Assembly (NCBI GenBank): GCA_024279135.1
Contig: JAJRRU010000039.1
Location: 186,001 to 250,000 of the forward strand
Origin: Alphaproteobacteria bacterium
Lineage (GTDB): Bacteria > Pseudomonadota > Alphaproteobacteria > Rhodospirillales > Casp-alpha2
Length of the DNA stretch: 64,000 nt
Direction: 5' to 3'
Shown here piece after piece: positions 1-64,000 of this stretch (positions are counted from its first letter, which is position 1; each line of letters begins with the position of its first letter). The notes below the pieces were generated by a model that saw only the letters and a list, made by a program, of their open reading frames with translations, had not been told where the DNA came from and did not search any database. The translations under genes and the position numbers were made by a program.

Positions 1-966
1 ACCCTGGTGCAGCGTGGTGAAATCGTCTTCAACTTCCAGCCGGACGGTGGTTGCAAATTTACGATCCCGTAATTCCGCTTCAATCATTGCCATCAGATCA
101 TCGGCTTTTTCTTCATCGCTTTCGGTGTTGGCATTGCGGGTAACCCGGAAGATTTCACATTTCAGAACCTCCATACCCGGAAACAGCAAATCCAGATTAC
201 TGGCCATCACTTGTTCCAGAAGGACAAACTTGTTGTCCGTGCCGACACGCATGAAACGCGACGTATTACCGCCAACAGGAACTTTAATACGGGCTTGAAC
301 GGTGTCGTCTTCATCAGACAATTGCAATGTGGTCAGAAGATTCAATGACAGGTTTGAAAGGAATGGAAACGGATGAGCAGAATCTATCGCCAGAGGAGTT
401 ACCAGCGGGAATATATTTTTATAATAATCTTCGCGCAGTGATGCGCGTTCTTCGTCAGTCAGGTCATCATAGTTGGCGATAATAATATCATTTTTGCGCA
501 TAACCTCAATAATATCGGCCCACACAATTTTTGTCTGTTTATTGAGTTTACGAACGACGACAAGACATTCATTGATCTGTTCTTCGGGTGTCCGGCCATC
601 TCTGGTCCTGGTATGCAAACCGGCACCGACCTGTTGCTTCAAACCACCGATCCGTTTCATGAAGAACTCGTCCAGATTGGAACACACAATCGCCAGAAAT
701 TTCAGCCTTTCCAAAATAGGGCTCTCGGAATTATTGGCCTCTTCGAGAACCCGGAAGTTAAACCTCAACCACGTCAGTTCCCGATTGAGATAATATTTTT
801 CACCTTTCAGGGCTGTGGCTGAAATATTCCGGGTAACGGGTGCTTTACGCTGGCTGGACCTGGTGCGAGCAGACTTGGCCTTATCACCACCACTGGACTT
901 CCCGGTATTGGGTGCGGTCCGGGATGATGCTGGTTTAGTCTTTGTTTCCTGAGTGGTCTGTTCCAT
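1..966 (-). CDS. ppk1: Polyphosphate kinase PPK1, N-terminal part (runs off the window)
   Basis: Reading the minus strand from the ATG at 966 gives 322 codons open to the window edge. After a Lys/Ser/Thr-rich lead of about 50 residues comes the PPK1 N-terminal domain: 'YYLNRELTWLRFNFRVLEEA' followed by 'LKFLAIVCSNLDEFFMKRIG', both close to the family pattern. PPK1 reversibly polymerises the ATP gamma-phosphate into polyphosphate. The catalytic histidines lie in the missing C-terminal part. It sits 53 bp downstream of ppk2 on the same strand, so the two are probably co-transcribed. The long basic tail before the domain is longer than in many PPK1 proteins. Identity is firm; completeness cannot be judged. 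Confidence 0.93.
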   Translation of the reverse strand, partial: MEQTTQETKTKPASSRTAPNTGKSSGGDKAKSARTRSSQRKAPVTRNISATALKGEKYYLNRELTWLRFNFRVLEEANNSESPILERLKFLAIVCSNLDEFFMKRIGGLKQQVGAGLHTRTRDGRTPEEQINECLVVVRKLNKQTKIVWADIIEVMRKNDIIIANYDDLTDEERASLREDYYKNIFPLVTPLAIDSAHPFPFLSNLSLNLLTTLQLSDEDDTVQARIKVPVGGNTSRFMRVGTDNKFVLLEQVMASNLDLLFPGMEVLKCEIFRVTRNANTESDEEKADDLMAMIEAELRDRKFATTVRLEVEDDFTTLHQG

Positions 967-1019
967 AGTGAACGCCCCCGAACGAATAGAGATATAATTA
1001 CAATATAGGATCAGTACGC

Positions 1020-1859
1020 TTAGTCAGAACCGTAGTGATCGGGCACAAATGTCTGGTCAGACATGGGCGGACGCACATACCCTCCCAGAGACTTGCGTGG
1101 CGACAATTCAATTTTGATCGGTGTGACATCCTCGTAGGGGATCATGCTCAAAAAATGGCGGATACAGTTTAGTCTTGCGATTTTCTTGGAGTCGGCTTCG
1201 ACCACAATCCACGGAGCCTGCTTGATATCGGTATGGGCAAACATTTCATCCTTGGCTTTGGAATAATCAACCCAGCGATCACGGGATTCCAGATCCATGG
1301 GGCTGAGCTTCCATTGTTTGGTCGGATCATTCAACCGGCCTCGGAAGCGCTTTTCCTGTTCCTCATCACTGACAGAAAACCAGTACTTAATCAGCAATAT
1401 TCCCGACTGGGTGAGCATCCGCTCGAAATGTGGGCAAGAATGCATGAAATACTGATATTCTACATCGGTACAAAATCCCATAACCCGTTCAACCCCGGCG
1501 CGATTGTACCAGCTGCGGTCGAACAGAACGATTTCACCGGCCGCTGGCAGATGCGGCACGTAACGCTGGAAATACCACTGGGTTTTCTCTCTCTCGGTGG
1601 GTTGCCCCAGGGCAACCACGCGGCAGACACGGGGATTAAGCGATTCGGTGATACGCTTGATCACCCCACCCTTACCGGCGGCATCGCGGCCCTCAAACAA
1701 CACAACAACCCGCAAACCCTCTTGTTTGACCCAGCCTTGCAGCTTGACCAATTCAATTTGAAGCCGTTTTAACTCGCTCTCGTAAAATGACTTTGTAAAA
1801 GTTTTTTGGCTCGTTTCTGAGCCCTGCGCTGCATTGTCATTTGGCATTGTATCCCCCAT
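1020..1859 (-). CDS. ppk2: Polyphosphate kinase 2 family protein
   Basis: 279 aa. PPK2 enzymes phosphorylate nucleotides using polyphosphate. Visible motifs are the Walker A 'GRDAAGKGG' (residues 57-65), the Walker B 'VLFDRSWYNRAG' (111-122) and a basic lid region around 'RFRGRLNDPTKQWKLSPMD'. These fit the single-domain class I type of about 270-300 aa. The first 25 residues are polar and variable. The ATG at 1859 is used here; a second in-frame ATG lies 12 bases inside (MPNDN). It precedes ppk1 on the same strand, a natural pairing for polyphosphate turnover. Substrate preference (GDP or ADP) cannot be read from the sequence. Confidence 0.95.
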   Translation of the reverse strand: MGDTMPNDNAAQGSETSQKTFTKSFYESELKRLQIELVKLQGWVKQEGLRVVVLFEGRDAAGKGGVIKRITESLNPRVCRVVALGQPTEREKTQWYFQRYVPHLPAAGEIVLFDRSWYNRAGVERVMGFCTDVEYQYFMHSCPHFERMLTQSGILLIKYWFSVSDEEQEKRFRGRLNDPTKQWKLSPMDLESRDRWVDYSKAKDEMFAHTDIKQAPWIVVEADSKKIARLNCIRHFLSMIPYEDVTPIKIELSPRKSLGGYVRPPMSDQTFVPDHYGSD

Positions 1860-2045
1860 TCGATCTCATAATTTCCATCCCAATTATGTTAGCCTCATTT
1901 GGTGCAATATTAAATACATTTGGTCAATAAATATCAGGTTGTTAGAATTGAGGCATTCCAATTTATCTTCAGGCAGTATATATGTGTTTTAAGTAGCTTA
2001 TATGTTCTGCCAACAAATAATAATTATCGGAAGCCTATCACGCCT

Positions 2046-2561
2046 GTGCCAACTTTATTTCTCCTACGCCATGCCAAATCAAGTTGGGACGATGCGTCTC
2101 TGCATGATTTCGACCGACCACTTTCAAGCCGTGGTATCAAGGCATGTAAAAGAATGTCCAAATACCTGCGCAAATCAAAAATCAAACCGGACCTTATTTT
2201 GTGTTCCTCGTCAAAGCGAACCCGCGAGACCCTGGAACTGTTATTGCCAGCCTTCGATAAAACTGTCGAAATCAGGCACGAATACACGCTCTATGAAGCA
2301 GGCAGCCAAGCCCTGTTAAAGCGGCTGAAACAAGTCAGAAGGGGCGTAAAATCAGTTATGATGATTGGTCACAATACCGGCCTGGAGCATCTGGCACTGG
2401 CCCTGACCAGTGGCACTGAAACCAAATCACTGGCCAGCATGCGAGATAAGTTTCCCACCCTGGGTTTAGCCCGCATAGAGATATCCAATAGCAACTGGCG
2501 ATCTGTGGGACCGGGCAGCGCAAAGCTGAAAGAATTCGTAACACCACGCAGCCTTGATTAA
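2046..2561 (+). CDS. SixA-like histidine phosphatase
   Basis: About 171 aa. The start 'MPTLFLLRHAKSSW' carries the RH(A/G) signature of the histidine phosphatase superfamily, with R8 and H9 as phosphate-binding and nucleophilic residues. The second histidine lies in 'MMIGHNTGLEHL'. The short length and the RHAKSSW motif match SixA-type phosphohistidine phosphatases. A GTG at 2046 places the motif at the N-terminus as usual; an upstream in-frame ATG at 1920 would add 42 residues with no resemblance to the family, so I prefer the GTG. It overlaps the next gene by one base (TAATG), implying translational coupling. The substrate is unknown. Confidence 0.85.
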   Translation: MPTLFLLRHAKSSWDDASLHDFDRPLSSRGIKACKRMSKYLRKSKIKPDLILCSSSKRTRETLELLLPAFDKTVEIRHEYTLYEAGSQALLKRLKQVRRGVKSVMMIGHNTGLEHLALALTSGTETKSLASMRDKFPTLGLARIEISNSNWRSVGPGSAKLKEFVTPRSLD

Positions 2562-3163
2562 TGGCACCTGACCAGGCGATCCCAACCAGCAGTGATGGAA
2601 CCGATTTATGGGTTTTTGCCTATGCATCGCTGATGTGGCGCCCGGACTTCGCCCACAGCGAGATTTGCGATGCCACCTTGCATGGTTATCACAGGGGCTT
2701 GTGTATTTATTCATTTCAATACCGCGGCACGCCGCAAAAACCAGGACTGGTTTTCGGTCTCGACCGGGGTGGTTCGTGTCGGGGGCGTGTCTTACGGGTG
2801 CTATCCAAAAATGTAGACCATGTGGTGGCCTACCTTTATGAGCGCGAAATGATCAATAATGTCTATCATCCCCGCATGGTTTCGGTTTCGCTCAACCCTC
2901 ACTGCAAGGGGTCTGAAAAAGATCAGTCTGGTTCGCACCCCTCCATCAAGGCCCTGGCCTTTATTGCAGACCGCAACCACCAGCAATACGCTGGAACCCT
3001 GGACAACGAACAAGCCGTCAAACTCATTCGGCAAGGTTATGGGATCGGCGGCCCCTGCATCGATTACTTGCGCAATACGGCCGAGCATTTGCGCGAACTG
3101 GGCATCGTTGATCACCCTTTGGAACGGCTCATAAAATTATCGGGACCATATCAGGGGCATTAA
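2561..3163 (+). CDS. ChaC-like gamma-glutamylcyclotransferase
   Basis: 200 aa. 'LWVFAYASLMWRPDF' near the N-terminus corresponds to the ChaC pattern (YGSLxWxP, here YASLMW), and 'RGRVLRV' and 'QGYGIGGPCIDYLRNT' fit later conserved blocks. ChaC enzymes cleave glutathione to 5-oxoproline and Cys-Gly in the cytoplasm. A glutathione synthetase gene lies 35 kb away in this window, consistent with glutathione use. The ATG overlaps the stop of the preceding phosphatase gene. It is followed, 11 bases after its stop, by the convergent end of nrdJ. The family assignment is secure; glutathione as the substrate is inferred from family membership. Confidence 0.9.
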   Translation: MAPDQAIPTSSDGTDLWVFAYASLMWRPDFAHSEICDATLHGYHRGLCIYSFQYRGTPQKPGLVFGLDRGGSCRGRVLRVLSKNVDHVVAYLYEREMINNVYHPRMVSVSLNPHCKGSEKDQSGSHPSIKALAFIADRNHQQYAGTLDNEQAVKLIRQGYGIGGPCIDYLRNTAEHLRELGIVDHPLERLIKLSGPYQGH

Positions 3164-3174
3164 CCACACTCAGA

Positions 3175-5565
3175 TTAACCACACTTGGAATAGGCACACG
3201 ACGTACAGGTATCGCATCCCTCCTGACGGACCAGAGAGGGCTGATTACATTTCGGGCAATAGCGAAACGGTGATTTGGCGGTTTTTTCCTGGTCCGTACC
3301 AGCCGGGGTGCCCGGCGATTGTGTTCCAGCCCCCTGGTTCAGACCGACAACATTAAATTCCCGGTCAGCTTCGTGGGCCAGCTTGCCGTGAGGGCTTAAA
3401 AACCCGACATTAATCATATGCTGCTCGATCACGCTACCAATAGCGGCCAGCAATGACGGCACATATTTGCCACCAACCCAGTGCCCGCCACGGGGATCAA
3501 ACACCGCCTTGAGTTCTTCGACCACAAAAGATACATCGCCACCACGACGGAACACGGCCGAAATCATCCGGGTCAGGGCAACCGTCCAGGCGTAATGCTC
3601 CATGTTCTTGGAATTGATAAATACCTCAAAGGGGCGGACACGGCCATCCTGCAAGATGTCGTTGAGGGTGATATAAATGGCGTGGTCACTTTCCGGCCAG
3701 CTGACTTTGTAAGTGGCCCCGTTCAGGGCTGAGGGGCGGTCAAGCGGGCGGGTCATGTAAACCACGGCACCGGAGTCACCCTCATCACGCGGGTGCGTGG
3801 TTTCCAGGGGTTGGCTCAGGGGCAGCTCGGGTTCGTTCTCGTTTGATGAGACCTTGTCGGTATCCTCGATGACCTCGAGCACGGCGCCGGTAACATCATT
3901 GGGACGATAGGTCGTACACCCCTTACAGCCAAGATCGAAGGCCTGCATATAGATTTCCTTGAAGTCATCATATGAAACACTTTCAGGTACATTGATGGTC
4001 TTGGAAATGGAACTGTCGATGTATTTCTGCACGGCGGCCTGCATGACCAGATGATCGTTGGGCGCCAGGCTCTGGGCATCAACAAAAGCGTTGGGCAAGG
4101 GAACTTCCGATCCAAATTGGCGGCGATACAGGCGGTAAGCATAATCCGAGACTTCCTCGGAACGGCGTTCGCCATCAGGCATCAAAACATTCCGAATGTA
4201 TTTAAAACTGAATACCGGCTCCAGTCCTGATGACACATTATCGGCAAACAGAGAAATAGTGCCCGTCGGGGCGACAGATGTGAGCAGGGCATTTCGGATT
4301 CCATGTTGCTCAATAGCCGCCCGAACGTCCTCATCCAGGTGACGAACGTGACCACCGGTCAGATATTTCTCGGCATCAAACAATGGAAATACGCCTTTTT
4401 CCTTGGCTATCTCGATCGATGACAGATAGGCACTGCGCTGAATTGTCGCCATCCAGCTTTCCGTCAGTCGGACGGCAGCCGCGCCGCCATATCGCGCACC
4501 ACACATGATCAACGCATCGGCAAGCCCGGTGATACCAAGCCCGATACGGCGTTTTGATATGGCTTCATTTTGCTGTTGCTCAAGCGGAAAGCCCGAAATA
4601 TCGATGACATTATCGAGCAGGCGCACGGCAACCGCCACGCTGTCGCTCAGGACATCCAGATCAATAGCAGCAGCATCTTCGAAGGCGTTTTCCACGAACC
4701 GCGCCAGATTGATGGAACCAAGCAGACAGGCACCATAGGGCGGCAGGGGTTGCTCGCCACAAGGATTTGTGGCGCGGATGGTCTCACAATAATTCAGGTT
4801 GTTTTCCCGGTTAATCCGGTCGATGAAGATAACGCCCGGTTCGGCAAAGGAATAATTGGAATGGATGATGGTATCCCACAAGGAACGCGCCTTGACGGTT
4901 TTATAGACGGTCCCCTCGAAGACCAGGTCCCAGTCACCATCCTGTTTAACCGCCTGCATAAATGCATCGGTAATCAGAACGGAGAGATTAAACATACGCA
5001 ACCGCCCGGCTTCGCGCTTGGCCTCGATAAAGTCCTCCAGGTCCGGATGGTCGCACGACATCACGGCCATCATGGCACCCCGCCTTGATCCGGCACTCAT
5101 GATAGTCCGACACATGGCATCCCACACATCCATAAAGGTCAGGGGGCCGGACGCATCCGCCCCGACACCTTTTACGAAAGCCCCCTTGGGCCGCAGGGTT
5201 GAGAAATCATACCCAATGCCGCCACCCTGTTGCATGGTCAACGCGGCTTCCTTCAAATTCTCGAAAATACCCGCCATGTCATCGGGAATACTACCCATAA
5301 CAAAACAATTGAACATGGTGACCCGCCGGGTGGTCCCGGCACCCGATATAATCCGCCCGGCAGGCAGGAACCGGAAGTCTTCCATCAGGTCATAAAATTT
5401 TTGCCGCCACAGGTCTTTATCAGCCTCACCCTCGCTCAGGGCCGTGGCGATCCGCAACCAGGTATCCTCGATAGATTTGTCCACAGGATGACCATCAACA
5501 TGTTTCAGCCGATACTTCATATCCCAGATTTGTTGTGAGATCGGGGCAACCTGTGCCATGTGCAT
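3175..5565 (-). CDS. nrdJ: Adenosylcobalamin-dependent (class II) ribonucleotide reductase
   Basis: 796 aa. It reduces ribonucleotides to deoxyribonucleotides using coenzyme B12. Characteristic blocks are 'MFNCFVMGSIPDD', the active-site loop 'NPCGEQPLPPYGACLLGSIN' and 'APTGTISLFADNVSSGLEPV'. The C-terminus ends in a cysteine-rich tail with CPKC, CDTC and a final CAYSKCG, the redox or zinc tail typical of NrdJ. At about 800 aa it belongs to the shorter NrdJ form. The start has a good ribosome site (AAGAGG before ATGCACATG), and a near-consensus promoter lies upstream. B12 dependence links it to cobD and methylmalonyl-CoA mutase elsewhere in the window. No other ribonucleotide reductase is visible here. 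Confidence 0.96.
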   Translation of the reverse strand: MHMAQVAPISQQIWDMKYRLKHVDGHPVDKSIEDTWLRIATALSEGEADKDLWRQKFYDLMEDFRFLPAGRIISGAGTTRRVTMFNCFVMGSIPDDMAGIFENLKEAALTMQQGGGIGYDFSTLRPKGAFVKGVGADASGPLTFMDVWDAMCRTIMSAGSRRGAMMAVMSCDHPDLEDFIEAKREAGRLRMFNLSVLITDAFMQAVKQDGDWDLVFEGTVYKTVKARSLWDTIIHSNYSFAEPGVIFIDRINRENNLNYCETIRATNPCGEQPLPPYGACLLGSINLARFVENAFEDAAAIDLDVLSDSVAVAVRLLDNVIDISGFPLEQQQNEAISKRRIGLGITGLADALIMCGARYGGAAAVRLTESWMATIQRSAYLSSIEIAKEKGVFPLFDAEKYLTGGHVRHLDEDVRAAIEQHGIRNALLTSVAPTGTISLFADNVSSGLEPVFSFKYIRNVLMPDGERRSEEVSDYAYRLYRRQFGSEVPLPNAFVDAQSLAPNDHLVMQAAVQKYIDSSISKTINVPESVSYDDFKEIYMQAFDLGCKGCTTYRPNDVTGAVLEVIEDTDKVSSNENEPELPLSQPLETTHPRDEGDSGAVVYMTRPLDRPSALNGATYKVSWPESDHAIYITLNDILQDGRVRPFEVFINSKNMEHYAWTVALTRMISAVFRRGGDVSFVVEELKAVFDPRGGHWVGGKYVPSLLAAIGSVIEQHMINVGFLSPHGKLAHEADREFNVVGLNQGAGTQSPGTPAGTDQEKTAKSPFRYCPKCNQPSLVRQEGCDTCTSCAYSKCG

Positions 5566-5607
5566 CCTCTTGATTTTATTTGCTTGTTATGAATTTCGTC
5601 ACGTAAA

Positions 5608-5636
5608 AACATACTCTAATTGACCAGCACGGTCAA
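5608..5636 (-). promoter_or_regulatory. nrdJ promoter with palindromic operator over the -35
   Basis: On the minus strand TTGACC (5631-5636) and TATGTT (5608-5613) are separated by exactly 17 bases, a strong sigma-70-type promoter for nrdJ. The -35 is half of a perfect inverted repeat, TTGACC-agcac-GGTCAA (5620-5636), that could bind a dimeric regulator. Two sequences one mismatch from the DnaA box TTATCCACA lie further upstream, at 5665-5673 (TTATCCCCA) and 5727-5735 (TTTTCCACA). Promoter and palindrome are seen directly; any regulator is inference. Confidence 0.55.
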
Positions 5637-5763
5637 GATTTGTTCTTGTTATGTTTCCACACTTTTATCCCCAGGACATCCCGCCCCAACCCCTTGCTCA
5701 GAGCCGGAAACATACGTTTTGCACGTTTTCCACAGGTCATTTCAGGCGATCGCTGTAGTATAT

Positions 5764-6525
5764 TTATTGCCCTGTTATCTGAGCCGGACCCAGTATGGGA
5801 AACTCGCTTCTGGCCTCGGCGTCCAGGCGGGCCGTGCCTTCATTAATACAAGCCTGAAGGTCGTGCATGAAAACCTTGCGATCACGCCCCGGCTCAATAG
5901 CCGGCAGGAACTCAACGGTAATCACACCGGATGTTTTTTCGCCAATATTATTGCGCCCCCAAAACAACCCGGAATTCAGGATCACCGGGACGACCGGAAC
6001 ATTGTTGTATTTATACATTGCCGCGATTCCAGGATGAAAGTCCGTCTGTTGGCCGGGCCTCATACGGGTGCCTTCGGGGAAAATAATAACCTTGCGGCCT
6101 TCATCCAGACGCGCCGTGGTATCGGCGATCAGTTTTTTCATAGCCGACGATCCGCCGGAACGATCCACCGAAATGGAGCGGATTTTGCGTGCCGTCCAGC
6201 CCCAGATGGGAATCGACAGCAATTCCTTTTTCATTACATATACGGTGCGCGGAAATAAAACCTGATAAAACGAAGTGTCCCAGATCGACAGGTGTTTTGA
6301 GGCGATAATAACCGGTCCCTCGGGAACATTTTCCAGACCCACGACCCGAACGCCAATACCAACCATAAACCGTGCCTGCAAGCGTATGGTACGCGCCCAG
6401 ACATTGATGCCCGACTGCATCCACTGCCAGGGAAACGGCATCATGAGCAGAAAGAATATCACGAACAGGGCCGTGGTCAGAATTTGAACCGCGTCAAAAA
6501 TGTAGGACCGTAGTTTATTAATCAT
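5764..6525 (-). CDS. plsC: 1-acyl-sn-glycerol-3-phosphate acyltransferase
   Basis: 253 aa. It has the HX4D acyltransferase motif 'KHLSIWDT' and the glycerophosphate-binding 'FPEGTRMRPGQ', preceded by an N-terminal hydrophobic helix (about residues 14-30). PlsC makes phosphatidic acid at the inner membrane. Its start overlaps the end of the ydcF-like gene by 8 bp, making it the last gene of an ftsE-ftsX-ydcF-plsC run. That grouping recurs in alphaproteobacteria and suggests coordination of envelope growth with division. Assignment to the PlsC family is secure; the exact acyl acceptor is inferred. Confidence 0.92.
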   Translation of the reverse strand: MINKLRSYIFDAVQILTTALFVIFFLLMMPFPWQWMQSGINVWARTIRLQARFMVGIGVRVVGLENVPEGPVIIASKHLSIWDTSFYQVLFPRTVYVMKKELLSIPIWGWTARKIRSISVDRSGGSSAMKKLIADTTARLDEGRKVIIFPEGTRMRPGQQTDFHPGIAAMYKYNNVPVVPVILNSGLFWGRNNIGEKTSGVITVEFLPAIEPGRDRKVFMHDLQACINEGTARLDAEARSEFPILGPAQITGQ

Positions 6526-7162
6526 CGAATAACTGCTTCAAATTAACCCATGATAAAATAATCTGCTGGCGCAACCAAACCACCAGATATTTATTGTACT
6601 CCTTGGTGACAAGCCAGGTTGTGCCCGGCCATACCCACCAGTTCTCCTTGACGTGTTCGGGAAATATGGGATGGGGGATCAGCAATACGTCCGGCATACG
6701 ATAGCGAAATTCAAGCAGGCTACGCGGCATGTGATAGGCCGCGGTAACCAGACGAATAGAACCGATATTCTCCCGCATTGCCCAACGGGCCGTCTCCCAG
6801 GCATTTTCATGGGTATCAATGGCGTTACCTACTTCGACCCGGGACGCCAATCCACCTGGATTCTCGCGAAACATCTGTAAAATTTGATTAACATCGATGC
6901 CCTGATAGACCCCGGAAATAAACATCCGTTTTGCATAATCACCGATCAGCAGTTCAAGCCCTACATCCAGCCTGCCACTGCCACCGGTCAGCACCACGAT
7001 GGCATCGGTCCGGGTCTGGGAATCAATAACGTGATTTGGAATGGTTTGCTGGGCAAACCGATAGAACCCGCCAGACCACACAGCGACCGAGAGAACGATA
7101 ACGGCAACCGTCATCATCGTAATACGCCGTGATCGCCGTCGTTTATAAAGCGGTGGTACCAT
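6518..7162 (-). CDS. YdcF/ElyC-family (DUF218) membrane protein
   Basis: 214 aa. A basic N-terminus and a membrane helix (about residues 15-32) are followed by the DUF218 core: 'DAIVVLTGGSGRLDVGLELL', 'RMFISGVYQG', 'ENAWETARWA' and 'LVTAAYHMPRSLLEF'. Relatives (YdcF, SanA, ElyC) act in envelope integrity or lipid-carrier metabolism, but no reaction is firmly known for most of them. It lies 9 bases after ftsX and overlaps plsC by 8 bp. The domain is clear and the role is only suggested by context. Confidence 0.88.
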   Translation of the reverse strand: MVPPLYKRRRSRRITMMTVAVIVLSVAVWSGGFYRFAQQTIPNHVIDSQTRTDAIVVLTGGSGRLDVGLELLIGDYAKRMFISGVYQGIDVNQILQMFRENPGGLASRVEVGNAIDTHENAWETARWAMRENIGSIRLVTAAYHMPRSLLEFRYRMPDVLLIPHPIFPEHVKENWWVWPGTTWLVTKEYNKYLVVWLRQQIILSWVNLKQLFDD

Positions 7163-7171
7163 GAATATACC

Positions 7172-8080
7172 TCACGGCATCCGGGCCAGGGTTTTCAAGA
7201 CTGTCGTTCTGGCGGTAAACATGGCAATCAGCGCCACAACCAGCGGCAAGCTGGCAATCGCCGTCAATTGCACAGCCCCCAACGAGGCCTGCGAGATAGC
7301 ATCTATCTGCATGGCCTTGGCAAAGTACCCGATAGCCCACAGCGTCGGCACACAAAACACCAGACCGACCAGACCGCCCTTGAGGCCCAGCCATAACGCA
7401 CGTCCGGCAAACTGGCGGGCAATATAGGTGTCTTGCGCCCCGATCAGGTGCAAAACCTGAATGGCCTCACTATGCAGAGCCAACCCGGTTCGGGTTGTGA
7501 AAACAACCGTTCCGACGGTGACCAGACCGATAACGGCCACCACACCCATGGCGATGATTTCAATAGTTCTGAGTAATCGCACCAGGCGATCAAGCCATAC
7601 CCGGTGATCATCCAGCGACGATCCGGGAACCGCCACGGCGAGCCGGGCGGCCAGCGCCTGGGTATCCACCCCGGCTTCCGGGTCAACAACTACATCGATC
7701 AACCGTGGAATGGGCAGATCAGCCTGCCCGGCAAGATCACCAAGCCAGGGTCGCAATAAATCCAGGGTTCCGTCTTCTGACAAGGCCACCGCGTTGAGCA
7801 CTCCGGGTGTCGCCATCAAAACGCCCAGCGCATCATTAATGGCACGATCAGTCCCCCCCGCATCAGACTTGCTGGCCGACATAATCTGAACGGTCATGGT
7901 ACCACTGATGCCGCGATTCCAACGATCCATTGAATGCTGCAACAGCATAATACCGGCCACCGCCAGTATAGCCAGATACACCATAAAAGCGATCAGGACG
8001 GGTAGAAATCGGGCATGGGCATCCTGGTCCAACGCAATATCAGTCCGACGGAAAAACACTGTCTTTGCCCCCTTGTGCAA
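7172..8080 (-). CDS. ftsX: Cell division protein FtsX
   Basis: 302 aa, with an N-terminal cytoplasmic segment 'RRTDIALDQDAHARFLPVLI', a first membrane helix, a periplasmic domain and three C-terminal helices (the FtsX permease topology). FtsX pairs with the ATPase FtsE to couple division to peptidoglycan hydrolase activation. The only plausible start near the family position is a TTG at 8080; an upstream stop in the same frame limits extension. The gene follows ftsE but is separated by 140 bases, wider than the usual overlap of these two genes, so part of the 5' end may be misjudged. Confidence 0.9.
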   Translation of the reverse strand: MHKGAKTVFFRRTDIALDQDAHARFLPVLIAFMVYLAILAVAGIMLLQHSMDRWNRGISGTMTVQIMSASKSDAGGTDRAINDALGVLMATPGVLNAVALSEDGTLDLLRPWLGDLAGQADLPIPRLIDVVVDPEAGVDTQALAARLAVAVPGSSLDDHRVWLDRLVRLLRTIEIIAMGVVAVIGLVTVGTVVFTTRTGLALHSEAIQVLHLIGAQDTYIARQFAGRALWLGLKGGLVGLVFCVPTLWAIGYFAKAMQIDAISQASLGAVQLTAIASLPLVVALIAMFTARTTVLKTLARMP

Positions 8081-8220
8081 AGTTGCCTCAATAATGGCCC
8101 ATAGAAATCGCTTAAGCCGTCCATTGAGCAGGAGGACAGTCGCAGGCCATACGGTGCATCGTCAAGGTTTTTCGACGCCCGCCCACAAGCTAATCAGGCG
8201 ATCAAAACAGATAGTCCAGC

Positions 8221-8988
8221 TTACAGATAATCAAGTACTTCCGGATCAAACGGTGCTATGGGGCGCCCACCCGGTTTGATTTTAGACTGGCGCGTTTTAT
8301 CAGATCGTTCAAGTAACCGCAATTGTCCACCCGACAGCCGGATTTCGGGATGACCCAACCTGTCCACCAGTTGTTGATTATGGGTTGCTATAACCACCGT
8401 CGTTCCCAACCGGTTAAGCTCCTCGAACAGATGGACCAGACGATAGGCCATGCGATCATCCACATTGCCCGTGGGTTCATCGGCCAGCAACAACCGGGGT
8501 CGCGCAATAACGGCACGGGCAATAGCCACCCGTTGTTGTTGCCCACCCGAGAGCGTCGGAGGACGAGCCTTCATGTGATTCTTCAGATCAACCCAGGCCA
8601 GTAGTTCTTCTACCTGGCCTTTCAATTCACTCTCGCGCACCCCCGCCACCCGCAAGGGCAGGGCCACATTATCAAAAGCGCTCAGATGATTGAGCAGCCG
8701 GAACTCCTGAAACACAACACCAACCCTGCGCCGCAGGGCCGGTAATTCCGATCGTGGTGTTGTAGCAATATCGCGGCCAAACAGGCTAACCGTTCCTCGC
8801 GAGGGGCGCATGGCGAGATACATCAGCTTCATGAGCGACGACTTGCCCGCACCGCTGGCCCCGGTCAAAAAATGAAAGGAACCGGCTGCCAGCTCAAAAT
8901 AGATATCTTGCAGCACTTCCGGGCCAAAACCATATCGCAAACCGACATTTTCAAATCGGACAATATTATTCGTGTTGAATTCGCTCAT
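8221..8988 (-). CDS. ftsE: Cell division ATP-binding protein FtsE
   Basis: About 255 aa. An ABC ATPase with Walker A '[13 protein letters not shown]', signature '[15 protein letters not shown]', Walker B '[10 protein letters not shown]' and the switch histidine in '[10 protein letters not shown]'. The opening '[16 protein letters not shown]' is characteristic of FtsE. The ATG at 8988 (MSEFNTNN) fits the family better than the in-frame ATG at 9033, though neither has an obvious ribosome site. A C-terminal tail of about 30 residues, Lys/Arg/Pro-rich, extends beyond the ABC core. It drives FtsX in the divisome. It is divergent from the zinc-ribbon gene beginning at 9217. Confidence 0.93.
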
Positions 8989-9216
8989 TAAAAAATTGGG
9001 GCCGTATGTTTTAGGGTTAAGTAACAATGACATATGGGCGTCACGAGAACAATAAAATCGTTTAGATCAAAGCCATACAACCCGTTTTTCCCATAAAATC
9101 TTTAATATCCAAAGCTTCTTGGTATTACTTGCCTTCGAATCTTCCGCCGCTTATAAATGATAATAAGGAATATATTACTCAAAAATGCTTGGGGAAGACA
9201 ATTTGTCTTTGCATAC

Positions 9217-10464
9217 ATGATAATACACTGCCCTAATTGTAAAACACAGTTCAATGTTGATCTGAGCGGAATTGGTCAGAACGGTCGTACGGTACGTTGT
9301 TTTAACTGTGCTCAGGAATGGTTCCAGCAACCCGTTGCCCATTCCGTCCAGGCCCTGCAAAATCCCCAACCGGCGCAGCCCGCCTATCCGGCTCCGTTCC
9401 CCGGTTATCCGCCTCAGCAACCACCCGGATATGCCCCTTACCCGCCACAGAATTTACAACAGCCTGGTTATCCCTATCCACCGCCAGGCTATCCACCGGT
9501 TGACTACTCTCAGCAACCTGGACCACCACAACAACAAGCACCGTTTGAAGATCCCGATACCGCGTCCAAGCCACAGCCCGATCCAGACGACAACATCATG
9601 GGTGATAGCGAACTGGATAATGTTCTGTCCGATAACATCAATGCCCTGTTTGAAAGCGATGACGACGAGGACGAATTCAATACGCCGGAAGTTGAACCGG
9701 AGCCGGAGCCCGCGCCCGAACCGAAACCGGAACCGGAACCGGAACCGAAAGATGATATTTCGGACGAGGAACTCGACACCATCTTCGATGATGAGGACGA
9801 GCCCGCCGTCATATCGTCCATCACCAACCCGACCTCCAACGAGGGCGAACCGGAAGCAGCCATCGATATTGATGACATCGATGATATTCCCGACCCGGAC
9901 CCGTTGCCCGACAGCCTGACATCCGACCTCAGTGACGAACCGGATATGCCGCGCAGAAGACGGCGTGGCAAAAAATCCGCCGAGCCCAAGAAAAAAAGCA
10001 AGGCGCTCATGGTTATTATCATGCTTCTGGTTATCATCGGTGCAATGCTGGGTGGGCTTTATTTCCTTCGTCCGCTGGTTCTTCAGTACGTGCCAGCCCT
10101 GGCACCGGTCTATGACATGATCGGTGTATCGTCAGAAAAACTGGGTGATGGACTGGCTATTGAAGACATCAATTACCAACGTGTGACCAATGGTGGCGTT
10201 GATTTTCTGATCGTTACCGGAAACATCAGCAATGTCAGCGCGAGCGCCCTTGACATCCCCCTGATACAAGCGGTCTTGAGCAATGCTGATGGCGAACAGA
10301 TCCAGTTGGTCGTGCAGGAACCACCCCAGTCTGTGATCGAGCCGCAAGACCTGATTTCATTTAAAATCGAGGTCGAAGAGCCTTCCCCGCTGGCGCGCCG
10401 TGTCAACGTATCATTTGCCCCGCGGCCAAATGATGAGGGTGGCGAAGGGGCTGCCAGCAACTAG
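9217..10464 (+). CDS. MJ0042-type zinc-ribbon membrane protein with low-complexity linker
   Basis: About 415 aa. The N-terminus has a zinc ribbon, C5-P-N-C8 and C28-F-N-C31, of the MJ0042 type. Then come a Pro/Tyr/Gln-rich stretch (about 50-120), a long acidic region with Glu-Pro runs (about 125-250), a basic patch (RRRRRGKK), one membrane helix (about 264-285), and a periplasmic C-terminal domain resembling DUF3426. The start at 9217 puts the ribbon at the extreme N-terminus as in the family; an upstream ATG at 9157 would add 20 unrelated residues. Its function is unknown. The layout suggests a cytoplasmic sensor or scaffold tethered to the inner membrane. Confidence 0.8.
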   Translation: MIIHCPNCKTQFNVDLSGIGQNGRTVRCFNCAQEWFQQPVAHSVQALQNPQPAQPAYPAPFPGYPPQQPPGYAPYPPQNLQQPGYPYPPPGYPPVDYSQQPGPPQQQAPFEDPDTASKPQPDPDDNIMGDSELDNVLSDNINALFESDDDEDEFNTPEVEPEPEPAPEPKPEPEPEPKDDISDEELDTIFDDEDEPAVISSITNPTSNEGEPEAAIDIDDIDDIPDPDPLPDSLTSDLSDEPDMPRRRRRGKKSAEPKKKSKALMVIIMLLVIIGAMLGGLYFLRPLVLQYVPALAPVYDMIGVSSEKLGDGLAIEDINYQRVTNGGVDFLIVTGNISNVSASALDIPLIQAVLSNADGEQIQLVVQEPPQSVIEPQDLISFKIEVEEPSPLARRVNVSFAPRPNDEGGEGAASN

Positions 10465-11504
10465 AGCATATTAAACCGGATAATGGCGATGGCGCCGATC
10501 CACCCGGTGTTGATCAAACAGGCAATGGCATAGAGATAAAGGGCGCGACGAATATCCTTATGGGTCGCCCTGGCCGTACCCTCGCCAATCCAGGGCTCCT
10601 TGACCACACGGTTGGCGAAGCGTTTGGGGCCAGCCAATGCCAATTCGAGCGCACCGGCCACGGCACTTGTCGACCAGCCAGCATTAAGCGAACGGTGCTT
10701 ACCCACGTCACGCAACATGGTCTTGAATCCCTGGGACGGATGGGCCGTTGGTGAAAATATTGCCGCAGCACACAGAAACAATCCGGCCAGCCGGGCCGGT
10801 ATTATATTGAGGATATCATCGATCCGGGCAGCCGAGAATCCAAAAGACTGATACTTGATATCCTTGTAACCGATCAGCCCGTCCATGATATTGACCGCCT
10901 TATAAACCAGTATACCGGGCAGGCCAAAAAGCACATACCAGAACATCGGGGCGATAACCCCGGTCGAATACTTTTTGCTCAAAGCCTCAATCGCAGTGCG
11001 GGCAATACCATAATCATCAAGTTGTGAGGGATCACGCCGGGCGACCTGGGCAAGGCTGCGCCGGGCCGCTTCCAGGCTGTCATCGCGCAACACCTTTTCG
11101 ACCTTGAGAACCCGGTTGAACGGGTCGCGCTGGTTAATCAGGCTGACCACCAGGGAAAATTCGAGAAGCCAGCCCCATTCGTGGTTACGCGATAACCAGG
11201 CGATGGCACCACCAGCAACAATACAGATTACAATGACAAACATGACACTGACGAAGCCGCGAACGGCACGGTCTTTTTGCGTGCGTTTCTCGCGGTTAAG
11301 ACGCGCATCGAAAAAGTGGATGAGCTTTTCAATCAGGTTGACAGGATGGAAAATTAGCCGGGAAAATAAACGGAACGAACCAATATAGGCATCCACCGCC
11401 ATGGCCAGAAGCAACAAAATCATAGGGTCGAAACCAGCCGGCCCGTTTATCATTCCGAAAATAAACATACCTCGAACAATGATGCTGGCGATGAGTAAGG
11501 TCAA
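10461..11504 (-). CDS. cobD: Adenosylcobinamide-phosphate synthase CobD/CbiB
   Basis: 347 aa, a multi-spanning membrane protein. Conserved CobD/CbiB features include 'LDDYGIARTAIEALSKKYST', 'APMFWYVLFGLPGILVYKAVN', 'SFGFSAARIDDILNIIPARL' and 'LNAGWSTSAVAGALELAL'. It attaches the aminopropanol phosphate arm to cobyric acid in B12 synthesis. The gene stands alone, without other cob genes, between a convergent zinc-ribbon gene (4-bp overlap) and a divergent TPR gene. It supports the cell's dependence on B12 for NrdJ and methylmalonyl-CoA mutase. Confidence 0.9.
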   Translation of the reverse strand: MTLLIASIIVRGMFIFGMINGPAGFDPMILLLLAMAVDAYIGSFRLFSRLIFHPVNLIEKLIHFFDARLNREKRTQKDRAVRGFVSVMFVIVICIVAGGAIAWLSRNHEWGWLLEFSLVVSLINQRDPFNRVLKVEKVLRDDSLEAARRSLAQVARRDPSQLDDYGIARTAIEALSKKYSTGVIAPMFWYVLFGLPGILVYKAVNIMDGLIGYKDIKYQSFGFSAARIDDILNIIPARLAGLFLCAAAIFSPTAHPSQGFKTMLRDVGKHRSLNAGWSTSAVAGALELALAGPKRFANRVVKEPWIGEGTARATHKDIRRALYLYAIACLINTGWIGAIAIIRFNML

Positions 11505-11636
11505 CCTGTATCACGGCCATGGAATCATTCTTGCCTGCAAATCAACGGCAAATATCGTATAAGAGTCCCACAGGCGATTCGCCCGTATCGGCAATCGTGC
11601 GGTATGGTTCGTCAAAACGGGAAAGTATCAATACCC

Positions 11637-12737
11637 ATGGAGCAGATAGTCCGTATTATTGAGACATTCTGGCAGTTGCTGGAACAACTGCGAGAAGAGT
11701 ATCCCAATGAATTACTCCTGCAGCTCCCGGAAATAACCCTGACCGCCATTTTTGTGACCATTCTTGTCATCCTGATGATGGTCCGGAATCGAAGAAAAAC
11801 AGCCATAAAAAAACCGGATAAAAATGATCAGGAACTGATGAATGTCCTGACGAACCAGATCGCCCAGATCAAACGAACATCGCCGGCTGAACTTCAGTCC
11901 CCGGATTTATCCTCACCCCATATTTCTTCACCGGGCGGCATTCACAACGATTGGTTCGATAACCTGCAAAACCGCTTGAACGAACATGGTGCAAAAGGCT
12001 CGCCCTTTGCCAACGCCCTCGAGGACCTGCGCGACCTGGTACAAGGTGGAACGGCGGATAAAGCCATTGAGGCTCTGGACACACTCAGCCAGGAAAATAC
12101 CGACGCCGGGAACCAGTTAAAGAACCAGTCTGAACAACACCTGCTGGGCGCGACCATCGCGCGTATTACGGCCGGTGATCTGGCGCTTGATCTGGAGAAC
12201 ATTGAGGCCGCCGTCCAGCACTATCGCCAGGCCATCGAAACCGTGCCCATGGGCCACGATGCGTTGCTGGCCGAATGCCTGAACAACCATGCCATGGCTC
12301 TTTACCGTAACGATGAACACGACAAGGCGTTAATATCCTTTCGCCGGGCCCTGAAATTACTGGAGCGTTTCAAGGGGCCTAATGATACGGACGTGGCCAG
12401 TGTCCTGAACAATCTCGCCATGCTGTATTATGAAAAAGGCGATGGCAATGCGGCACGCCCGCTTTACGAACGGGCCTTGAAAATTGATGAAGCCGCCGAT
12501 GGCGCAGACTCACTGGCTGTGGCAACGGATCTGAACAATCTGGGATTGTTGCTGAAACATCAGAATTTAGCCGACGAGGCGGAGCCTCTGTTACGCCGCG
12601 CCCTGAATATTAAGGAAAAAGCCCTGTCAGCGGACCATCCATCACTGGTGACCGGTTTACGTAATTACGCCGCCCTGTTGCGCGCCCAGGGCCGTGATGA
12701 GGAAGCCTCTGAGCTGGATACACGTATTCCCTCCTGA
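11637..12737 (+). CDS. Membrane-anchored TPR protein
   Basis: About 366 aa. The N-terminal segment has a membrane helix (about 27-46, 'TAIFVTILVILMMV') followed by a polar linker. The C-terminal half is made of kinesin-light-chain-like tetratricopeptide repeats, visible as 'LAECLNNHAMALYRNDEHDK', 'VASVLNNLAMLYYEKGDG' and 'VATDLNNLGLLLKHQNL'. TPRs mediate protein-protein contacts; no catalytic domain is seen. The ATG at 11637 (MEQIVRII) is preferred over 11604. It is divergent from cobD. Function unknown. Confidence 0.8.
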   Translation: MEQIVRIIETFWQLLEQLREEYPNELLLQLPEITLTAIFVTILVILMMVRNRRKTAIKKPDKNDQELMNVLTNQIAQIKRTSPAELQSPDLSSPHISSPGGIHNDWFDNLQNRLNEHGAKGSPFANALEDLRDLVQGGTADKAIEALDTLSQENTDAGNQLKNQSEQHLLGATIARITAGDLALDLENIEAAVQHYRQAIETVPMGHDALLAECLNNHAMALYRNDEHDKALISFRRALKLLERFKGPNDTDVASVLNNLAMLYYEKGDGNAARPLYERALKIDEAADGADSLAVATDLNNLGLLLKHQNLADEAEPLLRRALNIKEKALSADHPSLVTGLRNYAALLRAQGRDEEASELDTRIPS

Positions 12738-12782
12738 CAATCACTGGCCATTTCAGTAACACCGGTTGATCAGGCCCTTTTG

Positions 12783-13976
12783 TCAGGCCCTCGTGCGTGC
12801 ATGGCGGTAAATAATCACGCAACAAAACAACACCGCACAGACCCCCACGAAGACCATCAGGCCATGGGGTTGCCACAACTCAAAGGCAATACCCGCCAGC
12901 GGTGGTCCGGCGATATTGGCAATCTCATAGGCCACAACAAAAGCCGCACTGGCCGCGGTCAACGAACCGCCCTTATAGCGCTCTCCGATGATAGCCAGCG
13001 ATACGGTATAAAGCGCCCAGGCAAAACCACCCCAGAAAAACAAGGTTATGGCGATACCGGTGATACTGCCAAATGTCTGGGCTACGGTCAGCACAACCGG
13101 ACCGATAATCCCGACGAATCCACACACGATCAGGATTTTATAACGATCAGTTCGGTCTGCCAGCCAGCAGATCGGCAACTGCAACACGATATTGCCGAGC
13201 ACAAACAAACTGAGCAATAAGATGGCCGTATTTTCATCAAACCCCACCCGCAGCCCCCAGATCGGCAGGAAATTAAAAAACACCATATCGGTCATACCAC
13301 ACAGCAAACCGGCGGCCAGTATAGAGGGCATGGATTTGATAAAACCGGACAGGCGGACGCCTTTCGGCAAATGCAACACCGGAGCCAGATGCCAGATAAA
13401 CAACAACGGAACCAGGCTGATCGCCATGGCGATGGCGGAAAATATATAAGCCGTGACGCCTTGTGTGCCGATAATCGTTAATATCAGGGGGCCAATGGCG
13501 AAACTGCCCGCCATAACGGTACCATAGATCGCCGTCATTCTCCCGCGGTTCCCATCATGGGCAATAGAATTGAGCCATGCTTCGGTAACAATCCAGGGGG
13601 TAGCACTGAAAATGCCGGTCATAAACCGCAGGACCAGCCAGCTTTCATAAGAATCAAACACCGGCAACAGGACAATGGTAAGCAAGGAGCAGAATGAGGT
13701 CAGAAAATTAGCGCCCGAGGTGCCAAATCGACGGACCAGAAACGGAACCAAAGGGGCCGCCAGGATAACACCTACCGGCGTGATCGCCCCCAATACTCCG
13801 ATCATCAGGCTGCTATACCCCTGTGATTCCAGTGACAAAGCCATCATGGGTATGAGCCCGGCGAAGGAAATACCCCACGCAAAAATAGCGGCAAACAAAC
13901 CGCCAAACGATATCATCGTCTGTTTTTTTGTCAGTATCCTGTGTGGAATACTGGATGAAGATTCTTCCTCGCTCAT
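12783..13976 (-). CDS. Major facilitator superfamily transporter
   Basis: About 397 aa with some twelve hydrophobic segments. 'PFLVRRFGTSGANFL' in the N-terminal half and 'CWLADRTDRYKILIVCG' between halves match the MFS loop signatures (GxxxDRxGR-like). The pattern resembles the YcaD/UMF-like MFS subgroup, but the substrate cannot be read. The ATG at 13976 (MSEEESSS) starts a cytoplasmic N-terminus; an upstream ATG at 14054 adds 26 residues of uncertain reality. The gene is divergent from the Sco gene. Confidence 0.85.
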   Translation of the reverse strand: MSEEESSSSIPHRILTKKQTMISFGGLFAAIFAWGISFAGLIPMMALSLESQGYSSLMIGVLGAITPVGVILAAPLVPFLVRRFGTSGANFLTSFCSLLTIVLLPVFDSYESWLVLRFMTGIFSATPWIVTEAWLNSIAHDGNRGRMTAIYGTVMAGSFAIGPLILTIIGTQGVTAYIFSAIAMAISLVPLLFIWHLAPVLHLPKGVRLSGFIKSMPSILAAGLLCGMTDMVFFNFLPIWGLRVGFDENTAILLLSLFVLGNIVLQLPICWLADRTDRYKILIVCGFVGIIGPVVLTVAQTFGSITGIAITLFFWGGFAWALYTVSLAIIGERYKGGSLTAASAAFVVAYEIANIAGPPLAGIAFELWQPHGLMVFVGVCAVLFCCVIIYRHARTRA

Positions 13977-14141
13977 GGTGACCGTTTCATTTCGTGTAAA
14001 AAATCCAGAACATACCAAAATCATTGGCTTTACCAACACAAACATCAATTCCATTTTTTTTGTTCATATGATATTGGCCCGGAGCGATCCGTACCCTATG
14101 ATGCCATCCTCGAGTTCAATTGCTGAGCAAGGATGCATACC

Positions 14142-14750
14142 ATGAGGCAGGCCCGAATATTAATTGCAATCTTGATGCTTGTAGGTGCCGCAGGCGGGTT
14201 CTGGTATGTTTTTCAATCCGGCGGCTTCGGGCCGTTATTCGGCACACCCAAACAAACCTCCAAAATACAGATCGGCGGCCCTTTTGATCTGGTTAATCAT
14301 TGGGGCGAAAACGTCAACAATGAGGACTATTACGGTACGAACAGCCTGATTTTTTTCGGTTATACCTACTGTCCGGATGTTTGTCCCACAACCCTGACAA
14401 ATATATCAACCGCGCTTGATATTCTTGGCGACGATGCCAGTGACATGAACGTGCTGTTTATTACCGTTGATCCGGAGCGCGACAAACCCGAATACCTGAA
14501 AGAATATCTGGAGCACTTCCATCCGGCCATTACCGGTTTGACCGGCAACCCCAACCAGATCAAAAAAGTTACCAAGGCCTTCGGGGTTTATTATGCCAAG
14601 GTCCAGGAAAAAGATGCCGATCCGGATGATTATTTCATGGATCATACTGCCCTGATCTACTTGATGGGCCCCGATGGCAAGTACAAGGCACACTTCAGCC
14701 ACAACACGCCCCCCGAACTTATGGCAAGTAAAATTAAAGCCAAATTATAA
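14142..14750 (+). CDS. SCO1/SenC family copper-binding protein
   Basis: About 202 aa. One N-terminal membrane anchor precedes a thioredoxin-like Sco domain with the copper-binding 'YCPDVCPT' (C77, C81) and the third ligand His in 'FMDHTALIYL' (H168). Sco proteins deliver copper to the CuA site of cytochrome oxidase or act as thiol-disulfide reductases in the periplasm. The ATG at 14142 is chosen because AAGGA lies 8 bases upstream; the ATG at 14133 overlaps that site. It is followed 16 bases later by the first UPF0260 gene. Family is certain; the client is not visible. Confidence 0.93.
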   Translation: MRQARILIAILMLVGAAGGFWYVFQSGGFGPLFGTPKQTSKIQIGGPFDLVNHWGENVNNEDYYGTNSLIFFGYTYCPDVCPTTLTNISTALDILGDDASDMNVLFITVDPERDKPEYLKEYLEHFHPAITGLTGNPNQIKKVTKAFGVYYAKVQEKDADPDDYFMDHTALIYLMGPDGKYKAHFSHNTPPELMASKIKAKL

Positions 14751-14766
14751 ACATGCGTATCAGGAT

Positions 14767-15213
14767 ATGAGCGATACACCGTTCTGGAAAACCACACCCC
14801 TGGACCAGATGAGCCCTGCCCAATGGGACGCCTTGTGCGATGGATGTGGTAAATGTTGTCTGGGTATGGTCGATAACCCCGACAAAACCAGCGAACGCAA
14901 ACTGCGCCACACCAATGTTGCGTGCCGCCTGCTTGACCCCCATAGCTGTCGCTGTTCCAGTTATACTGATCGCCACCGGTTCGTGCCCGACTGTATCAGG
15001 CTGACCCCAAACAAGGTGAAAAACCTGGACTGGCTAGCCCCAACGTGCGCTTATCGACGCCTGTCTGAAGGGCATGACCTGCCGGACTGGCATCATCTGG
15101 TCACGGGCGATGCCGATAGTGTACATTCCGCCGGCATGTCTGTGCGTGGACGAACGGTTAGCGAACGACATGTGGATGACTACGCCGCCCATATAATTGA
15201 CTGGCTGGAATGA
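14767..15213 (+). CDS. YcgN/YkgJ-type cysteine cluster protein (UPF0260), copy 1
   Basis: 148 aa. It has the hallmark 'ALCDGCGKCCLGM' and further conserved cysteines in 'VACRLLDPHSCRCSSY', 'PDCIRLTP' and 'PTCAYRRLSEG', suggesting binding of a metal or Fe-S centre. The start at 14767 gives 'MSDTPFWKTTPLDQMSPAQW', aligned with copy 2. It lies just downstream of a Sco gene and 18 bases upstream of a paralogue. The biochemical role of UPF0260 is not established. Both copies keep the cysteine framework, so neither looks like a pseudogene. Confidence 0.88.
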   Translation: MSDTPFWKTTPLDQMSPAQWDALCDGCGKCCLGMVDNPDKTSERKLRHTNVACRLLDPHSCRCSSYTDRHRFVPDCIRLTPNKVKNLDWLAPTCAYRRLSEGHDLPDWHHLVTGDADSVHSAGMSVRGRTVSERHVDDYAAHIIDWLE

Positions 15214-15231
15214 CCTGGAAACAACCGTAAA

Positions 15232-15669
15232 ATGACCCGCAAGAAACCATTTTGGGAAACCAAATCCCTGCATGAAATGTCTCAACCGGAATGGGAGTCC
15301 CTGTGCGATGGATGCGGTAAGTGTTGCCTGAACAAGCTGATAAATGATGATGGTGATATCTTCTTTACCGATGCCGCGTGCTGGCTGTTTGATCGCCATG
15401 AATGCCGATGCCTGGATTACGGCAATCGCAAATCCAAGGTGCCCGATTGTGTGGTCTTAAAACCCAGAGACATATCCAGCTTGCACTGGTTGCCGGCCAG
15501 TTGTGCCTACCGGGTCCTGTCCGAAGGCGGTAAACTGGCGGACTGGCATCCGCTGATCAGTGGTGATCCCCAGAGCATTCACCGGGCCGGAATATCGGTT
15601 CGCGACCGTACCATATCGGAAAACGACGTGCTCGATCTGGATGACCGCATCATCGACTGGATCGAATAA
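15232..15669 (+). CDS. YcgN/YkgJ-type cysteine cluster protein (UPF0260), copy 2
   Basis: 145 aa, a paralogue of the preceding gene. Shared blocks are 'FWETKSLHEMSQPEWESLCD', 'CDGCGKCCLNKL', 'ECRCLDYGNRKSKVPDCV', 'SCAYRVLSEGGKLADWHPL' and 'IIDWIE' at the C-terminus. This copy keeps 'INDDGDIFFTDAACWLFD', which resembles the widespread single-copy UPF0260 more closely than copy 1 does. That suggests copy 1 is the diverged duplicate. Function unknown, probably cytoplasmic and metal-binding. Confidence 0.9.
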   Translation: MTRKKPFWETKSLHEMSQPEWESLCDGCGKCCLNKLINDDGDIFFTDAACWLFDRHECRCLDYGNRKSKVPDCVVLKPRDISSLHWLPASCAYRVLSEGGKLADWHPLISGDPQSIHRAGISVRDRTISENDVLDLDDRIIDWIE

Positions 15670-15769
15670 AAATAAATAAAATTAAATTTGGAATAAAAAA
15701 CGTCTTCAACTGTTCATATATAGGAAAGGCACATTTTGTGCTGACCATGACAGAAATGGAGAATTTCAG

Positions 15770-16021
15770 ATGAAAAAAGTATTCACATCCCTTGCCGCCG
15801 CCGGACTTGTGATCGCCCTAGCGTCCCCGGCTTATGCTTTTAGCTGTCCAAAAGACTTGCACGCCATTGATGCAGCCCTGGAGGCTGGCGTTCAGATAAG
15901 TTCAAGTGATATGGCCAAGGTCAAATCACTGCGCGACAAAGGCGAAGCCTATCATAAAAGTGGGGCGCACGCTGAATCCATTGCCGCATTGAAAGCAGCT
16001 AAGAAAATCCTAGGTATGTAA
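15770..16021 (+). CDS. Small exported protein of unknown function
   Basis: 83 aa. A clear signal peptide (KK, a hydrophobic core, then ASPAYA before F) leaves a mature protein of about 60 residues with a single cysteine (FSCPKDL). The mature part is predicted helical: 'HAIDAALEAGVQISSSDMAK' then 'VKSLRDKGEAYHKSGAHAES'. The ending resembles one helix pair of a tetratricopeptide unit. A ribosome site (GGAGAA) precedes the ATG. A strong hairpin follows 13 bases after the stop. I do not recognise the family. Confidence 0.7.
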   Translation: MKKVFTSLAAAGLVIALASPAYAFSCPKDLHAIDAALEAGVQISSSDMAKVKSLRDKGEAYHKSGAHAESIAALKAAKKILGM

Positions 16022-16033
16022 CAAGGTTTTAAC

Positions 16034-16072
16034 GAGCTGCCGGATCATAGTCTCTCAGTGGTCCGGCGGCTC
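16034..16072 (+). promoter_or_regulatory. Hairpin between small exported protein and sigma factor gene
   Basis: GAGCTGCCGGATC (16034-16046) pairs along 13 positions with GGTCCGGCGGCTC (16060-16072), including two G-U pairs, around a 13-base loop. No T-run follows on the plus strand, so it is not a classic intrinsic terminator. It may protect the upstream mRNA or attenuate transcription into the sigma factor gene. Confidence 0.45.
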
Positions 16073-16098
16073 AGAACCAACAACAACCGGATATTCCA

Positions 16099-16611
16099 GT
16101 GCAACAATATCATCACCTCATTGCCCGGCAAATTCCTCACCTCAGGCGTTATGCCTGTGCCTTGACGGGCAATTCGACGGACGGCGATGATCTGGTTCAA
16201 GAAGCCCTGACACGAGCCCTCGATCGTTTGCATCTGTGGCAACCGGGCAGCAACATGAGAGCATGGATTTTTTCGATTTTGCATAATATTTTTGTTAACG
16301 ACATGACCCGGGCAAACCGACGCCCCGATGTGGTGACCCTGGATGACAGCCACGAAGACCTGCACAGGGTAACGGCACAACAAGACGCCAGACACCAGCT
16401 CCGAGACATGCAGCGCGCCCTGCGCCTGCTGCCAGACGAACAGCGCCAGGTGGTTCTTTTGGTCGGCATGGAGGGTGCCCGGTATAAAGAGGTCGCCGAA
16501 ATTCTCGACATTCCCATTGGCACAGTGATGTCACGGCTCAATCGCGGACGGACGGCTTTACGAGAATTAATGCTGGAAAATACAGATGACTTTCTGAGGC
16601 AAATAACATGA
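16099..16611 (+). CDS. ECF-type RNA polymerase sigma factor
   Basis: 170 aa. Region 2 is visible as 'DGDDLVQEALTRALDRLHLW' and 'MRAWIFSILHNIFVNDMTR', and region 4 as 'LPDEQRQVVLLVGMEGARYK', 'EVAEILDIPIGTVMSRLNRG' and 'RTALRELM'. Sigma-70 region 3 is absent, as in ECF factors. The start is a GTG at 16099. The stop overlaps the next gene by 4 bases (ATGA), and that gene encodes a membrane protein with anti-sigma layout. The target regulon and inducing signal are unknown. Confidence 0.92.
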   Translation: MQQYHHLIARQIPHLRRYACALTGNSTDGDDLVQEALTRALDRLHLWQPGSNMRAWIFSILHNIFVNDMTRANRRPDVVTLDDSHEDLHRVTAQQDARHQLRDMQRALRLLPDEQRQVVLLVGMEGARYKEVAEILDIPIGTVMSRLNRGRTALRELMLENTDDFLRQIT

Positions 16612-17396
16612 ACAACACCCCGGTTACACACGACGACCTGAACCGCTATGTGGACAGTGAATTACCGGCGGAAGACATGGCACGAATCGAAGCCTGGCTG
16701 GCCGAGAATCCGGAAGACTCCGCCATGGTCCATTCGTGGCGGTCACAGAAAAACCGTATGCATGAGGTGTACGATTCGATCCTGGATGAGGCCATTCCGC
16801 CTGATATGCTCACACTGTTGGATAAAGACCAACGCCGAAAACCATTTGGCCATACATCATCATGGATGCGCATGGCGGCCTCGATTGCCATATTGTTGCT
16901 CGGCGGTGGTGGCGGCTGGTTCCTGCATGGCTGGCAATCAGTCAATCAGCCATACGCTGCGACTTCCTTTGTCCAACAGGCCGTCGGTGCCCACCGGGTC
17001 TTTGTCAGCGAGGTCCGCCATCCCGTCGAGGTCGGCGCAGACCAGCAAAACCATCTGGTGGCCTGGCTTTCCAAACGTCTGGGAACCCCGCTCAGGGCAC
17101 CCGACATTACCGCCACCGGATATAGCCTTGTCGGCGGTCGTCTGTTGTCGGCAAACGCCCTGCCGGTAGCCTTGTTTATGTATGAAAACGCCACGGGCAA
17201 CAGGCTGACCATCTATGTCCGTGCGACAGACACCGAAGAGAATACGGCATTCAGATTCGACGACGCCGAAGGTCTCAATGCCTTTTACTGGGTCGATGAC
17301 CGTTTCGCCTACGCCCTGACCGGTCCGGTCGCTCGTGCAGACCTGATGACCATCGCCCACAAGGTGTTCGCCGATTTTAACCAGCCTGCTTTATAA
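16608..17396 (+). CDS. Putative membrane anti-sigma factor
   Basis: 262 aa. The N-terminal 80 residues ('HDDLNRYVDSELPAEDMARI') look like the short cytoplasmic sigma-binding domain of anti-sigma factors. One membrane helix follows (about 88-107) and then a periplasmic domain of about 150 residues. The HxxxCxxC zinc motif of ZAS-type anti-sigmas is absent; the N-terminal domain has no cysteine. The 4-base overlap with the sigma gene implies coupled synthesis. The periplasmic part would be the sensor. The role is inferred from gene order and topology. Confidence 0.8.
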   Translation: MNNTPVTHDDLNRYVDSELPAEDMARIEAWLAENPEDSAMVHSWRSQKNRMHEVYDSILDEAIPPDMLTLLDKDQRRKPFGHTSSWMRMAASIAILLLGGGGGWFLHGWQSVNQPYAATSFVQQAVGAHRVFVSEVRHPVEVGADQQNHLVAWLSKRLGTPLRAPDITATGYSLVGGRLLSANALPVALFMYENATGNRLTIYVRATDTEENTAFRFDDAEGLNAFYWVDDRFAYALTGPVARADLMTIAHKVFADFNQPAL

Positions 17397-17469
17397 TACC
17401 AATGTTGGGTCTTGTTTAGGGCAAGCGAGTGGCTCATTATCGCCCGTACATAAATTTACGGGGGCCGCC

Positions 17470-18426
17470 ATGAGCGCAACAACACAAAATTCCACAGACA
17501 CCATACCAGCCATCATGAGAGGTGTTTTTGCCGCCGTTCTCACACCATTGAATTCGGACCGCACACCTGATCTGGGGCGGCTGGTTGACCATTGCCACTG
17601 GCTGTTGGCAAACGGCTGCGATGGTCTGGCAGTCATGGGAACCACAGGCGAAGGCACCTCGTTTGGCCTGACGGAGAGAATCGCTATCCTAGAAGGTTTG
17701 GCAAAGGCCGGTATCGATATGGCAAAAACCATGCCGGGAACCGGGACGGCGGCCGTCAGCGACACCGTTGAGATAACCCGCTGTGCCATGGATGTGGGTG
17801 CCGGGGGGGTGCTGATGCTGCCACCGTTTTATTATAAAAATGTCAGCGATCAGGGTGTTTGTGACGCCTACAGCGAGGTCATCGAGCGTGTCGCCTCACC
17901 ACAATTGCGGATCTATCTGTATCACTTCCCGCAAATGTCTACTGTGCCCATAAGCCACCATGTAATCGGCCAGCTGATCAACCGGTTTCCCAATACCGTT
18001 GTCGGCATCAAGGACAGTTCCGGCGTCGAGGAAAATATGCTTGAAATGGTTCGGAAATTCCCCGACTTCGCCGTATTTTCGGGCTCCGAAGAATCCTTTC
18101 TCAATGTTATGAAGGCCGGTGGCGCGGGCTGTATCACCGCGATCAGCAATATATCCAGCAGCCTCGCCCATAAGGTTACCACGGCCTGGTTCGACCATCA
18201 GGAAATCGATCAGGAAGCCCAAAAAGCACACGACATGCTGCAAACCCTGCGTGTTATTATTTCCGATTATCCTCTGGCCGCATGCCTGAAAAGCGTGATA
18301 GCCGATCATTATGGCGATGACGGCTGGCTGGCGTTGCGTCCGCCCCTGTGCATGTTGGACCGTGACGAAGAAACACGTTTTCTGGACAAGATTAAAGCGA
18401 CTGGCTTCCAACTCCCAGCACCATGA
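17470..18426 (+). CDS. Dihydrodipicolinate synthase/N-acetylneuraminate lyase family aldolase
   Basis: 318 aa. A (beta/alpha)8 class I aldolase with 'MGTTGEGTSF' (phosphate/carboxylate loop, 56-65), the conserved Tyr in 'YLYHFP' (Y151) and the Schiff-base lysine in 'GIKDSSG' (K181). These are the catalytic residues of the DapA/NanA family. It is somewhat longer than DapA (about 290 aa) and diverged ('LYHFP' rather than 'LYNVP'). It may therefore act on another 2-keto acid and not be the lysine-pathway enzyme. It starts 73 bases after the anti-sigma gene. The substrate is unknown. Confidence 0.87.
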   Translation: MSATTQNSTDTIPAIMRGVFAAVLTPLNSDRTPDLGRLVDHCHWLLANGCDGLAVMGTTGEGTSFGLTERIAILEGLAKAGIDMAKTMPGTGTAAVSDTVEITRCAMDVGAGGVLMLPPFYYKNVSDQGVCDAYSEVIERVASPQLRIYLYHFPQMSTVPISHHVIGQLINRFPNTVVGIKDSSGVEENMLEMVRKFPDFAVFSGSEESFLNVMKAGGAGCITAISNISSSLAHKVTTAWFDHQEIDQEAQKAHDMLQTLRVIISDYPLAACLKSVIADHYGDDGWLALRPPLCMLDRDEETRFLDKIKATGFQLPAP

Positions 18427-18436
18427 CGGAGCGACC

Positions 18437-19171
18437 ATGATATGGCGTAAATCAGCCAAACCCGGCAGATATGAAAGCGTTGATGGGGGAACCATCAAAC
18501 TGGGCGATGCCCAGGCCTCTCTCACCTTCCGCCATCATGCCCGTGCTCGGCGGATGATCTTGCGAACCGACCCCAAGACCGGTGGCGCGGTCGTCACCCT
18601 GCCGCCCGGCACGGACTATGAAACGGCCCGGCAATTTGCCCAGGAACGCGAAGGATGGTTGCTCGCCCGGCTCGAGAGAACCCCAAAGGTCGTTGAGTTC
18701 ACAGATGGTGCCAGCGTTCCGTACCTGGGTACCCCACATTTGATTTGTCACAAGCCGGACATGCGAGGAACCGTTGTACGCGAGCACGAAATCTTGTTCA
18801 TCTCAGGCCGACCGGAACATCTGGCACGACGCCTGCGCGACTGGATGAAGTCCGAGGCACGGCGCGAAATAACCCAGCGTGCTGCGGCAAAGGCCGCCAC
18901 CCTGGGCAAGCGTCACGCGCGCATAACCATCCGCGACACCCGCTCGCGGTGGGGGTCGTGTTCCCACAGCGGATCATTAAATTTTTCCTGGCGCCTGATC
19001 ATGGCACCCGACTGGGTACTGGATTATGTGGTCGCCCACGAGGTTGCCCATCTGGCCGAACTTAATCACAGCCCGCGTTTCTGGGCCCAAGTCGCCCAGC
19101 TCAGCGACGATGTCGAGCGCGCCTGCGACTGGCTGAAACGCCACGGTACCAAACTGCATCAATATGGATAA
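18437..19171 (+). CDS. YgjP/SprT-like zinc metallopeptidase domain protein
   Basis: About 244 aa. The C-terminal zinc motif 'VAHEVAHLAELNHSPRFW' gives HExxH plus a third His, and 'IRDTRSRWGSCSHSGSLNFS' is the diagnostic preceding block of the YgjP-like family (DUF45). The N-terminal half has 'HHARARRMILRTDPKTGGAV', also typical. The ATG at 18437 gives a normal family length; an earlier ATG at 18311 lies inside the aldolase gene. It follows the aldolase by 10 bases. It is probably a cytoplasmic peptidase of unknown substrate. Confidence 0.9.
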   Translation: MIWRKSAKPGRYESVDGGTIKLGDAQASLTFRHHARARRMILRTDPKTGGAVVTLPPGTDYETARQFAQEREGWLLARLERTPKVVEFTDGASVPYLGTPHLICHKPDMRGTVVREHEILFISGRPEHLARRLRDWMKSEARREITQRAAAKAATLGKRHARITIRDTRSRWGSCSHSGSLNFSWRLIMAPDWVLDYVVAHEVAHLAELNHSPRFWAQVAQLSDDVERACDWLKRHGTKLHQYG

Positions 19172-19211
19172 ATTATTTTAACCGCAAGGTTCGGATAGCG
19201 CCCCTTCCACA

Positions 19212-20324
19212 ATGGGTTATCATGGGGTCATGACAAACATTACAACACACATGAAGATGTCCTCCGATGAACGCTGGCAGCAGGTTATGGAGAGGGATAG
19301 TGCGGCCGATGGTATCTTTGTATTCGCCGTCAGTTCCACCGGTATCTATTGCCGTCCATCGTGTCCGTCACGCCGCCCGAAACGAACGAATGTGGAATTT
19401 TTCCACATAGCCGAAGCCGCAGAACATGCCGGATACCGGGCGTGCCTGCGCTGCAAACCGGCTGATCTGGAACTCCCGGACACCGACCAACAGATGGTAC
19501 AATCGGTCTGCCGGTTCATGGCCGAACAGGACGAAAAGGTTCCTACCCTGGATGAGCTTGCCCGCCATACAGGCATGAGCGCCCATCATCTGCAACGCCG
19601 GTTTACCGCCCTGATGGGTATATCACCCAGGGTATACGGCGATGAATTACGCCGTCACCGGATTCGTTGCTTGTTGAAACAGGGTGGCGATGTTACCGGC
19701 GCTCTGTATCAGGCCGGTTATGGATCATCCTCGCGATTGTATGAAAATGCCCATAGCTGGCTTGGAATGACACCGGCCAGTTACGCCAAAGGCGGCAAGG
19801 GTGCCACCTTACATTACGCCCTGATGGACTGTCAGCTTGGCCGGATGATCGTGGCCGCAACCCGGCGTGGCATCGCCTTTCTGGGCTTCGGTGATCGTGA
19901 TAATGACCTGATCGCCGAATTACGACACGATTTCCCCCAGGCCCAAATTCAACCCGATGACGGCATGATGAAAGACTGGCTGGTCTCGATTCTGGCAAAT
20001 TTTGATCACCAGATACCAAGCAGCGACCTGCCGCTTGATGTGCGCGGCACGGCGTTTCAGGCCCGTGTCTGGCAAGCCCTGCGCCAGATCGCGCCGGGCC
20101 AGACCATGACCTATGGTGCTATTGCCCACGCCCTTGGCAAGCCGGGTGCTGCGCGGGCCGTCGGTCGGGCCTGTGCCACCAATCCGGTATCGCTGATCGT
20201 TCCGTGCCACCGTGCAGTTGGCAGCACCGGGGCCTTGACCGGATACCGCTGGGGGGTCGCACGAAAAAAGAAATTACTGGAAAAAGAGGCGCTAAATACA
20301 CCCCGCCACAAGCCGAATTCCTGA
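19212..20324 (+). CDS. ada: Ada: methyl-DNA repair protein and transcriptional activator
   Basis: 370 aa with three parts. The N-terminal Ada zinc domain has four cysteines (C47, C51, C78, C81 in 'GIYCRPSCPSR' and 'RACLRCKP'). An AraC-type helix-turn-helix follows ('TLDELARHTGMSAHHLQRRF'). The C-terminal O6-methylguanine methyltransferase has the acceptor Cys in 'LIVPCHRAVG' (C332). It removes methyl groups from O6-methylguanine and phosphotriesters and activates its own regulon once methylated. ATGs at 19212 and 19230 are both possible. All key cysteines are intact. Confidence 0.95.
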   Translation: MGYHGVMTNITTHMKMSSDERWQQVMERDSAADGIFVFAVSSTGIYCRPSCPSRRPKRTNVEFFHIAEAAEHAGYRACLRCKPADLELPDTDQQMVQSVCRFMAEQDEKVPTLDELARHTGMSAHHLQRRFTALMGISPRVYGDELRRHRIRCLLKQGGDVTGALYQAGYGSSSRLYENAHSWLGMTPASYAKGGKGATLHYALMDCQLGRMIVAATRRGIAFLGFGDRDNDLIAELRHDFPQAQIQPDDGMMKDWLVSILANFDHQIPSSDLPLDVRGTAFQARVWQALRQIAPGQTMTYGAIAHALGKPGAARAVGRACATNPVSLIVPCHRAVGSTGALTGYRWGVARKKKLLEKEALNTPRHKPNS

Positions 20325-20425
20325 TATTCCTGACTGAAAATACCCATATCCTGCTCACAGGGATATGATTTGCGGTGAAGTAAGGGCATTTCTATAGTCC
20401 CTCAACAGTCTGGACAGGAGGAAAC

Positions 20426-20905
20426 ATGGCTTACCATCGACATTTCGAATTCATAATCGCCGCCGTTATTTTAATAACGCCACTGATGATCCGCCCGGCA
20501 ATGGGTGCTCAGGTTATAGAGTTGACCCAGACACCGTGCCAGTTTCTCGAACCCGAAGGTAAAAACCTTGGTTTCAGCTCTACCAAAAAAGCCGATTGTG
20601 TGGCGATTAACAAAAAAACCGCAAAAGACCGTCTGGTTAAGGCGACTGTGCTGACTTTAAAATCCGGTGAGTATATTTTTCGGGTCAAAAACAAGGATGT
20701 TTCTTACCCGCTGGGATTCTGGCTTCGTGAATTCGATTATGACTGGCGCAATCCGATCCATAAGCTGACAAAAATCAGCATTTCCGGCGGCGGCCTCAAG
20801 ACCGGGGTTTCCAAAGACTATGCGGTCAAGCTGGAACCGGGAGAGTATCTGTATTCCTGTCCATTGAATACCACGCCGGATTACCGGCTGGTGGTTACGG
20901 AATAA
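20426..20905 (+). CDS. Exported protein, weakly cupredoxin-like
   Basis: 159 aa with a strong ribosome site (AGGAGGAAAC) and an N-terminal signal peptide ending near 'PAMGA'. The mature domain is beta-rich. 'VKLEPGEYLYSCPLNTTPDY' recalls the C-terminal copper loop of cupredoxins, but the His and Met ligands expected after the Cys are missing. Three cysteines are present (in 'TPCQF', 'ADCVA' and 'YSCPL'). It is probably a periplasmic protein of unknown function. Its last 11 bases overlap the convergent SUMF1-family gene. Confidence 0.65.
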   Translation: MAYHRHFEFIIAAVILITPLMIRPAMGAQVIELTQTPCQFLEPEGKNLGFSSTKKADCVAINKKTAKDRLVKATVLTLKSGEYIFRVKNKDVSYPLGFWLREFDYDWRNPIHKLTKISISGGGLKTGVSKDYAVKLEPGEYLYSCPLNTTPDYRLVVTE

Positions 20906-21833
20906 CCCTGACGACCCGAAATCCGATTAAAATATGTTTCAGATCACCGGCTCGGGTATGACGGGCGGCGGCTCGACAGATGCCACATCCCTTGTCATCC
21001 CAGGACCCGCCCTTGACCACGTAACGGCCCTCGGTATAACTCGACGACGTCCATTCAAAAACCTGACCAGCCCCGTCTCGCAGACCATAGGGGCTGTCGC
21101 CACTGGGGAACGAGCCCACGTTGGTTGTATCAAACGGCCCCGAATCGTGTGAATTCAGGCGTTCCGGGTCGAACACATTGCCCCAGGGGAAAATTTGCCC
21201 GTCCGGGCCACGGGCTGCTTTTTCCCATTCCTCCTCATCAGGCAATCGCCAGTGATCGCCCGTCAGCCTTGACAGCCATCTGGCATAGGCTTGGGCATCG
21301 TCATAAGAAACCAACACCACCGGATGGTCACCGCGACCAACCGGATAACCTTCGTTTTGCCAGGCAAAGCGCCGGGTCCGCTCAAACGGGTGGATCAGGC
21401 CATAGCTATCCCAGGTTTGACGGTCCACACCGGGAACCGGGTAACCTGTGTCATGAATGAAAGCGGCGTACTGTTGATTGGTTATCTGGGTTTGGGAGAT
21501 GTAATAAGCCCGGGTCGACAGGGTTTTAAAATCTCGCTCGTTTTCATACCACTTACGGGTCCGGGTTCGCGAATGACCGTAGGCCGCCTCATCGAGTCCA
21601 TAGGCCATTTCGCGCTCTGTGCGCGTTGATCCGGCCATAAAGAACCCAGCGGGCACATACACGGTTGCCGGGGTGTCCAACGGGTGATTATCGGCCCGCG
21701 CATACCCGGACCAGATGCCCGTCAACAAAAAGCTCAAAAGAGCACAGAACGGAATGACCCGGACCATAAAATCAGACAATGACCCAGACAATGACACTGG
21801 ACGGTTCGGCGTAATGTTCATCTTTTCCACCAA
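20895..21833 (-). CDS. SUMF1/formylglycine-generating-enzyme-fold protein, exported
   Basis: 312 aa. After a signal or anchor helix (about 26-44) comes the SUMF1 (FGE-sulfatase) fold: 'VYVPAGFFMAGS', 'YYISQTQITNQQYAAFI', 'HPVVLVSYDDAQAYARWL', 'WRLPDEEEWEKAARG', 'FPWGN' and 'VKGGSWDD'. Near the C-terminus 'KGCGICRAAARH' has one cysteine at the position of the first FGE active-site Cys, but the second is shifted to CxxC. No sulfatase gene is in the window. It may be an accessory or maturation protein rather than a true formylglycine enzyme. It is divergent from the CNPC-repeat gene. Confidence 0.85.
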   Translation of the reverse strand: MVEKMNITPNRPVSLSGSLSDFMVRVIPFCALLSFLLTGIWSGYARADNHPLDTPATVYVPAGFFMAGSTRTEREMAYGLDEAAYGHSRTRTRKWYENERDFKTLSTRAYYISQTQITNQQYAAFIHDTGYPVPGVDRQTWDSYGLIHPFERTRRFAWQNEGYPVGRGDHPVVLVSYDDAQAYARWLSRLTGDHWRLPDEEEWEKAARGPDGQIFPWGNVFDPERLNSHDSGPFDTTNVGSFPSGDSPYGLRDGAGQVFEWTSSSYTEGRYVVKGGSWDDKGCGICRAAARHTRAGDLKHILIGFRVVRVIP

Positions 21834-21985
21834 ATTACGCGGCTTAATATGTGGCCCATAGGACAGAAATATCCTGAAATTATTACGCTCAACTGAGATT
21901 TATTCAAGCTGTCTCACAATTATGTGAACCCTGTTGATTGGCTGTACCACAGAAAGTCTGTCAAATATCGAAGTGAGATTTAATT

Positions 21986-22027
21986 GCGTATCATTATCAA
22001 TAAAAAAATATGCTTATCATTATTAAC
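21986..22027 (+). promoter_or_regulatory. Two Fur-box-like half sites before the CNPC-repeat gene
   Basis: The nonamer TATCATTAT occurs at 21989-21997 and again at 22015-22023, 26 bases apart. The first extends to GCGTATCATTATCAA, whose complement contains GATAATGATA, the first ten bases of the classical Fur box. The pair lies just before the ribosome site (AAGGAG, 22028-22033) of the gene starting at 22042. This suggests iron- or metal-responsive control. It could also be an A+T-rich promoter resembling a Fur box. Confidence 0.45.
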
Positions 22028-22041
22028 AAGGAGATGAAATC

Positions 22042-23115
22042 GTGACTTCCCTCAAAAGAAAACTATTAGCGACCACAGTTATACCGGTCTTTATCGGTGC
22101 AGGCTTTGTCGCCAGTAGCGTTGTGGTTTCCTCCGCAGCCCAGGCAGCCTCCGTACCGGCATCGTCAGATGGCCTTTTACCGGTTGCCAAACCCCGGCCA
22201 CGCAACATCCAGCTAGCTGCTGGATGCAATCCGTGCAATCCATGTGCGGGTGGTTGTAACCCCTGCAATCCGTGTGCCGCGGGTGGCTGCAATCCGTGCA
22301 ATCCGTGCGCCGCTGGTGGCTGCAATCCGTGCAACCCGTGCGCCGCTGGTGGCTGCAATCCATGCAACCCGTGCGCCGCTGGTGGCTGCAATCCGTGCAA
22401 CCCGTGCGCCGCTGGTGGTTGCAACCCGTGCAATCCATGCGCACCCAAGATTAATCCATGTGCCGCGGGAGCCTGTAACCCGTGCAATCCGTGCAATCCG
22501 TGTGCCGCGGGAGCCTGCAATCCATGCAACCCCTGCAATCCGTGTGCTGCTGGTGCCTGCAATCCGTGCAACCCCTGCAATCCTTGTAACCCTTGTAATC
22601 CATGCAATGCCAATACCATGGTCAACCCATGCGAAGCGGCTGCGGCCTATGAAGGGATTAAATCCAAGTTGAATGTGGCTTACGGTATGTCCGGTTTGAA
22701 ATCGGTTCGTGATTACCAAACCTGGCTCAGCGTTAATAAAACACCGTATATCTCCGATACCCACGGTGGCCGGTATGTTAATAATTATGCCGATGGTCAT
22801 GGTGATTACCGCTATGCAAAATATGAAGGCAGCGGGGTTATGCCGCTCGGTTCCATATTAGCCAAGGACAGCTTTACCATAACCCCCAATGGCAAAGCAA
22901 AACCCGGACCGCTTTTTGTTATGGAAAAGATGGCCGCCGGGTTTAATTCGAGCACTGGAAATTGGCGTTACACCATGATTATGCCAAATGGCAAAATCTA
23001 CGGCACAACAAACGGCAAGGGCTCCAGCAAAATGACCATGTGCAATGAATGCCATTCTACTGTTGCCGATGACCAGGATTATCTTTTCTACTTGCCCGAA
23101 GATGTCAGGAAATAA
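22042..23115 (+). CDS. Exported cytochrome P460-like protein with CNPC cysteine repeats
   Basis: 357 aa, GTG start 7 bases after AAGGAG. A signal peptide (to about residue 36, 'SSAAQAA') is followed by a low-complexity domain, residues 61-197, with 37 cysteines. It holds seven units of the type [11 protein letters not shown], then longer [10 protein letters not shown] runs. The C-terminal domain (about 200-357) resembles cytochrome P460: '[20 protein letters not shown]', then a haem-binding 'CNECH' (C334, C337, H338) and '[15 protein letters not shown]'. It is likely a periplasmic c-type haem protein with a metal- or thiol-rich extension. Fur-like sites upstream and a strong terminator downstream frame it as a single-gene unit. 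The role is unknown. Confidence 0.85.
22222..22611 (+). repeat. In-frame tandem repeat encoding (G)[10 protein letters not shown]
   Basis: A coding tandem array inside the P460-like gene. The main unit is 33 bases (11 residues, [11 protein letters not shown]), repeated about seven times with mostly synonymous changes. Then come two 42-base units ([14 protein letters not shown]) and a run of CNP triplets. It probably varies in copy number by slippage or recombination. It creates a long open frame (HGL/QGL repeats) on the opposite strand that is not a gene. Confidence 0.9.
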
Positions 23116-23174
23116 GAATCTCCCCTAACCACTCTCCTTCGTCCCTCACGGGTACGATTGAATGACCCCAAACT

Positions 23175-23206
23175 GCGGCAACGATTTAATCGTTGCCGCT
23201 TTTTTG
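23175..23206 (+). terminator. Intrinsic terminator after the CNPC-repeat gene
   Basis: A perfect 12-base inverted repeat (GCGGCAACGATT, 23175-23186, with its complement at 23188-23199) is followed by six T residues. It ends the P460-like transcript 60 bases after its stop. Confidence 0.9.
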
Positions 23207-23302
23207 TCCGGTTTGTTTTATTACTCCGTCACAATAATGTACAAATTCCCGATCACCTTGCTATAAAATAAACACCGGGCAGAACGGCGTGAGGCAACAT
23301 TC

Positions 23303-24052
23303 GTGAAAAAAATTTCCGCATACAAAACCGCAGAACTTGAACCCATGAATTCTGCCGGGCAGGATATTCTTGACTGTTATCGGGTTCTGCAAAAATCCAA
23401 AGCCAATATCGTCGGTGAGGTTATCAAAGGTTCGCTGGAATTCTTTGAATGGGACCACTATCCAAAAGGCGATGTATATGACAAAGAAACCCATGCCCAG
23501 TATTATTATCATGCCCATCCGTCGGAAGAACGCATCGCCCGACTTGGCGAGGAACATGGTCATTTTCACACCTTCGTGCGCCCCTTGGGTATGCCGTCGG
23601 GTGTTCACCCCGCCAGCCTGCCTGATTATAAGAAACCGGAAAAAAAGAACGATGATGTATGTCATCTGGTCGGCATTGCAATGGATCGCAAAGGACTGCC
23701 AATTCGCCTGTTCACCGTAAACCGCTGGGTCACGGGTGAAACATGGTATAACAGTGAGGATGTGTTGAAAATCCTGGACCGGTTCACCGTTGATCTTGCC
23801 TACCCATCGTGGCCTGTCAACATCTGGATTACATCCTTGCTTCGATTGTTCCGACCACAGATCGAGGAACTGGTTCAGCAACGCGACCTGAAGATCGCCG
23901 AGCACCAGCATGGTTATAACCAACAAAATGCCGACAAGGATAATAATGCCTATGAAGATCGGTCACTGGAAGTGACCTCCTATATCAATATCAATGTGGA
24001 TGTGCAGATTGACCTGATCAATAAAGAACTTAAACGACGGGCAAAAGGCTGA
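23303..24052 (+). CDS. Conserved protein of unknown function with His-rich motifs
   Basis: 249 aa, GTG start at 23303 after GTGAGG. No signal or membrane helix. Notable are 'YYYHAHPSEERIARLGEEHG' and, overlapping it, 'EEHGHFHTFVRPLG'. These closely spaced histidines could bind metal. A second conserved-looking block is 'RLFTVNRWVTGETWY'. The C-terminus is charged and probably helical. It ends 7 bases before the nucleotide cyclase gene, so the two are likely co-transcribed. I cannot assign a function. Confidence 0.75.
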   Translation: MKKISAYKTAELEPMNSAGQDILDCYRVLQKSKANIVGEVIKGSLEFFEWDHYPKGDVYDKETHAQYYYHAHPSEERIARLGEEHGHFHTFVRPLGMPSGVHPASLPDYKKPEKKNDDVCHLVGIAMDRKGLPIRLFTVNRWVTGETWYNSEDVLKILDRFTVDLAYPSWPVNIWITSLLRLFRPQIEELVQQRDLKIAEHQHGYNQQNADKDNNAYEDRSLEVTSYININVDVQIDLINKELKRRAKG

Positions 24053-24059
24053 AATTTCA

Positions 24060-25427
24060 ATGGCAACTAAATCGCAAAAATTGTCTCTTTCGCAATCTGT
24101 TTCCCAATTTATGTTCGGCCCGCCAATGACCGGGGAATTACCCGAACGCATTTTGAAAGACGTCCGTAATGAACAAAACAAGAGCGAAAGCCTAGTCGGC
24201 TGGATTCAGCTCATGCTGGTCTGCATTTTTTCTGTTCTCTATACCCTGTCGCCTAAAATGTCGGCACCCGGGGCATTTGAGGCGGTCCCGTGGGCACTAG
24301 GGCTGTATTTCGTATTAACCCTGGTTCGGCTGGTTGCTTCATATCAATGTGCCTTGCCCGGATGGGTGTTAATGGGTTCCATCATCCTGGACATGGGGTT
24401 ATTGATGACCCTGATCTGGAGTTTTCATATTCAATACGACCAGCCGCCGTCGTTTTATCTCAAAGCACCAACATTGCTTTATGTGTTCATCTTTATTGCC
24501 CTGCGAGCCTTGCGGTTCGAGCCGCGCTATGTATTGCTGGCCGGTGGGGCGGCGGTTATTGGCTGGATGATATTGGTCACACTGGTCATTACAGCAGATG
24601 CCAACGATCCCATGATTACCCGTAACTATGTGGAATATATGACATCAAACAGCATTCTGATCGGCGCGGAGATTGACAAGATACTGTCCATTGTAGTTGT
24701 TACGCTGGTCCTTGCTATCTCGCTTCAGCGTGGTCAGCTTATGATGCGCCGGGCGACCGTCGATCAGGTTGCCGCGCGTGACCTGTCACGCTTCGTGCCG
24801 CGCGAAGTCGTCGATCAGATCGCCCATGCCGAAGAAAGCATCAAGCCGGGCGATGGCGTGTCTAAATTTGCAACCGCGCTGTTTACGGATATCGAAGGAT
24901 TTTCAACCCTGTCGGAAAAGCTCACACCCCAGGAGCTGGTTTATACCCTGAACGAGTATTTTGGCGCAGTTTATAACATTTCCTGTAAATACGGTGGAAC
25001 CATTATCCAGTATCATGGTGATGCCATGTTGATATTCTTTGATGCCCTGACCGATAAAACAGACCATGCCGGTAATGCGATCCGCACCGCACTTGAAATC
25101 CATGAAAATCTTAACAAGCAGACCTTTGGCGGTGGCATTACCATGCGAACCCGGTGCGGCATCAACACGGGCGCCATGACGGTGGGAACCATTGGCGCGG
25201 AAGACCTGCTGATCTTCACCATTCATGGTGATGAGGTCAATGTAGCGGCGCGTCTGGAGCAACTGAATAAGGAATTTGACAGTTATATTATGATATCAGC
25301 GCAGACCAAAGATACCGCCAATGATTTTTCCCCCAATCAGTTTGACTTCGAACACAAAGATGACATCGTGGTAAGAGGCCGCTCGGCACCAACCAGGATA
25401 TATACCGTGCACAGCAACATCACCTGA
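24060..25427 (+). CDS. Membrane-bound class III adenylate/guanylate cyclase
   Basis: 455 aa. Five or six N-terminal membrane helices (about 43-225) lead through a short linker ('DLSRFVPREVVDQIAHAE') to a class III cyclase catalytic domain. It has metal Asp in 'FTDIEGFSTLSE', second metal Asp in 'QYHGDAMLIFF', and 'HGDEVNVAARLEQLNKE' with the transition-state Asn and Arg. All expected catalytic residues appear present. It should make cAMP or cGMP at the membrane. It follows the His-rich unknown gene by 7 bases and precedes the two GGDEF-EAL-like genes. Base specificity is not assigned. Confidence 0.92.
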   Translation: MATKSQKLSLSQSVSQFMFGPPMTGELPERILKDVRNEQNKSESLVGWIQLMLVCIFSVLYTLSPKMSAPGAFEAVPWALGLYFVLTLVRLVASYQCALPGWVLMGSIILDMGLLMTLIWSFHIQYDQPPSFYLKAPTLLYVFIFIALRALRFEPRYVLLAGGAAVIGWMILVTLVITADANDPMITRNYVEYMTSNSILIGAEIDKILSIVVVTLVLAISLQRGQLMMRRATVDQVAARDLSRFVPREVVDQIAHAEESIKPGDGVSKFATALFTDIEGFSTLSEKLTPQELVYTLNEYFGAVYNISCKYGGTIIQYHGDAMLIFFDALTDKTDHAGNAIRTALEIHENLNKQTFGGGITMRTRCGINTGAMTVGTIGAEDLLIFTIHGDEVNVAARLEQLNKEFDSYIMISAQTKDTANDFSPNQFDFEHKDDIVVRGRSAPTRIYTVHSNIT

Positions 25428-25481
25428 TCCAAGTAAGAAATTCTTTACCAGCAAGAAATAAGGTAGGCTCACAGGAAGGTT

Positions 25482-25498
25482 CCGTATAATCTATACGG
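25482..25498 (+). promoter_or_regulatory. Palindrome containing a TATAAT -10 box
   Basis: CCGTATA-atc-TATACGG is a perfect 7-base inverted repeat with a 3-base centre. It contains TATAAT (25485-25490), a consensus -10, 52 bases before the start of the first GGDEF-EAL-like gene. It suggests a promoter with an operator on top of it. No good -35 is visible at the matching distance. Confidence 0.4.
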
Positions 25499-25541
25499 AT
25501 AGTCAAAATATATACATTTCACCGGGGTGGCCGAACACAAC

Positions 25542-26786
25542 ATGGCTGTGAATACGAATACGGATTTTGAAGGCGAAGAGACAGCATTACTGGCTCGACT
25601 GACTCGTGTACACGATAACGCGGCGGGCAGTTTTGCCGTCCATATGCATTTATCAAACCTGCGCGAGAGCAACAAACAATCATACTTTATCACTATAGCG
25701 GCGCGGGTTTTTGAAGATTTTCTGAATGAACACGAAGCACAATTATTCACAATTTTTAACGGCGATCTGGTTCTGGTTTGCCGGAATATTGAGGTCGATA
25801 CGGTTGATGTTGTCATTGACAAGGTCCGGGCACTTTTCCCCGAAGACCCCCTGACGCTAAATGATCCTGGCTCCTTTGATGATCATTTCGCTTCCTGGCA
25901 TGACTTGTCACAACCCGATGAGCTTCAGGCTTTCACGACAACGGTAAATGAAATTATCGACTCGGCTAAGAATTTCCTGGAAACCAGTCGAAACAAATTG
26001 CAGGGCAAGGCACTGGAAGAAAGCTTTGGAACGCCGCTCGCAGCAGATAACCTGTCGGCAATCAATCAACAGATGAAGCGAACCCAGATTGCCGATCTGA
26101 TCCGCAACCAATCAGTTTATCGCGTCATTCCCGGCGAGAAAGGCGAGATTGTCTTTCGGGAATATTTTATTGCCATGACGGAATTGAAAGCCCGCGTGGC
26201 ACCGGGCATCAATCTGTTCTCCAGCCCCTGGCTGTTTCAATACCTGACGGAGACCCTCGACAAACGTATGCTGGCCGTTATCGGCAAACGTAATCTTTCA
26301 GATATGGTCGATCCCATCAGCCTGAATATGAATATCGACACGATTATGTCCCGTGACTTCCAGAAATTTAACGAAACGGCCTCATCGTTCACCAAGAATA
26401 TTGTTATTGAATTCCAGATGATCGATATCTTTTCAGATATGAATACCTATCGGCACGCCTGCGACTTCCTGCATGAATGTGGCTACAAGGTATTGGTTGA
26501 CGGCCTGAACCCAATGATTATCAACTACTTTGATCCGTCCATGTTGCTCTCTGATTATCTGAAAATTAACTGGGGCCCGGAATTTACCGGCGATGAAAAC
26601 GGAGATGCCATTAATGAAGTGCGCGAAGTGGTCAAACATGCAGGCAAAGAACACGTAATCCTTGCCCGTGTCGATAGCCAGGATGCCATCCGGTGGGGTG
26701 CATCAATCGGGATCACACGGTATCAGGGATATTTTATTGACCGGCTTGTTCTGGCGTTGCGTGCTCAGAAGAGGCGTGACAAATGA
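25542..26786 (+). CDS. Degenerate GGDEF-EAL-like protein, copy A
   Basis: About 414 aa (ATG at 25542; a GTG at 25527 is also possible). The N-terminal part ('FAVHMHLSNLRESNKQSYFI', then 'QLFTIFNGDLVLVCRN') follows a GGDEF-domain pattern, with NGDL in place of GGDEF. The C-terminal part follows an EAL pattern but without EAL: 'NIVIEFQMIDIFSDM', 'GYKVLVDGLNPMIINYF', 'YLKINW' and 'GITRYQGYFIDRLV'. Catalytic acids are largely missing, so it is probably not a cyclase or phosphodiesterase. It may bind a nucleotide or act as a partner protein. It overlaps copy B by 4 bases (ATGA). The homology is my reading of motifs. Confidence 0.65.
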   Translation: MAVNTNTDFEGEETALLARLTRVHDNAAGSFAVHMHLSNLRESNKQSYFITIAARVFEDFLNEHEAQLFTIFNGDLVLVCRNIEVDTVDVVIDKVRALFPEDPLTLNDPGSFDDHFASWHDLSQPDELQAFTTTVNEIIDSAKNFLETSRNKLQGKALEESFGTPLAADNLSAINQQMKRTQIADLIRNQSVYRVIPGEKGEIVFREYFIAMTELKARVAPGINLFSSPWLFQYLTETLDKRMLAVIGKRNLSDMVDPISLNMNIDTIMSRDFQKFNETASSFTKNIVIEFQMIDIFSDMNTYRHACDFLHECGYKVLVDGLNPMIINYFDPSMLLSDYLKINWGPEFTGDENGDAINEVREVVKHAGKEHVILARVDSQDAIRWGASIGITRYQGYFIDRLVLALRAQKRRDK

Positions 26787-28093
26787 GCGATAAAGCCATA
26801 ACAAAAAAGAATATTCCGAGCCAGGAAAAGCTGCTTATTGACTATATCCAGCGCATGGAAGAGCACCGGGTCGGGCGATCGGTTGTACAGATACATCTAT
26901 CCAGCCTGCGGCCCTATAATCGGCGCGAATCTCATTTGCGGGCGGCGGCATCATATTTTGAAGGCTTTATCAGTGATCTGTCCGGCCAGCTCTTTATTCT
27001 GCGAGGCGGTGATTTATTCTTCTTCTTCAAGAACGAGATCAGAGCCTCGACCGAAACCGCCGTACAGCAGATAAAATATATGTTCAGCGACGATCCTCTG
27101 GTCGCCGATGAATTAACTATGCATACGGTTTTTTCATCCTGGTTTGATGCGGAATCCCAGTTTTCCGATATTCAGCGTATTATCCAGGTCCTGGTAAATG
27201 CGGAAGAGCGTCGTTCTATCGAAAACAAGAACCGCATGGATGCCCGGTCTGCCTTGAAAGAAAAACAACGTCTCGGCGAACCGCTTACCCCGGAAATTTT
27301 ATCCCGCATGGAATCCGCCCTGCAACGGGCCGACCTGTCTAATTTATTACGCCGACAGTTTGCCTGCTCAATCGATAAAAACCTGATCCCCGAACAGGTA
27401 TTTAGCGAGCTGTTTATATCCATCAAGGATCTGCGTGAGACACTGATGCCCAATGTTAATCTGTTATCAAACCGTTGGTTATTTCAGCATATGACCGAAA
27501 CCCTCGACAAACGTATGCTGTCCATGTTGAATAAAACAGACCGGGTTACCATATCGGGCAATATCAGTTTCAACCTTAATATCCGAACATTGTTATCGCC
27601 AGAATTCGAAAGTTTTGATGCCAGTGTTTCAGCGAACCGGCGCGGAACCATGATTATTGAATTACAAAAAGAGGATATTTTTACCGACCTCAGAGCCTAT
27701 CTTTTTGCCCGTGAATTCATTCAATCCCTTGGTTACAAAATCTTGCTCGATGGCTTAACGCTGCAAACATTACAGATCATCGACCATAATAAAATCGGTG
27801 CGGATATGCTGAAACTGATGTGGAACGCGGAACTGATTGACGGTGGCGAGAATGTTCTGGCCCTGGTACGCACCATGGTTGATGGCATGGGCAGCCGTAA
27901 TGTGGTGCTGTGTCGATGCGATACTCGTGAGGCTATCGATTTTGGTCAAGCTGCCGGCATTGGATTATATCAGGGCCGCTATGTTGAAACCCTGATTGCA
28001 GAAGATGAAAGACGCCGTGACCTGATGAGGCTCAAACGACGCATAGAGCGAGCCAGTGAACCGGGTTTAGGAGACGAAGAAGATGATATGTAA
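26783..28093 (+). CDS. Degenerate GGDEF-EAL-like protein, copy B
   Basis: 436 aa, paralogous to copy A over its whole length. Compare 'RWLFQHMTETLDKRMLSMLN' here with 'PWLFQYLTETLDKRMLAVIG' in A. The N-terminal GGDEF-like site reads 'LRGGDLFFFFKN' (74-83), closer to canonical than A. The C-terminal EAL-like part has 'TMIIELQKEDIFTDLRAY', 'GYKILLDGLTLQT', 'MLKLMW' and 'AGIGLYQGRYVETL', again lacking EAL. The tail is charged. Translational coupling to A suggests that they act together, perhaps as a heterodimer. Function unknown. Confidence 0.65.
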   Translation: MSDKAITKKNIPSQEKLLIDYIQRMEEHRVGRSVVQIHLSSLRPYNRRESHLRAAASYFEGFISDLSGQLFILRGGDLFFFFKNEIRASTETAVQQIKYMFSDDPLVADELTMHTVFSSWFDAESQFSDIQRIIQVLVNAEERRSIENKNRMDARSALKEKQRLGEPLTPEILSRMESALQRADLSNLLRRQFACSIDKNLIPEQVFSELFISIKDLRETLMPNVNLLSNRWLFQHMTETLDKRMLSMLNKTDRVTISGNISFNLNIRTLLSPEFESFDASVSANRRGTMIIELQKEDIFTDLRAYLFAREFIQSLGYKILLDGLTLQTLQIIDHNKIGADMLKLMWNAELIDGGENVLALVRTMVDGMGSRNVVLCRCDTREAIDFGQAAGIGLYQGRYVETLIAEDERRRDLMRLKRRIERASEPGLGDEEDDM

Positions 28094-28139
28094 CAATTCG
28101 GGGTTCCAATTGCTCCCAAACAACAGTGAATAGAGAACC

Positions 28140-28817
28140 ATGCCCCGAAACCCCGCCAATCATGATCCACAAGCAAATCCAGATAAGGCACCGCTGATTA
28201 CCCGTTGGTGGTGGATCCGTCATGCCCCCGTCATTAATGGCGCCGGACGACTCTATGGCCAGATGGATCTGGATTGCGACGTTACTGAAACCGCCCGTTA
28301 TGAAGCCCTGGCACGACATCTTCCCGATGACGCCATCTGGGTTGTGAGCAATCTTTCACGGACCATAAAAACCGCAGAAGCCATTTTGCAGGCCGGGTTG
28401 TCTGGCGCACCCTGTATTACCGAGGCGGATTTTGCCGAACAGGACTTTGGTGACTGGGAAGGGATGAGCTGGCCGGAAATGGAAATCCATGACGCCGCCG
28501 CCTATGAAGATTTCTGGCAGAACCCGACTGGCAATGCGCCGCCTGACGGCGAAAGTTTCCATACGGTCATAAAGCGATGCAGTCCAGCCATTGAGCGTCT
28601 GGTTTCTCAACACAAGGGGCGTGATATCATCAGTATCGGTCATGGCGGCAGTATCCGTGCGGCCATTGCCCATGCCCTTGGACTGGGCCACGAGTACGCC
28701 TTGTCTTTTTGCATCGATAACCTGTCTCTTACCCGCCTTGATCATGTGGAAGGCGGAACACTCAATGGTCACGGTACCGCCTGGAGCATTGGCGGCATCA
28801 ATATGATTGTTAATTAA
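28140..28817 (+). CDS. Histidine phosphatase (phosphoglycerate mutase-like)
   Basis: 225 aa. 'WWWIRHAPVINGAGRLYGQM' has the RH motif of the superfamily. 'SNLSRTIKTAEAIL' and the second His in 'IISIGHGGSIRAAIAHAL' complete the active site, and 'DFAEQDFGDWEGMSW' gives the acidic proton donor. The RHAPV...GQxD pattern resembles alpha-ribazole phosphatase (CobC) of B12 synthesis. That would fit the B12 enzymes in the window, but the generic phosphatase call is safer. It starts 46 bases after copy B. Confidence 0.85.
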   Translation: MPRNPANHDPQANPDKAPLITRWWWIRHAPVINGAGRLYGQMDLDCDVTETARYEALARHLPDDAIWVVSNLSRTIKTAEAILQAGLSGAPCITEADFAEQDFGDWEGMSWPEMEIHDAAAYEDFWQNPTGNAPPDGESFHTVIKRCSPAIERLVSQHKGRDIISIGHGGSIRAAIAHALGLGHEYALSFCIDNLSLTRLDHVEGGTLNGHGTAWSIGGINMIVN

Positions 28818-28839
28818 CCGATAACAAGGTGGAATGATA

Positions 28840-29565
28840 ATGAATCATACGGCAAAAACCAGACGAAATTTCTTGCGCAAGACCATGTCTCTGGCGGCTC
28901 TCGGTACCATGGCAGGCACCGGGCTGTTGAGCGCAGGGTGTGCGCAGTATATCGACAGCCCGCAGGATGTCGCGCCCATGATCATGCAAGAAGCCGAATG
29001 GTCGTTGAGCAATTTCCGCGCAATTGCTGATCTGGCGAAAATCGATACATTGATCCCCGACGCATCCGGCATCCTGATTTTCCCACGGGTGGTCAAAGGC
29101 GGGTTCATCGCCGGTGTGGAACTGGGAACAGGCGTCTTGTTGTCGCGCACAGACACTGGTTGGAGCTACCCGGCATTTTATATGCTCTCGGCTGGCAGTA
29201 TTGGTTTTCAACTGGGCTTGCAGGAGACCGCGATCATCATGATTATCCGCAATCAAAGCGCCCTGGAGTCGATCATCGAACATCAGGGCAAATTCGGGGC
29301 TGAGATAGGCGTCATGGTCGGCTGGAGCGGGATCGGCTACGAAAGTGCGACCACCAGTAATCTGGGGGTGGACATCGTAGCCTTCACCGGCCCCGGCTTC
29401 GGCGTATTTGGTGGTGTGGCCATGGAGGGTGCGGCCATGGTACGCCGCACAGACCTGAACGAATATTTTTACGGTTCCGGTGCCACACCGAGATCTATCG
29501 TGCTGGAAGGGCAATTCACGAACCCGGCAGCCGATGCCCTGCGGGCCGCTATCGACCCACGTTAG
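28840..29565 (+). CDS. SYLF (Ysc84) domain lipoprotein
   Basis: About 241 aa. The ATG at 28840 has AGGTGG 7 bases upstream; the ATG at 28834 is too close to it. The N-terminus combines twin arginines (R8-R9) with a lipobox 'LLSAGC' (C34), suggesting a lipoprotein possibly exported by Tat. The rest is the SYLF domain: 'LIPDASGILIFPRVVKGG', 'GVLLSRTDTGWSYPAFYMLS', 'GSIGFQLGLQETAIIMII' and 'VDIVAFTGPGFGVFGG'. SYLF domains bind lipids. The exact role is unknown. Confidence 0.88.
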   Translation: MNHTAKTRRNFLRKTMSLAALGTMAGTGLLSAGCAQYIDSPQDVAPMIMQEAEWSLSNFRAIADLAKIDTLIPDASGILIFPRVVKGGFIAGVELGTGVLLSRTDTGWSYPAFYMLSAGSIGFQLGLQETAIIMIIRNQSALESIIEHQGKFGAEIGVMVGWSGIGYESATTSNLGVDIVAFTGPGFGVFGGVAMEGAAMVRRTDLNEYFYGSGATPRSIVLEGQFTNPAADALRAAIDPR

Positions 29566-29607
29566 GGTAAGATCACAGGCTAAAAATTACAGGCACAAGA
29601 TTACAGG

Positions 29608-30921
29608 CTACAGGATAAATTTCGACAAATCGGCATTTTTGGCCATTTCACCGACGGTATCACGCACGTACCCGGCGTCGATGACATGGCTGCTGCCGCT
29701 TTTATCACTAGCCGTAAAGCTGATTTCTTCCAGTAATTTTTCCAGAACTGTATGCAACCGTCGCGCACCAATGTTTTCCACACTGTAATTGATTTCCTCG
29801 GCCAGCATGGCGATTTCCTCTATGGCATCATCGTCAAAGGTGAGGGCTACTTCTTCTACTCCCAACAGCGCGATATACTGTTTTATCAGGCTGGCTTCCG
29901 GTTCAACCAATATGCGTTTCAGGTCTTCCCGGCTCAAAGCATTGAGCTCGACCCTGATAGGCAGACGGCCCTGTAATTCGGGCAGCATATCGGACGGTTT
30001 GGAGAGATGAAAAGCGCCCGAGGCAATAAACAGAATATGATCGGTTTTCAGTGTCCCGCGTTTGGTACTGACGGTGGTTCCCTCAATCAACGGTAACAGG
30101 TCACGCTGTACACCCTCGCGGCTGACGTCCGAGCCGCCTTTTTCCGAGCGCACGGTGATTTTGTCAATTTCGTCAATGAAAACAATGCCATTATTCTCAA
30201 CATTTTCAATAGCTTCGGAAATAATCTTATCTTCATCGAGCAACTTATCGGCCTCTTCGGCCAGCAGGACTTCATAAGAGTCTACCACCGACATGCGTTT
30301 GGCCTTGGTAGCCCCGCCACCGAAAGCTTTACCGAACATATCATTCAGGTTGAGCATACCCATCTGGGCACCGGGCATTCCGGGGATGTCGATGGTCGGC
30401 ATTTGACCCGATGACTGGTCGGATACCTGCAACTCAATTTCCTTGTCATCGAGTACTCCTTCGCGCAACTTTTTGCGAAATTTCTGACGTGTCTCAGCAC
30501 TGGCATTATCGCCGACCAGAGCGTCAATAACCCGTTCCTCGGCCAGCAATTCAGCCTTGGCGACGACCTGCTTGCGCAAGCGTTCACGAACCATGTGGAT
30601 GGAAAGCTCGACCAGATCACGAATGATCTGTTCCACATCGCGGCCCACGTAGCCAACCTCGGTGAATTTGGTGGCTTCGACCTTGATAAACGGCGCGTCA
30701 GCCAACTTTGCCAGCCGCCGGGCAATCTCCGTCTTGCCAACGCCGGTCGGCCCGATCATCAGAATATTCTTCGGCACGACCTCTTCTCGCATATCATCGT
30801 CCAGTTGCTGGCGTCGCCAACGATTTCGCAGAGCAATAGCAACGGCACGTTTGGCATCATTCTGCCCGATAATATGGCGATCAAGTTCGGAGACAATCTC
30901 GCGGGGTGTAAAACTCTTCAT
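29608..30921 (-). CDS. hslU: HslU, ATPase subunit of the HslUV protease
   Basis: 437 aa, full family length. '[20 protein letters not shown]' and '[20 protein letters not shown]' (Walker A) open the protein, with the pore motif 'EVGYVGRD', Walker B '[11 protein letters not shown]', and the C-terminal '[18 protein letters not shown]' typical of HslU. It unfolds substrates and feeds them to HslV in the cytoplasm. Its start overlaps hslV by 4 bases. No heat-inducible element is visible between the two. Confidence 0.97.
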
Positions 30922-31466
30922 AATGCCTCGATGGTAATGTTCGTATTGGTGTAAACACAGATTTCTGCTGCAATTTCAAGCGAGCGTCGCACGATGGCCT
31001 CGGCGTTCAGATCATCGCGGTCGGTCATGGCGCGCGCAGCAGCCAGGGCGTAATTGCCACCCGATCCAATGGCGATCATGCCATCCTCGGGTTCCAGCAC
31101 ATCGCCGGTACCGGTCAGCACCAGCGATACCGTCTTGTCGGCGACGATCATCATGGCCTCCAGTCGGCGTAAATACCGGTCCGTACGCCAGTCCTTGGCC
31201 ATTTCCACACAAGCTCGTGTCAACTGGCCGGGGTGTTTTTCCAGTTTGCCTTCGAGGCGTTCGAACAACGTGAATGCGTCTGCCGTGGCTCCGGCAAAAC
31301 CGGCGATAACCTGCCCATTGCTGAGTTGGCGAACCTTGCGGGCATTGCCCTTGATAACCGTGCTGCCGAGCGAGACCTGACCATCCCCCCCGATAACCAC
31401 TTTGCCATCTTTTCGAACCGTAACGATTGTTGTGCCATGCCAGACAGGCGTCGTGTCATTTGTCAT
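30918..31466 (-). CDS. hslV: HslV, proteolytic subunit of the HslUV protease
   Basis: 182 aa from the ATG at 31466; an upstream ATG at 31535 would add an unlikely extension. '[20 protein letters not shown]' shows the catalytic Thr after a short propeptide ([11 protein letters not shown]), a form common in alphaproteobacteria. '[20 protein letters not shown]' and '[17 protein letters not shown]' are also diagnostic. It forms a two-ring threonine protease with HslU. The gene is divergent from hisB. Confidence 0.96.
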
Positions 31467-31507
31467 ACTATTTTCCAAATCATACCTTGTGGGATCTGTA
31501 CCAGATG

Positions 31508-31536
31508 ATTTAGTCCTCTCGCGGGGCGGACTCAAG
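31508..31536 (-). promoter_or_regulatory. Possible heat-shock-type promoter of hslVU
   Basis: On the minus strand CTTGAG (31531-31536) and CTAAAT (31508-31513) are 17 bases apart, 42 bases upstream of the hslV start. CTTG with an A+T-rich -10 at this spacing resembles alphaproteobacterial RpoH promoters. The -10 is weak, so this is tentative. Confidence 0.3.
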
Positions 31537-31638
31537 ACCCCGGTGCAAAATTAGCCTAATTTAGACATTCATGTACCTTGGTATAAGATGAAAGACCTGA
31601 TACAAGACTGTTCAAATTGGATTTTATGGAGCCAGACA

Positions 31639-32238
31639 ATGCGCCAGGCATCAGTAGAACGCAACACCGGTGAAACCAGCATCAAGATCAGTCTTGATCT
31701 GGATGGCACGGGGAAATATGACATTTCCACTGGAATCGGTTTTCTCGATCACATGCTGGAGCAACTTTCCCGCCATAGCCTGCTCGACCTGACGGTCAGG
31801 GCCGAGGGCGATCTGCATATCGATTTCCACCACACCACGGAAGATACCGGCATAGCCATCGGTGAGGCGGTCTCACAAGCGCTCGGCAATCGGGCCGGTA
31901 TCACCCGATTTGGCAGTGCCATTATTCCCATGGATGAGACCCTGAGCCGGGTATCGCTGGACTTGTCAAACCGGCCATATCTGATCTGGAAAGTGGATTT
32001 CACCAAGCCCAAACTGGGCGACATGGATACGGAATTATTCAAGGAATGGTTTCAGGCCTTCGCCCAGTCAGCGGGTATGACCCTGCACGTGGAAAATCTG
32101 TATGGCGACAACAACCACCACATCGTTGAATCCTGCTTCAAGGCTTTGGCACGCAGCCTGCGTGAAGCCATAACCATCGATCTGCGTAAATCCGATGCGG
32201 TGCCATCAACGAAGGGTGTGCTCGGCGGATCTCTGTGA
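31639..32238 (+). CDS. hisB: Imidazoleglycerol-phosphate dehydratase
   Basis: 199 aa from the ATG at 31639 ([13 protein letters not shown]), the normal length for the monofunctional enzyme. Duplicated metal-binding motifs are present: '[13 protein letters not shown]', '[16 protein letters not shown]' and '[15 protein letters not shown]'. It dehydrates imidazole glycerol phosphate in histidine synthesis. First gene of a run hisB, DUF2628, hisH, hisA, hisF, hisE, hinT. Its stop overlaps the next start (TGATG). Confidence 0.97.
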
Positions 32239-32636
32239 TGCAAATTTACAGTGTCCATGTACGCAGACACGCCCTGGACCCCGACCACGACATCGTGCTG
32301 GTCAAGGAAGGTTTTAGCTGGCTTGCCATGCTGTTTACCGTGCTGTGGGCTTTGTGGTTCCGGCTGTGGTTATTGGCCGCCATCGTGACGGTGCTCATGG
32401 TCGCGACAGGCGTACTCGGCAATTGGCTCAACGTGGCCCCGTGGCTGGTCGGGGTGATTCATATAGCCATCGCCATGATCTGTGGCCTGATCGCCAGTGA
32501 TGCGCGGTGTGCCTCTCTTGCAAATCAGGGTTTTGAGGCCGTGGATCTGGTTTCGGGATCATCGCGGGAAGAGGCAGAGGTTCGTTTTCTTGATCGCAAC
32601 CCTGCAACGGCTGACATATTCAGCGAACGATTTTAA
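32238..32636 (+). CDS. DUF2628 small membrane protein
   Basis: 132 aa. '[20 protein letters not shown]' followed by '[20 protein letters not shown]' is the DUF2628 pattern, with three hydrophobic segments and a charged C-terminus. The ATG at 32238 overlaps the hisB stop. Its insertion between hisB and hisH recurs in alphaproteobacteria, but no role in histidine synthesis is established. Confidence 0.85.
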
Positions 32637-32652
32637 TAGAGGGCCTTCAAGG

Positions 32653-33306
32653 ATGCCATCGTCTGAAACGATTGCCATTATCGATTATGGTTCGGGGAAT
32701 TTACGATCCGCCGCCAAGGCGTTCGAGCGCGCCATTCGCGAAAGCGGCTCCGGTCAGCGTGTGGTGGTCACAAACGACCCTGATCAGGTCCGCCGGGCAA
32801 CGCGTATCGTGCTGCCCGGTGTGGGGGCCTTCGGTGACTGTCTGGCCGGACTGTCGGCCATCGATGGCATTGTTGAGGCGTTACGCGACGCAGTACTGGA
32901 CCGGGGGCGACCCTTTTTGGGTATCTGCGTTGGTATGCAACTGCTGGCGAGTTCTGCGCAAGAGTATGGCGATCATACGGGCCTGGACTGGATAGCGGGG
33001 CATGTGGAATTACTCAGGCCCGACGATCCGTCCCTGAAAATTCCCCACATGGGCTGGAACACCCTGCACATGGTGAACCAGCACCCTATATTTGAAGGGC
33101 TGGAAGACGGTGAACATGTATATTTTGTCCATTCAAACCATCTTGAAATTCAATATCCACAAGACCGGATCGCCATTACCAACTATGGTGGAGAAATTAC
33201 GGCCATGGTCGGACGGGACAATATTGTGGGAACCCAGTTTCACCCGGAAAAAAGTCAGGCCGCCGGCATACACCTGTTGCAGAACTTCTTAACCTGGAAA
33301 CCATAA
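32653..33306 (+). CDS. hisH: Imidazole glycerol phosphate synthase, glutaminase subunit
   Basis: 217 aa from the ATG at 32653 ([20 protein letters not shown]), preceded by AAGG. Class I amidotransferase with the nucleophile in '[11 protein letters not shown]' and the His-Glu pair in '[10 protein letters not shown]'. It supplies ammonia from glutamine to HisF. Earlier in-frame ATGs lie inside the DUF2628 gene and are discounted. Confidence 0.96.
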
Positions 33307-33323
33307 CGAGGATTTTATTGCGC

Positions 33324-34055
33324 ATGATTTTATTTCCGGCAATTGATTTGAAAGACGGCCAATGTGTCCGCCTGTTGCATGGCGACATGAATGAAGTCAC
33401 CGTTTTCAGTGACTCTCCCGGCACCCAGGCCAAAGCATTTACCGAAGCCGGCTGTGAATATATCCATGTGGTTGATCTGAACGGCGCCTTTGAAGGCCGC
33501 CCGGTCAACGGCGAGGCCGTCGATGCCATCCTGGCCGCCGTGGACGTACCGGTTCAACTGGGCGGCGGCATACGCGATATGGATACCATTGAATATTGGC
33601 TGAACCGGGGTGTCGCCCGGGTTATTCTGGGCACCGTTGCCTTGCGTAAACCCGATCTGGTGGTTACCGCCTGTGCCAACTATCCAGAACAGATCGTCGT
33701 GGGTATCGATGCCCGTGATGGCAAGGTCGCCATCGAGGGCTGGGCCGATACTTCGGAAGTCACGGCCCTTGATCTGGCAGAGAATTACGAACACACAGGC
33801 GTGGCGGCAATAATCTATACCGATATAAGCCGCGATGGTGCCATGCAGGGGCCAAATATTGAGGCCACACGGACACTGGCGGATAAAACAGCCATCCCGA
33901 TTATTGCCTCTGGTGGGGTCTCGAGCATGGCTGATTTGCAAGGCCTGCGCGATGGCATCCCCAACCTGGCGGGCATCATCACCGGGCGCGCGGTTTATGA
34001 CGGCAAAATCGATCTTGCCGAGGGTGTCGCAATGCTGAAAGAAAGCCCGTGTTAA
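33324..34055 (+). CDS. hisA: ProFAR isomerase
   Basis: 243 aa. '[20 protein letters not shown]' at the N-terminus with catalytic Asp, '[14 protein letters not shown]', '[20 protein letters not shown]', and the second catalytic Asp in '[14 protein letters not shown]'. A (beta/alpha)8 isomerase of histidine synthesis. The ATG at 33324 is preferred to the TTG at 33318. It overlaps hisF by 7 bases. Confidence 0.97.
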
Positions 34056-34807
34056 AAGCCCGGATTATCCCCTGTCTGGATGTGGAAAACGGCCGGGTGG
34101 TCAAGGGTGTTAATTTCCTCGATCTGGTGGATGCTGGCGACCCTGTGGAACAGGCCCGCCTCTATGACAAGGCCGGGGCCGATGAGCTGTGTTTCCTCGA
34201 CATCACGGCCAGCAGCGACAACCGTGAAACTATTTTCGACGTGGTCGCCAAGACCGCCGAAGAATGTTTCATGCCGCTGACGGTGGGTGGCGGGGTGCGT
34301 AGCCTGAACGATATTCGAAAATTACTGCTGGCCGGATCGGACAAGGTATCCATCAATACCGCGGCTGTGAACGACCCGGATTTTGTCCGCGAGGCCGCCC
34401 AGAAGTTCGGCACCCAGTGCATCGTGGTTTCCATTGATGCCAAATCCGTCGGCGACCGGTTCGAGATTTTCACCCATGGCGGGCGCACCGCCACCGGCAT
34501 CGATGCGGTTGAGTTTGCCCGGCGCATGGTCGGCTACGGGGCGGGTGAAATCTTGCTCACTTCCATGGATCGCGATGGCACCAAGATCGGTTTCAACCTG
34601 CCCCTGACACGGGCCGTATCGGACGCGGTCTCGGTACCGGTCATCGCCTCGGGCGGGGTTGGTACCCTGGATCATCTGGTCGAGGGCATTACCGAAGGCC
34701 ATGCTTCTGCGGTGCTGGCGGCGTCTATATTCCATTTCGGCACCTACACCATAGCCCAGGCAAAACACCACATGCAGGCCGCGGGCATCCCCATGCGCCT
34801 GGAATAA
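34049..34807 (+). CDS. hisF: Imidazole glycerol phosphate synthase, cyclase subunit
   Basis: 252 aa, GTG start inside the end of hisA. '[20 protein letters not shown]' with the catalytic Asp, '[20 protein letters not shown]', '[16 protein letters not shown]' with the second Asp, and '[13 protein letters not shown]'. It works with HisH to form the imidazole ring and AICAR. Its length and motifs are complete. Confidence 0.97.
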
Positions 34808-34829
34808 CCCAGAGAGAGTTTTTTTTAGA

Positions 34830-35156
34830 ATGACCGAACCCAAAAGCCAAATTCTGCAGGAACTGTTTGAGCTGATCGAAAGCCGCAAGGGTGGCGATCC
34901 AAAAGCCTCCTATACGGCCCAGCTTCTTGATGCGGGAAGCGAAAAAATAGCCCGCAAGGTAGCCGAAGAATCCATCGAGGTAGTCATCGCTGCGGTTCAT
35001 GAAACCCCGGAACGGCTGGTCAGTGAAAGTGCCGATGTGCTCTATCACCTGCTGGTCCTGTGGGCCCATGCCGGGATCACCCCCGACCAGGTCTGGCAGG
35101 CTTTGGAAAAGCGTCGCGGCACCTCAGGGATTACCGAAAAACAGTCACGCAGCTAA
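34830..35156 (+). CDS. hisE: Phosphoribosyl-ATP pyrophosphohydrolase
   Basis: 108 aa. The all-alpha MazG-like fold is recognisable from 'SYTAQLLDAGSEKIARKVAE', 'EESIEVVIAA' and 'SESADVLYHLLVLWAHAGIT', whose Glu and Asp residues bind magnesium. It performs the second step of histidine synthesis. A separate hisE (not fused to hisI) is normal for alphaproteobacteria; hisI is not in the window. Confidence 0.96.
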   Translation: MTEPKSQILQELFELIESRKGGDPKASYTAQLLDAGSEKIARKVAEESIEVVIAAVHETPERLVSESADVLYHLLVLWAHAGITPDQVWQALEKRRGTSGITEKQSRS

Positions 35157-35186
35157 TGGCATTTAACCCCGGGAAAGGCAATTGAG

Positions 35187-35543
35187 ATGTATGATACGGA
35201 AAATATATTTGCAAAAATCCTGCGCGGAGAAATTCCCTGCACAAAACTCCTCGAAGACGAGCACAGCCTGGCATTTGCGGACATCAACGCCCAGGCACCG
35301 GTTCACGCGCTGGTAATTCCCAAGGGTGCCTATGTGGATATGAATGACTTTACCCGCAATGCGTCAGATCAAGAGATTGCTTCCCTGATGCGCTGTGCGG
35401 CCCGAGTGGCGCACGATCTGGGCGCGGACGAAAGCGGTTATCGAATAATCGCCAATACCGGAGGTGATGCCAATCCCGAAGTCCCTCACCTGCACATCCA
35501 TATTCTGGGCGGCAGAAATTTAGGGGCCATGTTACCCGGTTAA
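35187..35543 (+). CDS. HIT family protein (HinT-like)
   Basis: 118 aa. 'FAKILRGEIPCTKLLEDEHS', 'HALVIPKGAY' and the terminal histidine triad 'HLHIHILGGR' define the HinT branch, a purine nucleoside phosphoramidase. It follows hisE by 30 bases in the same direction, an arrangement often seen in alphaproteobacteria. Its stop is 12 bases from the convergent comM stop. Confidence 0.95.
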   Translation: MYDTENIFAKILRGEIPCTKLLEDEHSLAFADINAQAPVHALVIPKGAYVDMNDFTRNASDQEIASLMRCAARVAHDLGADESGYRIIANTGGDANPEVPHLHIHILGGRNLGAMLPG

Positions 35544-35555
35544 AACCACGCCCGG

Positions 35556-37100
35556 CTATCTTGACAATGCCGTGCCCGGCATGGATCGACGAAAGCTCAG
35601 GGCTTCTGCAATATGAAGCCGACCAACTTCGTCGCGTCCCTCCAGATCGGCCAGCGTGCGGGCGACCCGCAAGACACGGTGATAGCCCCGCGCCGACATA
35701 GACATCTGCTTCAGGGCTTTTTCCAGTAATTCACGCCCGGCCTTGTCGGGTGTGGCAATGGTCTCGAGAACAACCCCGTCGGCTTCGGCATTGGTTCGAA
35801 CCGGTTTTGCCAAATCCATGGCCCTGAACCGGGCCACCTGAATATCCCTGGCCATTCGGACCCGCTCTGCTACCACCTCGCTGGATTCTGCACGGTGTGG
35901 CACTGTCAAATCAAGCGGGCTGACCGCCGCCACATCAACATGCAGATCAATACGGTCATAGAGCGGACCGGATATTTTCGATTGATAGTCCCGCGCACAT
36001 CGCGGCACACGCGTACAGCACTGTGCCGGATCATCCAGGTAACCACACCGGCACGGGTTCATGGCCGCGACAAGCTGGAAACGCGCCGGATAGGTCAGGT
36101 GTGCATTGACCCGTGCCACAGTGACCGATCCGGTTTCCAGAGGCTGGCGCAGGGCCTCCAGCGCACCGCGTTGAAACTCCGGCAATTCATCCAGAAACAA
36201 CACCCCGAGATGAGCCAGCGATACCTCGCCGGGTTTGGCCCGCTGACCGCCCCCGGTCATGGCCGGGACGGAGGCTGAATGATGGGGGTCACGGTACGGG
36301 CGGTGGGTCAGCAAGCTACCGTCCGGCAGGGTCCCGGCCAGAGAATGGATCATGCTGGCCTCAAGCATCTCATCACTTGCCAGGGCTGGCAACAATCCCG
36401 GAAGGCGTTGTGCCAACATTGACTTGCCGGCTCCTGGCGGGCCGATCATCAACAGATTATGCCCCCCTGCGGCGGCGATCTCGGCGGCACGCTTGGCGGT
36501 TTCCTGTCCTTTGATATCGGCCAGATCAGCATAAACGGGGGTATGAATTGTACTATCAACCTGGGGCAGGCCAAGCACCTGGGTGCCCTTGAAATGGTTG
36601 ATGAGTTCCAGCAAATTGCGTGGTGCAATAATATTCAGTTCACCCGCCCAGGCCGCCTCACCACCTTGCAGCGCCGGACAGATTAAACCCAGGTCCGCGC
36701 CACTGGCATAGACAGCGGTGGGCAGCACGCCCGCAACCGGGGCGATCTGACCATCCAGACCAAGCTCACCCAGGGCACAAAAACCCTCGATTTCATCGAC
36801 TTGCAGAATATCCATCGCCGCCAACAGCGCAATCGCCACAGGCAAATCGAAATGACTGCCTTCCTTGGCCAGATCGGCCGGCGCCAGATTGACGGTTATC
36901 CGCTTGGCTGGCAGTGACATACCCAGGGCATGAAGGGCGGCACGAACACGCTCGCGGGCTTCGGAAACTGCCTTGTCTGGCAAACCGACAATGGAAAAAG
37001 ACGGCAGACCGCTGGCAATCTGAACCTGAACATCGACCTCGCGGACCTCAATGCCACTGAATGTAACTGTTTTGATACGCGCAACCACGTTATGCCCCAC
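35556..37100 (-). CDS. comM: YifB/ComM family Mg-chelatase-like ATPase
   Basis: 514 aa. The N-terminal domain 'IASGLPSFSIVGLPDKAVSE' and 'LPAKRITVNLAPADLAKEG' is followed by the AAA+ core (Walker A 'GPPGAGKSMLAQRL', Walker B 'GVLFLDELPEF', 'MNPCRCGY') and the C-terminal 'MSMSARGYHRVLRVARTLAD'. ComM is a hexameric helicase promoting branch migration during integration of transforming DNA. The family is certain; the competence role is known from other bacteria. Confidence 0.94.
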   Translation of the reverse strand: MGHNVVARIKTVTFSGIEVREVDVQVQIASGLPSFSIVGLPDKAVSEARERVRAALHALGMSLPAKRITVNLAPADLAKEGSHFDLPVAIALLAAMDILQVDEIEGFCALGELGLDGQIAPVAGVLPTAVYASGADLGLICPALQGGEAAWAGELNIIAPRNLLELINHFKGTQVLGLPQVDSTIHTPVYADLADIKGQETAKRAAEIAAAGGHNLLMIGPPGAGKSMLAQRLPGLLPALASDEMLEASMIHSLAGTLPDGSLLTHRPYRDPHHSASVPAMTGGGQRAKPGEVSLAHLGVLFLDELPEFQRGALEALRQPLETGSVTVARVNAHLTYPARFQLVAAMNPCRCGYLDDPAQCCTRVPRCARDYQSKISGPLYDRIDLHVDVAAVSPLDLTVPHRAESSEVVAERVRMARDIQVARFRAMDLAKPVRTNAEADGVVLETIATPDKAGRELLEKALKQMSMSARGYHRVLRVARTLADLEGRDEVGRLHIAEALSFRRSMPGTALSR

Positions 37101-37180
37101 CCCCGTTTAGTTCGAGTAGAGTTTATTGAGAGTGAGCGCGCAATGCTAGAAATTTATGGCGTTGAATGCAACGTTTCTGG

Positions 37181-38299
37181 TCAGTGTAATATGGGGGCGT
37201 CCAGCAACATCTCGCCAAATTTCAACAGTAATCTGCGGTCCAGATGGCCTTCCATAGCGGCCATTTGGGCCAGGGTTTTCTGCGGCGAAAAAGCTGCTTT
37301 ATAGGTCCGGCGGTCGGTCATGGCGCAAAACACATCGACGATGGCAGCCATCCGGGCGAGCCTGTCAAATTTCATGCATTCCAGGCCATGGGGGTACCCA
37401 GTACCGTCAATTTTTTCGTGGTGCTGTGCGGCGATGATGGAAACCCCTGACGGCAGGTCGTCCACCTGATTCAGGAAACTGGCACCATATTCCACGTGTT
37501 TTTTTATAATATTATATTCTTCTTCGTCCAGCGGTTCTTTTTTGTTGAGTAAATTATAAGGGATATAGGTCTTGCCCACATCCAGAAGAAGGCCGCCGGT
37601 TGTCAGTGTATTCAGCTCATCACCAGTAAAACCAACGGCCTGTCCAAATGCACAGAGGAACGTGGCGGCACGCATGGAATGTACATAGGTGTAATCATCA
37701 TGCTCTCGCAGGGCGCGAAGAATATCCTTATAATTTCTGTTATCGACGGCTTCAATCAATGATTCACAACTGTTAGTGACGTCCTGAAATTCAAAAATTT
37801 CACCATTCATAACCTTATCGGCTATGGAATTATAAAACGCCAATGTCTGTTTCAGGGCCTGGCGCTGGACGGGTTCGATGGCATCCCACTGGGCTTCGGT
37901 ATGGGCGTTGACCTGCTGGGTCACCGTGCGCAGGAGTTGATCGGTCTGAAAAGGTCTTTCCAGGCATTTCAGACCGGATATTTTACTGGCCTCATTAATC
38001 CAGCTTTCCTGGGCGCTCATGACGGTAAAGATAATCGGCAGCTGGTCACTGCTGAAATTGATCCGCAGGGCGGTAATAAAACGCAAGGCAGATGTTCCTG
38101 ACAGGGTCGCATCAACGATTAATGTTTTCGGTAAGGACGTAAACAGCTCGTCGAATAATTCTTCCGTATCGTTGAAACTGCGAGCATGATAAAACGGGCT
38201 GAGGGCGATCAACAACCCGCTCAGAAATTTATCATTCCCGCTAACCATGTAGACCTGATGTTTATGGCCAGCATCTTGCTGTAGGTTATTGGTATTCAA
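37181..38299 (-). CDS. Receiver-like plus variant HD-GYP protein
   Basis: 372 aa. Residues 15-120 look like a receiver domain with the phospho-acceptor Asp in 'TLIVDATLSG' (D63), but the switch lysine is replaced ('CLERPF'). Residues 150-370 form an HD-GYP domain with H207, H268 ('KKHVEYGA'), H293-H294 and 'DGTGYP' (298-303). The HD pair itself reads 'GGLLLDVGK', with L239 in place of His. HD-GYP enzymes degrade c-di-GMP. The lost ligand may change metal content or abolish catalysis. It stands alone, divergent from nothing obvious, upstream of comM on the same strand. Confidence 0.85.
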   Translation of the reverse strand: MNTNNLQQDAGHKHQVYMVSGNDKFLSGLLIALSPFYHARSFNDTEELFDELFTSLPKTLIVDATLSGTSALRFITALRINFSSDQLPIIFTVMSAQESWINEASKISGLKCLERPFQTDQLLRTVTQQVNAHTEAQWDAIEPVQRQALKQTLAFYNSIADKVMNGEIFEFQDVTNSCESLIEAVDNRNYKDILRALREHDDYTYVHSMRAATFLCAFGQAVGFTGDELNTLTTGGLLLDVGKTYIPYNLLNKKEPLDEEEYNIIKKHVEYGASFLNQVDDLPSGVSIIAAQHHEKIDGTGYPHGLECMKFDRLARMAAIVDVFCAMTDRRTYKAAFSPQKTLAQMAAMEGHLDRRLLLKFGEMLLDAPILH

Positions 38300-38373
38300 A
38301 TTAAATTCCTCGCACTATCGAGGAATATATCATATTGCCACATGAAGCAATGTGATGATGATCACAGGGTGGC

Positions 38374-39315
38374 TTATTTTAATTTACCTTCAATGGCATT
38401 CCATAAATCGGCTTCCAGACAAACATCATTATAACGATTGATTTCCTGCAAGCCGGTAGGCGAAGTTACGTTGATTTCTGTCAGATAATCACCGATCACA
38501 TCGATGCCGACAAAAATCAATCCCCGTTCGCGCAACGCCGGTCCGATACGTTCGCAGATTTCCAGATCGCGTTTGCTCAATACCGTTTCAACCGCCTGGC
38601 CGCCCACATGCATGTTGGAACGGGCTTCGCCGGGTGGCGGAATGCGGTTGATGGCACCGACCGCCACACCGTCGATCAGAATGATCCGTTTGTCACCCAC
38701 ACGCACCGCCGGCAGGAATTGTTGCACCATGACCGGTTCGCGTGATGCTTCAAAAAACATTTCCAGCAGGGAGCTCAGGTTCTCGTCATCTGGTTTTAAA
38801 TGGAACACCCCGGCCCCGCCATTACCATACAGGGGTTTGACGATGATGTCCTTGTACTGGCCGCGAAACGCTTTGATACGCTCAGCATCGCGCGAAATCA
38901 GGGTCGGCGGCATGAGATCCGGAAAATCGGAGACAAACAATTTTTCCGGTGCATTGCGAACATGGGCCGGATCATTGACCACCAGCGTGGCGGGGTGAAT
39001 GTGATCGAGAATATGGGTCGCCGTGATGTAGGCCATATCAAATGGCGGGTCTTGTCGCATGAGCACCACATCAACCTGTGACAGGTCGATATCTTCCGGC
39101 TCTCCCAATTCAAAGTATTTGTCTTCATTGCGCCAGACCCGCAAAGCGGCTGCGCGACTGAGCACGCGGCCCTGGTCATGGGACAGGCTTTCGACTTGAT
39201 AATGGTACAACTGATAGCCACGACGCTGGGCCTCAAGTGCCAGCACAAATGTGCTGTCCCCCCGGATATCGACATTGGTAATATGATCCATCTGGATCGC
39301 TACTGTCAGACTCAT
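38374..39315 (-). CDS. gshB: Glutathione synthetase
   Basis: 313 aa. '[20 protein letters not shown]' opens the protein. '[20 protein letters not shown]' is the ATP-grasp glycine loop, and '[20 protein letters not shown]' with '[10 protein letters not shown]' are the conserved metal and substrate blocks. It adds glycine to gamma-glutamylcysteine. It follows the SirB1-like gene by 10 bases in the rsmI-yraN cluster, a frequent neighbour in alphaproteobacteria. Confidence 0.97.
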
Positions 39316-39325
39316 AATTACTCCA

Positions 39326-40156
39326 CTAATTCAATTGTTCGCGAAGTTCCTGTAACAGGAGCGTAGCGCTATATCGGTTTGCCGTGCTTGTGTCCAACCG
39401 AAGATATTCTTCCAAAGACGTAATAGCTTCAGCGATCCGGTCCAGCTGAATATGCAGCATTCCGGCCTCCCGCCACAAAGACGCATTGTCCGGATTCATC
39501 ATCAGCATGGTATGGATAACCCGCAAGGCGTCATCATACCGTTCGGCCTTGAGATGTCGAACCTTACAATAGTTCTCCAAACGCAATAAAACACCCCGGT
39601 TATCAAGGTCGCGGTAGTGTTCGGGCGTCAATTCGGCGTCCTGACCAATGGCAGCCTTCAGCATGGTGCGCAGCACAGCAGGGCTCAAGACTGAACCATT
39701 TTCATAAGCATCAAAAATCAGCCGTGTTGAATTAATTTCCAGGCGGATCAGAAAACGACCCGGAAAATCAATCCCCGTTATTCTCCAGCCCTGGGCACGC
39801 GCGACGTGTATATAAATAATGCCGATTGCGACGGGCAGACCGTTTCTATTATCGATCACGTAACTCAGGTTGGCCGAAGCCAGCTCACCAAACACCTCGT
39901 CGCTGCCACCGTAACCATAACGACGGGAAATAATCTGAACCAGGGCTTCCAGAGCCTGTTCTGCATCCGGGTTCGGCCCGGCATAAAGCCCAACCTCACG
40001 CGCCAGCATATCCAGGTGACGCATGTAAGGTTCCGGCGTAATACCCGATCGGTCCAGCACGGCAATATCGAGGGCGGCAGCCGCAAGGTTAACATCTTCA
40101 TCCGCAATCTTGGCAATGGATTTCAGATAGCCGCGGCTGGCCAGTGCTGCGTTCAA
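39326..40156 (-). CDS. SirB1-like transglutaminase-fold and TPR protein
   Basis: 276 aa with a TTG start that overlaps the previous stop (TTGA). The N-terminal domain contains '[20 protein letters not shown]' and '[13 protein letters not shown]', the pattern of SirB1 transglutaminase-like proteins. The usual catalytic Cys/His are not evident (for example 'FPGRFLIR' has Arg where His is common). The C-terminal third is TPR-like ('[20 protein letters not shown]'). The role is unknown. Confidence 0.85.
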
Positions 40157-40737
40157 CTGACGGCATCCTTAATCCGGACATGCGAAATGACCCGCTTGAC
40201 CCGCTCAATATTGCGGGCATGGTTCAAAACCCTGTCGTGCTCGGCCTTGTTGATGGCAATACCGATCAGGTAAATCGTGCCATTGACCGTTTCAATGACG
40301 TAATTGATGGCCAGAATATCTTCGTCAAAGGTCAATTTGGCCTGCAATTGGGTGGTAATCCAGGAATCGTGCATAAATTCAACAACACCTTCATCGGTGC
40401 TCAGCTGAATTTCATTGATGACATCCTTGATATTATTGACCTGCCAGACCATTCCGACGGCCTCGGCACGCAATTCCTCAGTTGCCAGAATGCCGGTCAG
40501 CAGAACCCTGTTCTCATAGACTGTGATGCCCACATCAATAGCGAGCTTGGCGTTAAAGGAAATATATTTCGCCCTGATCTGGGTTGCCAGTTTTACATCC
40601 CGGGCGGCTTGCTCCAGTCCGCGTTCCTGGAAGGACGCAACACCAATTGTCGCACCACCGCCGATAATCGCACTGGCACAACCACTTATCAGGGGGGTAA
40701 TCAACAACAACAGCAAAATCAGATATTTTGGCCGCAT
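40153..40737 (-). CDS. BON-domain lipoprotein (YraP/DolP-like)
   Basis: About 194 aa from the ATG at 40737. A lipoprotein signal ends in 'LISGCAS' (C20). Two BON domains follow: 'LATQIRAKYISFNAKLAIDV' with 'VLLTGILATEELRAEAVGM', and 'ITTQLQAKLTFDEDILAINY' with 'GTIYLIGIAINKAEHDRVLN'. BON lipoproteins bind phospholipid at the outer membrane and support envelope integrity. Its place next to yraN and rsmI matches the E. coli yra region. Confidence 0.93.
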   Translation of the reverse strand: MRPKYLILLLLLITPLISGCASAIIGGGATIGVASFQERGLEQAARDVKLATQIRAKYISFNAKLAIDVGITVYENRVLLTGILATEELRAEAVGMVWQVNNIKDVINEIQLSTDEGVVEFMHDSWITTQLQAKLTFDEDILAINYVIETVNGTIYLIGIAINKAEHDRVLNHARNIERVKRVISHVRIKDAVS

Positions 40738-40872
40738 AACGACTTCTGTGTTTGAAGAATACATAAATCGGAGTCTCCGTAATTGTGGGCAGGCGAATCA
40801 CTAATACGATCCCATCATAATATCTGATGTGTCTTTTTTACATATTTAAATCGAATTATCTTATCTGGCAGT

Positions 40873-41262
40873 CTAACCCTGCCAGGCATTGATGATATGA
40901 ACCGGCCAGCGCCACGGCGACATGAGAACCGCATCGAACCGCATATCACAAGATGCGGTTTGCGGGTTTTGTTGCATATAAAGCGTTGCGGCGCGCATGA
41001 TGCGTTGTTGCTGGCGAGGCGATATAGCGGCCGCGGCATCACCCTGAGTGCGCCTGGCCTTGACCTCGACAAACACCAGCCGGTTGCCACGCCGGGCGAT
41101 AATATCGATTTCCCCCAGTCGGGTGCGATACTGTCGTGCCATGATGCGATAACCTTTCAGACGCAAATATAATGTGGCAAATAATTCGCTTACCTGACCA
41201 AATTTCCAGGCAGCCAGACGGTTGTTGCCCGATCCATTAGCCATGCCATTACCCAAGGTCAT
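40873..41262 (-). CDS. YraN family protein (UPF0102)
   Basis: 129 aa. 'GEIDIIARRGNRLVFVEVKA' followed by 'PRQQQRIMRAATLYMQQNP' is the UPF0102 signature, a PD-(D/E)xK nuclease-like core with E and VEVK. It starts within the end of rsmI (14-base overlap from 41262, or the ATG at 41244 without overlap). Cellular role unproven; a link to competence or DNA processing is often proposed because of the fold. Confidence 0.93.
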   Translation of the reverse strand: MTLGNGMANGSGNNRLAAWKFGQVSELFATLYLRLKGYRIMARQYRTRLGEIDIIARRGNRLVFVEVKARRTQGDAAAAISPRQQQRIMRAATLYMQQNPQTASCDMRFDAVLMSPWRWPVHIINAWQG

Positions 41263-42241
41263 TATCTTCAGGATCGCGATTTATATCCAGGGCATGTTGA
41301 TAGACCTTCTGGCGAGGTAATTGAGTGACCAGTGCGACCTCTTTCACCGCATCGCGCAGGGATGTCCGCTGTAAGGCTGCCCGTAATAAATTTTCCAGGG
41401 TTTCATCATCAACGGCTTCGGTTTTCTGCGGCCCGCTAACCACGATCATGACCTCGCCTTTGGGTGGTCCTTCCAACGCGTAGGTCTGGCAGAGTTCCTG
41501 CAGACTTCCCCGGCGGGTTTCTTCATAGAGCTTGGTGATCTCACGGCTTACCGCGGCGTCCCGGTTGCCCAGAACCTCAAACATATCGGCAAGACAGTTC
41601 GGTAACCTGCGGGGACTCTCCATAAATACCAGCGTCGCCGGAATGGTTGCAAGGCCGTCCAGTTCATGACGCCGTTGCCCCCGTTTGGGCGGTAAAAACC
41701 CGGCAAACATAAACCGGTTGGTCGGCAATCCCGAGAGCACCAGCGCACTCATCACCGCCGAAGCACCCGGCAGGGTCGTGACTGTCAGACCAGCTTGCGC
41801 ACAGGCCCTGACCAGCTTGTAACCGGGATCAGAAATCAACGGCGTTCCCGCATCCGATACCAGCGCCACGTTTTCGCCATTTTTCAGGCGTTTTATAATA
41901 ACCGGACGGGCGCGTTCGCCATTGTGCTCATGATAGGCCATCATCGGCACCGAAATACCGTGACGGGCCAGCAGCTTTGATGTGACCCGGGTGTCCTCAC
42001 AGGCCAGCACATGAACATTACGGAGGATATCCAGGGCACGCAAAGAAATATCCGAAGCATTGCCTATTGGTGTGGCAATGATATAGAGGGTTCCGCTCAA
42101 CGAGACCGACCCGGTGTCCGGTTTACTAATCTCTGCTTGCTCGCTAGGGTGTGTGGCGTTTTCAGGCTTATGTTCCAGATGGGAAGAACGGCTTTTATCC
42201 AATGATCCAGATGATTTCCGCTTTGCTTTACTTTTCTTCAT
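41249..42241 (-). CDS. rsmI: 16S rRNA 2'-O-methyltransferase RsmI
   Basis: About 330 aa from the ATG at 42241 (MKKSKAKRKSSG). 'GTLYIIATPIGNASDISLRA', 'LACEDTRVTSKLLARHGI', 'VALVSDAGTPLISDPGYKLV' and 'GLPTNRFMFAGFLPPKRGQR' are hallmark RsmI motifs. It methylates C1402 of 16S rRNA. A basic and polar N-terminal tail of about 55 residues precedes the core. Its 5' end overlaps the divergent LpoA-like gene. Confidence 0.95.
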   Translation of the reverse strand: MKKSKAKRKSSGSLDKSRSSHLEHKPENATHPSEQAEISKPDTGSVSLSGTLYIIATPIGNASDISLRALDILRNVHVLACEDTRVTSKLLARHGISVPMMAYHEHNGERARPVIIKRLKNGENVALVSDAGTPLISDPGYKLVRACAQAGLTVTTLPGASAVMSALVLSGLPTNRFMFAGFLPPKRGQRRHELDGLATIPATLVFMESPRRLPNCLADMFEVLGNRDAAVSREITKLYEETRRGSLQELCQTYALEGPPKGEVMIVVSGPQKTEAVDDETLENLLRAALQRTSLRDAVKEVALVTQLPRQKVYQHALDINRDPEDNDLG

Positions 42242-43776
42242 GGCGTGGTCCGTTAACGCTGCTGTGTGCCGTTTTTGTGTTGGCTGCGTGTCAACAATAC
42301 CCCGCCAAGCCTGTGATGCAAGGCAGTTCGACCATTGGCGAAACCCGTTCACAGCAAAGCACCGCCGACAAGGCAGGCCCTGAAACACCGCAAGATGCGG
42401 CACAAAGTCAAAATCAGCAACGAGTGCGGAACCCTGATAGCCCGGCTTACCCTCAAATTCAGGATGGCCCCATTAAGGAACCTCCCGGCCATCTGGAAAC
42501 CGCCGCCCTGCCCGATCAGAGCCAGCCCCTTGCGGGGCCCTCCAAGTGGCAGAGTATGCTTGAGCCTTACCTGACCGGCAAATCAACCGACACGGCTCTG
42601 GCACCGCCTCTCATACCGCCCCTGTTACCTTTAAGCGACGGCACCGTGCGGGTCGGTATCCTGTTGCCCCTGACGGGCAAAAATGGCCCACTTGGTCATG
42701 CCATGCTCAATGCGGCACAAATGGCCATGTTCGATTTCGCCGATACTGATTTTGAACTGTTACCGTATGATACCGAAGGATCATCCGAACAGGCTTCCTT
42801 CGGCGCAAGCATGATCATCAGTGATGGGGCATCGCTGGTCATCGGCCCGTTGTTATCCTCTTCGGTTCGCGCCGTCACCCCGATCAGCCAGGCTGCCCGG
42901 GTTCCTGTGCTGGCATTTTCCAGTGACAGCAATATTACTGGAGACAATGTCTATACCATGGGGTTCCTGCCGGAAAACAACACCGAGCGGGTCATCTCCT
43001 ATGCCATCAATCAGGGCCACAACAGATTTGCTATCCTGGCACCCAACGATGCCTACGGCTCGGCGGTGGTTCGTTCCGCCCGGCAAACCATTGCGCGCTA
43101 TGGCCGCGCCCTGGTCGATACGGCCTATTATGCGTCTTCGGGCAGCAACATTGAAATCGTGGTGCGTGAACTGGCCGATTATGATGCCCGGCGCTATGCC
43201 CTGGTACAAATGCGCAAACAGTTGAAGTCTCAGCAAGATGAGCTTTCCGTTAAGACCCTGAAGCGGTTACGGCTGCTCGAGACACTGGGCGATTTACCGT
43301 TTGATGCCCTGTTGATTGCCGATGGCGGCAAGCGCCTGCAAAAAGTAGCCGCCCTGTTGCCATTTTACGATATTGACCCCGGAAAAATCAGAATCCTCGG
43401 CACCGGCCAGTGGGATGTTAACGGAATCGGTGCGGAACCGGCCATGGTCGGCGCCTGGTTCGCGGCCCCGCCAACCAAACCCCGGACATCATTCATTACC
43501 CGGTACAAAGAGCTTTATGGTGCCCACCCGCCAAGGCTGGCATCCATGGCTTATGATGCCATGGCTCTGGCCGCCGTACTGGCACGCGGCGAAACAGCCA
43601 CACCTTTTACGTCTTCGGCATTTTTATTTGAACGCGGCTATTCCGGCAAAGACGGAATCTTCCGGTTCACCACCAACGGCACCACGGACCGCGGCCTGGC
43701 TATCTATCAGGTCCAGCAGCGCGAGAACATCATCATCCAAGAAGCCCCGAAATCATTCGCCGCAGCCACCAATTAA
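42202..43776 (+). CDS. LpoA-like penicillin-binding-protein activator lipoprotein
   Basis: About 524 aa from the ATG at 42202. A signal ends in lipobox 'FVLAACQQ' (C30). After a polar Pro/Gln-rich linker comes a periplasmic-binding fold: 'VRVGILLPLTGKNGPLGHAM', 'LVIGPLLSSSVRAVTPISQA', 'FAILAPNDAYGSAVVRSARQ' and 'FDALLIADGGKRLQKVAALL'. This matches the C-terminal domain of LpoA, which activates PBP1a. Divergence from rsmI-yraN is as in the E. coli lpoA locus. The N-terminal TPR part of LpoA is absent. Confidence 0.88.
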   Translation: MIQMISALLYFSSWRGPLTLLCAVFVLAACQQYPAKPVMQGSSTIGETRSQQSTADKAGPETPQDAAQSQNQQRVRNPDSPAYPQIQDGPIKEPPGHLETAALPDQSQPLAGPSKWQSMLEPYLTGKSTDTALAPPLIPPLLPLSDGTVRVGILLPLTGKNGPLGHAMLNAAQMAMFDFADTDFELLPYDTEGSSEQASFGASMIISDGASLVIGPLLSSSVRAVTPISQAARVPVLAFSSDSNITGDNVYTMGFLPENNTERVISYAINQGHNRFAILAPNDAYGSAVVRSARQTIARYGRALVDTAYYASSGSNIEIVVRELADYDARRYALVQMRKQLKSQQDELSVKTLKRLRLLETLGDLPFDALLIADGGKRLQKVAALLPFYDIDPGKIRILGTGQWDVNGIGAEPAMVGAWFAAPPTKPRTSFITRYKELYGAHPPRLASMAYDAMALAAVLARGETATPFTSSAFLFERGYSGKDGIFRFTTNGTTDRGLAIYQVQQRENIIIQEAPKSFAAATN

Positions 43777-43814
43777 GTCAGCCGTTAATCAAGTCAGCTA
43801 CTGACCGAGCTCGG

Positions 43815-45953
43815 CTAGCCCCCTTGTATAACACCCAGAATTTCCCGAGCCGCACTTGGGATGTGGGTGCCGGGCCCGAAAATTGCCGCGACCCCTCGTT
43901 GTTTTAAAAAATCATAATCCTGTGCCGGGATCACCCCACCGACGATAACAATTATATCGTCGGCACCCTGTTTCTTCAGGGCCTGGATCAATTGCGGCAC
44001 CAGGGTCTTGTGACCGGCGGCCTGGGATGACACGCCGATAATATGTACATCATTTTCAATGGCTTCGCGGGCGGTTTCTTCCGGGGTCGCGAACAAGGCG
44101 CCGATGTCTACATCAAAGCCGATGTCGGCAAAGGCCGTAATAATAATTTTCGCACCGCGATCATGGCCATCCTGACCCATTTTCGCCACCAGCATTCGTG
44201 GGCGGCGACCCTGGGCTTTGGCAAAGGCCGCCACATCGTCACGTATGGCGGTGAATTCCTCATCGCCTTCATAAGCCGCCGAATAAACCCCGGCGATGGC
44301 ACTGGAAACCGGTTTGTGACGGGTAAAGACTTTTTCCAGAGCATCGGTTATCTCACCAACCGTGGCACGCAGGCGGGTCGCCTTGATGGCAAGGTCCAAA
44401 AAATTGCCCTCGCCACTTTCCGCCGCCGCCGTCAAATCATCAAGAGCTTCCTCGCAGGCCGCCCCATCACGGGTTTTTCGGATCTGGTTGAGCCGGGCAA
44501 TCTGGCTTTCGCGCACGGCGGTATTGTCGATATTGAGAATTTCCAGATCGGTTTCTTCGTCAAGCGGGTATTTGTTAACTCCGACCACGACTTCCTGACC
44601 ACGATCGATGCGGACCTGACGGCGCGCAGCGGCTTCCTCGATGGCGCGTTTGGGCATACCGGTCTCGACGGCTTTTGTCATGCCACCCAGCTCTTCCACC
44701 TCGTCAATCAACTCACGCGCGGCCTTTACCAGCGAAGCGGTCAGGCTTTCGATGTAATAACTGCCACCCAGTGGGTCGATCACATTGGTGATACCGGTTT
44801 CCTCGGCCAGCACAAGCTGGGTATTGCGTGCGATGCGGGCGGAAAACGGGGTCGGCAGGGCGACCGCCTCATCCAGTGAATTGGTGTGCAGGCTTTGCGT
44901 TCCGCCGAGCACGGCGGCCATTGCCTCGACCGTGGTGCGAACAACATTGTTGTAAGGGTCTTTTTCGGTCAGCGACACACCCGAGGTCTGGCAATGGGTG
45001 CGCATCATGGATGAGCGAGGATCTTTGGGATCGAACGGAGCCATCAACTCGCTCCACAGCAAACGGGCAGCGCGCAGCTTGGCTATTTCCATAAAAAAAT
45101 TCATACCGATGGAAAAGAAAAATGAAAGACGCGGCGCGAAATCGTCCACTTCCAAACCTTTTGACAGGGCGGCGCGGACGTATTCCACCCCATCGGCCAT
45201 GGTAAAGGCCAATTCCTGAACCGCCGTGGCACCGGCTTCCTGCATGTGATATCCGGAAATGGAGATGGTATTATAGCGCGGCATGTTTTTAGCCGCATAA
45301 TCGATAATGTCGGCGACAATTCGCATACTGGGTTCAGGGGGATAAATAAAGGTATTACGGACCATGAATTCCTTGAGAATATCATTCTGTATGGTGCCGG
45401 TAAGTTTCTCCGGTGAAATACCCTGTTCCTCGGCAGCCACGATGTAGCCCGCCAGAACCGGTAATACCGCCCCGTTCATGGTCATGGAAACGCTCATTTC
45501 CCCGAGCGGGATTCCATCAAACAGTATCTTCATGTCTTCAACACTGTCGATGGCAACTCCGGCCTTGCCCACGTCACCGACTACGCGGGGGTGGTCCGAA
45601 TCATACCCCCGGTGAGTGGCCAGATCAAAAGCCACCGACAGGCCTTTCTGGCCTGCGGCCAGGTTGTCACGATAAAATTTATTGGACTCCTCGGCCGTGG
45701 AAAATCCGGCATACTGGCGAATGGTCCAGGGCCGTCCGGTATACATGGTGGCACGCGTACCGCGCACATAGGGTGCGAACCCCGGCAAGGTATCGATGTT
45801 TTCCAACTCGGCCAGATCCTGCGCACTGTAAAGCGGCTTGACTTCGATCCCCTCAGGCGTCATCCATACGCGCTCGTCCGGTGATTTACCCTTATATTCG
45901 GTGGTCGCTGCAGATTGCCAATCATCGAGATCGGCTTTATTTGTTCTGTCCAT
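43815..45953 (-). CDS. scpA: Methylmalonyl-CoA mutase, large subunit
   Basis: 712 aa from the ATG at 45953 ([12 protein letters not shown]). The substrate barrel is seen in '[20 protein letters not shown]', '[20 protein letters not shown]' and '[12 protein letters not shown]'. The C-terminal B12-binding domain has '[12 protein letters not shown]' (DxHxxG). It interconverts methylmalonyl-CoA and succinyl-CoA. An ATG at 46040 would add 29 unsupported residues. Its small partner and the MeaB chaperone are not in the window. Together with nrdJ it requires B12. Confidence 0.97.
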
Positions 45954-46273
45954 TTGGGGTGGCTCCAGTTGCCTGTTTGGGCATGGAGTATAACCACTCC
46001 GTTGCAGAGCGGAACGACTTTTTTTGCATGTGCGAAGCATTTATAGCCGCTACAAAGTGCAAAAATCGCAAAAATTTCAAATTTTACTCCCCATTTTACA
46101 TTATCCACAACAAAATGTGCCCTGACTGTTGCCGTAAACCACAAAACCGGGTAGTAATGTCTACATATAGTGTTTCAGCAACAATTAAGAACAAGAATAG
46201 GCCGACGTAGGTCAGGGGATACGGTTTTTCTCTCCCGCTCGTACGTCAACTATTCACTTTGAGGGAAAAAATT

Positions 46274-46657
46274 ATGGCATCGAGCTTTGAGTGGACACCG
46301 GAAGTAATCGCTTCTTTGATCGCCCTGTGGGAAGAAGGATTAACCACCAGTGTTATCGGCGGCCGTCTGGGCATTACCAAAAATGCCGTAGTTGGCAAAG
46401 TCCATCGTCTGGGCCTGCCCAAACGTCAGTCACCGATCAGAAGATCACCGGAAAAGAACAAAAAACCCATGGGTGAGATCATCAAGCTGGATAAATTATC
46501 CGGTGACATGTGTTGCTGGCCAGAAGGCGAACCAGGCACCGAGGAATTCCGGTTCTGTGGCAAATCATCGGTTCCCGACAAACCCTACTGTGCCGAACAC
46601 TGCAGGCGGGCTTATGTGCGCATCACCCGTGATGGACGGAAAGTTGCCGTAGCTTAA
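46274..46657 (+). CDS. gcrA: GcrA cell cycle regulator
   Basis: 127 aa, ATG at 46274 with GAGGGAA upstream. The N-terminal helix-turn-helix 'FEWTPEVIASLIALWEEGLT' and 'TKNAVVGKVHRLGLPKR' is diagnostic. The C-terminal sigma-70-interacting domain has 'DMCCWPEGEPGTEEFRFCGK' and 'KPYCAEHCRRAYV' with cysteines. GcrA recruits RNA polymerase at CcrM-methylated GANTC promoters. Its presence restricts the organism to Alphaproteobacteria. Confidence 0.95.
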   Translation: MASSFEWTPEVIASLIALWEEGLTTSVIGGRLGITKNAVVGKVHRLGLPKRQSPIRRSPEKNKKPMGEIIKLDKLSGDMCCWPEGEPGTEEFRFCGKSSVPDKPYCAEHCRRAYVRITRDGRKVAVA

Positions 46658-46681
46658 CACCGCAAAATATTGTTATTATCC

Positions 46682-46721
46682 AGGTGGCACGACGGTACAA
46701 TACCGGCGTGCCACCTTTTTT
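46682..46721 (+). terminator. Intrinsic terminator after gcrA
   Basis: AGGTGGCACG (46682-46691) is perfectly complementary to CGTGCCACCT (46707-46716), followed by T residues to 46721. It ends gcrA transcription. The ATG immediately after it (46722) is an unlikely start for the next gene, which supports the ATG at 46743. Confidence 0.88.
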
Positions 46722-46742
46722 ATGACGGCAGGATACATCCAC

Positions 46743-47621
46743 ATGGCCTTGATCGACAGAATACATGATGTGCGCCTGGGTGATCTGTCACATTTAATCC
46801 CGTTTGTGGTAGACGGGGTCAGGGTTGGCCGCATGAAACCTGCGTTCGCCGCCCATCTGGCTGGCTTTGATGAGGTATTCCACATTTCACGTGACGCCGT
46901 CAGGCTGTCTGACACGCTCAGCAATCACACACAACGCACCGCGGCGGTCGCCGGCGTGCTGGAGACCTTGCGCGAGCGGGGTGTTATACCGGGCTGGCGG
47001 GATGAGCTGTATCCGGTGACTACGGAATACCAGGCCCGCAGCCTGTTTGATATGGAGCGTGCGGCGGCCATCCTGTTCGGTCTGCGGGTTTATGGTATCT
47101 ATCTGAACGGTTACGTGGACCAGGATAACCGACAAAAATTATGGATCGCCAGACGCAGTATGGAAAAATCAATTAATCCGGGCAAGCTCGATACCATGGT
47201 AGCCGGTGGCCACCCGGTCGGCATAACGGTGTTTGATAATCTGATTAAGGAATGTCAGGAAGAAGCGGGCATCCCTGCGTCTATCGCCCGTCACGCCACC
47301 CCGGTCAGCGGCATTTCCTATATCCAGGAAACCGAAACGGGTATTTTCGAGGAATTCTGTTTTATCTTCGATCTGGAATTACACCAAGACTTCACACCGC
47401 AGAATATGGATGGCGAGGTTGCTTCATTCCAGTTGTGGGACCTTGATAAAATTAAACAGGTTCTGGCAGAAACCCGGGATTTTAGTTACGATGCAGCCCT
47501 GACAACACTCGATTTTTTACTGCGGAACGGCACCATAGATGCCGATCATCCTGATTTTCAGCGATTGATTATGGGGCTTCGCTATCAAGATAATGATGAG
47601 ATGGAACGATTTAATGGCTGA
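46743..47621 (+). CDS. Nudix hydrolase with DUF4743 N-terminal domain
   Basis: About 292 aa. The N-terminal half ('DRIHDVRLGDLSHLIPFVVD') matches the DUF4743 domain found with Nudix proteins near thiamine metabolism. 'RRSMEKSINPGKLDTMVAGG' and the Nudix box 'IKECQEEAGIPASIA' follow. In the box the first Glu is Ile and the Arg is Lys, as is common in this subfamily. It may hydrolyse a thiamine or nucleotide diphosphate analogue. It overlaps the next gene by 8 bases. Confidence 0.88.
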   Translation: MALIDRIHDVRLGDLSHLIPFVVDGVRVGRMKPAFAAHLAGFDEVFHISRDAVRLSDTLSNHTQRTAAVAGVLETLRERGVIPGWRDELYPVTTEYQARSLFDMERAAAILFGLRVYGIYLNGYVDQDNRQKLWIARRSMEKSINPGKLDTMVAGGHPVGITVFDNLIKECQEEAGIPASIARHATPVSGISYIQETETGIFEEFCFIFDLELHQDFTPQNMDGEVASFQLWDLDKIKQVLAETRDFSYDAALTTLDFLLRNGTIDADHPDFQRLIMGLRYQDNDEMERFNG

Positions 47622-48555
47622 TAGCGTCAATATCCTTTACCCACCTGCCGCGTGCTCTGACAGCGGTATGTTAGATGTGGGCGATGGATATTCTGTTTAT
47701 TGGGAAGAAAGTGGTAACCACGACGGCCCGGCGGTGATCTTTCTGCACGGTGGCCCCGGCGCGGGTTGTGCCCCTGCCCATCGACGTTTTTTTGATGCCG
47801 ATCATTGGCGAATTATCCTGTTCGATCAACGGGGCTGTGGCCGCTCTACACCGACGGCAGACATATCAGCCAATACCACACAGCACCTGATCGCCGATAT
47901 TGAAGCCTTGCGCATGAAACTAGCCATTGATAACTGGCTGGTTTTTGGCGGCTCATGGGGGGCCTTGCTGGCCCTGGCCTACGGTATCGCTCACCCCGAT
48001 CGTTGCCGGGGGTTCGTGTTGCGCGGTATTTTCCTGGGACACAATGATGAGGTTGACTGGTTCATGAACGGCATGGGGCGGTTTTTCCCTGATGCCGAAC
48101 GCGCCTTTCTGGCGGCCCTGCCCGAAACGGAACACGACGAGCGATTGTCTAATTTTCACCGCCGCCTGAGCGATCCGGACCCACAGATCCATAGACCGGC
48201 TGCTATTGCCTGGAGCAACTACGAATCCGGTTGTGTCCGGTTGCTGCCATCGAACCACATGGATACCAGTGGTACGTTGGCACTGGCCCGCCTGGAAGCG
48301 CATTATTTTGTCAATGACATGTTCCTGCCGGAAAATTATGTGCTGGATAATCTGCCCGTTATAACCCACCTGCCCCTGATCATCGTTCAGGGCCGGTACG
48401 ATATTATCTGTCCGCTTTATAGTGCGGAAAAACTGGCCATGAACTGGCCGGGGGCAACCCTGAACATCGTCGCCGATGCAGGTCATTCGGCTTTTGAGCC
48501 CGGCATTATGAGCAAACTGGTCGAGGCCACCAACGACATGAAATCCATATCATGA
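47614..48555 (+). CDS. pip: Proline iminopeptidase-type alpha/beta hydrolase
   Basis: About 313 aa from the ATG at 47614, which overlaps the Nudix stop. 'VIFLHGGPGAGCAPAHRRFF', 'IILFDQRGCGRSTP', nucleophile 'VFGGSWGALLALAYG', 'IIVQGRYDIICP' (Asp) and 'VADAGHSAFEP' (His) give the complete S33 triad and family pattern. It removes N-terminal proline from peptides. ATG 47593 is also in frame. Confidence 0.94.
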   Translation: MADSVNILYPPAACSDSGMLDVGDGYSVYWEESGNHDGPAVIFLHGGPGAGCAPAHRRFFDADHWRIILFDQRGCGRSTPTADISANTTQHLIADIEALRMKLAIDNWLVFGGSWGALLALAYGIAHPDRCRGFVLRGIFLGHNDEVDWFMNGMGRFFPDAERAFLAALPETEHDERLSNFHRRLSDPDPQIHRPAAIAWSNYESGCVRLLPSNHMDTSGTLALARLEAHYFVNDMFLPENYVLDNLPVITHLPLIIVQGRYDIICPLYSAEKLAMNWPGATLNIVADAGHSAFEPGIMSKLVEATNDMKSIS

Positions 48556-48691
48556 GGCCGGTTCCAAACAGTCACTTGAAAATGTTTCATTTTCTTATAC
48601 CATGCCGCAAGACAAGTATGATACATATCGGACCAGAATCAGACCCTGTTAAACTAGGAAAATTAGGGCAACAAGGGAAATGAGGGGATAA

Positions 48692-49222
48692 ATGATACAG
48701 TTGGCAAAACATGCAGCTACCTTCGCTGGTGTGCTCGTTGCGGGCCTGATGGGTGGTTTTGCACCCCATAGCGCACAGGCCGATGACCCCGCATTCCTAT
48801 CCATGTCGGTGGGGGCCTACGATTTCAATAAACGCAAGGATACGGCAACCGAGTTCCGCATGGAATATCGTTCGGATGTGAAAATCTGGGAGCTGAAACC
48901 ATTTGCGGCCGTAGCCGGGACCACCAACAGCAGCTTTTTTATCGGTGCCGGTGTGCTGATGGATCTTTATTTCGGTAACCGATTTGTTGTCACTCCCAGT
49001 TTTGCCCCACATTATTATTCCAAGGGCAGCAGTGACAAAAAAGACCTTGGTCATGCACTGGAATTTCGCTCCCAGATCGAGGTTGCATACAGGTTTGATA
49101 ACCGCTCACGCCTGGGTCTGGCCGTCTCGCATTATTCCAATGCCAGTATCGGCAACAAGAACCCCGGATCAGAGACCCTGTCGCTGGTCTATTCAATTCC
49201 AACAACGATCTTGTTCGACTAG
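48692..49222 (+). CDS. pagL: Lipid A 3-O-deacylase PagL family
   Basis: 176 aa, signal peptide cleaved after 'HSAQA' (residue 30). A small outer-membrane beta-barrel follows. 'AVSHYSNASIGNKNPGSETL' carries H147, S149 and E161, with the same spacing as the known PagL catalytic triad (His-x-Ser, then Glu 12 later). It removes the 3-position acyl chain of lipid A at the outer membrane. The barrel strands and the triad are complete. Confidence 0.9.
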   Translation: MIQLAKHAATFAGVLVAGLMGGFAPHSAQADDPAFLSMSVGAYDFNKRKDTATEFRMEYRSDVKIWELKPFAAVAGTTNSSFFIGAGVLMDLYFGNRFVVTPSFAPHYYSKGSSDKKDLGHALEFRSQIEVAYRFDNRSRLGLAVSHYSNASIGNKNPGSETLSLVYSIPTTILFD

Positions 49223-49229
49223 AGCATTG

Positions 49230-51377
49230 TCATGCCCGGGTTCGCCCCGGTCGATTGGAGTGACGTGGACGGTTTGTTTTCCCCCGTCTGGACTTTCCCT
49301 TGCTGAATTTTTCCTTGCTTAAATTTTCCGGTTTTTCTTCAACCGTCTGCCTGCGCCCCTTGCCCGCTTGCTGGGTGAAAAACACGGTATTTTTGTTATC
49401 TTGTGGTTTTGCAATGCCGCGCTGGGTGCGACGGCCCGCCGGGCTGCGGGCAGCCATGGGCACCAGGCAATGTTTGCCTCCCCCGATCAGATCATCGCGC
49501 CCCATGCGTCGCAAGGTCTCACGCAACAGCGGCCAGTTTTCCGGATCGTGATAGCGCAGGAAAGCCTTGTGCAGGCGGCGTTGACGCAGCCCTTTGGCGG
49601 TTTCAATTACCTCGACACCGTCTGTTCTGCGCACAGGCTTTAACGGATTGCGCTGGCTGTAATACATGGCAGACGACAGCGACATGGGCGTGGGCATAAA
49701 GGTCTGGACCTGATCGGCGCGAAACCCGTTACGCTTCAGCCACAAGGCCAAATTCATCATATCCTGATCGGTCGTACCGGGATGGGCGGCGATGAAATAG
49801 GGGATCAGGTAAAGCTCTTTACCGGCCTTTTTGGCGGCCTGGTCGAACATTGACTTAAAGCGGTCGTAAGACCCGATGCCGGGTTTCATCATTTTAGTCA
49901 GGGCATTGTCTTCTGTATGCTCGGGCGCAATTTTCAGGTACCCCCCCACATGATGACTGACCAGTTCGCGAATGTATTCCGGGCTTTCCACTGCTAAGTC
50001 ATAGCGCAGGCCCGAAGCAATGGAGATCTTCTTGACCCCTTTTATACCACGCGCCTTGCGATAAAGATTAATCAGCGAGCTATGGTCGGTCTTGAGATTT
50101 TTGCAAATATCAGGGTAAACACACGATAGCTTGCGGCAAACCGACTGGGTCGCCTGATCCTTGCATTCCAGCCCATACATGTTGGCAGTCGGACCGCCCA
50201 GGTCTGAAATCTGGCCGGTAAAGCCCGGTACCTTACGGGCCATATCTTCAATCTCGCGCACGATTGAGCCCTCAGAACGGTTCTGAATTATGCGGCCTTC
50301 GTGCTCGGTGATGGAACAGAACGTACAGCCGCCGAAACAGCCGCGCATTATATTAACCGAAAACCGGATCATCTCCCAGGCCGGGATGCGGGCATCACCG
50401 TAGGACGGATGGGGGCTGCGGGCATACGGCAGATCGAAAATGCCGTCCATTTCCGGTGTGCTGAGCGGGATAGGCGGCGGATTAACCCATAATTCCCGCT
50501 CTCCATGGCGCTGGATCAAGGGTCTGGCATTGCCCGGGTTGCTTTCTAGGTGCAATACCCGCGAGGCCAGAGCGTAGGTATCGGGCTCGCTCGATACGGT
50601 TTCATAGGATGGCAGGCGAATAACCGTATTTTCAACTTTTCGGCCACGTTCGATATCCTGGTCATCGATGGAACTCATATCCAGTTCCCGCCAACCCTCT
50701 GGCACACCTGGCACGACAAATGCTGTGCCTCGAATATCGCGCATGTCTGATGGATGCTCACCACGGGCACAACGGTGAGCCATTTCAATCAGCGCCCGTT
50801 CGGCATTACCATAAAGCAGCAGATCGGCCTTGCTATCGATCAGTACCGAACGCCGTACCTTGTCCGACCAGTAATCATAATGGGCTATTCGGCGCAACGA
50901 AGCCTCGATCCCGCCGATGACCACCGGCACGGTTTTATAAGCCTCGCGGCAACGCTGGGCATAAACAAGTGTGGAACGGTCGGGGCGTTTGCCACCTTCA
51001 TCGTTGGGCGTGTAGCTGTCATTATGGCGCAACCGGCGTTCTGCGGTATAGCGATTGACCATGGAGTCCATATTGCCCGCAGTGACCCCGAAAAAAAGGT
51101 TCGGTTTACCCAAGGACTTGAAATATTTTTTATGGGTCCAGTCGGGTTGTGCGATGATGCCAACCCGAAAACCCTGTGATTCCAGCATCCGGCCGATAAC
51201 AGCCATGCCAAAACTGGGATGGTCAACATAGGCATCCCCGGTCACCAGAATAATGTCACAACTATCCCATCCCAATAGGTCCATTTCGTTGCGCGACATG
51301 GGCAGGAAGGGCGCCGGGCCAAAACGGTGGGCCCAGAATTTACGGTACGAGAACAGATTTTGCGGTTTTGTCATCAT
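49230..51377 (-). CDS. YgiQ family radical SAM protein
   Basis: 715 aa. '[20 protein letters not shown]' opens the domain, and the radical SAM cluster '[18 protein letters not shown]' gives CxxxCxxC. '[20 protein letters not shown]' and '[20 protein letters not shown]' are YgiQ-specific blocks. The C-terminus is very basic with K/R/Q tracts. The biochemical reaction of YgiQ is not settled. It converges on pagL with 8 bases between the two stops. Confidence 0.94.
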
Positions 51378-51624
51378 GTGAAGAACGGGCTATTATAATA
51401 TTGTTGGGTCAATCGGCTTTAGGTCTGTAACGAAAATAGGAAGACATTATAATAATTCAAACAAAAAAATATATTTGAATCATGGAAACATTACGCCATT
51501 ACGTGCATTGAAAATATTTAAATCTCGCTTTAGGTGTGTTAACAATTGTTAATATACAGACTGAATCTGAACAATCGTGGTAAATACAAAACAATAGCCA
51601 TGTCAATGATCAGCGAGCAAAACA

Positions 51625-53772
51625 ATGAATAATCGTCTATACTTGATTGTTATACCCATTGCCCTTACCGGTATTGTCCTGACTATTCTGGCCTTCAACA
51701 CAATCAATCATCATGAACGCGACGTTTTGTACGCAACGTTTAACATCGCTGCGGCAAATCGCATCGAACATATCGAAGATCGAATTAATCTCCACCTGTC
51801 ATCGGTCAATGTGATCAAGGCTCTGTTTGAGAGCCAACAGACCGTCAGCCGGGACAATTTTAAAAAGTTTGTTGCCCCCATACTGGAACAGAACCCAGCA
51901 ATTCGTGCCCTGGAATGGATTCCCAAAGTTTCCTTTGCCGATCGTCAGGGCTTTGAGGAAAAAGCCCGCCACGATGGTTATGAGGGCTTTCATCTGACAG
52001 AATTATCCCCCGACAAGGAAATTACCCGCGCCCTTGAACGGGCATTCTATTTCCCGGTTTATTATGTGGAACCCTACAGCGGCAACGAACGGGTGTTAGG
52101 CTTTGACCTGGGTTCCAACCCTGTTCGCCTGACAGCCCTTGAAACCGCAAGGGATAGCGGAAAAATAACTCTGAGCGAACCAATTACCCTGGTTCAGAGT
52201 GGTAAGACCGGCATCCTGGTTTTCAATCCCATTTACCGGGGTGAAACGTCATTGGATACTGTACAACAACGCCAGGACAATTTGCATGGTTATGCTCTGG
52301 GGGTCATCCAGATCGACAAAATGATCATCAGTGCCAATTCTAGTCGCGCAGACATAACGGAAATAGATGACATTGATTTCTATTTATATAATAGTCCGCA
52401 AACACAATCTTCCCAACTGATATACCTCTACAACGCCCAAACGGGTCAGAATGGCACCGCACCGCAACTGGGCGAAGCCGATATGGTCTCCAGCTTTAAT
52501 TTCAAGCGAGTGATCCCCGTGGGTCAAGACGACTGGTTGATTGTCGCCAAACCAAACGATCCTTCAAAATTCAGTAAAACCGGTTGGCAGGCATGGCTCG
52601 CTATTTTCACAGGGAGCATCCTGACGTGTCTGGTGTGTCTGACCCTGGCCTCGAATATCAACAGACGAGCCAAGGTGGAAAAGCTTGTTGAAATCAGGAC
52701 ACAGGAGTTGGAGAACACAAAGAATCGCGTTCTCTCAATTATTGAAAATACCTCTGAAGGGGTCATCACCATTAACCGCATGGGCATTATTGAAACGGTA
52801 AATTCGGCCACAGAGGCGATGTTTAAATACCAACGCGACGAAATGATTGGACACAACATCAAGATGCTGCTGCCCGCCACAGAACGGGGTGCCCATGACG
52901 GCTATCTCGCACAGTCAGACCGTCTTACCTCACGTGTCATCAATCAGGCTCGCGACCTGTATGGCTGCCGCAAGGATGGAACCTTGTTCCCCATGGAACT
53001 GGTCGTTTCTATCATGGAGCACGATGGTGAAAAAAATTACATCGGCATATTGCACGACATCACCGAACGTAAAGAGGTCGAAAAAGCGAAGCATGAATTC
53101 GTTTCTACCGTCAGCCATGAACTGCGCACACCAGTAACCGCCATCAAGGGGGCCTTGGGCCTGCTGCGGGGTGGCGCGATCGGGGATATACCCGAAAAAA
53201 TGTACGATATGCTGAATATTGCCTATACCAACAGTGATCGGCTGGTGTTGTTGATCAATGACATCCTGGACGTGGAAAAGCTGGAAGCCGGCAAAATGGA
53301 TATGAAAATGATGCCGGTGGACATGGGCGAACTTCTGAAAAAGGCCATCGTCAACAATGAGGCTTACGGAAAGATGCTGCATGTGAACTATCATCTATCC
53401 AATATAATCGATGGCATCCAGGTGCTGGGCAATGCTGACAGGCTGATGCAGGTCCTCACGAACCTGATGTCTAATGCGGCAAAATTCTCACCCGAAAATT
53501 CTAGCGTGGAGCTTTCCATGACCAATTCCGGCGACAACGTCTGTATCAGGGTTCAAGATCATGGTTGTGGCATTCCCCCTGAATTCGAAGAAAAGATATT
53601 CACCAAGTTCTCCCAGGCTGACTCTTCAACAACCCGTGCAAAAGGTGGTACAGGACTTGGCCTAAACATTTCAAAAAGCATTATCGAACGGCACGGTGGC
53701 AAAATCGACTTCGAAACAGAACTCGGTTCAGGCACGGTATTTTATTTTTCCCTGCCGACCCTGGAAACCTGA
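51625..53772 (+). CDS. CHASE-PAS sensor histidine kinase
   Basis: 715 aa. One membrane helix (about 7-26), a periplasmic CHASE domain ('IRALEWIPKVSFADRQGFEE', 'YFPVYYVEPYSGNERVLGFD'), a second helix (about 322-345), a PAS domain ('VLSIIENTSEGVITINRMGI') and a HisKA/HATPase pair. The phospho-acceptor is H498 in 'FVSTVSHELRTPVTAIKG'. The ATP site has 'RGKGGTGLGLNISKSII'-like motifs. No receiver is fused and no response regulator is adjacent, so its partner is elsewhere. The signal is unknown. Confidence 0.92.
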   Translation: MNNRLYLIVIPIALTGIVLTILAFNTINHHERDVLYATFNIAAANRIEHIEDRINLHLSSVNVIKALFESQQTVSRDNFKKFVAPILEQNPAIRALEWIPKVSFADRQGFEEKARHDGYEGFHLTELSPDKEITRALERAFYFPVYYVEPYSGNERVLGFDLGSNPVRLTALETARDSGKITLSEPITLVQSGKTGILVFNPIYRGETSLDTVQQRQDNLHGYALGVIQIDKMIISANSSRADITEIDDIDFYLYNSPQTQSSQLIYLYNAQTGQNGTAPQLGEADMVSSFNFKRVIPVGQDDWLIVAKPNDPSKFSKTGWQAWLAIFTGSILTCLVCLTLASNINRRAKVEKLVEIRTQELENTKNRVLSIIENTSEGVITINRMGIIETVNSATEAMFKYQRDEMIGHNIKMLLPATERGAHDGYLAQSDRLTSRVINQARDLYGCRKDGTLFPMELVVSIMEHDGEKNYIGILHDITERKEVEKAKHEFVSTVSHELRTPVTAIKGALGLLRGGAIGDIPEKMYDMLNIAYTNSDRLVLLINDILDVEKLEAGKMDMKMMPVDMGELLKKAIVNNEAYGKMLHVNYHLSNIIDGIQVLGNADRLMQVLTNLMSNAAKFSPENSSVELSMTNSGDNVCIRVQDHGCGIPPEFEEKIFTKFSQADSSTTRAKGGTGLGLNISKSIIERHGGKIDFETELGSGTVFYFSLPTLET

Positions 53773-53813
53773 CAGAACCCACAAGCATCGGTCTGGTTTA
53801 TCAGTCAGGTATA

Positions 53814-54656
53814 TCAGTCTGGTGGAATGTCCTTGATCTTTTCACGCAGCATGAGCAGATCCTGCCAGGCTTCGCGCTTTTGAACCGGAGAATTCATTAA
53901 AACCCGGGGACCGTTCATAGCCAACAAATCAACAGGTCTTGGCAATCCCGGCAGACTATAAGTATGCCAGCGGCCACGCATACGACCGATTGCCTGTTTG
54001 CGGGCCAACAGCAAACGGGCCGAGCTTTCGCCCACGGCAACCAGCACATGGGGATCGATTATTTCGATCAGTCGTTCAACAAACGGCATACAGACAGAGA
54101 TTTCTGTCGGGGTGGGCGAGCGATTCCCCGGCGGCCGCCAAAACACCACACCCGACATCAGCACCTTCGTGCGATCAAGACCTATAGAGCCTAACATGCG
54201 GTCAAACAGATCACCCTGTTTGCCGGCAAAGGGAATACCCGCCAGGTCCTCATCGGCACCGGGGGGCGAGCCGATCAGCAAAATCCGTGCTTGCGGATTA
54301 CCATCCAGAAAAACAAGATTGGTTGCGGTTTTCTTCAGCGGACAGCCCTCAAATTCATCGAGGGATTTGCAAAGCTGCTCGAGCGTTTTGGCCGATGCGG
54401 CCAGATGTACAGCATCATGCATGGCTTCCTCGGCCCCCACGGATACGGGTAAAGGCGAGGAAGCAGGGCTTTGCACGGCATCAGACCCAGAGACCGGGGC
54501 AGGGGCCGGGGCCGGGTCCGGCTGGCTGTTTTCAGCACGGGGTTTTGCCGGAATTTCGGCAAACCTGTCAACGGCGATATCTGCAATGGTTTCATCAACC
54601 CCTGCATCTAAATACCAACGCATTAATTCAGCGACAGCGACCTGTTTCATGCCCAC
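53814..54656 (-). CDS. Uracil-DNA glycosylase, family 4-like
   Basis: 280 aa. After a Pro/Ala-rich variable linker come 'CPLKKTATNLVF', 'LIGSPPGADEDLAGIPFAGK', 'GLDRTKVLMSGVVFWRPPGN', 'TPTEISVCMPFVERLIEIID' and 'LVAVGESSARLLL'. The arrangement and 'WRPPGNR(S/T)PTP' match type 4 uracil-DNA glycosylases. Motif A is unusual: 'GSPPGADED' in place of GEAPGxDED. Such enzymes remove uracil from DNA and normally hold a 4Fe-4S cluster; only some cysteines are evident here. Confidence 0.88.
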   Translation of the reverse strand: MGMKQVAVAELMRWYLDAGVDETIADIAVDRFAEIPAKPRAENSQPDPAPAPAPVSGSDAVQSPASSPLPVSVGAEEAMHDAVHLAASAKTLEQLCKSLDEFEGCPLKKTATNLVFLDGNPQARILLIGSPPGADEDLAGIPFAGKQGDLFDRMLGSIGLDRTKVLMSGVVFWRPPGNRSPTPTEISVCMPFVERLIEIIDPHVLVAVGESSARLLLARKQAIGRMRGRWHTYSLPGLPRPVDLLAMNGPRVLMNSPVQKREAWQDLLMLREKIKDIPPD

Positions 54657-54806
54657 ACCTTATCATGATCTTCGGCAGAACATCCAACTTGAAAATATCA
54701 GCTTTTCATGCTCGACAAGCAGGATTTTTCTGCCCACTGTAGAGTCAGTGTGCTATATGCGATTTTAGATTACTGTCAACAACCAATTGAAGAATTGTGG
54801 GAAGCC

Positions 54807-56477
54807 ATGAGCCAGGAAACCAACGAACGTGAACCCCGCGAATCAATGGAATTTGATGTTGTTATTGTTGGCGGCGGCCCGTCCGGTCTATCGGCGGCCA
54901 TCCGCCTGATGCAACTGGGTCAGGAAACCGGCCAGGACGTCACGGTCTGTGTGGTCGAAAAGGGCTCGGAAATCGGTGCCCATATTCTTTCCGGCGCTGT
55001 GCTGGAGACGCGCGCCCTGGATGAACTGATCCCCGACTGGAAAGAAAAAGGCGCCCCGCTCAACACCCCGGCTGGCGATGACACATTCCTCATGCTGACG
55101 GAGAAAAAGTCTATCAAGCTGCCGACCCCGCCGCAAATGAATAACCACGGCAATTATATCATCAGCCTTGGCAATTTCTGCCGCTGGCTCGGTGAACAGG
55201 CCGAAGGACTGGGCGCGGAAATTTACCCCGGATTTGCCGCCGCCGAAGTGCTCTACAATGATGATGGTTCGGTCAAGGGCATTGCCACCGGCGACATGGG
55301 CTTGCAGAAAGACGGCTCGCCCGGCCCCAACTTTGAACCCGGTATGGAATTACACGCCAAATACACAATTTTTGGCGAAGGCTGTCGCGGGTCTTTGACA
55401 AAAATCCTGTTCGAAAAATTTGACCTGAACAAGGACGCTGATCCGCAAACCTTTGGCCTTGGCATCAAGGAGCTATGGGAGGTCGATCCGGCCAGGCACA
55501 AACCCGGCGCGATTATCCACACCACCGGCTGGCCGCTCGATACCAGCACCTATGGCGGCTCTTTCATTTATCATCTGGAAGATAATCAGGTTGCCGTGGG
55601 TTTCGTTGTCGGTCTCGACTATGAAAATCCGCACCTGAGCCCCTTCGAAGAATTCCAGCGCTTCAAGACACACCCGGCCATACGCCCGACTTTTGAAGAT
55701 GGCCGCCGCATATCCTACGGTGCGCGCGCCCTCAACGAAGGCGGGGCTCAGGCTTTGCCCACACTGACATTTCCCGGCGGTCTGCTGGTTGGCTGCACAG
55801 CCGGATTTCTCAATGTGCCGAAAATTAAAGGCACCCACACAGCCATGAAATCCGGCATGTTGGCGGCCGAAGCGATCTTCGGTGCCCTGGGCATGGATAA
55901 CACCGAAGATTCAGATGTTGCATTTGCTTCCTATACTACGCGCATCAAGGACTCCTGGGTCTGGAAAGAGCTTTGGAAGGTTCGCAATATCCGTCCCTCG
56001 TTCCGCTGGGGGTTCTGGCCGGCACTAGTTTATTCGGCCATCGACACCTATCTGTTCATGGGCAAGGCACCTTGGACACTGCACACCAGACATCACGACC
56101 ATGAAAACCTGAAGAAAGCTTCAGATTGTGAAAAAATTGACTACCCCAAGCCCGATGGGATAGTTTCTTTCGACCGTAATTCCTCGGTATTCCTGTCGGC
56201 AACTTCCCATGATGAAAACGAACCGTGTCACCTGATACTGGGTGATGACAACGTCCCGACCGCGATTAATCTGGCGAACTTCGATGGCCCGGAACAACGG
56301 TTTTGCCCGGCCGGTGTCTATGAGTTTATCGATGACGAAGCCAGTGGCAAAAGGGTTTTACAGATCAATTCGCAAAATTGCGTACACTGCAAGACCTGTG
56401 ACATCAAGGACCCGACCCAGAACATCAACTGGGTTGTGCCGCAAGGTGCCAGTGGTCCAAACTATCCCAACATGTAA
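54807..56477 (+). CDS. Electron transfer flavoprotein-ubiquinone oxidoreductase
   Basis: 556 aa from the ATG at 54807 ([13 protein letters not shown]). FAD-binding '[20 protein letters not shown]', '[20 protein letters not shown]' and the C-terminal 4Fe-4S site '[18 protein letters not shown]' with a further Cys in '[10 protein letters not shown]' are complete. It passes electrons from fatty-acid and amino-acid dehydrogenases via ETF to ubiquinone in the membrane. It is divergent from the glycosylase gene. Confidence 0.97.
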
Positions 56478-56631
56478 AAGTACGCTATACTGGCGCGAAT
56501 GAAGTTGGAGCACCGAACGCCGAACACTCTATGCCGAGCCGACTGCACACACCGAAGCACCCGGTCCCTGATGAAACAGGCGAGGAAACCGGCCTAAATA
56601 TTATCTACCGGATCAAAAGGATATCACATTC

Positions 56632-58416
56632 GTGTTTGCCAAGATTTTTTCTTACGGTTTATCTCAGACAATAGCCGTGATCGTTTCATCATTTTTGCTG
56701 GTGGTGGCCTGTAGCGCACCCACTCCAAGCGTTGACGTTAAAAACACCGGGAAAAATAACGAGAAAAAAGTCGTGACCCCCGGTAATACCCTGATGGGAA
56801 ACTATCTGGCGGGTCTTCATGCCCAGTCAGATGGTGATACCGCCGCAGCAGGACTGTATTTCAGCGCGGCCCTTGAGATGGACCCGGACAACTTTGATCT
56901 GACCTGGCGAACATTCCTGGCCCACCTATCCGAAGGTAACATGGACGAGGCGATCTCTCTGGCCCACCGCATTATCGAGACCTCACCCGAAGAACAGTTT
57001 GCCAATCTGACACTGATCGCCGACGATTTTACAAAGGGACACTTTGAACAGGCCCGCGAGCGCATTAACGGCCTCAAAAAAGGCGGGCTTAACACCTACC
57101 TCCAGCCCCTGCTGCTGGGGTGGTCCTTTATGGACGGCGGGTCGGACGATAACGATGGCCAGTCGGCCCTTTCAGCCCTGTCGCCACTGAAAGAAACCGC
57201 CGGATTATCACAATTATACACCGCCCACGCTGCATTGATGAACGCCACCCTCGGCAACAACGATCAGGCCGAAACCCTGTTTATTACTATGATCGAACAG
57301 CAAGGCAGCATGTCCTTGCGCAAGACCCGCCTGTTCGGTGCTTTTTATGAGGGAATTGGTAATTTCGACAAAGCCGGGGCACTGTACAACGGTTATGTTG
57401 CTGAAAACGGTGCGGCGCAGTATCTCGCAGCCGCACTGGACCGTGTGGCCAACCGTACCGCATCCTCACAAGCCATCATGACGGCCTCGCAGGGTGCAGC
57501 GGAGGCTTTATTTGATTTATCAGGTTCCCTGCGCCAGCAAAATGCCCTGGAGACAGCCTTGCTGCTGTCAAATATCGGTCTGCATTTGCGGCCCGATTTT
57601 TCAACCCTGAAATTAATTACCGGCGGCATTCTGGAATCCATGGGACGGGTAGACAGTGCCCGGACAATCTACGCAAAAATAGACCCGTCTTCGGAATATT
57701 CCTGGGATGCACGACTTCGCATGGCAACCATCCTCGACGATCAGGGACGATCAGAGCAAGCCATCAAAACTCTGCGCCAGATGGCCGATGAACGCCCCGA
57801 AGTAACATCCCCATTAATCGATATAGGAGATATTCTACGCCGCCAGGAGCGCTTTAAAGAAGCCATTGTGGTGTATAATGAGGCTTTCACCAAAATTCAG
57901 GATATCACCAAAAACCATTGGTCACTGTACTATTCACGCGGTATCGCACTGGAACGGGTAAAAAACTGGCCCCTGGCAGAGCAGGATTTTAAAAAGGCCC
58001 TGGAACTTCATCCCGATCAGCCCTATGTGTTGAATTATCTGGCTTATTCCTGGGTCGAAAAGGGCATTAATCTTGACGAAGCCCAGGAAATGTTACGCAA
58101 CGCTCGCACACAACGCCCCAATGACGCCTACATAATAGACAGTGCGGGCTGGGTGCATTATCAACTCGGGGCCTATGCGGAGGCTGTCAATGATCTGGAA
58201 GAAGCCGTCGAATTATTACCCCAGGACCCCGTCGTCAATGACCATCTGGGCGACGCCTACTGGCAGGTCGGGCGGCGGCGAGAGGCTCGTTTCCAGTGGC
58301 GGCGGTCTCTCAGCATGAACCCCGAGCCCGACTTGATCCCGCTTATCAAAAAGAAAATCGAGTTCGGCATGGAAGCTCACCAAACCAAGACCGAAAACCA
58401 GGACGGTAACGGCTAA
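56632..58416 (+). CDS. TPR-repeat lipoprotein
   Basis: 594 aa, GTG start. A signal ends in 'LLVVACSAP' (C27), a lipoprotein lipobox. The rest is a solenoid of tetratricopeptide repeats, such as 'EAIVVYNEAFTKIQDITKNH', 'WPLAEQDFKKALELHPDQPY' and 'AVNDLEEAVELLPQDPVVND'. Proteins of this type commonly precede ispE in alphaproteobacteria. It probably acts as a periplasmic scaffold; no enzymatic domain is seen. It ends 31 bases before ispE. Confidence 0.88.
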   Translation: MFAKIFSYGLSQTIAVIVSSFLLVVACSAPTPSVDVKNTGKNNEKKVVTPGNTLMGNYLAGLHAQSDGDTAAAGLYFSAALEMDPDNFDLTWRTFLAHLSEGNMDEAISLAHRIIETSPEEQFANLTLIADDFTKGHFEQARERINGLKKGGLNTYLQPLLLGWSFMDGGSDDNDGQSALSALSPLKETAGLSQLYTAHAALMNATLGNNDQAETLFITMIEQQGSMSLRKTRLFGAFYEGIGNFDKAGALYNGYVAENGAAQYLAAALDRVANRTASSQAIMTASQGAAEALFDLSGSLRQQNALETALLLSNIGLHLRPDFSTLKLITGGILESMGRVDSARTIYAKIDPSSEYSWDARLRMATILDDQGRSEQAIKTLRQMADERPEVTSPLIDIGDILRRQERFKEAIVVYNEAFTKIQDITKNHWSLYYSRGIALERVKNWPLAEQDFKKALELHPDQPYVLNYLAYSWVEKGINLDEAQEMLRNARTQRPNDAYIIDSAGWVHYQLGAYAEAVNDLEEAVELLPQDPVVNDHLGDAYWQVGRRREARFQWRRSLSMNPEPDLIPLIKKKIEFGMEAHQTKTENQDGNG

Positions 58417-58447
58417 AACACGATACAGGCATACAAAATAAACACCG

Positions 58448-59371
58448 ATGGATCAAGGAACACAAAACACAGGGTTATCCGGCAGTGTATCCGGCCTGCC
58501 AGGCGCACCACTCAGTGTGCGGGCACCGGCCAAACTCAACCTCTATCTTCATGTGCTTGGCCAACGCGATGACGGCTACCATGAGATTGATTCTCTGGCG
58601 ATCTTTACCGCTTCCGGCGACACCATAACCGTTCAGCCCGCCCCCGTGGGCAGTGGCATCCACTTTACCGCCCGCGGCCCGTTTGCCATGGATATGGGGC
58701 CGGACAATGAGAACCTCGTGATCAAGGCCGCCGATTTAATATCCCGCCAGACCACTACCAAAATTCGTGATGTAACCATTGAACTGACCAAACGGTTACC
58801 CGTTGCAGCAGGCATCGGCGGTGGCTCATCTGACGCAGCGGCCACCTTGCGCGCGCTGGATCGATTTTGGGAACTGGACCTGGGTGAGAGTAAACTGGCA
58901 GAACTGGGTCTGAGCCTTGGTGCCGATGTGCCCATGTGCCTGCGCCGGGAACCGGTTTTCGTGGGTGGCATTGGCGAAAACCTCGAAAGCGCGCCGGACC
59001 TGCCAGCCCTGTCGCTGGTGCTGGTTAATCCGGGGGTCGCGCTCGCCACCCCGGCGGTGTTCAAGGCCGGCGGCCCATTTAATGGTAAACGGGCTCGCTT
59101 CAAGGGACCGATCAATGATGCAGAGACTCTGGCTGAACTCCTCAGGACGCGGCGTAATGACCTTACGAAGCCTGCGACCATCATTGAACCATTGATCAAT
59201 GATGTGCTGCATATTCTGGATCAGCAGCCCGGTTGCCTGCTGGCGCGCATGTCAGGCAGCGGGGCGACATGCTTCGGATTATTCGCCGATAGTGCCAAAG
59301 CCGAAACCGCCCGCAAGTCCATTCATACCGTACAACCGGGCTGGTGGGCCGACTACATGATGGTTTTTTAA
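58448..59371 (+). CDS. ispE: 4-diphosphocytidyl-2-C-methyl-D-erythritol kinase
   Basis: 307 aa. 'SVRAPAKLNLYLHVLGQRDD' with 'GYHEIDSLAIFT' at the N-terminus, GHMP kinase ATP loop 'LPVAAGIGGGSSDAAATLRA' and 'LLARMSGSGATCFGLF' near the end. It phosphorylates CDP-ME in the non-mevalonate isoprenoid pathway. It is the last core gene before the tRNA-Gln and the island-like region. Confidence 0.96.
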   Translation: MDQGTQNTGLSGSVSGLPGAPLSVRAPAKLNLYLHVLGQRDDGYHEIDSLAIFTASGDTITVQPAPVGSGIHFTARGPFAMDMGPDNENLVIKAADLISRQTTTKIRDVTIELTKRLPVAAGIGGGSSDAAATLRALDRFWELDLGESKLAELGLSLGADVPMCLRREPVFVGGIGENLESAPDLPALSLVLVNPGVALATPAVFKAGGPFNGKRARFKGPINDAETLAELLRTRRNDLTKPATIIEPLINDVLHILDQQPGCLLARMSGSGATCFGLFADSAKAETARKSIHTVQPGWWADYMMVF

Positions 59372-59482
59372 AGAAAACCGCCCCAACCTGCATGGTTCTC
59401 CTTGATGAATTGAGCAGAAGCCCTTAAAAGAACTCGCATGAGACAAACGATACCTATCCTACCTAGGTATCATCTACCCTGC

Positions 59483-59557
59483 TGGGGCGTGGCCAAGTGG
59501 TAAGGCACCGCTTTTTGGTAGCGGCATGCGCAGGTTCGAATCCTGCCGCCCCAGCCA
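59483..59557 (+). tRNA. tRNA-Gln (anticodon UUG)
   Basis: A full cloverleaf is visible. The acceptor stem TGGGGCG (59483-59489) pairs with CGCCCCA (59547-59553), with discriminator G and an encoded CCA to 59557. The anticodon stem CCGCT/AGCGG encloses a 7-base loop TTTTGGT, giving anticodon TTG (Gln, CAA). The T-loop GGTTCGAATCC is normal. A downstream island-like region suggests its 3' end may be an attachment site. Confidence 0.95.
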
Positions 59558-60038
59558 GTTTCTTTAAACTTAATGAAATCAATAAGTTACAGAGCTTTCA
59601 CCGCGATTGTGTGTGAGAGTTGTGTGTGAGTCGAATTGGTTGTTTGATCGCACATTTTTTGTCTGTTCGTTCCCGTACACGAACCCTCGCCCAATAAGTA
59701 ATAGTTAGAGCCCAAGACAGGCTTGGATTTATTGGGCTCTAACCGGCTCGCCCAATAGGTAATAGTTAAAGGTCGCGTCAGGCTTGGTTACCGTGGGTTT
59801 CGATCACCCTGCCCAATTTGTTAGAGTTAAATGTGCTGATGGCATTGTTGTATTTGCTGCGCACCTAGTATGCCCTCAGAGATTCTGGGCGGGTCCATGG
59901 CAAGCACCTTCGCATTTCATGGCCTCGAGCACATTAAATTATCGGAACGCGCCTATGACGCTTAAATCGACTCCTGTGAGAGCGGGTAGCTGCAAATATT
60001 CTCACTACAAGCCAGTGCCTATCGCCCGGGTACCATGC
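59558..60038. other. Gene-free stretch downstream of tRNA-Gln
   Basis: About 480 bases with no convincing gene on either strand. It holds an 11-base tandem direct repeat (TTGTGTGTGAG at 59607-59617 and 59620-59630), the three 61-bp-period repeats from 59686, and then unstructured sequence up to the convergent end of the DUF3223 gene. A 98-codon open frame (59784-60080) runs through but has no family resemblance or ribosome site. No integrase is seen. Confidence 0.6.
59686..59848. repeat. Three imperfect tandem repeats with a 61-bp period
   Basis: CTCGCCCAATAAGTAATAGT (59686) recurs at 59747 and, more degenerate (CCTGCCCAATTTG...), at 59808, exactly 61 bases apart each time. The first two 41-base cores match at 34 of 41 positions. 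The first copy also contains a perfect 11-base inverted repeat, TTAGAGCCCAA (59705-59715) with TTGGGCTCTAA (59732-59742), able to form a hairpin. It could be protein-binding sites, a recombination site or a structured RNA. Confidence 0.7.
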
Positions 60039-60749
60039 CTACAGAACCAAGCGCCCCTTCTTTATGCGGTTGCGACTTGATTGTGATAGGTTAATGCTGC
60101 TCTCAACCATGTCCAGAGTAGCCACCGCTGAATGATATGTGCGGAAAGATTCTGCCAATGCTTGATCAGTGATTTCTGGAGAGACCTGATCGTCTTGCCC
60201 TGTTGTGAGTGGAACACTTTCAAGTGATAAGCCGTTCGAGGCTAAATATGTTGTCACGATGACCTCAAACGTCATTGGCGGCCTGTGGTCCATATGGGCT
60301 TGCTCGTGGGAAATTCGCTTCCCCGTTACAGCACAGGTGACAAAACCGGCCACATCAGAATTCTTTGCAAAAAAGTCGTCTCGAGCCTTGTAGAGATCAA
60401 ACCTCACAACATTGCGAAAAGCCTGACTAACTTCCTCCTTACGGCTTGGTGCTCGTTGTGAAATACAATTCGGATAGGAGAAGTCTGTCCCAGAGCCATC
60501 AATGCGAAGAATACGGAAGCATTGCGTACCGTGTACGGTCATCATGACCTCGAAGTGACTTACACCACAGCCAATCTTTGCAGCATATTCAGTGTGCCGC
60601 TCAAGCAGTGCCAAAAGGTCAAAGCTGTCTTCATTAGAGACACGATCACCGGGTGTATACCGGTTCAGCATAGTCTTGAAGAAAACGGTAGCTCCTTTTT
60701 GTGTGCTGAAGCTGCGAGTGGCAAGCTCCACTGGGTTTCCACGTGCCAT
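60039..60749 (-). CDS. DUF3223/DCL-family protein with HNH-like residues
   Basis: 236 aa. Residues 8-100 fit the DUF3223 (DCL-like) domain: 'TRSFSTQKGATVFFKTMLNR', 'LLALLERHTEYAAKIGCGVS', 'HFEVMM' and 'CFRILRIDGSGTDFSY'. Residues 130-236 carry 'TCAVTGKRISHEQAHMDHRP' and 'NLSQSSRNRIKKGR', which resemble a stripped-down HNH nuclease (Cys139, D154-H155, then N...KG). The start codon directly follows the stop of the ATPase gene (TAA ATG), so they are translationally coupled. DCL-domain proteins are associated with RNA or nucleic-acid roles in plants. Nuclease activity here is inference. Confidence 0.75.
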   Translation of the reverse strand: MARGNPVELATRSFSTQKGATVFFKTMLNRYTPGDRVSNEDSFDLLALLERHTEYAAKIGCGVSHFEVMMTVHGTQCFRILRIDGSGTDFSYPNCISQRAPSRKEEVSQAFRNVVRFDLYKARDDFFAKNSDVAGFVTCAVTGKRISHEQAHMDHRPPMTFEVIVTTYLASNGLSLESVPLTTGQDDQVSPEITDQALAESFRTYHSAVATLDMVESSINLSQSSRNRIKKGRLVL

Positions 60750-63230
60750 TTACGCCTCCTCTACGACAAGTGCTTTAAAATCGAATTGTGCCTCGCATCT
60801 TAAACAAACTGGCTTGCTAAGCCCGAAAGGTCGCTTGAATCTGGACCGGTTACATTTTGAGCATACAAACTGACTCCGAAACATCTTAAACTCTTCCCAA
60901 CGGGCTTTCTCATCACCGATTGAACCGTCACCAAATGGGCCTTCTTGGAAATGACTCCCGAAATTTTCTACCACACCTTGTTGTAAAGAGTTTAAAAAGC
61001 GATTGTTGACGCCTGGTACGGGTTTGGCGCTTAATCCAGCATCCCGAAGAAAACCCGCTAACGCAGCAGCCAATTCGCTGCGTTCATAAGAGTAAGCCTT
61101 TTCCAAAGAGCGAATGCGAATATTGGTACCAAATTCACGGCACATTTTTAGCAACCATTCCTCTTCAGCTTGCCGCATTTCATTAGCAGCAGAAAGCCCT
61201 TGGTTCCAACGGTCTTCAATCATTACATCGGTCACTTTATCATCGGCAAATCGCGGGCCATAATCATGGTCAAGCCGAGTAATACGAGAGAATTGCCAGT
61301 CTTTAGCTGCAAGCTGATCCTTCAGATAACTGAAAAAACGTTCGTCATGGGTGGTGATAATTAATTGACAATCGCTGAACTCCGTTGCGATCATGCTGAC
61401 AATTGTACGTCGGTGCTCAGCGTCATAGGAAGTAACAATATCGTCGAGAGCGATGATTGGCGCTGCCTTGTTGAATTGTTTAATGGCGGCCAGTCGCAAT
61501 GCCAGAGCTACGGAATGAATTTGGGAATCGCTCAGATATCCTCCAGGCTGTACACCGGTTCTATTTTCTGCAAAGTCGATGACGAGATACAACCGCTGTT
61601 GATTTGTTTCTTCCCCGGAAGGCAACTCAAGGTGAATAGGAGCAGCATGATCGCCTTGAATTTGGCGATATATGCTATTCATGGGTGCTTGCAGAATATC
61701 AAGAAGCGTCTGAACTTTTTTGCGTATATCGGTCGAAATAGCATTTGCCTGTTCAATAAGCGAATCTGAGAGCGCGGCCAGTTCAGTTTGCGTTTTCAGA
61801 GCCAAATCACGATTTTCTTGCAATTCAAGCAACCTGTCGATCTTCGCTTTTGCTTTGCTGTAGGTATGCTCACCCTGATTATCTTCAATTTCAGATATTC
61901 GCCGATCAAGATTGACGACAAGACTTGAGAGCTCGGCGACTAGCAATTGTGATTCTGGAATGTCGACTAACGGCCAAGGATCAACAACAGCACTATAACT
62001 ATCAAGTGCCTCTAATAATTTTTCATAACCATCCCCTAGCAGCGCTGGCAATGCTAATAAAACCGCAATCAAATTCCTATGGGCTGTCGTCGCAGCAACA
62101 TTTGCAGCATCAAGAGCCTGCTTTGCAGTCGCATATTCAGCCAACCCCGCTAAATGCCCGGCCACATGCGCCCGGACTCCAGCTATGCTGCCAGCTTTGG
62201 ATTCAGTCAAATCTGTCATGCAGACCGGGCATGCGTCCAGGTCAGGGACACCTTCAGCGAACAGGGGTTCTGCGGCCTCCCAAATATCTTGAAAGACTGC
62301 TGTGGCGGCTTTGGCTTGCTCTTCGGCTTCCTTCGTTTCTGTCTGCGTCAATGATTCAACAGCCGCTTCGAAAGACGGAAGCGATCCACTGACCATCATT
62401 TCACCAGTATCTTCGTTTTCTTTTTGGTTATAAACAGCAACCGCTGCATTACGGATTTGTTTGAGTCCAACCAGACCAAGTTGATGTTCTTCGGCTTCAG
62501 CGGCAACAACAATAGCAACATAGGTTATATCTGATTGATCAAGGTTTCCAAGATTCAGCGTATCATCTAGTGGCGCAATGACCTCATCATTTATATATTC
62601 CAAAACATTATCAATGTGCCACTCTGTGACTGCATCAGCTGTTTCTTTTGCAAGCTGGACGTCGATCTGCTCCAGAGCCGACATATCCTCGGCAGACGCC
62701 TTCACCTGCTGTCGCAGGGCTCGCAGATTTCTCTGAAGCTCAACAAGAGGAGTAAGCTGAAGCCATTTAGCAACTTCTGCATAACGTTTTTCTGGAGTAT
62801 GATTCTCAACAAATGTCCGGAGCTCAAAGCCGCGAATTATAGGATCGGCGTTAAAACAGCCATTAACGGCAATAGAACACTCAGGCTGCTCACGTCGCCC
62901 TGGCCCGGCATCGCGAAAACCGTCGGTTACGGTTTGTCCTTTCTTGAAGGTGATTGAAACCCTCGGCTGAACACCATTCTCTTCGGCCAAATTGTGGGGA
63001 AGAGCTACAACGCCTGCGCTATTGTCCCTTGTTCTTTGACCGAGGCGTTCCAGTATCCCATTACTCGAGAACATAAACTCCAAACCGTCAATTAAGCTCG
63101 ATTTGCCTTTGCCATTTGGGGCGAACAAAGCTAAACAGCGCTTTTGGCTGAAATCAAAGCGCTTTGGTTGAAGAAAAGCCCTAAAGCCCTGAAGCTGTAA
63201 ATTCTTCATATAATACGAATTGTCAGTCAT
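60750..63230 (-). CDS. Rad50/SMC-like ATPase with CPVC hook and C-terminal zinc ribbon
   Basis: 826 aa from the ATG at 63230, which overlaps the upstream stop (ATGACTGA). N-terminal 'LQGFRAFLQPKRFDFSQK' and Walker A 'APNGKGKSSLIDGLEFMFSS' (residues 37-56) are split from the C-terminal lobe by helical regions, with a zinc-hook-like CPVC at 334-337. The C-lobe has the signature 'YLSDSQIHSVALALRLAAIK' (565-584), Walker B 'PIIALDDIVTSYDAEH' and H-loop 'TTHDERF' (626-632). A C-terminal extension of about 180 residues ends in a zinc ribbon (C790/C793, C809/C812). Likely a DNA- or RNA-engaging ATPase of defence or repair type. Base composition is A+T-richer than the core genes. Confidence 0.85.
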   Translation of the reverse strand: MTDNSYYMKNLQLQGFRAFLQPKRFDFSQKRCLALFAPNGKGKSSLIDGLEFMFSSNGILERLGQRTRDNSAGVVALPHNLAEENGVQPRVSITFKKGQTVTDGFRDAGPGRREQPECSIAVNGCFNADPIIRGFELRTFVENHTPEKRYAEVAKWLQLTPLVELQRNLRALRQQVKASAEDMSALEQIDVQLAKETADAVTEWHIDNVLEYINDEVIAPLDDTLNLGNLDQSDITYVAIVVAAEAEEHQLGLVGLKQIRNAAVAVYNQKENEDTGEMMVSGSLPSFEAAVESLTQTETKEAEEQAKAATAVFQDIWEAAEPLFAEGVPDLDACPVCMTDLTESKAGSIAGVRAHVAGHLAGLAEYATAKQALDAANVAATTAHRNLIAVLLALPALLGDGYEKLLEALDSYSAVVDPWPLVDIPESQLLVAELSSLVVNLDRRISEIEDNQGEHTYSKAKAKIDRLLELQENRDLALKTQTELAALSDSLIEQANAISTDIRKKVQTLLDILQAPMNSIYRQIQGDHAAPIHLELPSGEETNQQRLYLVIDFAENRTGVQPGGYLSDSQIHSVALALRLAAIKQFNKAAPIIALDDIVTSYDAEHRRTIVSMIATEFSDCQLIITTHDERFFSYLKDQLAAKDWQFSRITRLDHDYGPRFADDKVTDVMIEDRWNQGLSAANEMRQAEEEWLLKMCREFGTNIRIRSLEKAYSYERSELAAALAGFLRDAGLSAKPVPGVNNRFLNSLQQGVVENFGSHFQEGPFGDGSIGDEKARWEEFKMFRSQFVCSKCNRSRFKRPFGLSKPVCLRCEAQFDFKALVVEEA

Positions 63231-63510
63231 GTGCTTCATCCTCTTCCTGAGGAGCGGTACGATTACCGGCAAGGCTGATGATCGCTGCTTTAGCCTGCGC
63301 AACAGCATCTTGCGCCGGATCGGTTGTTAATAAATGCTCCTTGAGAATGTCAGCGAGGCCAACATCGACATCCTTGTTGGCGGACAATCTATCTCCAACA
63401 TTGTTCAGAAATTCTTCTGTCGTCTCTGTTGGTGCTGTTTCTGCCGTGGCTTCTTCGGCTGGTGCTGCCTCAGCAGGCCCACACTCGGCTGGCATATCTT
63501 CGGCTTCCAT
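63223..63510 (-). CDS. Small acidic protein, first gene of the island operon
   Basis: 95 aa from the ATG at 63510 (MEAEDMPAECG), which has a GAGG just upstream; longer frames starting at 63600 lack this. The N-terminal third is Ala/Glu/Pro-rich ('PAEAAPAEEATAETAPTETT'). The rest is probably helical ('NNVGDRLSANKDVDVGLADI', 'LKEHLLTTDPAQDAVAQAKA'). Its stop overlaps the ATPase start, so it is a small subunit or regulator of the ATPase. No family recognised. A possible promoter (TTGACC 63586-63591, 17 bases, TAGGGT 63563-63568, minus strand) lies upstream. Confidence 0.65.
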   Translation of the reverse strand: MEAEDMPAECGPAEAAPAEEATAETAPTETTEEFLNNVGDRLSANKDVDVGLADILKEHLLTTDPAQDAVAQAKAAIISLAGNRTAPQEEDEAHD

Positions 63511-63841
63511 AGTTCCTCGCCCTACATTGCCTCTGGATTGATTAATATTCAAATTTAATAAAACCCTACAGAAGCTATGGATAACGGTCAACCAACACAC
63601 TTCATGAAGGGGAGCTTATGGCGAAGTCAGCTGTGGAGGCGCGTCATAAGTATAAGAAAAATTATCGTGACCGATATGTGTGTGTACGGCAGCCATTTTT
63701 GGCACAAAATATATGGCCGAACTGATAGGCATTGCCCTAAATCGACTCACAGTAGACTATCGGTAGGCTATCAAAATCAGGCTTAGCGCCTTGAAAAGAA
63801 TCAAGAAAAATTTACTCTCGTCAAAAGTGTGTAATTTTACC
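63511..63841. other. Gene-free stretch upstream of the island operon
   Basis: About 330 bases, A+T-rich, holding the probable promoter of the three-gene minus-strand operon. A 69-codon open frame (63577-63786, plus) has no coding character and crosses the promoter. Nothing else is identified. Confidence 0.5.
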
Positions 63842-64000
63842 TTAAATACCCTTATTAAGAGAGCTGGATAAGCTGGTAAAATCGCGCCTGTATAAGGATA
63901 GGACCGGCCATATAGGAACTTTACCGGGAAGGCCCACCAGATCGCTGAATTTGTATAGGACTTCGACTTTATGACCCGCCCTGATCGCTGTCACCGTCCT
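63842..64000 (-). CDS. Possible C-terminal fragment of an unknown protein (window edge)
   Basis: Reading the minus strand from the window edge gives 52 open codons ending at TAA (63842-63844), including 'AIRAGHKVEVLYKFSDLVGL' and 'PGKVPIWPVLSLYRRDFTS'. It has no start in the window and no recognised family. It might be the end of another island gene or chance; 52 codons is weak evidence. Confidence 0.25.
   Translation of the reverse strand, partial: RTVTAIRAGHKVEVLYKFSDLVGLPGKVPIWPVLSLYRRDFTSLSSSLNKGI

Follow-up and report, generated by a model that had tools for sequence, protein, structure and literature searches.

The window, that is, the whole 64,000-nt stretch of DNA that was analysed, carries three genes on the minus strand, in the 5' to 3' order small acidic protein, Rad50/SMC-like ATPase and DUF3223 protein. 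They are coupled just as the initial annotation described: the first two genes share an 8-nt overlap, and the ATG of the DUF3223 gene adjoins the TAA of the ATPase gene without a gap. The features of the locus are as follows.

63223..63510, minus strand: small acidic partner, 95 aa, pI 4.05 (ATG at 63510, stop codon ends at 63223)
63223..63230, minus strand: 8-nt start/stop overlap, ATGACTGA, coupling the small-protein and ATPase genes
60750..63230, minus strand: Rad50/SMC-like ABC ATPase, 826 aa (ATG at 63230, stop ends at 60750; Pfam SMC_N, 4.8e-18)
62220..62231, minus strand: CPVC zinc hook, ATPase residues 334-337 (C334, P335 and C337 invariant in ATPase alignment A1)
60876..61313, minus strand: predicted helical HEPN-like domain, about residues 640-785 of the ATPase, with R686-x3-E690 and N756-x2-S759-H760 (A1 invariants, AlphaFold, VIA-align)
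60777..60869, minus strand: zinc ribbon of the ATPase, C790, C793, C809 and C812 (C790, C793 and C812 invariant in A1)
60039..60749, minus strand: DUF3223/DCL (HamC-like) protein, 236 aa, the exchangeable third gene (Pfam DUF3223, 1e-21; PADLOC HamC2, 1.1e-54)
60462..60677, minus strand: DUF3223 domain, residues 25-96 (Pfam, 1e-21; VIA-align to 2k0m, Z 15.7)
60267..60335, minus strand: CxxTG...HMDHRPP.TF block of the DUF3223 protein, HNH-like by motif only (from alignments; not confirmed by fold)
59483..59557, plus strand: tRNA-Gln(TTG), the island insertion site, which in relatives follows the conserved gene at 58448-59371
59541..59557, plus strand: att-like 17-nt repeat (second copy at 70041-70057, extrapolated coordinates, beyond the window)

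The conserved unit consists of two genes, the small acidic protein and the zinc-hook Rad50-like ATPase. The genes had been taken as a single trio; all three are indeed present and coupled here, but it is the pair that is conserved and the third gene is optional. A contig scan with ATPase alignment A2, whose two peptide patterns are biased towards the window's clade, yielded 36 genome loci with ATPase relatives at 48-68% identity, and tblastn showed 32 of them to have the small protein upstream of the ATPase. As for the four misses, the 5' region is missing from L067 and L069, an ORF stands at this position in L073 and a decayed one in L068. The identical 8-nt overlap was found by script in 34 of 37 window-clade loci, or 35 when L047, read by eye, is added, which bears out the coupling claimed for the small protein. 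Among distant loci, a small ORF occupies the matching position in all 15 that have a readable ATPase 5' end, and the pair is kept in nearly all loci with a readable ATPase 5' region, down to ~20% ATPase identity and into Bacteroidota. Small-partner profiles from three clades align above column-shuffled controls (30 each): 26.7 against a maximum of 13.9, 19.0 against 14.3, and 13.6 against 12.2. Together, tblastn and the profile comparison rule out a chance upstream ORF for the window clade and 12 distant loci; the small ORFs of L011, L016 and L031 fall outside those profiles, L016 and L031 being recognised by position alone. The pair also decays, since the small gene is frameshifted in L006 and both genes are decayed in L068.

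All elements of the split SMC/Rad50-like ATPase recognised earlier are present and aligned across relatives: Walker A (APNGKGKS), the CPVC hook, the signature (LSDSQ), Walker B (LDD) and the H-loop (TTHD). Besides SMC_N, the protein matches Pfam AAA_23 (3.9e-8). CPxC is kept in those displayed relatives that cover the hook, which the L029 piece does not reach. The A2 scan also returned beta- and gammaproteobacterial loci, as well as ones labelled Mycobacterium (L072) and Bacillus (L076); hosts of pair loci include plant symbionts and marine, acetic-acid and environmental bacteria. A contig scan with the window ATPase as a single protein gave 15 pattern matches and no true relatives. Viral contigs yielded no locus with A2 and one, L094, with A1.

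The C-terminal domain of the ATPase recalls the RNase domain of RloC/PrrC, as judged by motifs and weak fold matches. R686, E690, N756 and H760 are invariant in A1, and the pattern Arg-x3-Glu ... His (R686-x3-E690 ... H760) is conserved in the ATPase; an hhalign comparison with the AAA_13 protein L037 was confined to the stretch from Walker B to the H-loop and did not cover this triad. The AlphaFold model of the domain has a pLDDT of 74, and VIA-align gave Z scores of 6.1, 5.3 and 4.9 for the three best rows and 2.8 for the next, values that by the tool's own warning may reflect a common helical arrangement. One of the three rows is titled toxin-antitoxin (7bxo), and another, 5yep, we take to be a further toxin-antitoxin structure. 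Foldseek with the C-terminus found nothing below E 1, and C-terminal fragments had no Pfam match over the cut-off (a weak DUF4145 match, 0.087, appeared in L031). The HEPN motif Rx4-6H is without its R in the window ATPase, which reads VVENFGSH, with N and H kept and E in place of R; the distant relative L016 reads RNEVGAH at this position. PMC3710099 describes HEPN families that lose the R yet retain the H. Neither the HEPN-like domain and zinc ribbon nor the tRNA-Gln island described below figured in the initial annotation.

The gene that follows the ATPase is exchangeable: it encodes a DUF3223 protein, an HD-CE/GHKL protein, an Mrr-like nSTAND3 protein, or none of these. STAND NTPases and HD-CE/GHKL proteins are protein types of immune systems. 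In 6 of the 36 loci of the genome scan, an intact DUF3223 gene sits in frame at the junction; among further DUF3223 loci, one has a one-base homopolymer shift, one is frameshifted, and one is both displaced and frameshifted. The trio recurs outside close relatives (the tree of relatives being a quick tree). Between trio loci, dN/dS is 0.02-0.08 for DUF3223, 0.06-0.24 for the ATPase and 0.09-0.45 for the small protein in pairs with usable dS (the window's DUF3223 and ATPase pairs are saturated); the genes are under purifying selection.

As for the DUF3223 protein itself, the HNH-like residues D154/H155 do lie in a strongly conserved block, AHMDHRPPMTFEVIVTT, which is invariant in 18 close sequences and more variable in distant ones, but the HNH nuclease suggested at first was not confirmed. 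AlphaFold gave a pLDDT of 61 with a poor C-terminal half, and VIA-align matched only the N-terminal half well (to 2k0m) with nothing else above Z 3.7; no HNH fold can therefore be claimed. DUF3223 is a roaming accessory, wider than the HamC of Hachiman: it also follows Hachiman helicases, an AAA_13/PDC-S06 ATPase and a PDC-M23 helicase. Viral contigs scanned with the L037 and L034 DUF3223 proteins gave no match.

It is possible, though we find it doubtful, that the pair is one system and that DUF3223, HD-CE and nSTAND3 proteins are independent single-gene systems that happened to land beside it. Such chance proximity would fit the swapping of third genes, the 10 of 36 loci in which the genome scan found none of the three types, and the DUF3223 proteins of 65-67% identity that lie near phage terminase genes without the ATPase. 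It fits poorly with a DUF3223 start that abuts the ATPase stop across genera whose flanks partly differ, with the strong purifying selection on DUF3223, and with trio-locus copies that are 69-72% identical to the window copy, compared with 27-36% in five further cellular copies that were aligned. Since no third gene was found beside many pairs, we only propose that the pair and the third gene act together.

The trio lies within a tRNA-Gln island of 10.5 kb that also holds an integrase and a borderline AbiEii-like gene, and some other loci are on plasmids; partition and relaxase genes were seen nearby. The locus and its relatives are mobile. No counterpart of the gene beyond the second repeat turned up in 40 further genomes of the family, and our search for an empty island site showed none. 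Presence is patchy: with two candidates scored per genome, the locus was found in 7 of 385 genomes of the class (its own included), and a sampled search of the phylum, scored in the same way, found it in 3 of 398 genomes, again counting its own and all of the same class. It was found in none of 60 other relatives. Proximity to defence genes, raised as a check at the outset, was seen in part: R-M, AbiE, DarT, TIR or restriction genes are annotated near 6 of 15 fetched plasmid loci (a raw tally, with no background rate), but the annotations near the other 9 hold none of these types.

This setting bears on whether the genes could instead form a DNA repair or element-maintenance module, in which an SbcC/RecF-like ATPase would serve the plasmid or island that carries it, DUF3223 would be the processing nuclease, and there would be no immunity. 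Profile comparison does give Rad50 and SMC as the nearest solved structures of the ATPase, two plasmid loci of Bradyrhizobium have annotated SbcCD genes downstream (with similar genes read by eye in others), and the partition and relaxase genes would suit such a role. We nevertheless regard it as unlikely in view of the patchy presence, the swapped third genes of immune types, and the location in a tRNA island beside the AbiEii-like gene. A toxin-antitoxin-like stabiliser of the island or plasmid, in which the small acidic protein would serve as antitoxin to a toxin made up of the ATPase with its RNase-like domain, any phage effect being incidental, would suit the acidic small gene upstream with its overlapping start, the plasmid and island location and the 7bxo and 5yep rows, but is quite improbable, as the antitoxin role is putative, simple toxins seldom have ATP-gated Rad50 heads, and the third genes would be left unexplained.

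The reading that we favour, with somewhat better than even confidence, is a mobile defence against phages or plasmids that has a two-gene sensor as its core and in which the ATPase gates an RNase-like and/or an accessory effector. The defence role is read from context, and the complex, the DNA sensing and the RNase and nuclease activities are likewise predicted. The Rad50-like ATPase would form a dimer via its head and CPVC hook and would sense DNA, most likely ends or replication/recombination structures; the co-translated small acidic protein would bind it and either keep it in check or set the stoichiometry. Upon activation, the ATPase may free its own C-terminal HEPN-like RNase domain of the RloC/PrrC type, the exchangeable third protein, or both; that third protein is DUF3223 with a putative nuclease domain in the window, and the HD-CE/GHKL or Mrr-like nSTAND3 protein in relatives. 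A bolder form of this proposal, speculative and rather doubtful, is that the pair is a new immune core with a degenerate RloC-type RNase domain, an acidic silencer and a 3' socket for effectors; DUF3223 would be a general plug-in of unrelated NTPase sensors (this pair, Hachiman II, the AAA_13/PDC-S06 ATPase and the PDC-M23 helicase), and the phage or prophage copy near terminase (65-67%) its source or a decoy. The pair offers a testable modular immune ATPase, with one sensor core and several swapped partners. As DUF3223 is an accessory wider than PADLOC's HamC label, its function could explain several systems together. Should the C-terminal domain prove to be an RNase, the RloC-like mode of RNA cleavage gated by DNA damage would extend past the AAA_13 family.

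In line with the initial view that no described system has exactly this trio, scans of PADLOC, Pfam and NCBIfam returned no profile specific to the pair or trio; taken on its own, the DUF3223 protein matches Pfam DUF3223 and PADLOC HamC. The ABC ATPase survey of Krishnan et al. 2020 may contain this ATPase family. Septu (PtuAB) and PARIS (AriAB) resemble the trio in combining an ATPase with a putative nuclease partner, but its zinc hook and C-terminal extension set the window ATPase apart from theirs. Its matches to PtuA/AriA are weak and generic (best PtuA, 4.6e-8) and PADLOC found no PtuB or AriB match in the partner protein; we did not file the locus under Septu on account of the weak PtuA match and the lack of PtuB in the partner proteins. 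Hachiman type II (HamABC) likewise has a DUF3223 protein, HamC, as an extra gene, whereas here it follows an ABC ATPase; despite the HamC2 match, this filing was rejected because neither HamA nor HamB was among the matches listed for the other two proteins. Lamassu (LmuABC) shares the layout of an SMC-like zinc-hook ATPase, a small protein and a variable effector gene, and the LmuB profile scores 92 bits in the window ATPase (LmuB profiles also match L037, at 64 bits). The window ATPase differs in its C-terminal HEPN-like domain and zinc ribbon. In Lamassu the Walker B motif usually carries a Glu-to-Gln change, a general but not universal trait according to PMC10586767; here Walker B is LDD in the 15 relatives displayed and in the commonest forms of the 37 window-clade rows. 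With this motif, and as PADLOC returned no LmuA or LmuC profile for either partner protein up to an E-value of 1, Lamassu was also set aside. Finally, PMC2610378 and PMC3710099 describe RloC as a Rad50-like zinc-hook ATPase that regulates a C-terminal RNase with the triad Arg-x3-Glu...His. Like RloC/PrrC, in which a Rad50-like ATPase is joined to a C-terminal HEPN anticodon nuclease, the window ATPase has a split ABC head and an R-x3-E followed by a later conserved His in its C-terminal domain, and its CPVC hook corresponds to the CxxC zinc hook of RloC. We did not file it as RloC, as its weak AAA_13 match falls below the curated Pfam cut-off (19.8 versus 36 bits; the distant relative L007 passes, with 47.9 bits). 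Its E690-H760 spacing is 70 residues versus 41 from E to H in RloC and, unlike RloC/PrrC, it comes with a small acidic partner gene that makes a two-gene core, an extra zinc ribbon and an exchangeable third gene.

Near the end of the window, three minus-strand genes lie as the initial annotation had described them:

63510-63223, minus strand, small acidic protein, from the gene reading (no Pfam match)
63230-60750, minus strand, Rad50/SMC-like zinc-hook ATPase (Pfam SMC_N, 4.8e-18)
60749-60039, minus strand, DUF3223 protein (Pfam DUF3223, 1e-21)

Their coordinates also bear out both junctions, an 8-nt overlap (ATGACTGA) between the small protein and ATPase genes and a direct TAA-ATG junction between the ATPase and DUF3223 genes. 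None of the three proteins matched an NCBIfam model above its curated cut-off. With PADLOC the third was assigned to HamC2 (1.1e-54); the matches of the ATPase, spread over many ATPase families, were all generic, with LmuB the best at 92 bits.

To follow these genes in relatives, whose loci carry L-numbers here, we searched plasmids by tblastn and scanned genomes with an alignment of window-clade ATPases (A2). The plasmid search gave 21 records, five from Bradyrhizobium (60-62%) and 16 more distant, and 15 of the 21 loci were examined; the genome scan gave 36 loci. Used as a tblastn query, the window's small protein found an upstream copy in 32 of these 36. The four misses comprise two loci lacking the 5' region (L067, L069), one with a fitting small ORF and the same overlap (L073) and one in which the small ORF has decayed (L068). 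A script recovered the 8-nt overlap in 34 of 37 loci with a near-full ATPase; as for the three exceptions, L047 has the overlap by eye, the small ORF of L051 stops about 10 nt before the ATPase, and L006 is frameshifted. Fifteen distant loci, drawn from plasmids, genome samples and a single contig of the viral collection, have a readable ATPase 5' end (L007, L008, L009, L011, L012, L013, L014, L016, L026, L027, L029, L030, L031, L033, L094); L010, which has lost its 5' part, and L015, with a broken ATPase, were left out of this count. All 15 carry a small ORF, roughly 60-81 codons long, whose end abuts, overlaps or narrowly precedes the start of the ATPase, including an unannotated one in L016, one stopping about 15 nt ahead in L031, and one at L029, where the ATPase is split in two pieces. 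Small-partner profiles from three clades (the window clade, 9 sequences and 3 sequences) beat column-shuffled controls, clearly in two comparisons and marginally in the third. The conserved core is the pair of small protein and ATPase.

The initial annotation had joined all three genes into one unit, which stood for the pair but not for the third gene: DUF3223 is intact and in frame at the ATPase junction in only 6/36 genome-scan loci (L043, L053, L054, L056, L060, L070). Three others carry it with a one-base homopolymer shift (L071), with a frameshift (L047), or with a frameshift and displaced behind an HD-CE gene (L048). An HD-CE/GHKL gene occurs in six loci (L045, running off its contig; L048; L049; L052, a stub; L055; L057), assigned by Pfam in L055 and by 75-87% identity to L055 in the others. 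In six more, the gene directly 3' of the ATPase encodes an nSTAND3 protein whose N-terminus is Mrr-like (L058, L062, L064, L065, L066, L074), and in L054 such a gene follows DUF3223; Pfam was run on L054, L062, L066 and the class-sample locus L028, with Mrr_cat just below cut-off in the last three. None of the three partners was found in ten loci (L042, L044, L046, L050, L051, L059, L061, L063, L072, L075), among which L046 has a contig that ends 315 nt on and L075 has another AAA gene. Six of the 36 are fragments (L067, L068, L069, L073, L076, L077). Of the five Bradyrhizobium plasmids, L003 alone has an intact DUF3223; the other four retain a remnant of it (in L002 by eye). The third gene is exchangeable.

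On a quick ATPase tree, with L071 counted as intact DUF3223 and L048 as HD-CE, intact DUF3223 is scattered (8 changes versus 8.3 in shuffles); the values were 3 versus 6.6 for nSTAND3, 4 versus 5.7 for HD-CE and 3 versus 4.8 for DUF3223 remnants. The window sits closest to L075 and to two Bradyrhizobium loci that keep DUF3223 remnants. When trio loci are compared with each other, DUF3223 is better conserved than the ATPase, with dN/dS of 0.02-0.08 where dS is usable; pairs involving the window are dS-saturated, and there protein identity is about 70% for DUF3223 versus 61% for the ATPase. In a Pseudohalocynthiibacter plasmid (L013:4520-10949) the pair is followed, after a 44 nt gap, by the gene for a TPR protein of 1240 aa that includes a PIN-TPR-GreABC domain. 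Two contigs labelled Mycobacterium sp. KBS0706 (L072) and Bacillus sp. 2B10 (L076) bear the pair or its start; on the tree L072 branches among proteobacterial loci, and label error, contamination or transfer are all possible.

DUF3223 itself roams beyond the trio. HamC is known from 379 Hachiman systems, its function unknown to PADLOC's authors (PMC8565338). We examined eight non-trio loci, which come from seven of the 41 plasmid records and from the single phage record. DUF3223 follows genes annotated DUF1837 and helicase, that is Hachiman, in L035 and L041 (HamB2 confirmed in L041), a PDC-M23B helicase in L036 and an AAA_13/PDC-S06 ATPase in L037, and lies upstream of a UvrD helicase gene in L040; L038 and L039 show none of the neighbour types seen at the other loci. 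In L036 (Ensifer plasmid, 491-5250) the helicase and DUF3223 form an operon-like run with an upstream 286-aa protein that has no PADLOC match at E up to 1e-10. In L034 (Azospirillum plasmid, 2990-5178) DUF3223 is directly 3' of a 498-aa protein with no Pfam match, possibly a further DUF3223-linked system. Only 5/385 class-sample genomes have DUF3223: three copies adjoin HamB2, one has no helicase in the 3.2 kb examined, and one is the window's own. In IMG/VR, a 65-67% identical protein occurs on 11 contigs (L083-L093), of which seven were read and three of these scanned for neighbours; L086 and L091 have a ParB-like/DNA methyltransferase gene nearby, L091 and L092 the gene for a terminase large subunit. 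Such a neighbourhood is a frequent home of phage HNH nucleases.

The trio lies in an island at a tRNA gene, in part on the contig's continuation (L025):

59483-59557, tRNA-Gln gene
59541-59557, att-like 17-base repeat, copy 1, the last 17 bases of tRNA-Gln
about 68176-69930, phage-type integrase, just inside the second repeat copy
70041-70057 (extrapolated window coordinates), copy 2, an exact recurrence

When the downstream sequence was shuffled 200 times, the longest common word was 12. Between trio and integrase are a resolvase and, at 65993-66796 (L025:6494-7297), an AbiEii-like nucleotidyltransferase with a borderline match; the latter is 3' of a 116-aa protein and could be another unit of the island, for defence or of toxin-antitoxin type. 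GC per kb is 44-52% in the island and 51-56% before it, and lower still in the two kb past the second repeat (41 and 38% in 70001-72000), so that the far end cannot be placed by GC alone; the mobile region might continue beyond that repeat. The gene at 58448-59371 has a match in 29/36 other genomes and is followed by tRNA-Gln in 17 of the 29 relatives' loci scanned. The recurrence of this order makes the tRNA site ancestral; the trio most likely arrived there by insertion. No empty site was found among relatives, and none of 60 other relatives had the ATPase at E below 1e-20. As context for a possible role in defence, R-M, DNA methylase, restriction, AbiE, DarT, TIR or abortive-infection genes are annotated around 6/15 plasmid loci (L003, L008, L011, L012, L014, L015), a raw count; one further locus adjoins a TniQ transposon.

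Across clades, at about 20% identity (8 sequences), the ATPase keeps the Walker A lysine, both hook cysteines, the Walker B LDD and the H-loop histidine, together with C-terminal G658, R686, E690, R707, N756, H760, C790, C793 and C812. Of 15 representatives, 14 have the R of an R-x3-E motif, 14 its E and all 15 the final H; the three are invariant in 31/31 window-clade ATPases (A3). AlphaFold modelled residues 638-826 (31 sequences) as a bundle of helices with a ribbon after it (pLDDT 74, pTM 0.73). Foldseek returned no match with E under 1, and VIA-align gave 2q00 (Z 6.1, 110 residues, 3.4 A), 7bxo (Z 5.3, 105, 4.0 A) and 5yep (Z 4.9, 102, 4.0 A; next row 2.8), scores that can reflect a common arrangement. 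We take 7bxo and 5yep to be HEPN-MNT toxin-antitoxin pairs and, less surely, 2q00 likewise.

No published description of pair or trio was found in listings, abstracts and selected passages, a scope outside which a 2020 ABC ATPase survey fell. A published case of one module repeatedly acquired by unrelated immune systems is the nuclease-protease pair of Hachiman and AVAST (PMC12799240). In RloC, a zinc-hook ATPase of the Rad50 kind is joined to an RNase at the C-terminus, in which Arg692-x3-Glu696 and His737 are each needed (PMC2610378), and a HEPN survey describes families without R that retain H (PMC3710099). Our preferred reading of the ATPase C-terminus is therefore, as an inference, an RNase domain of RloC type that may be weakened.
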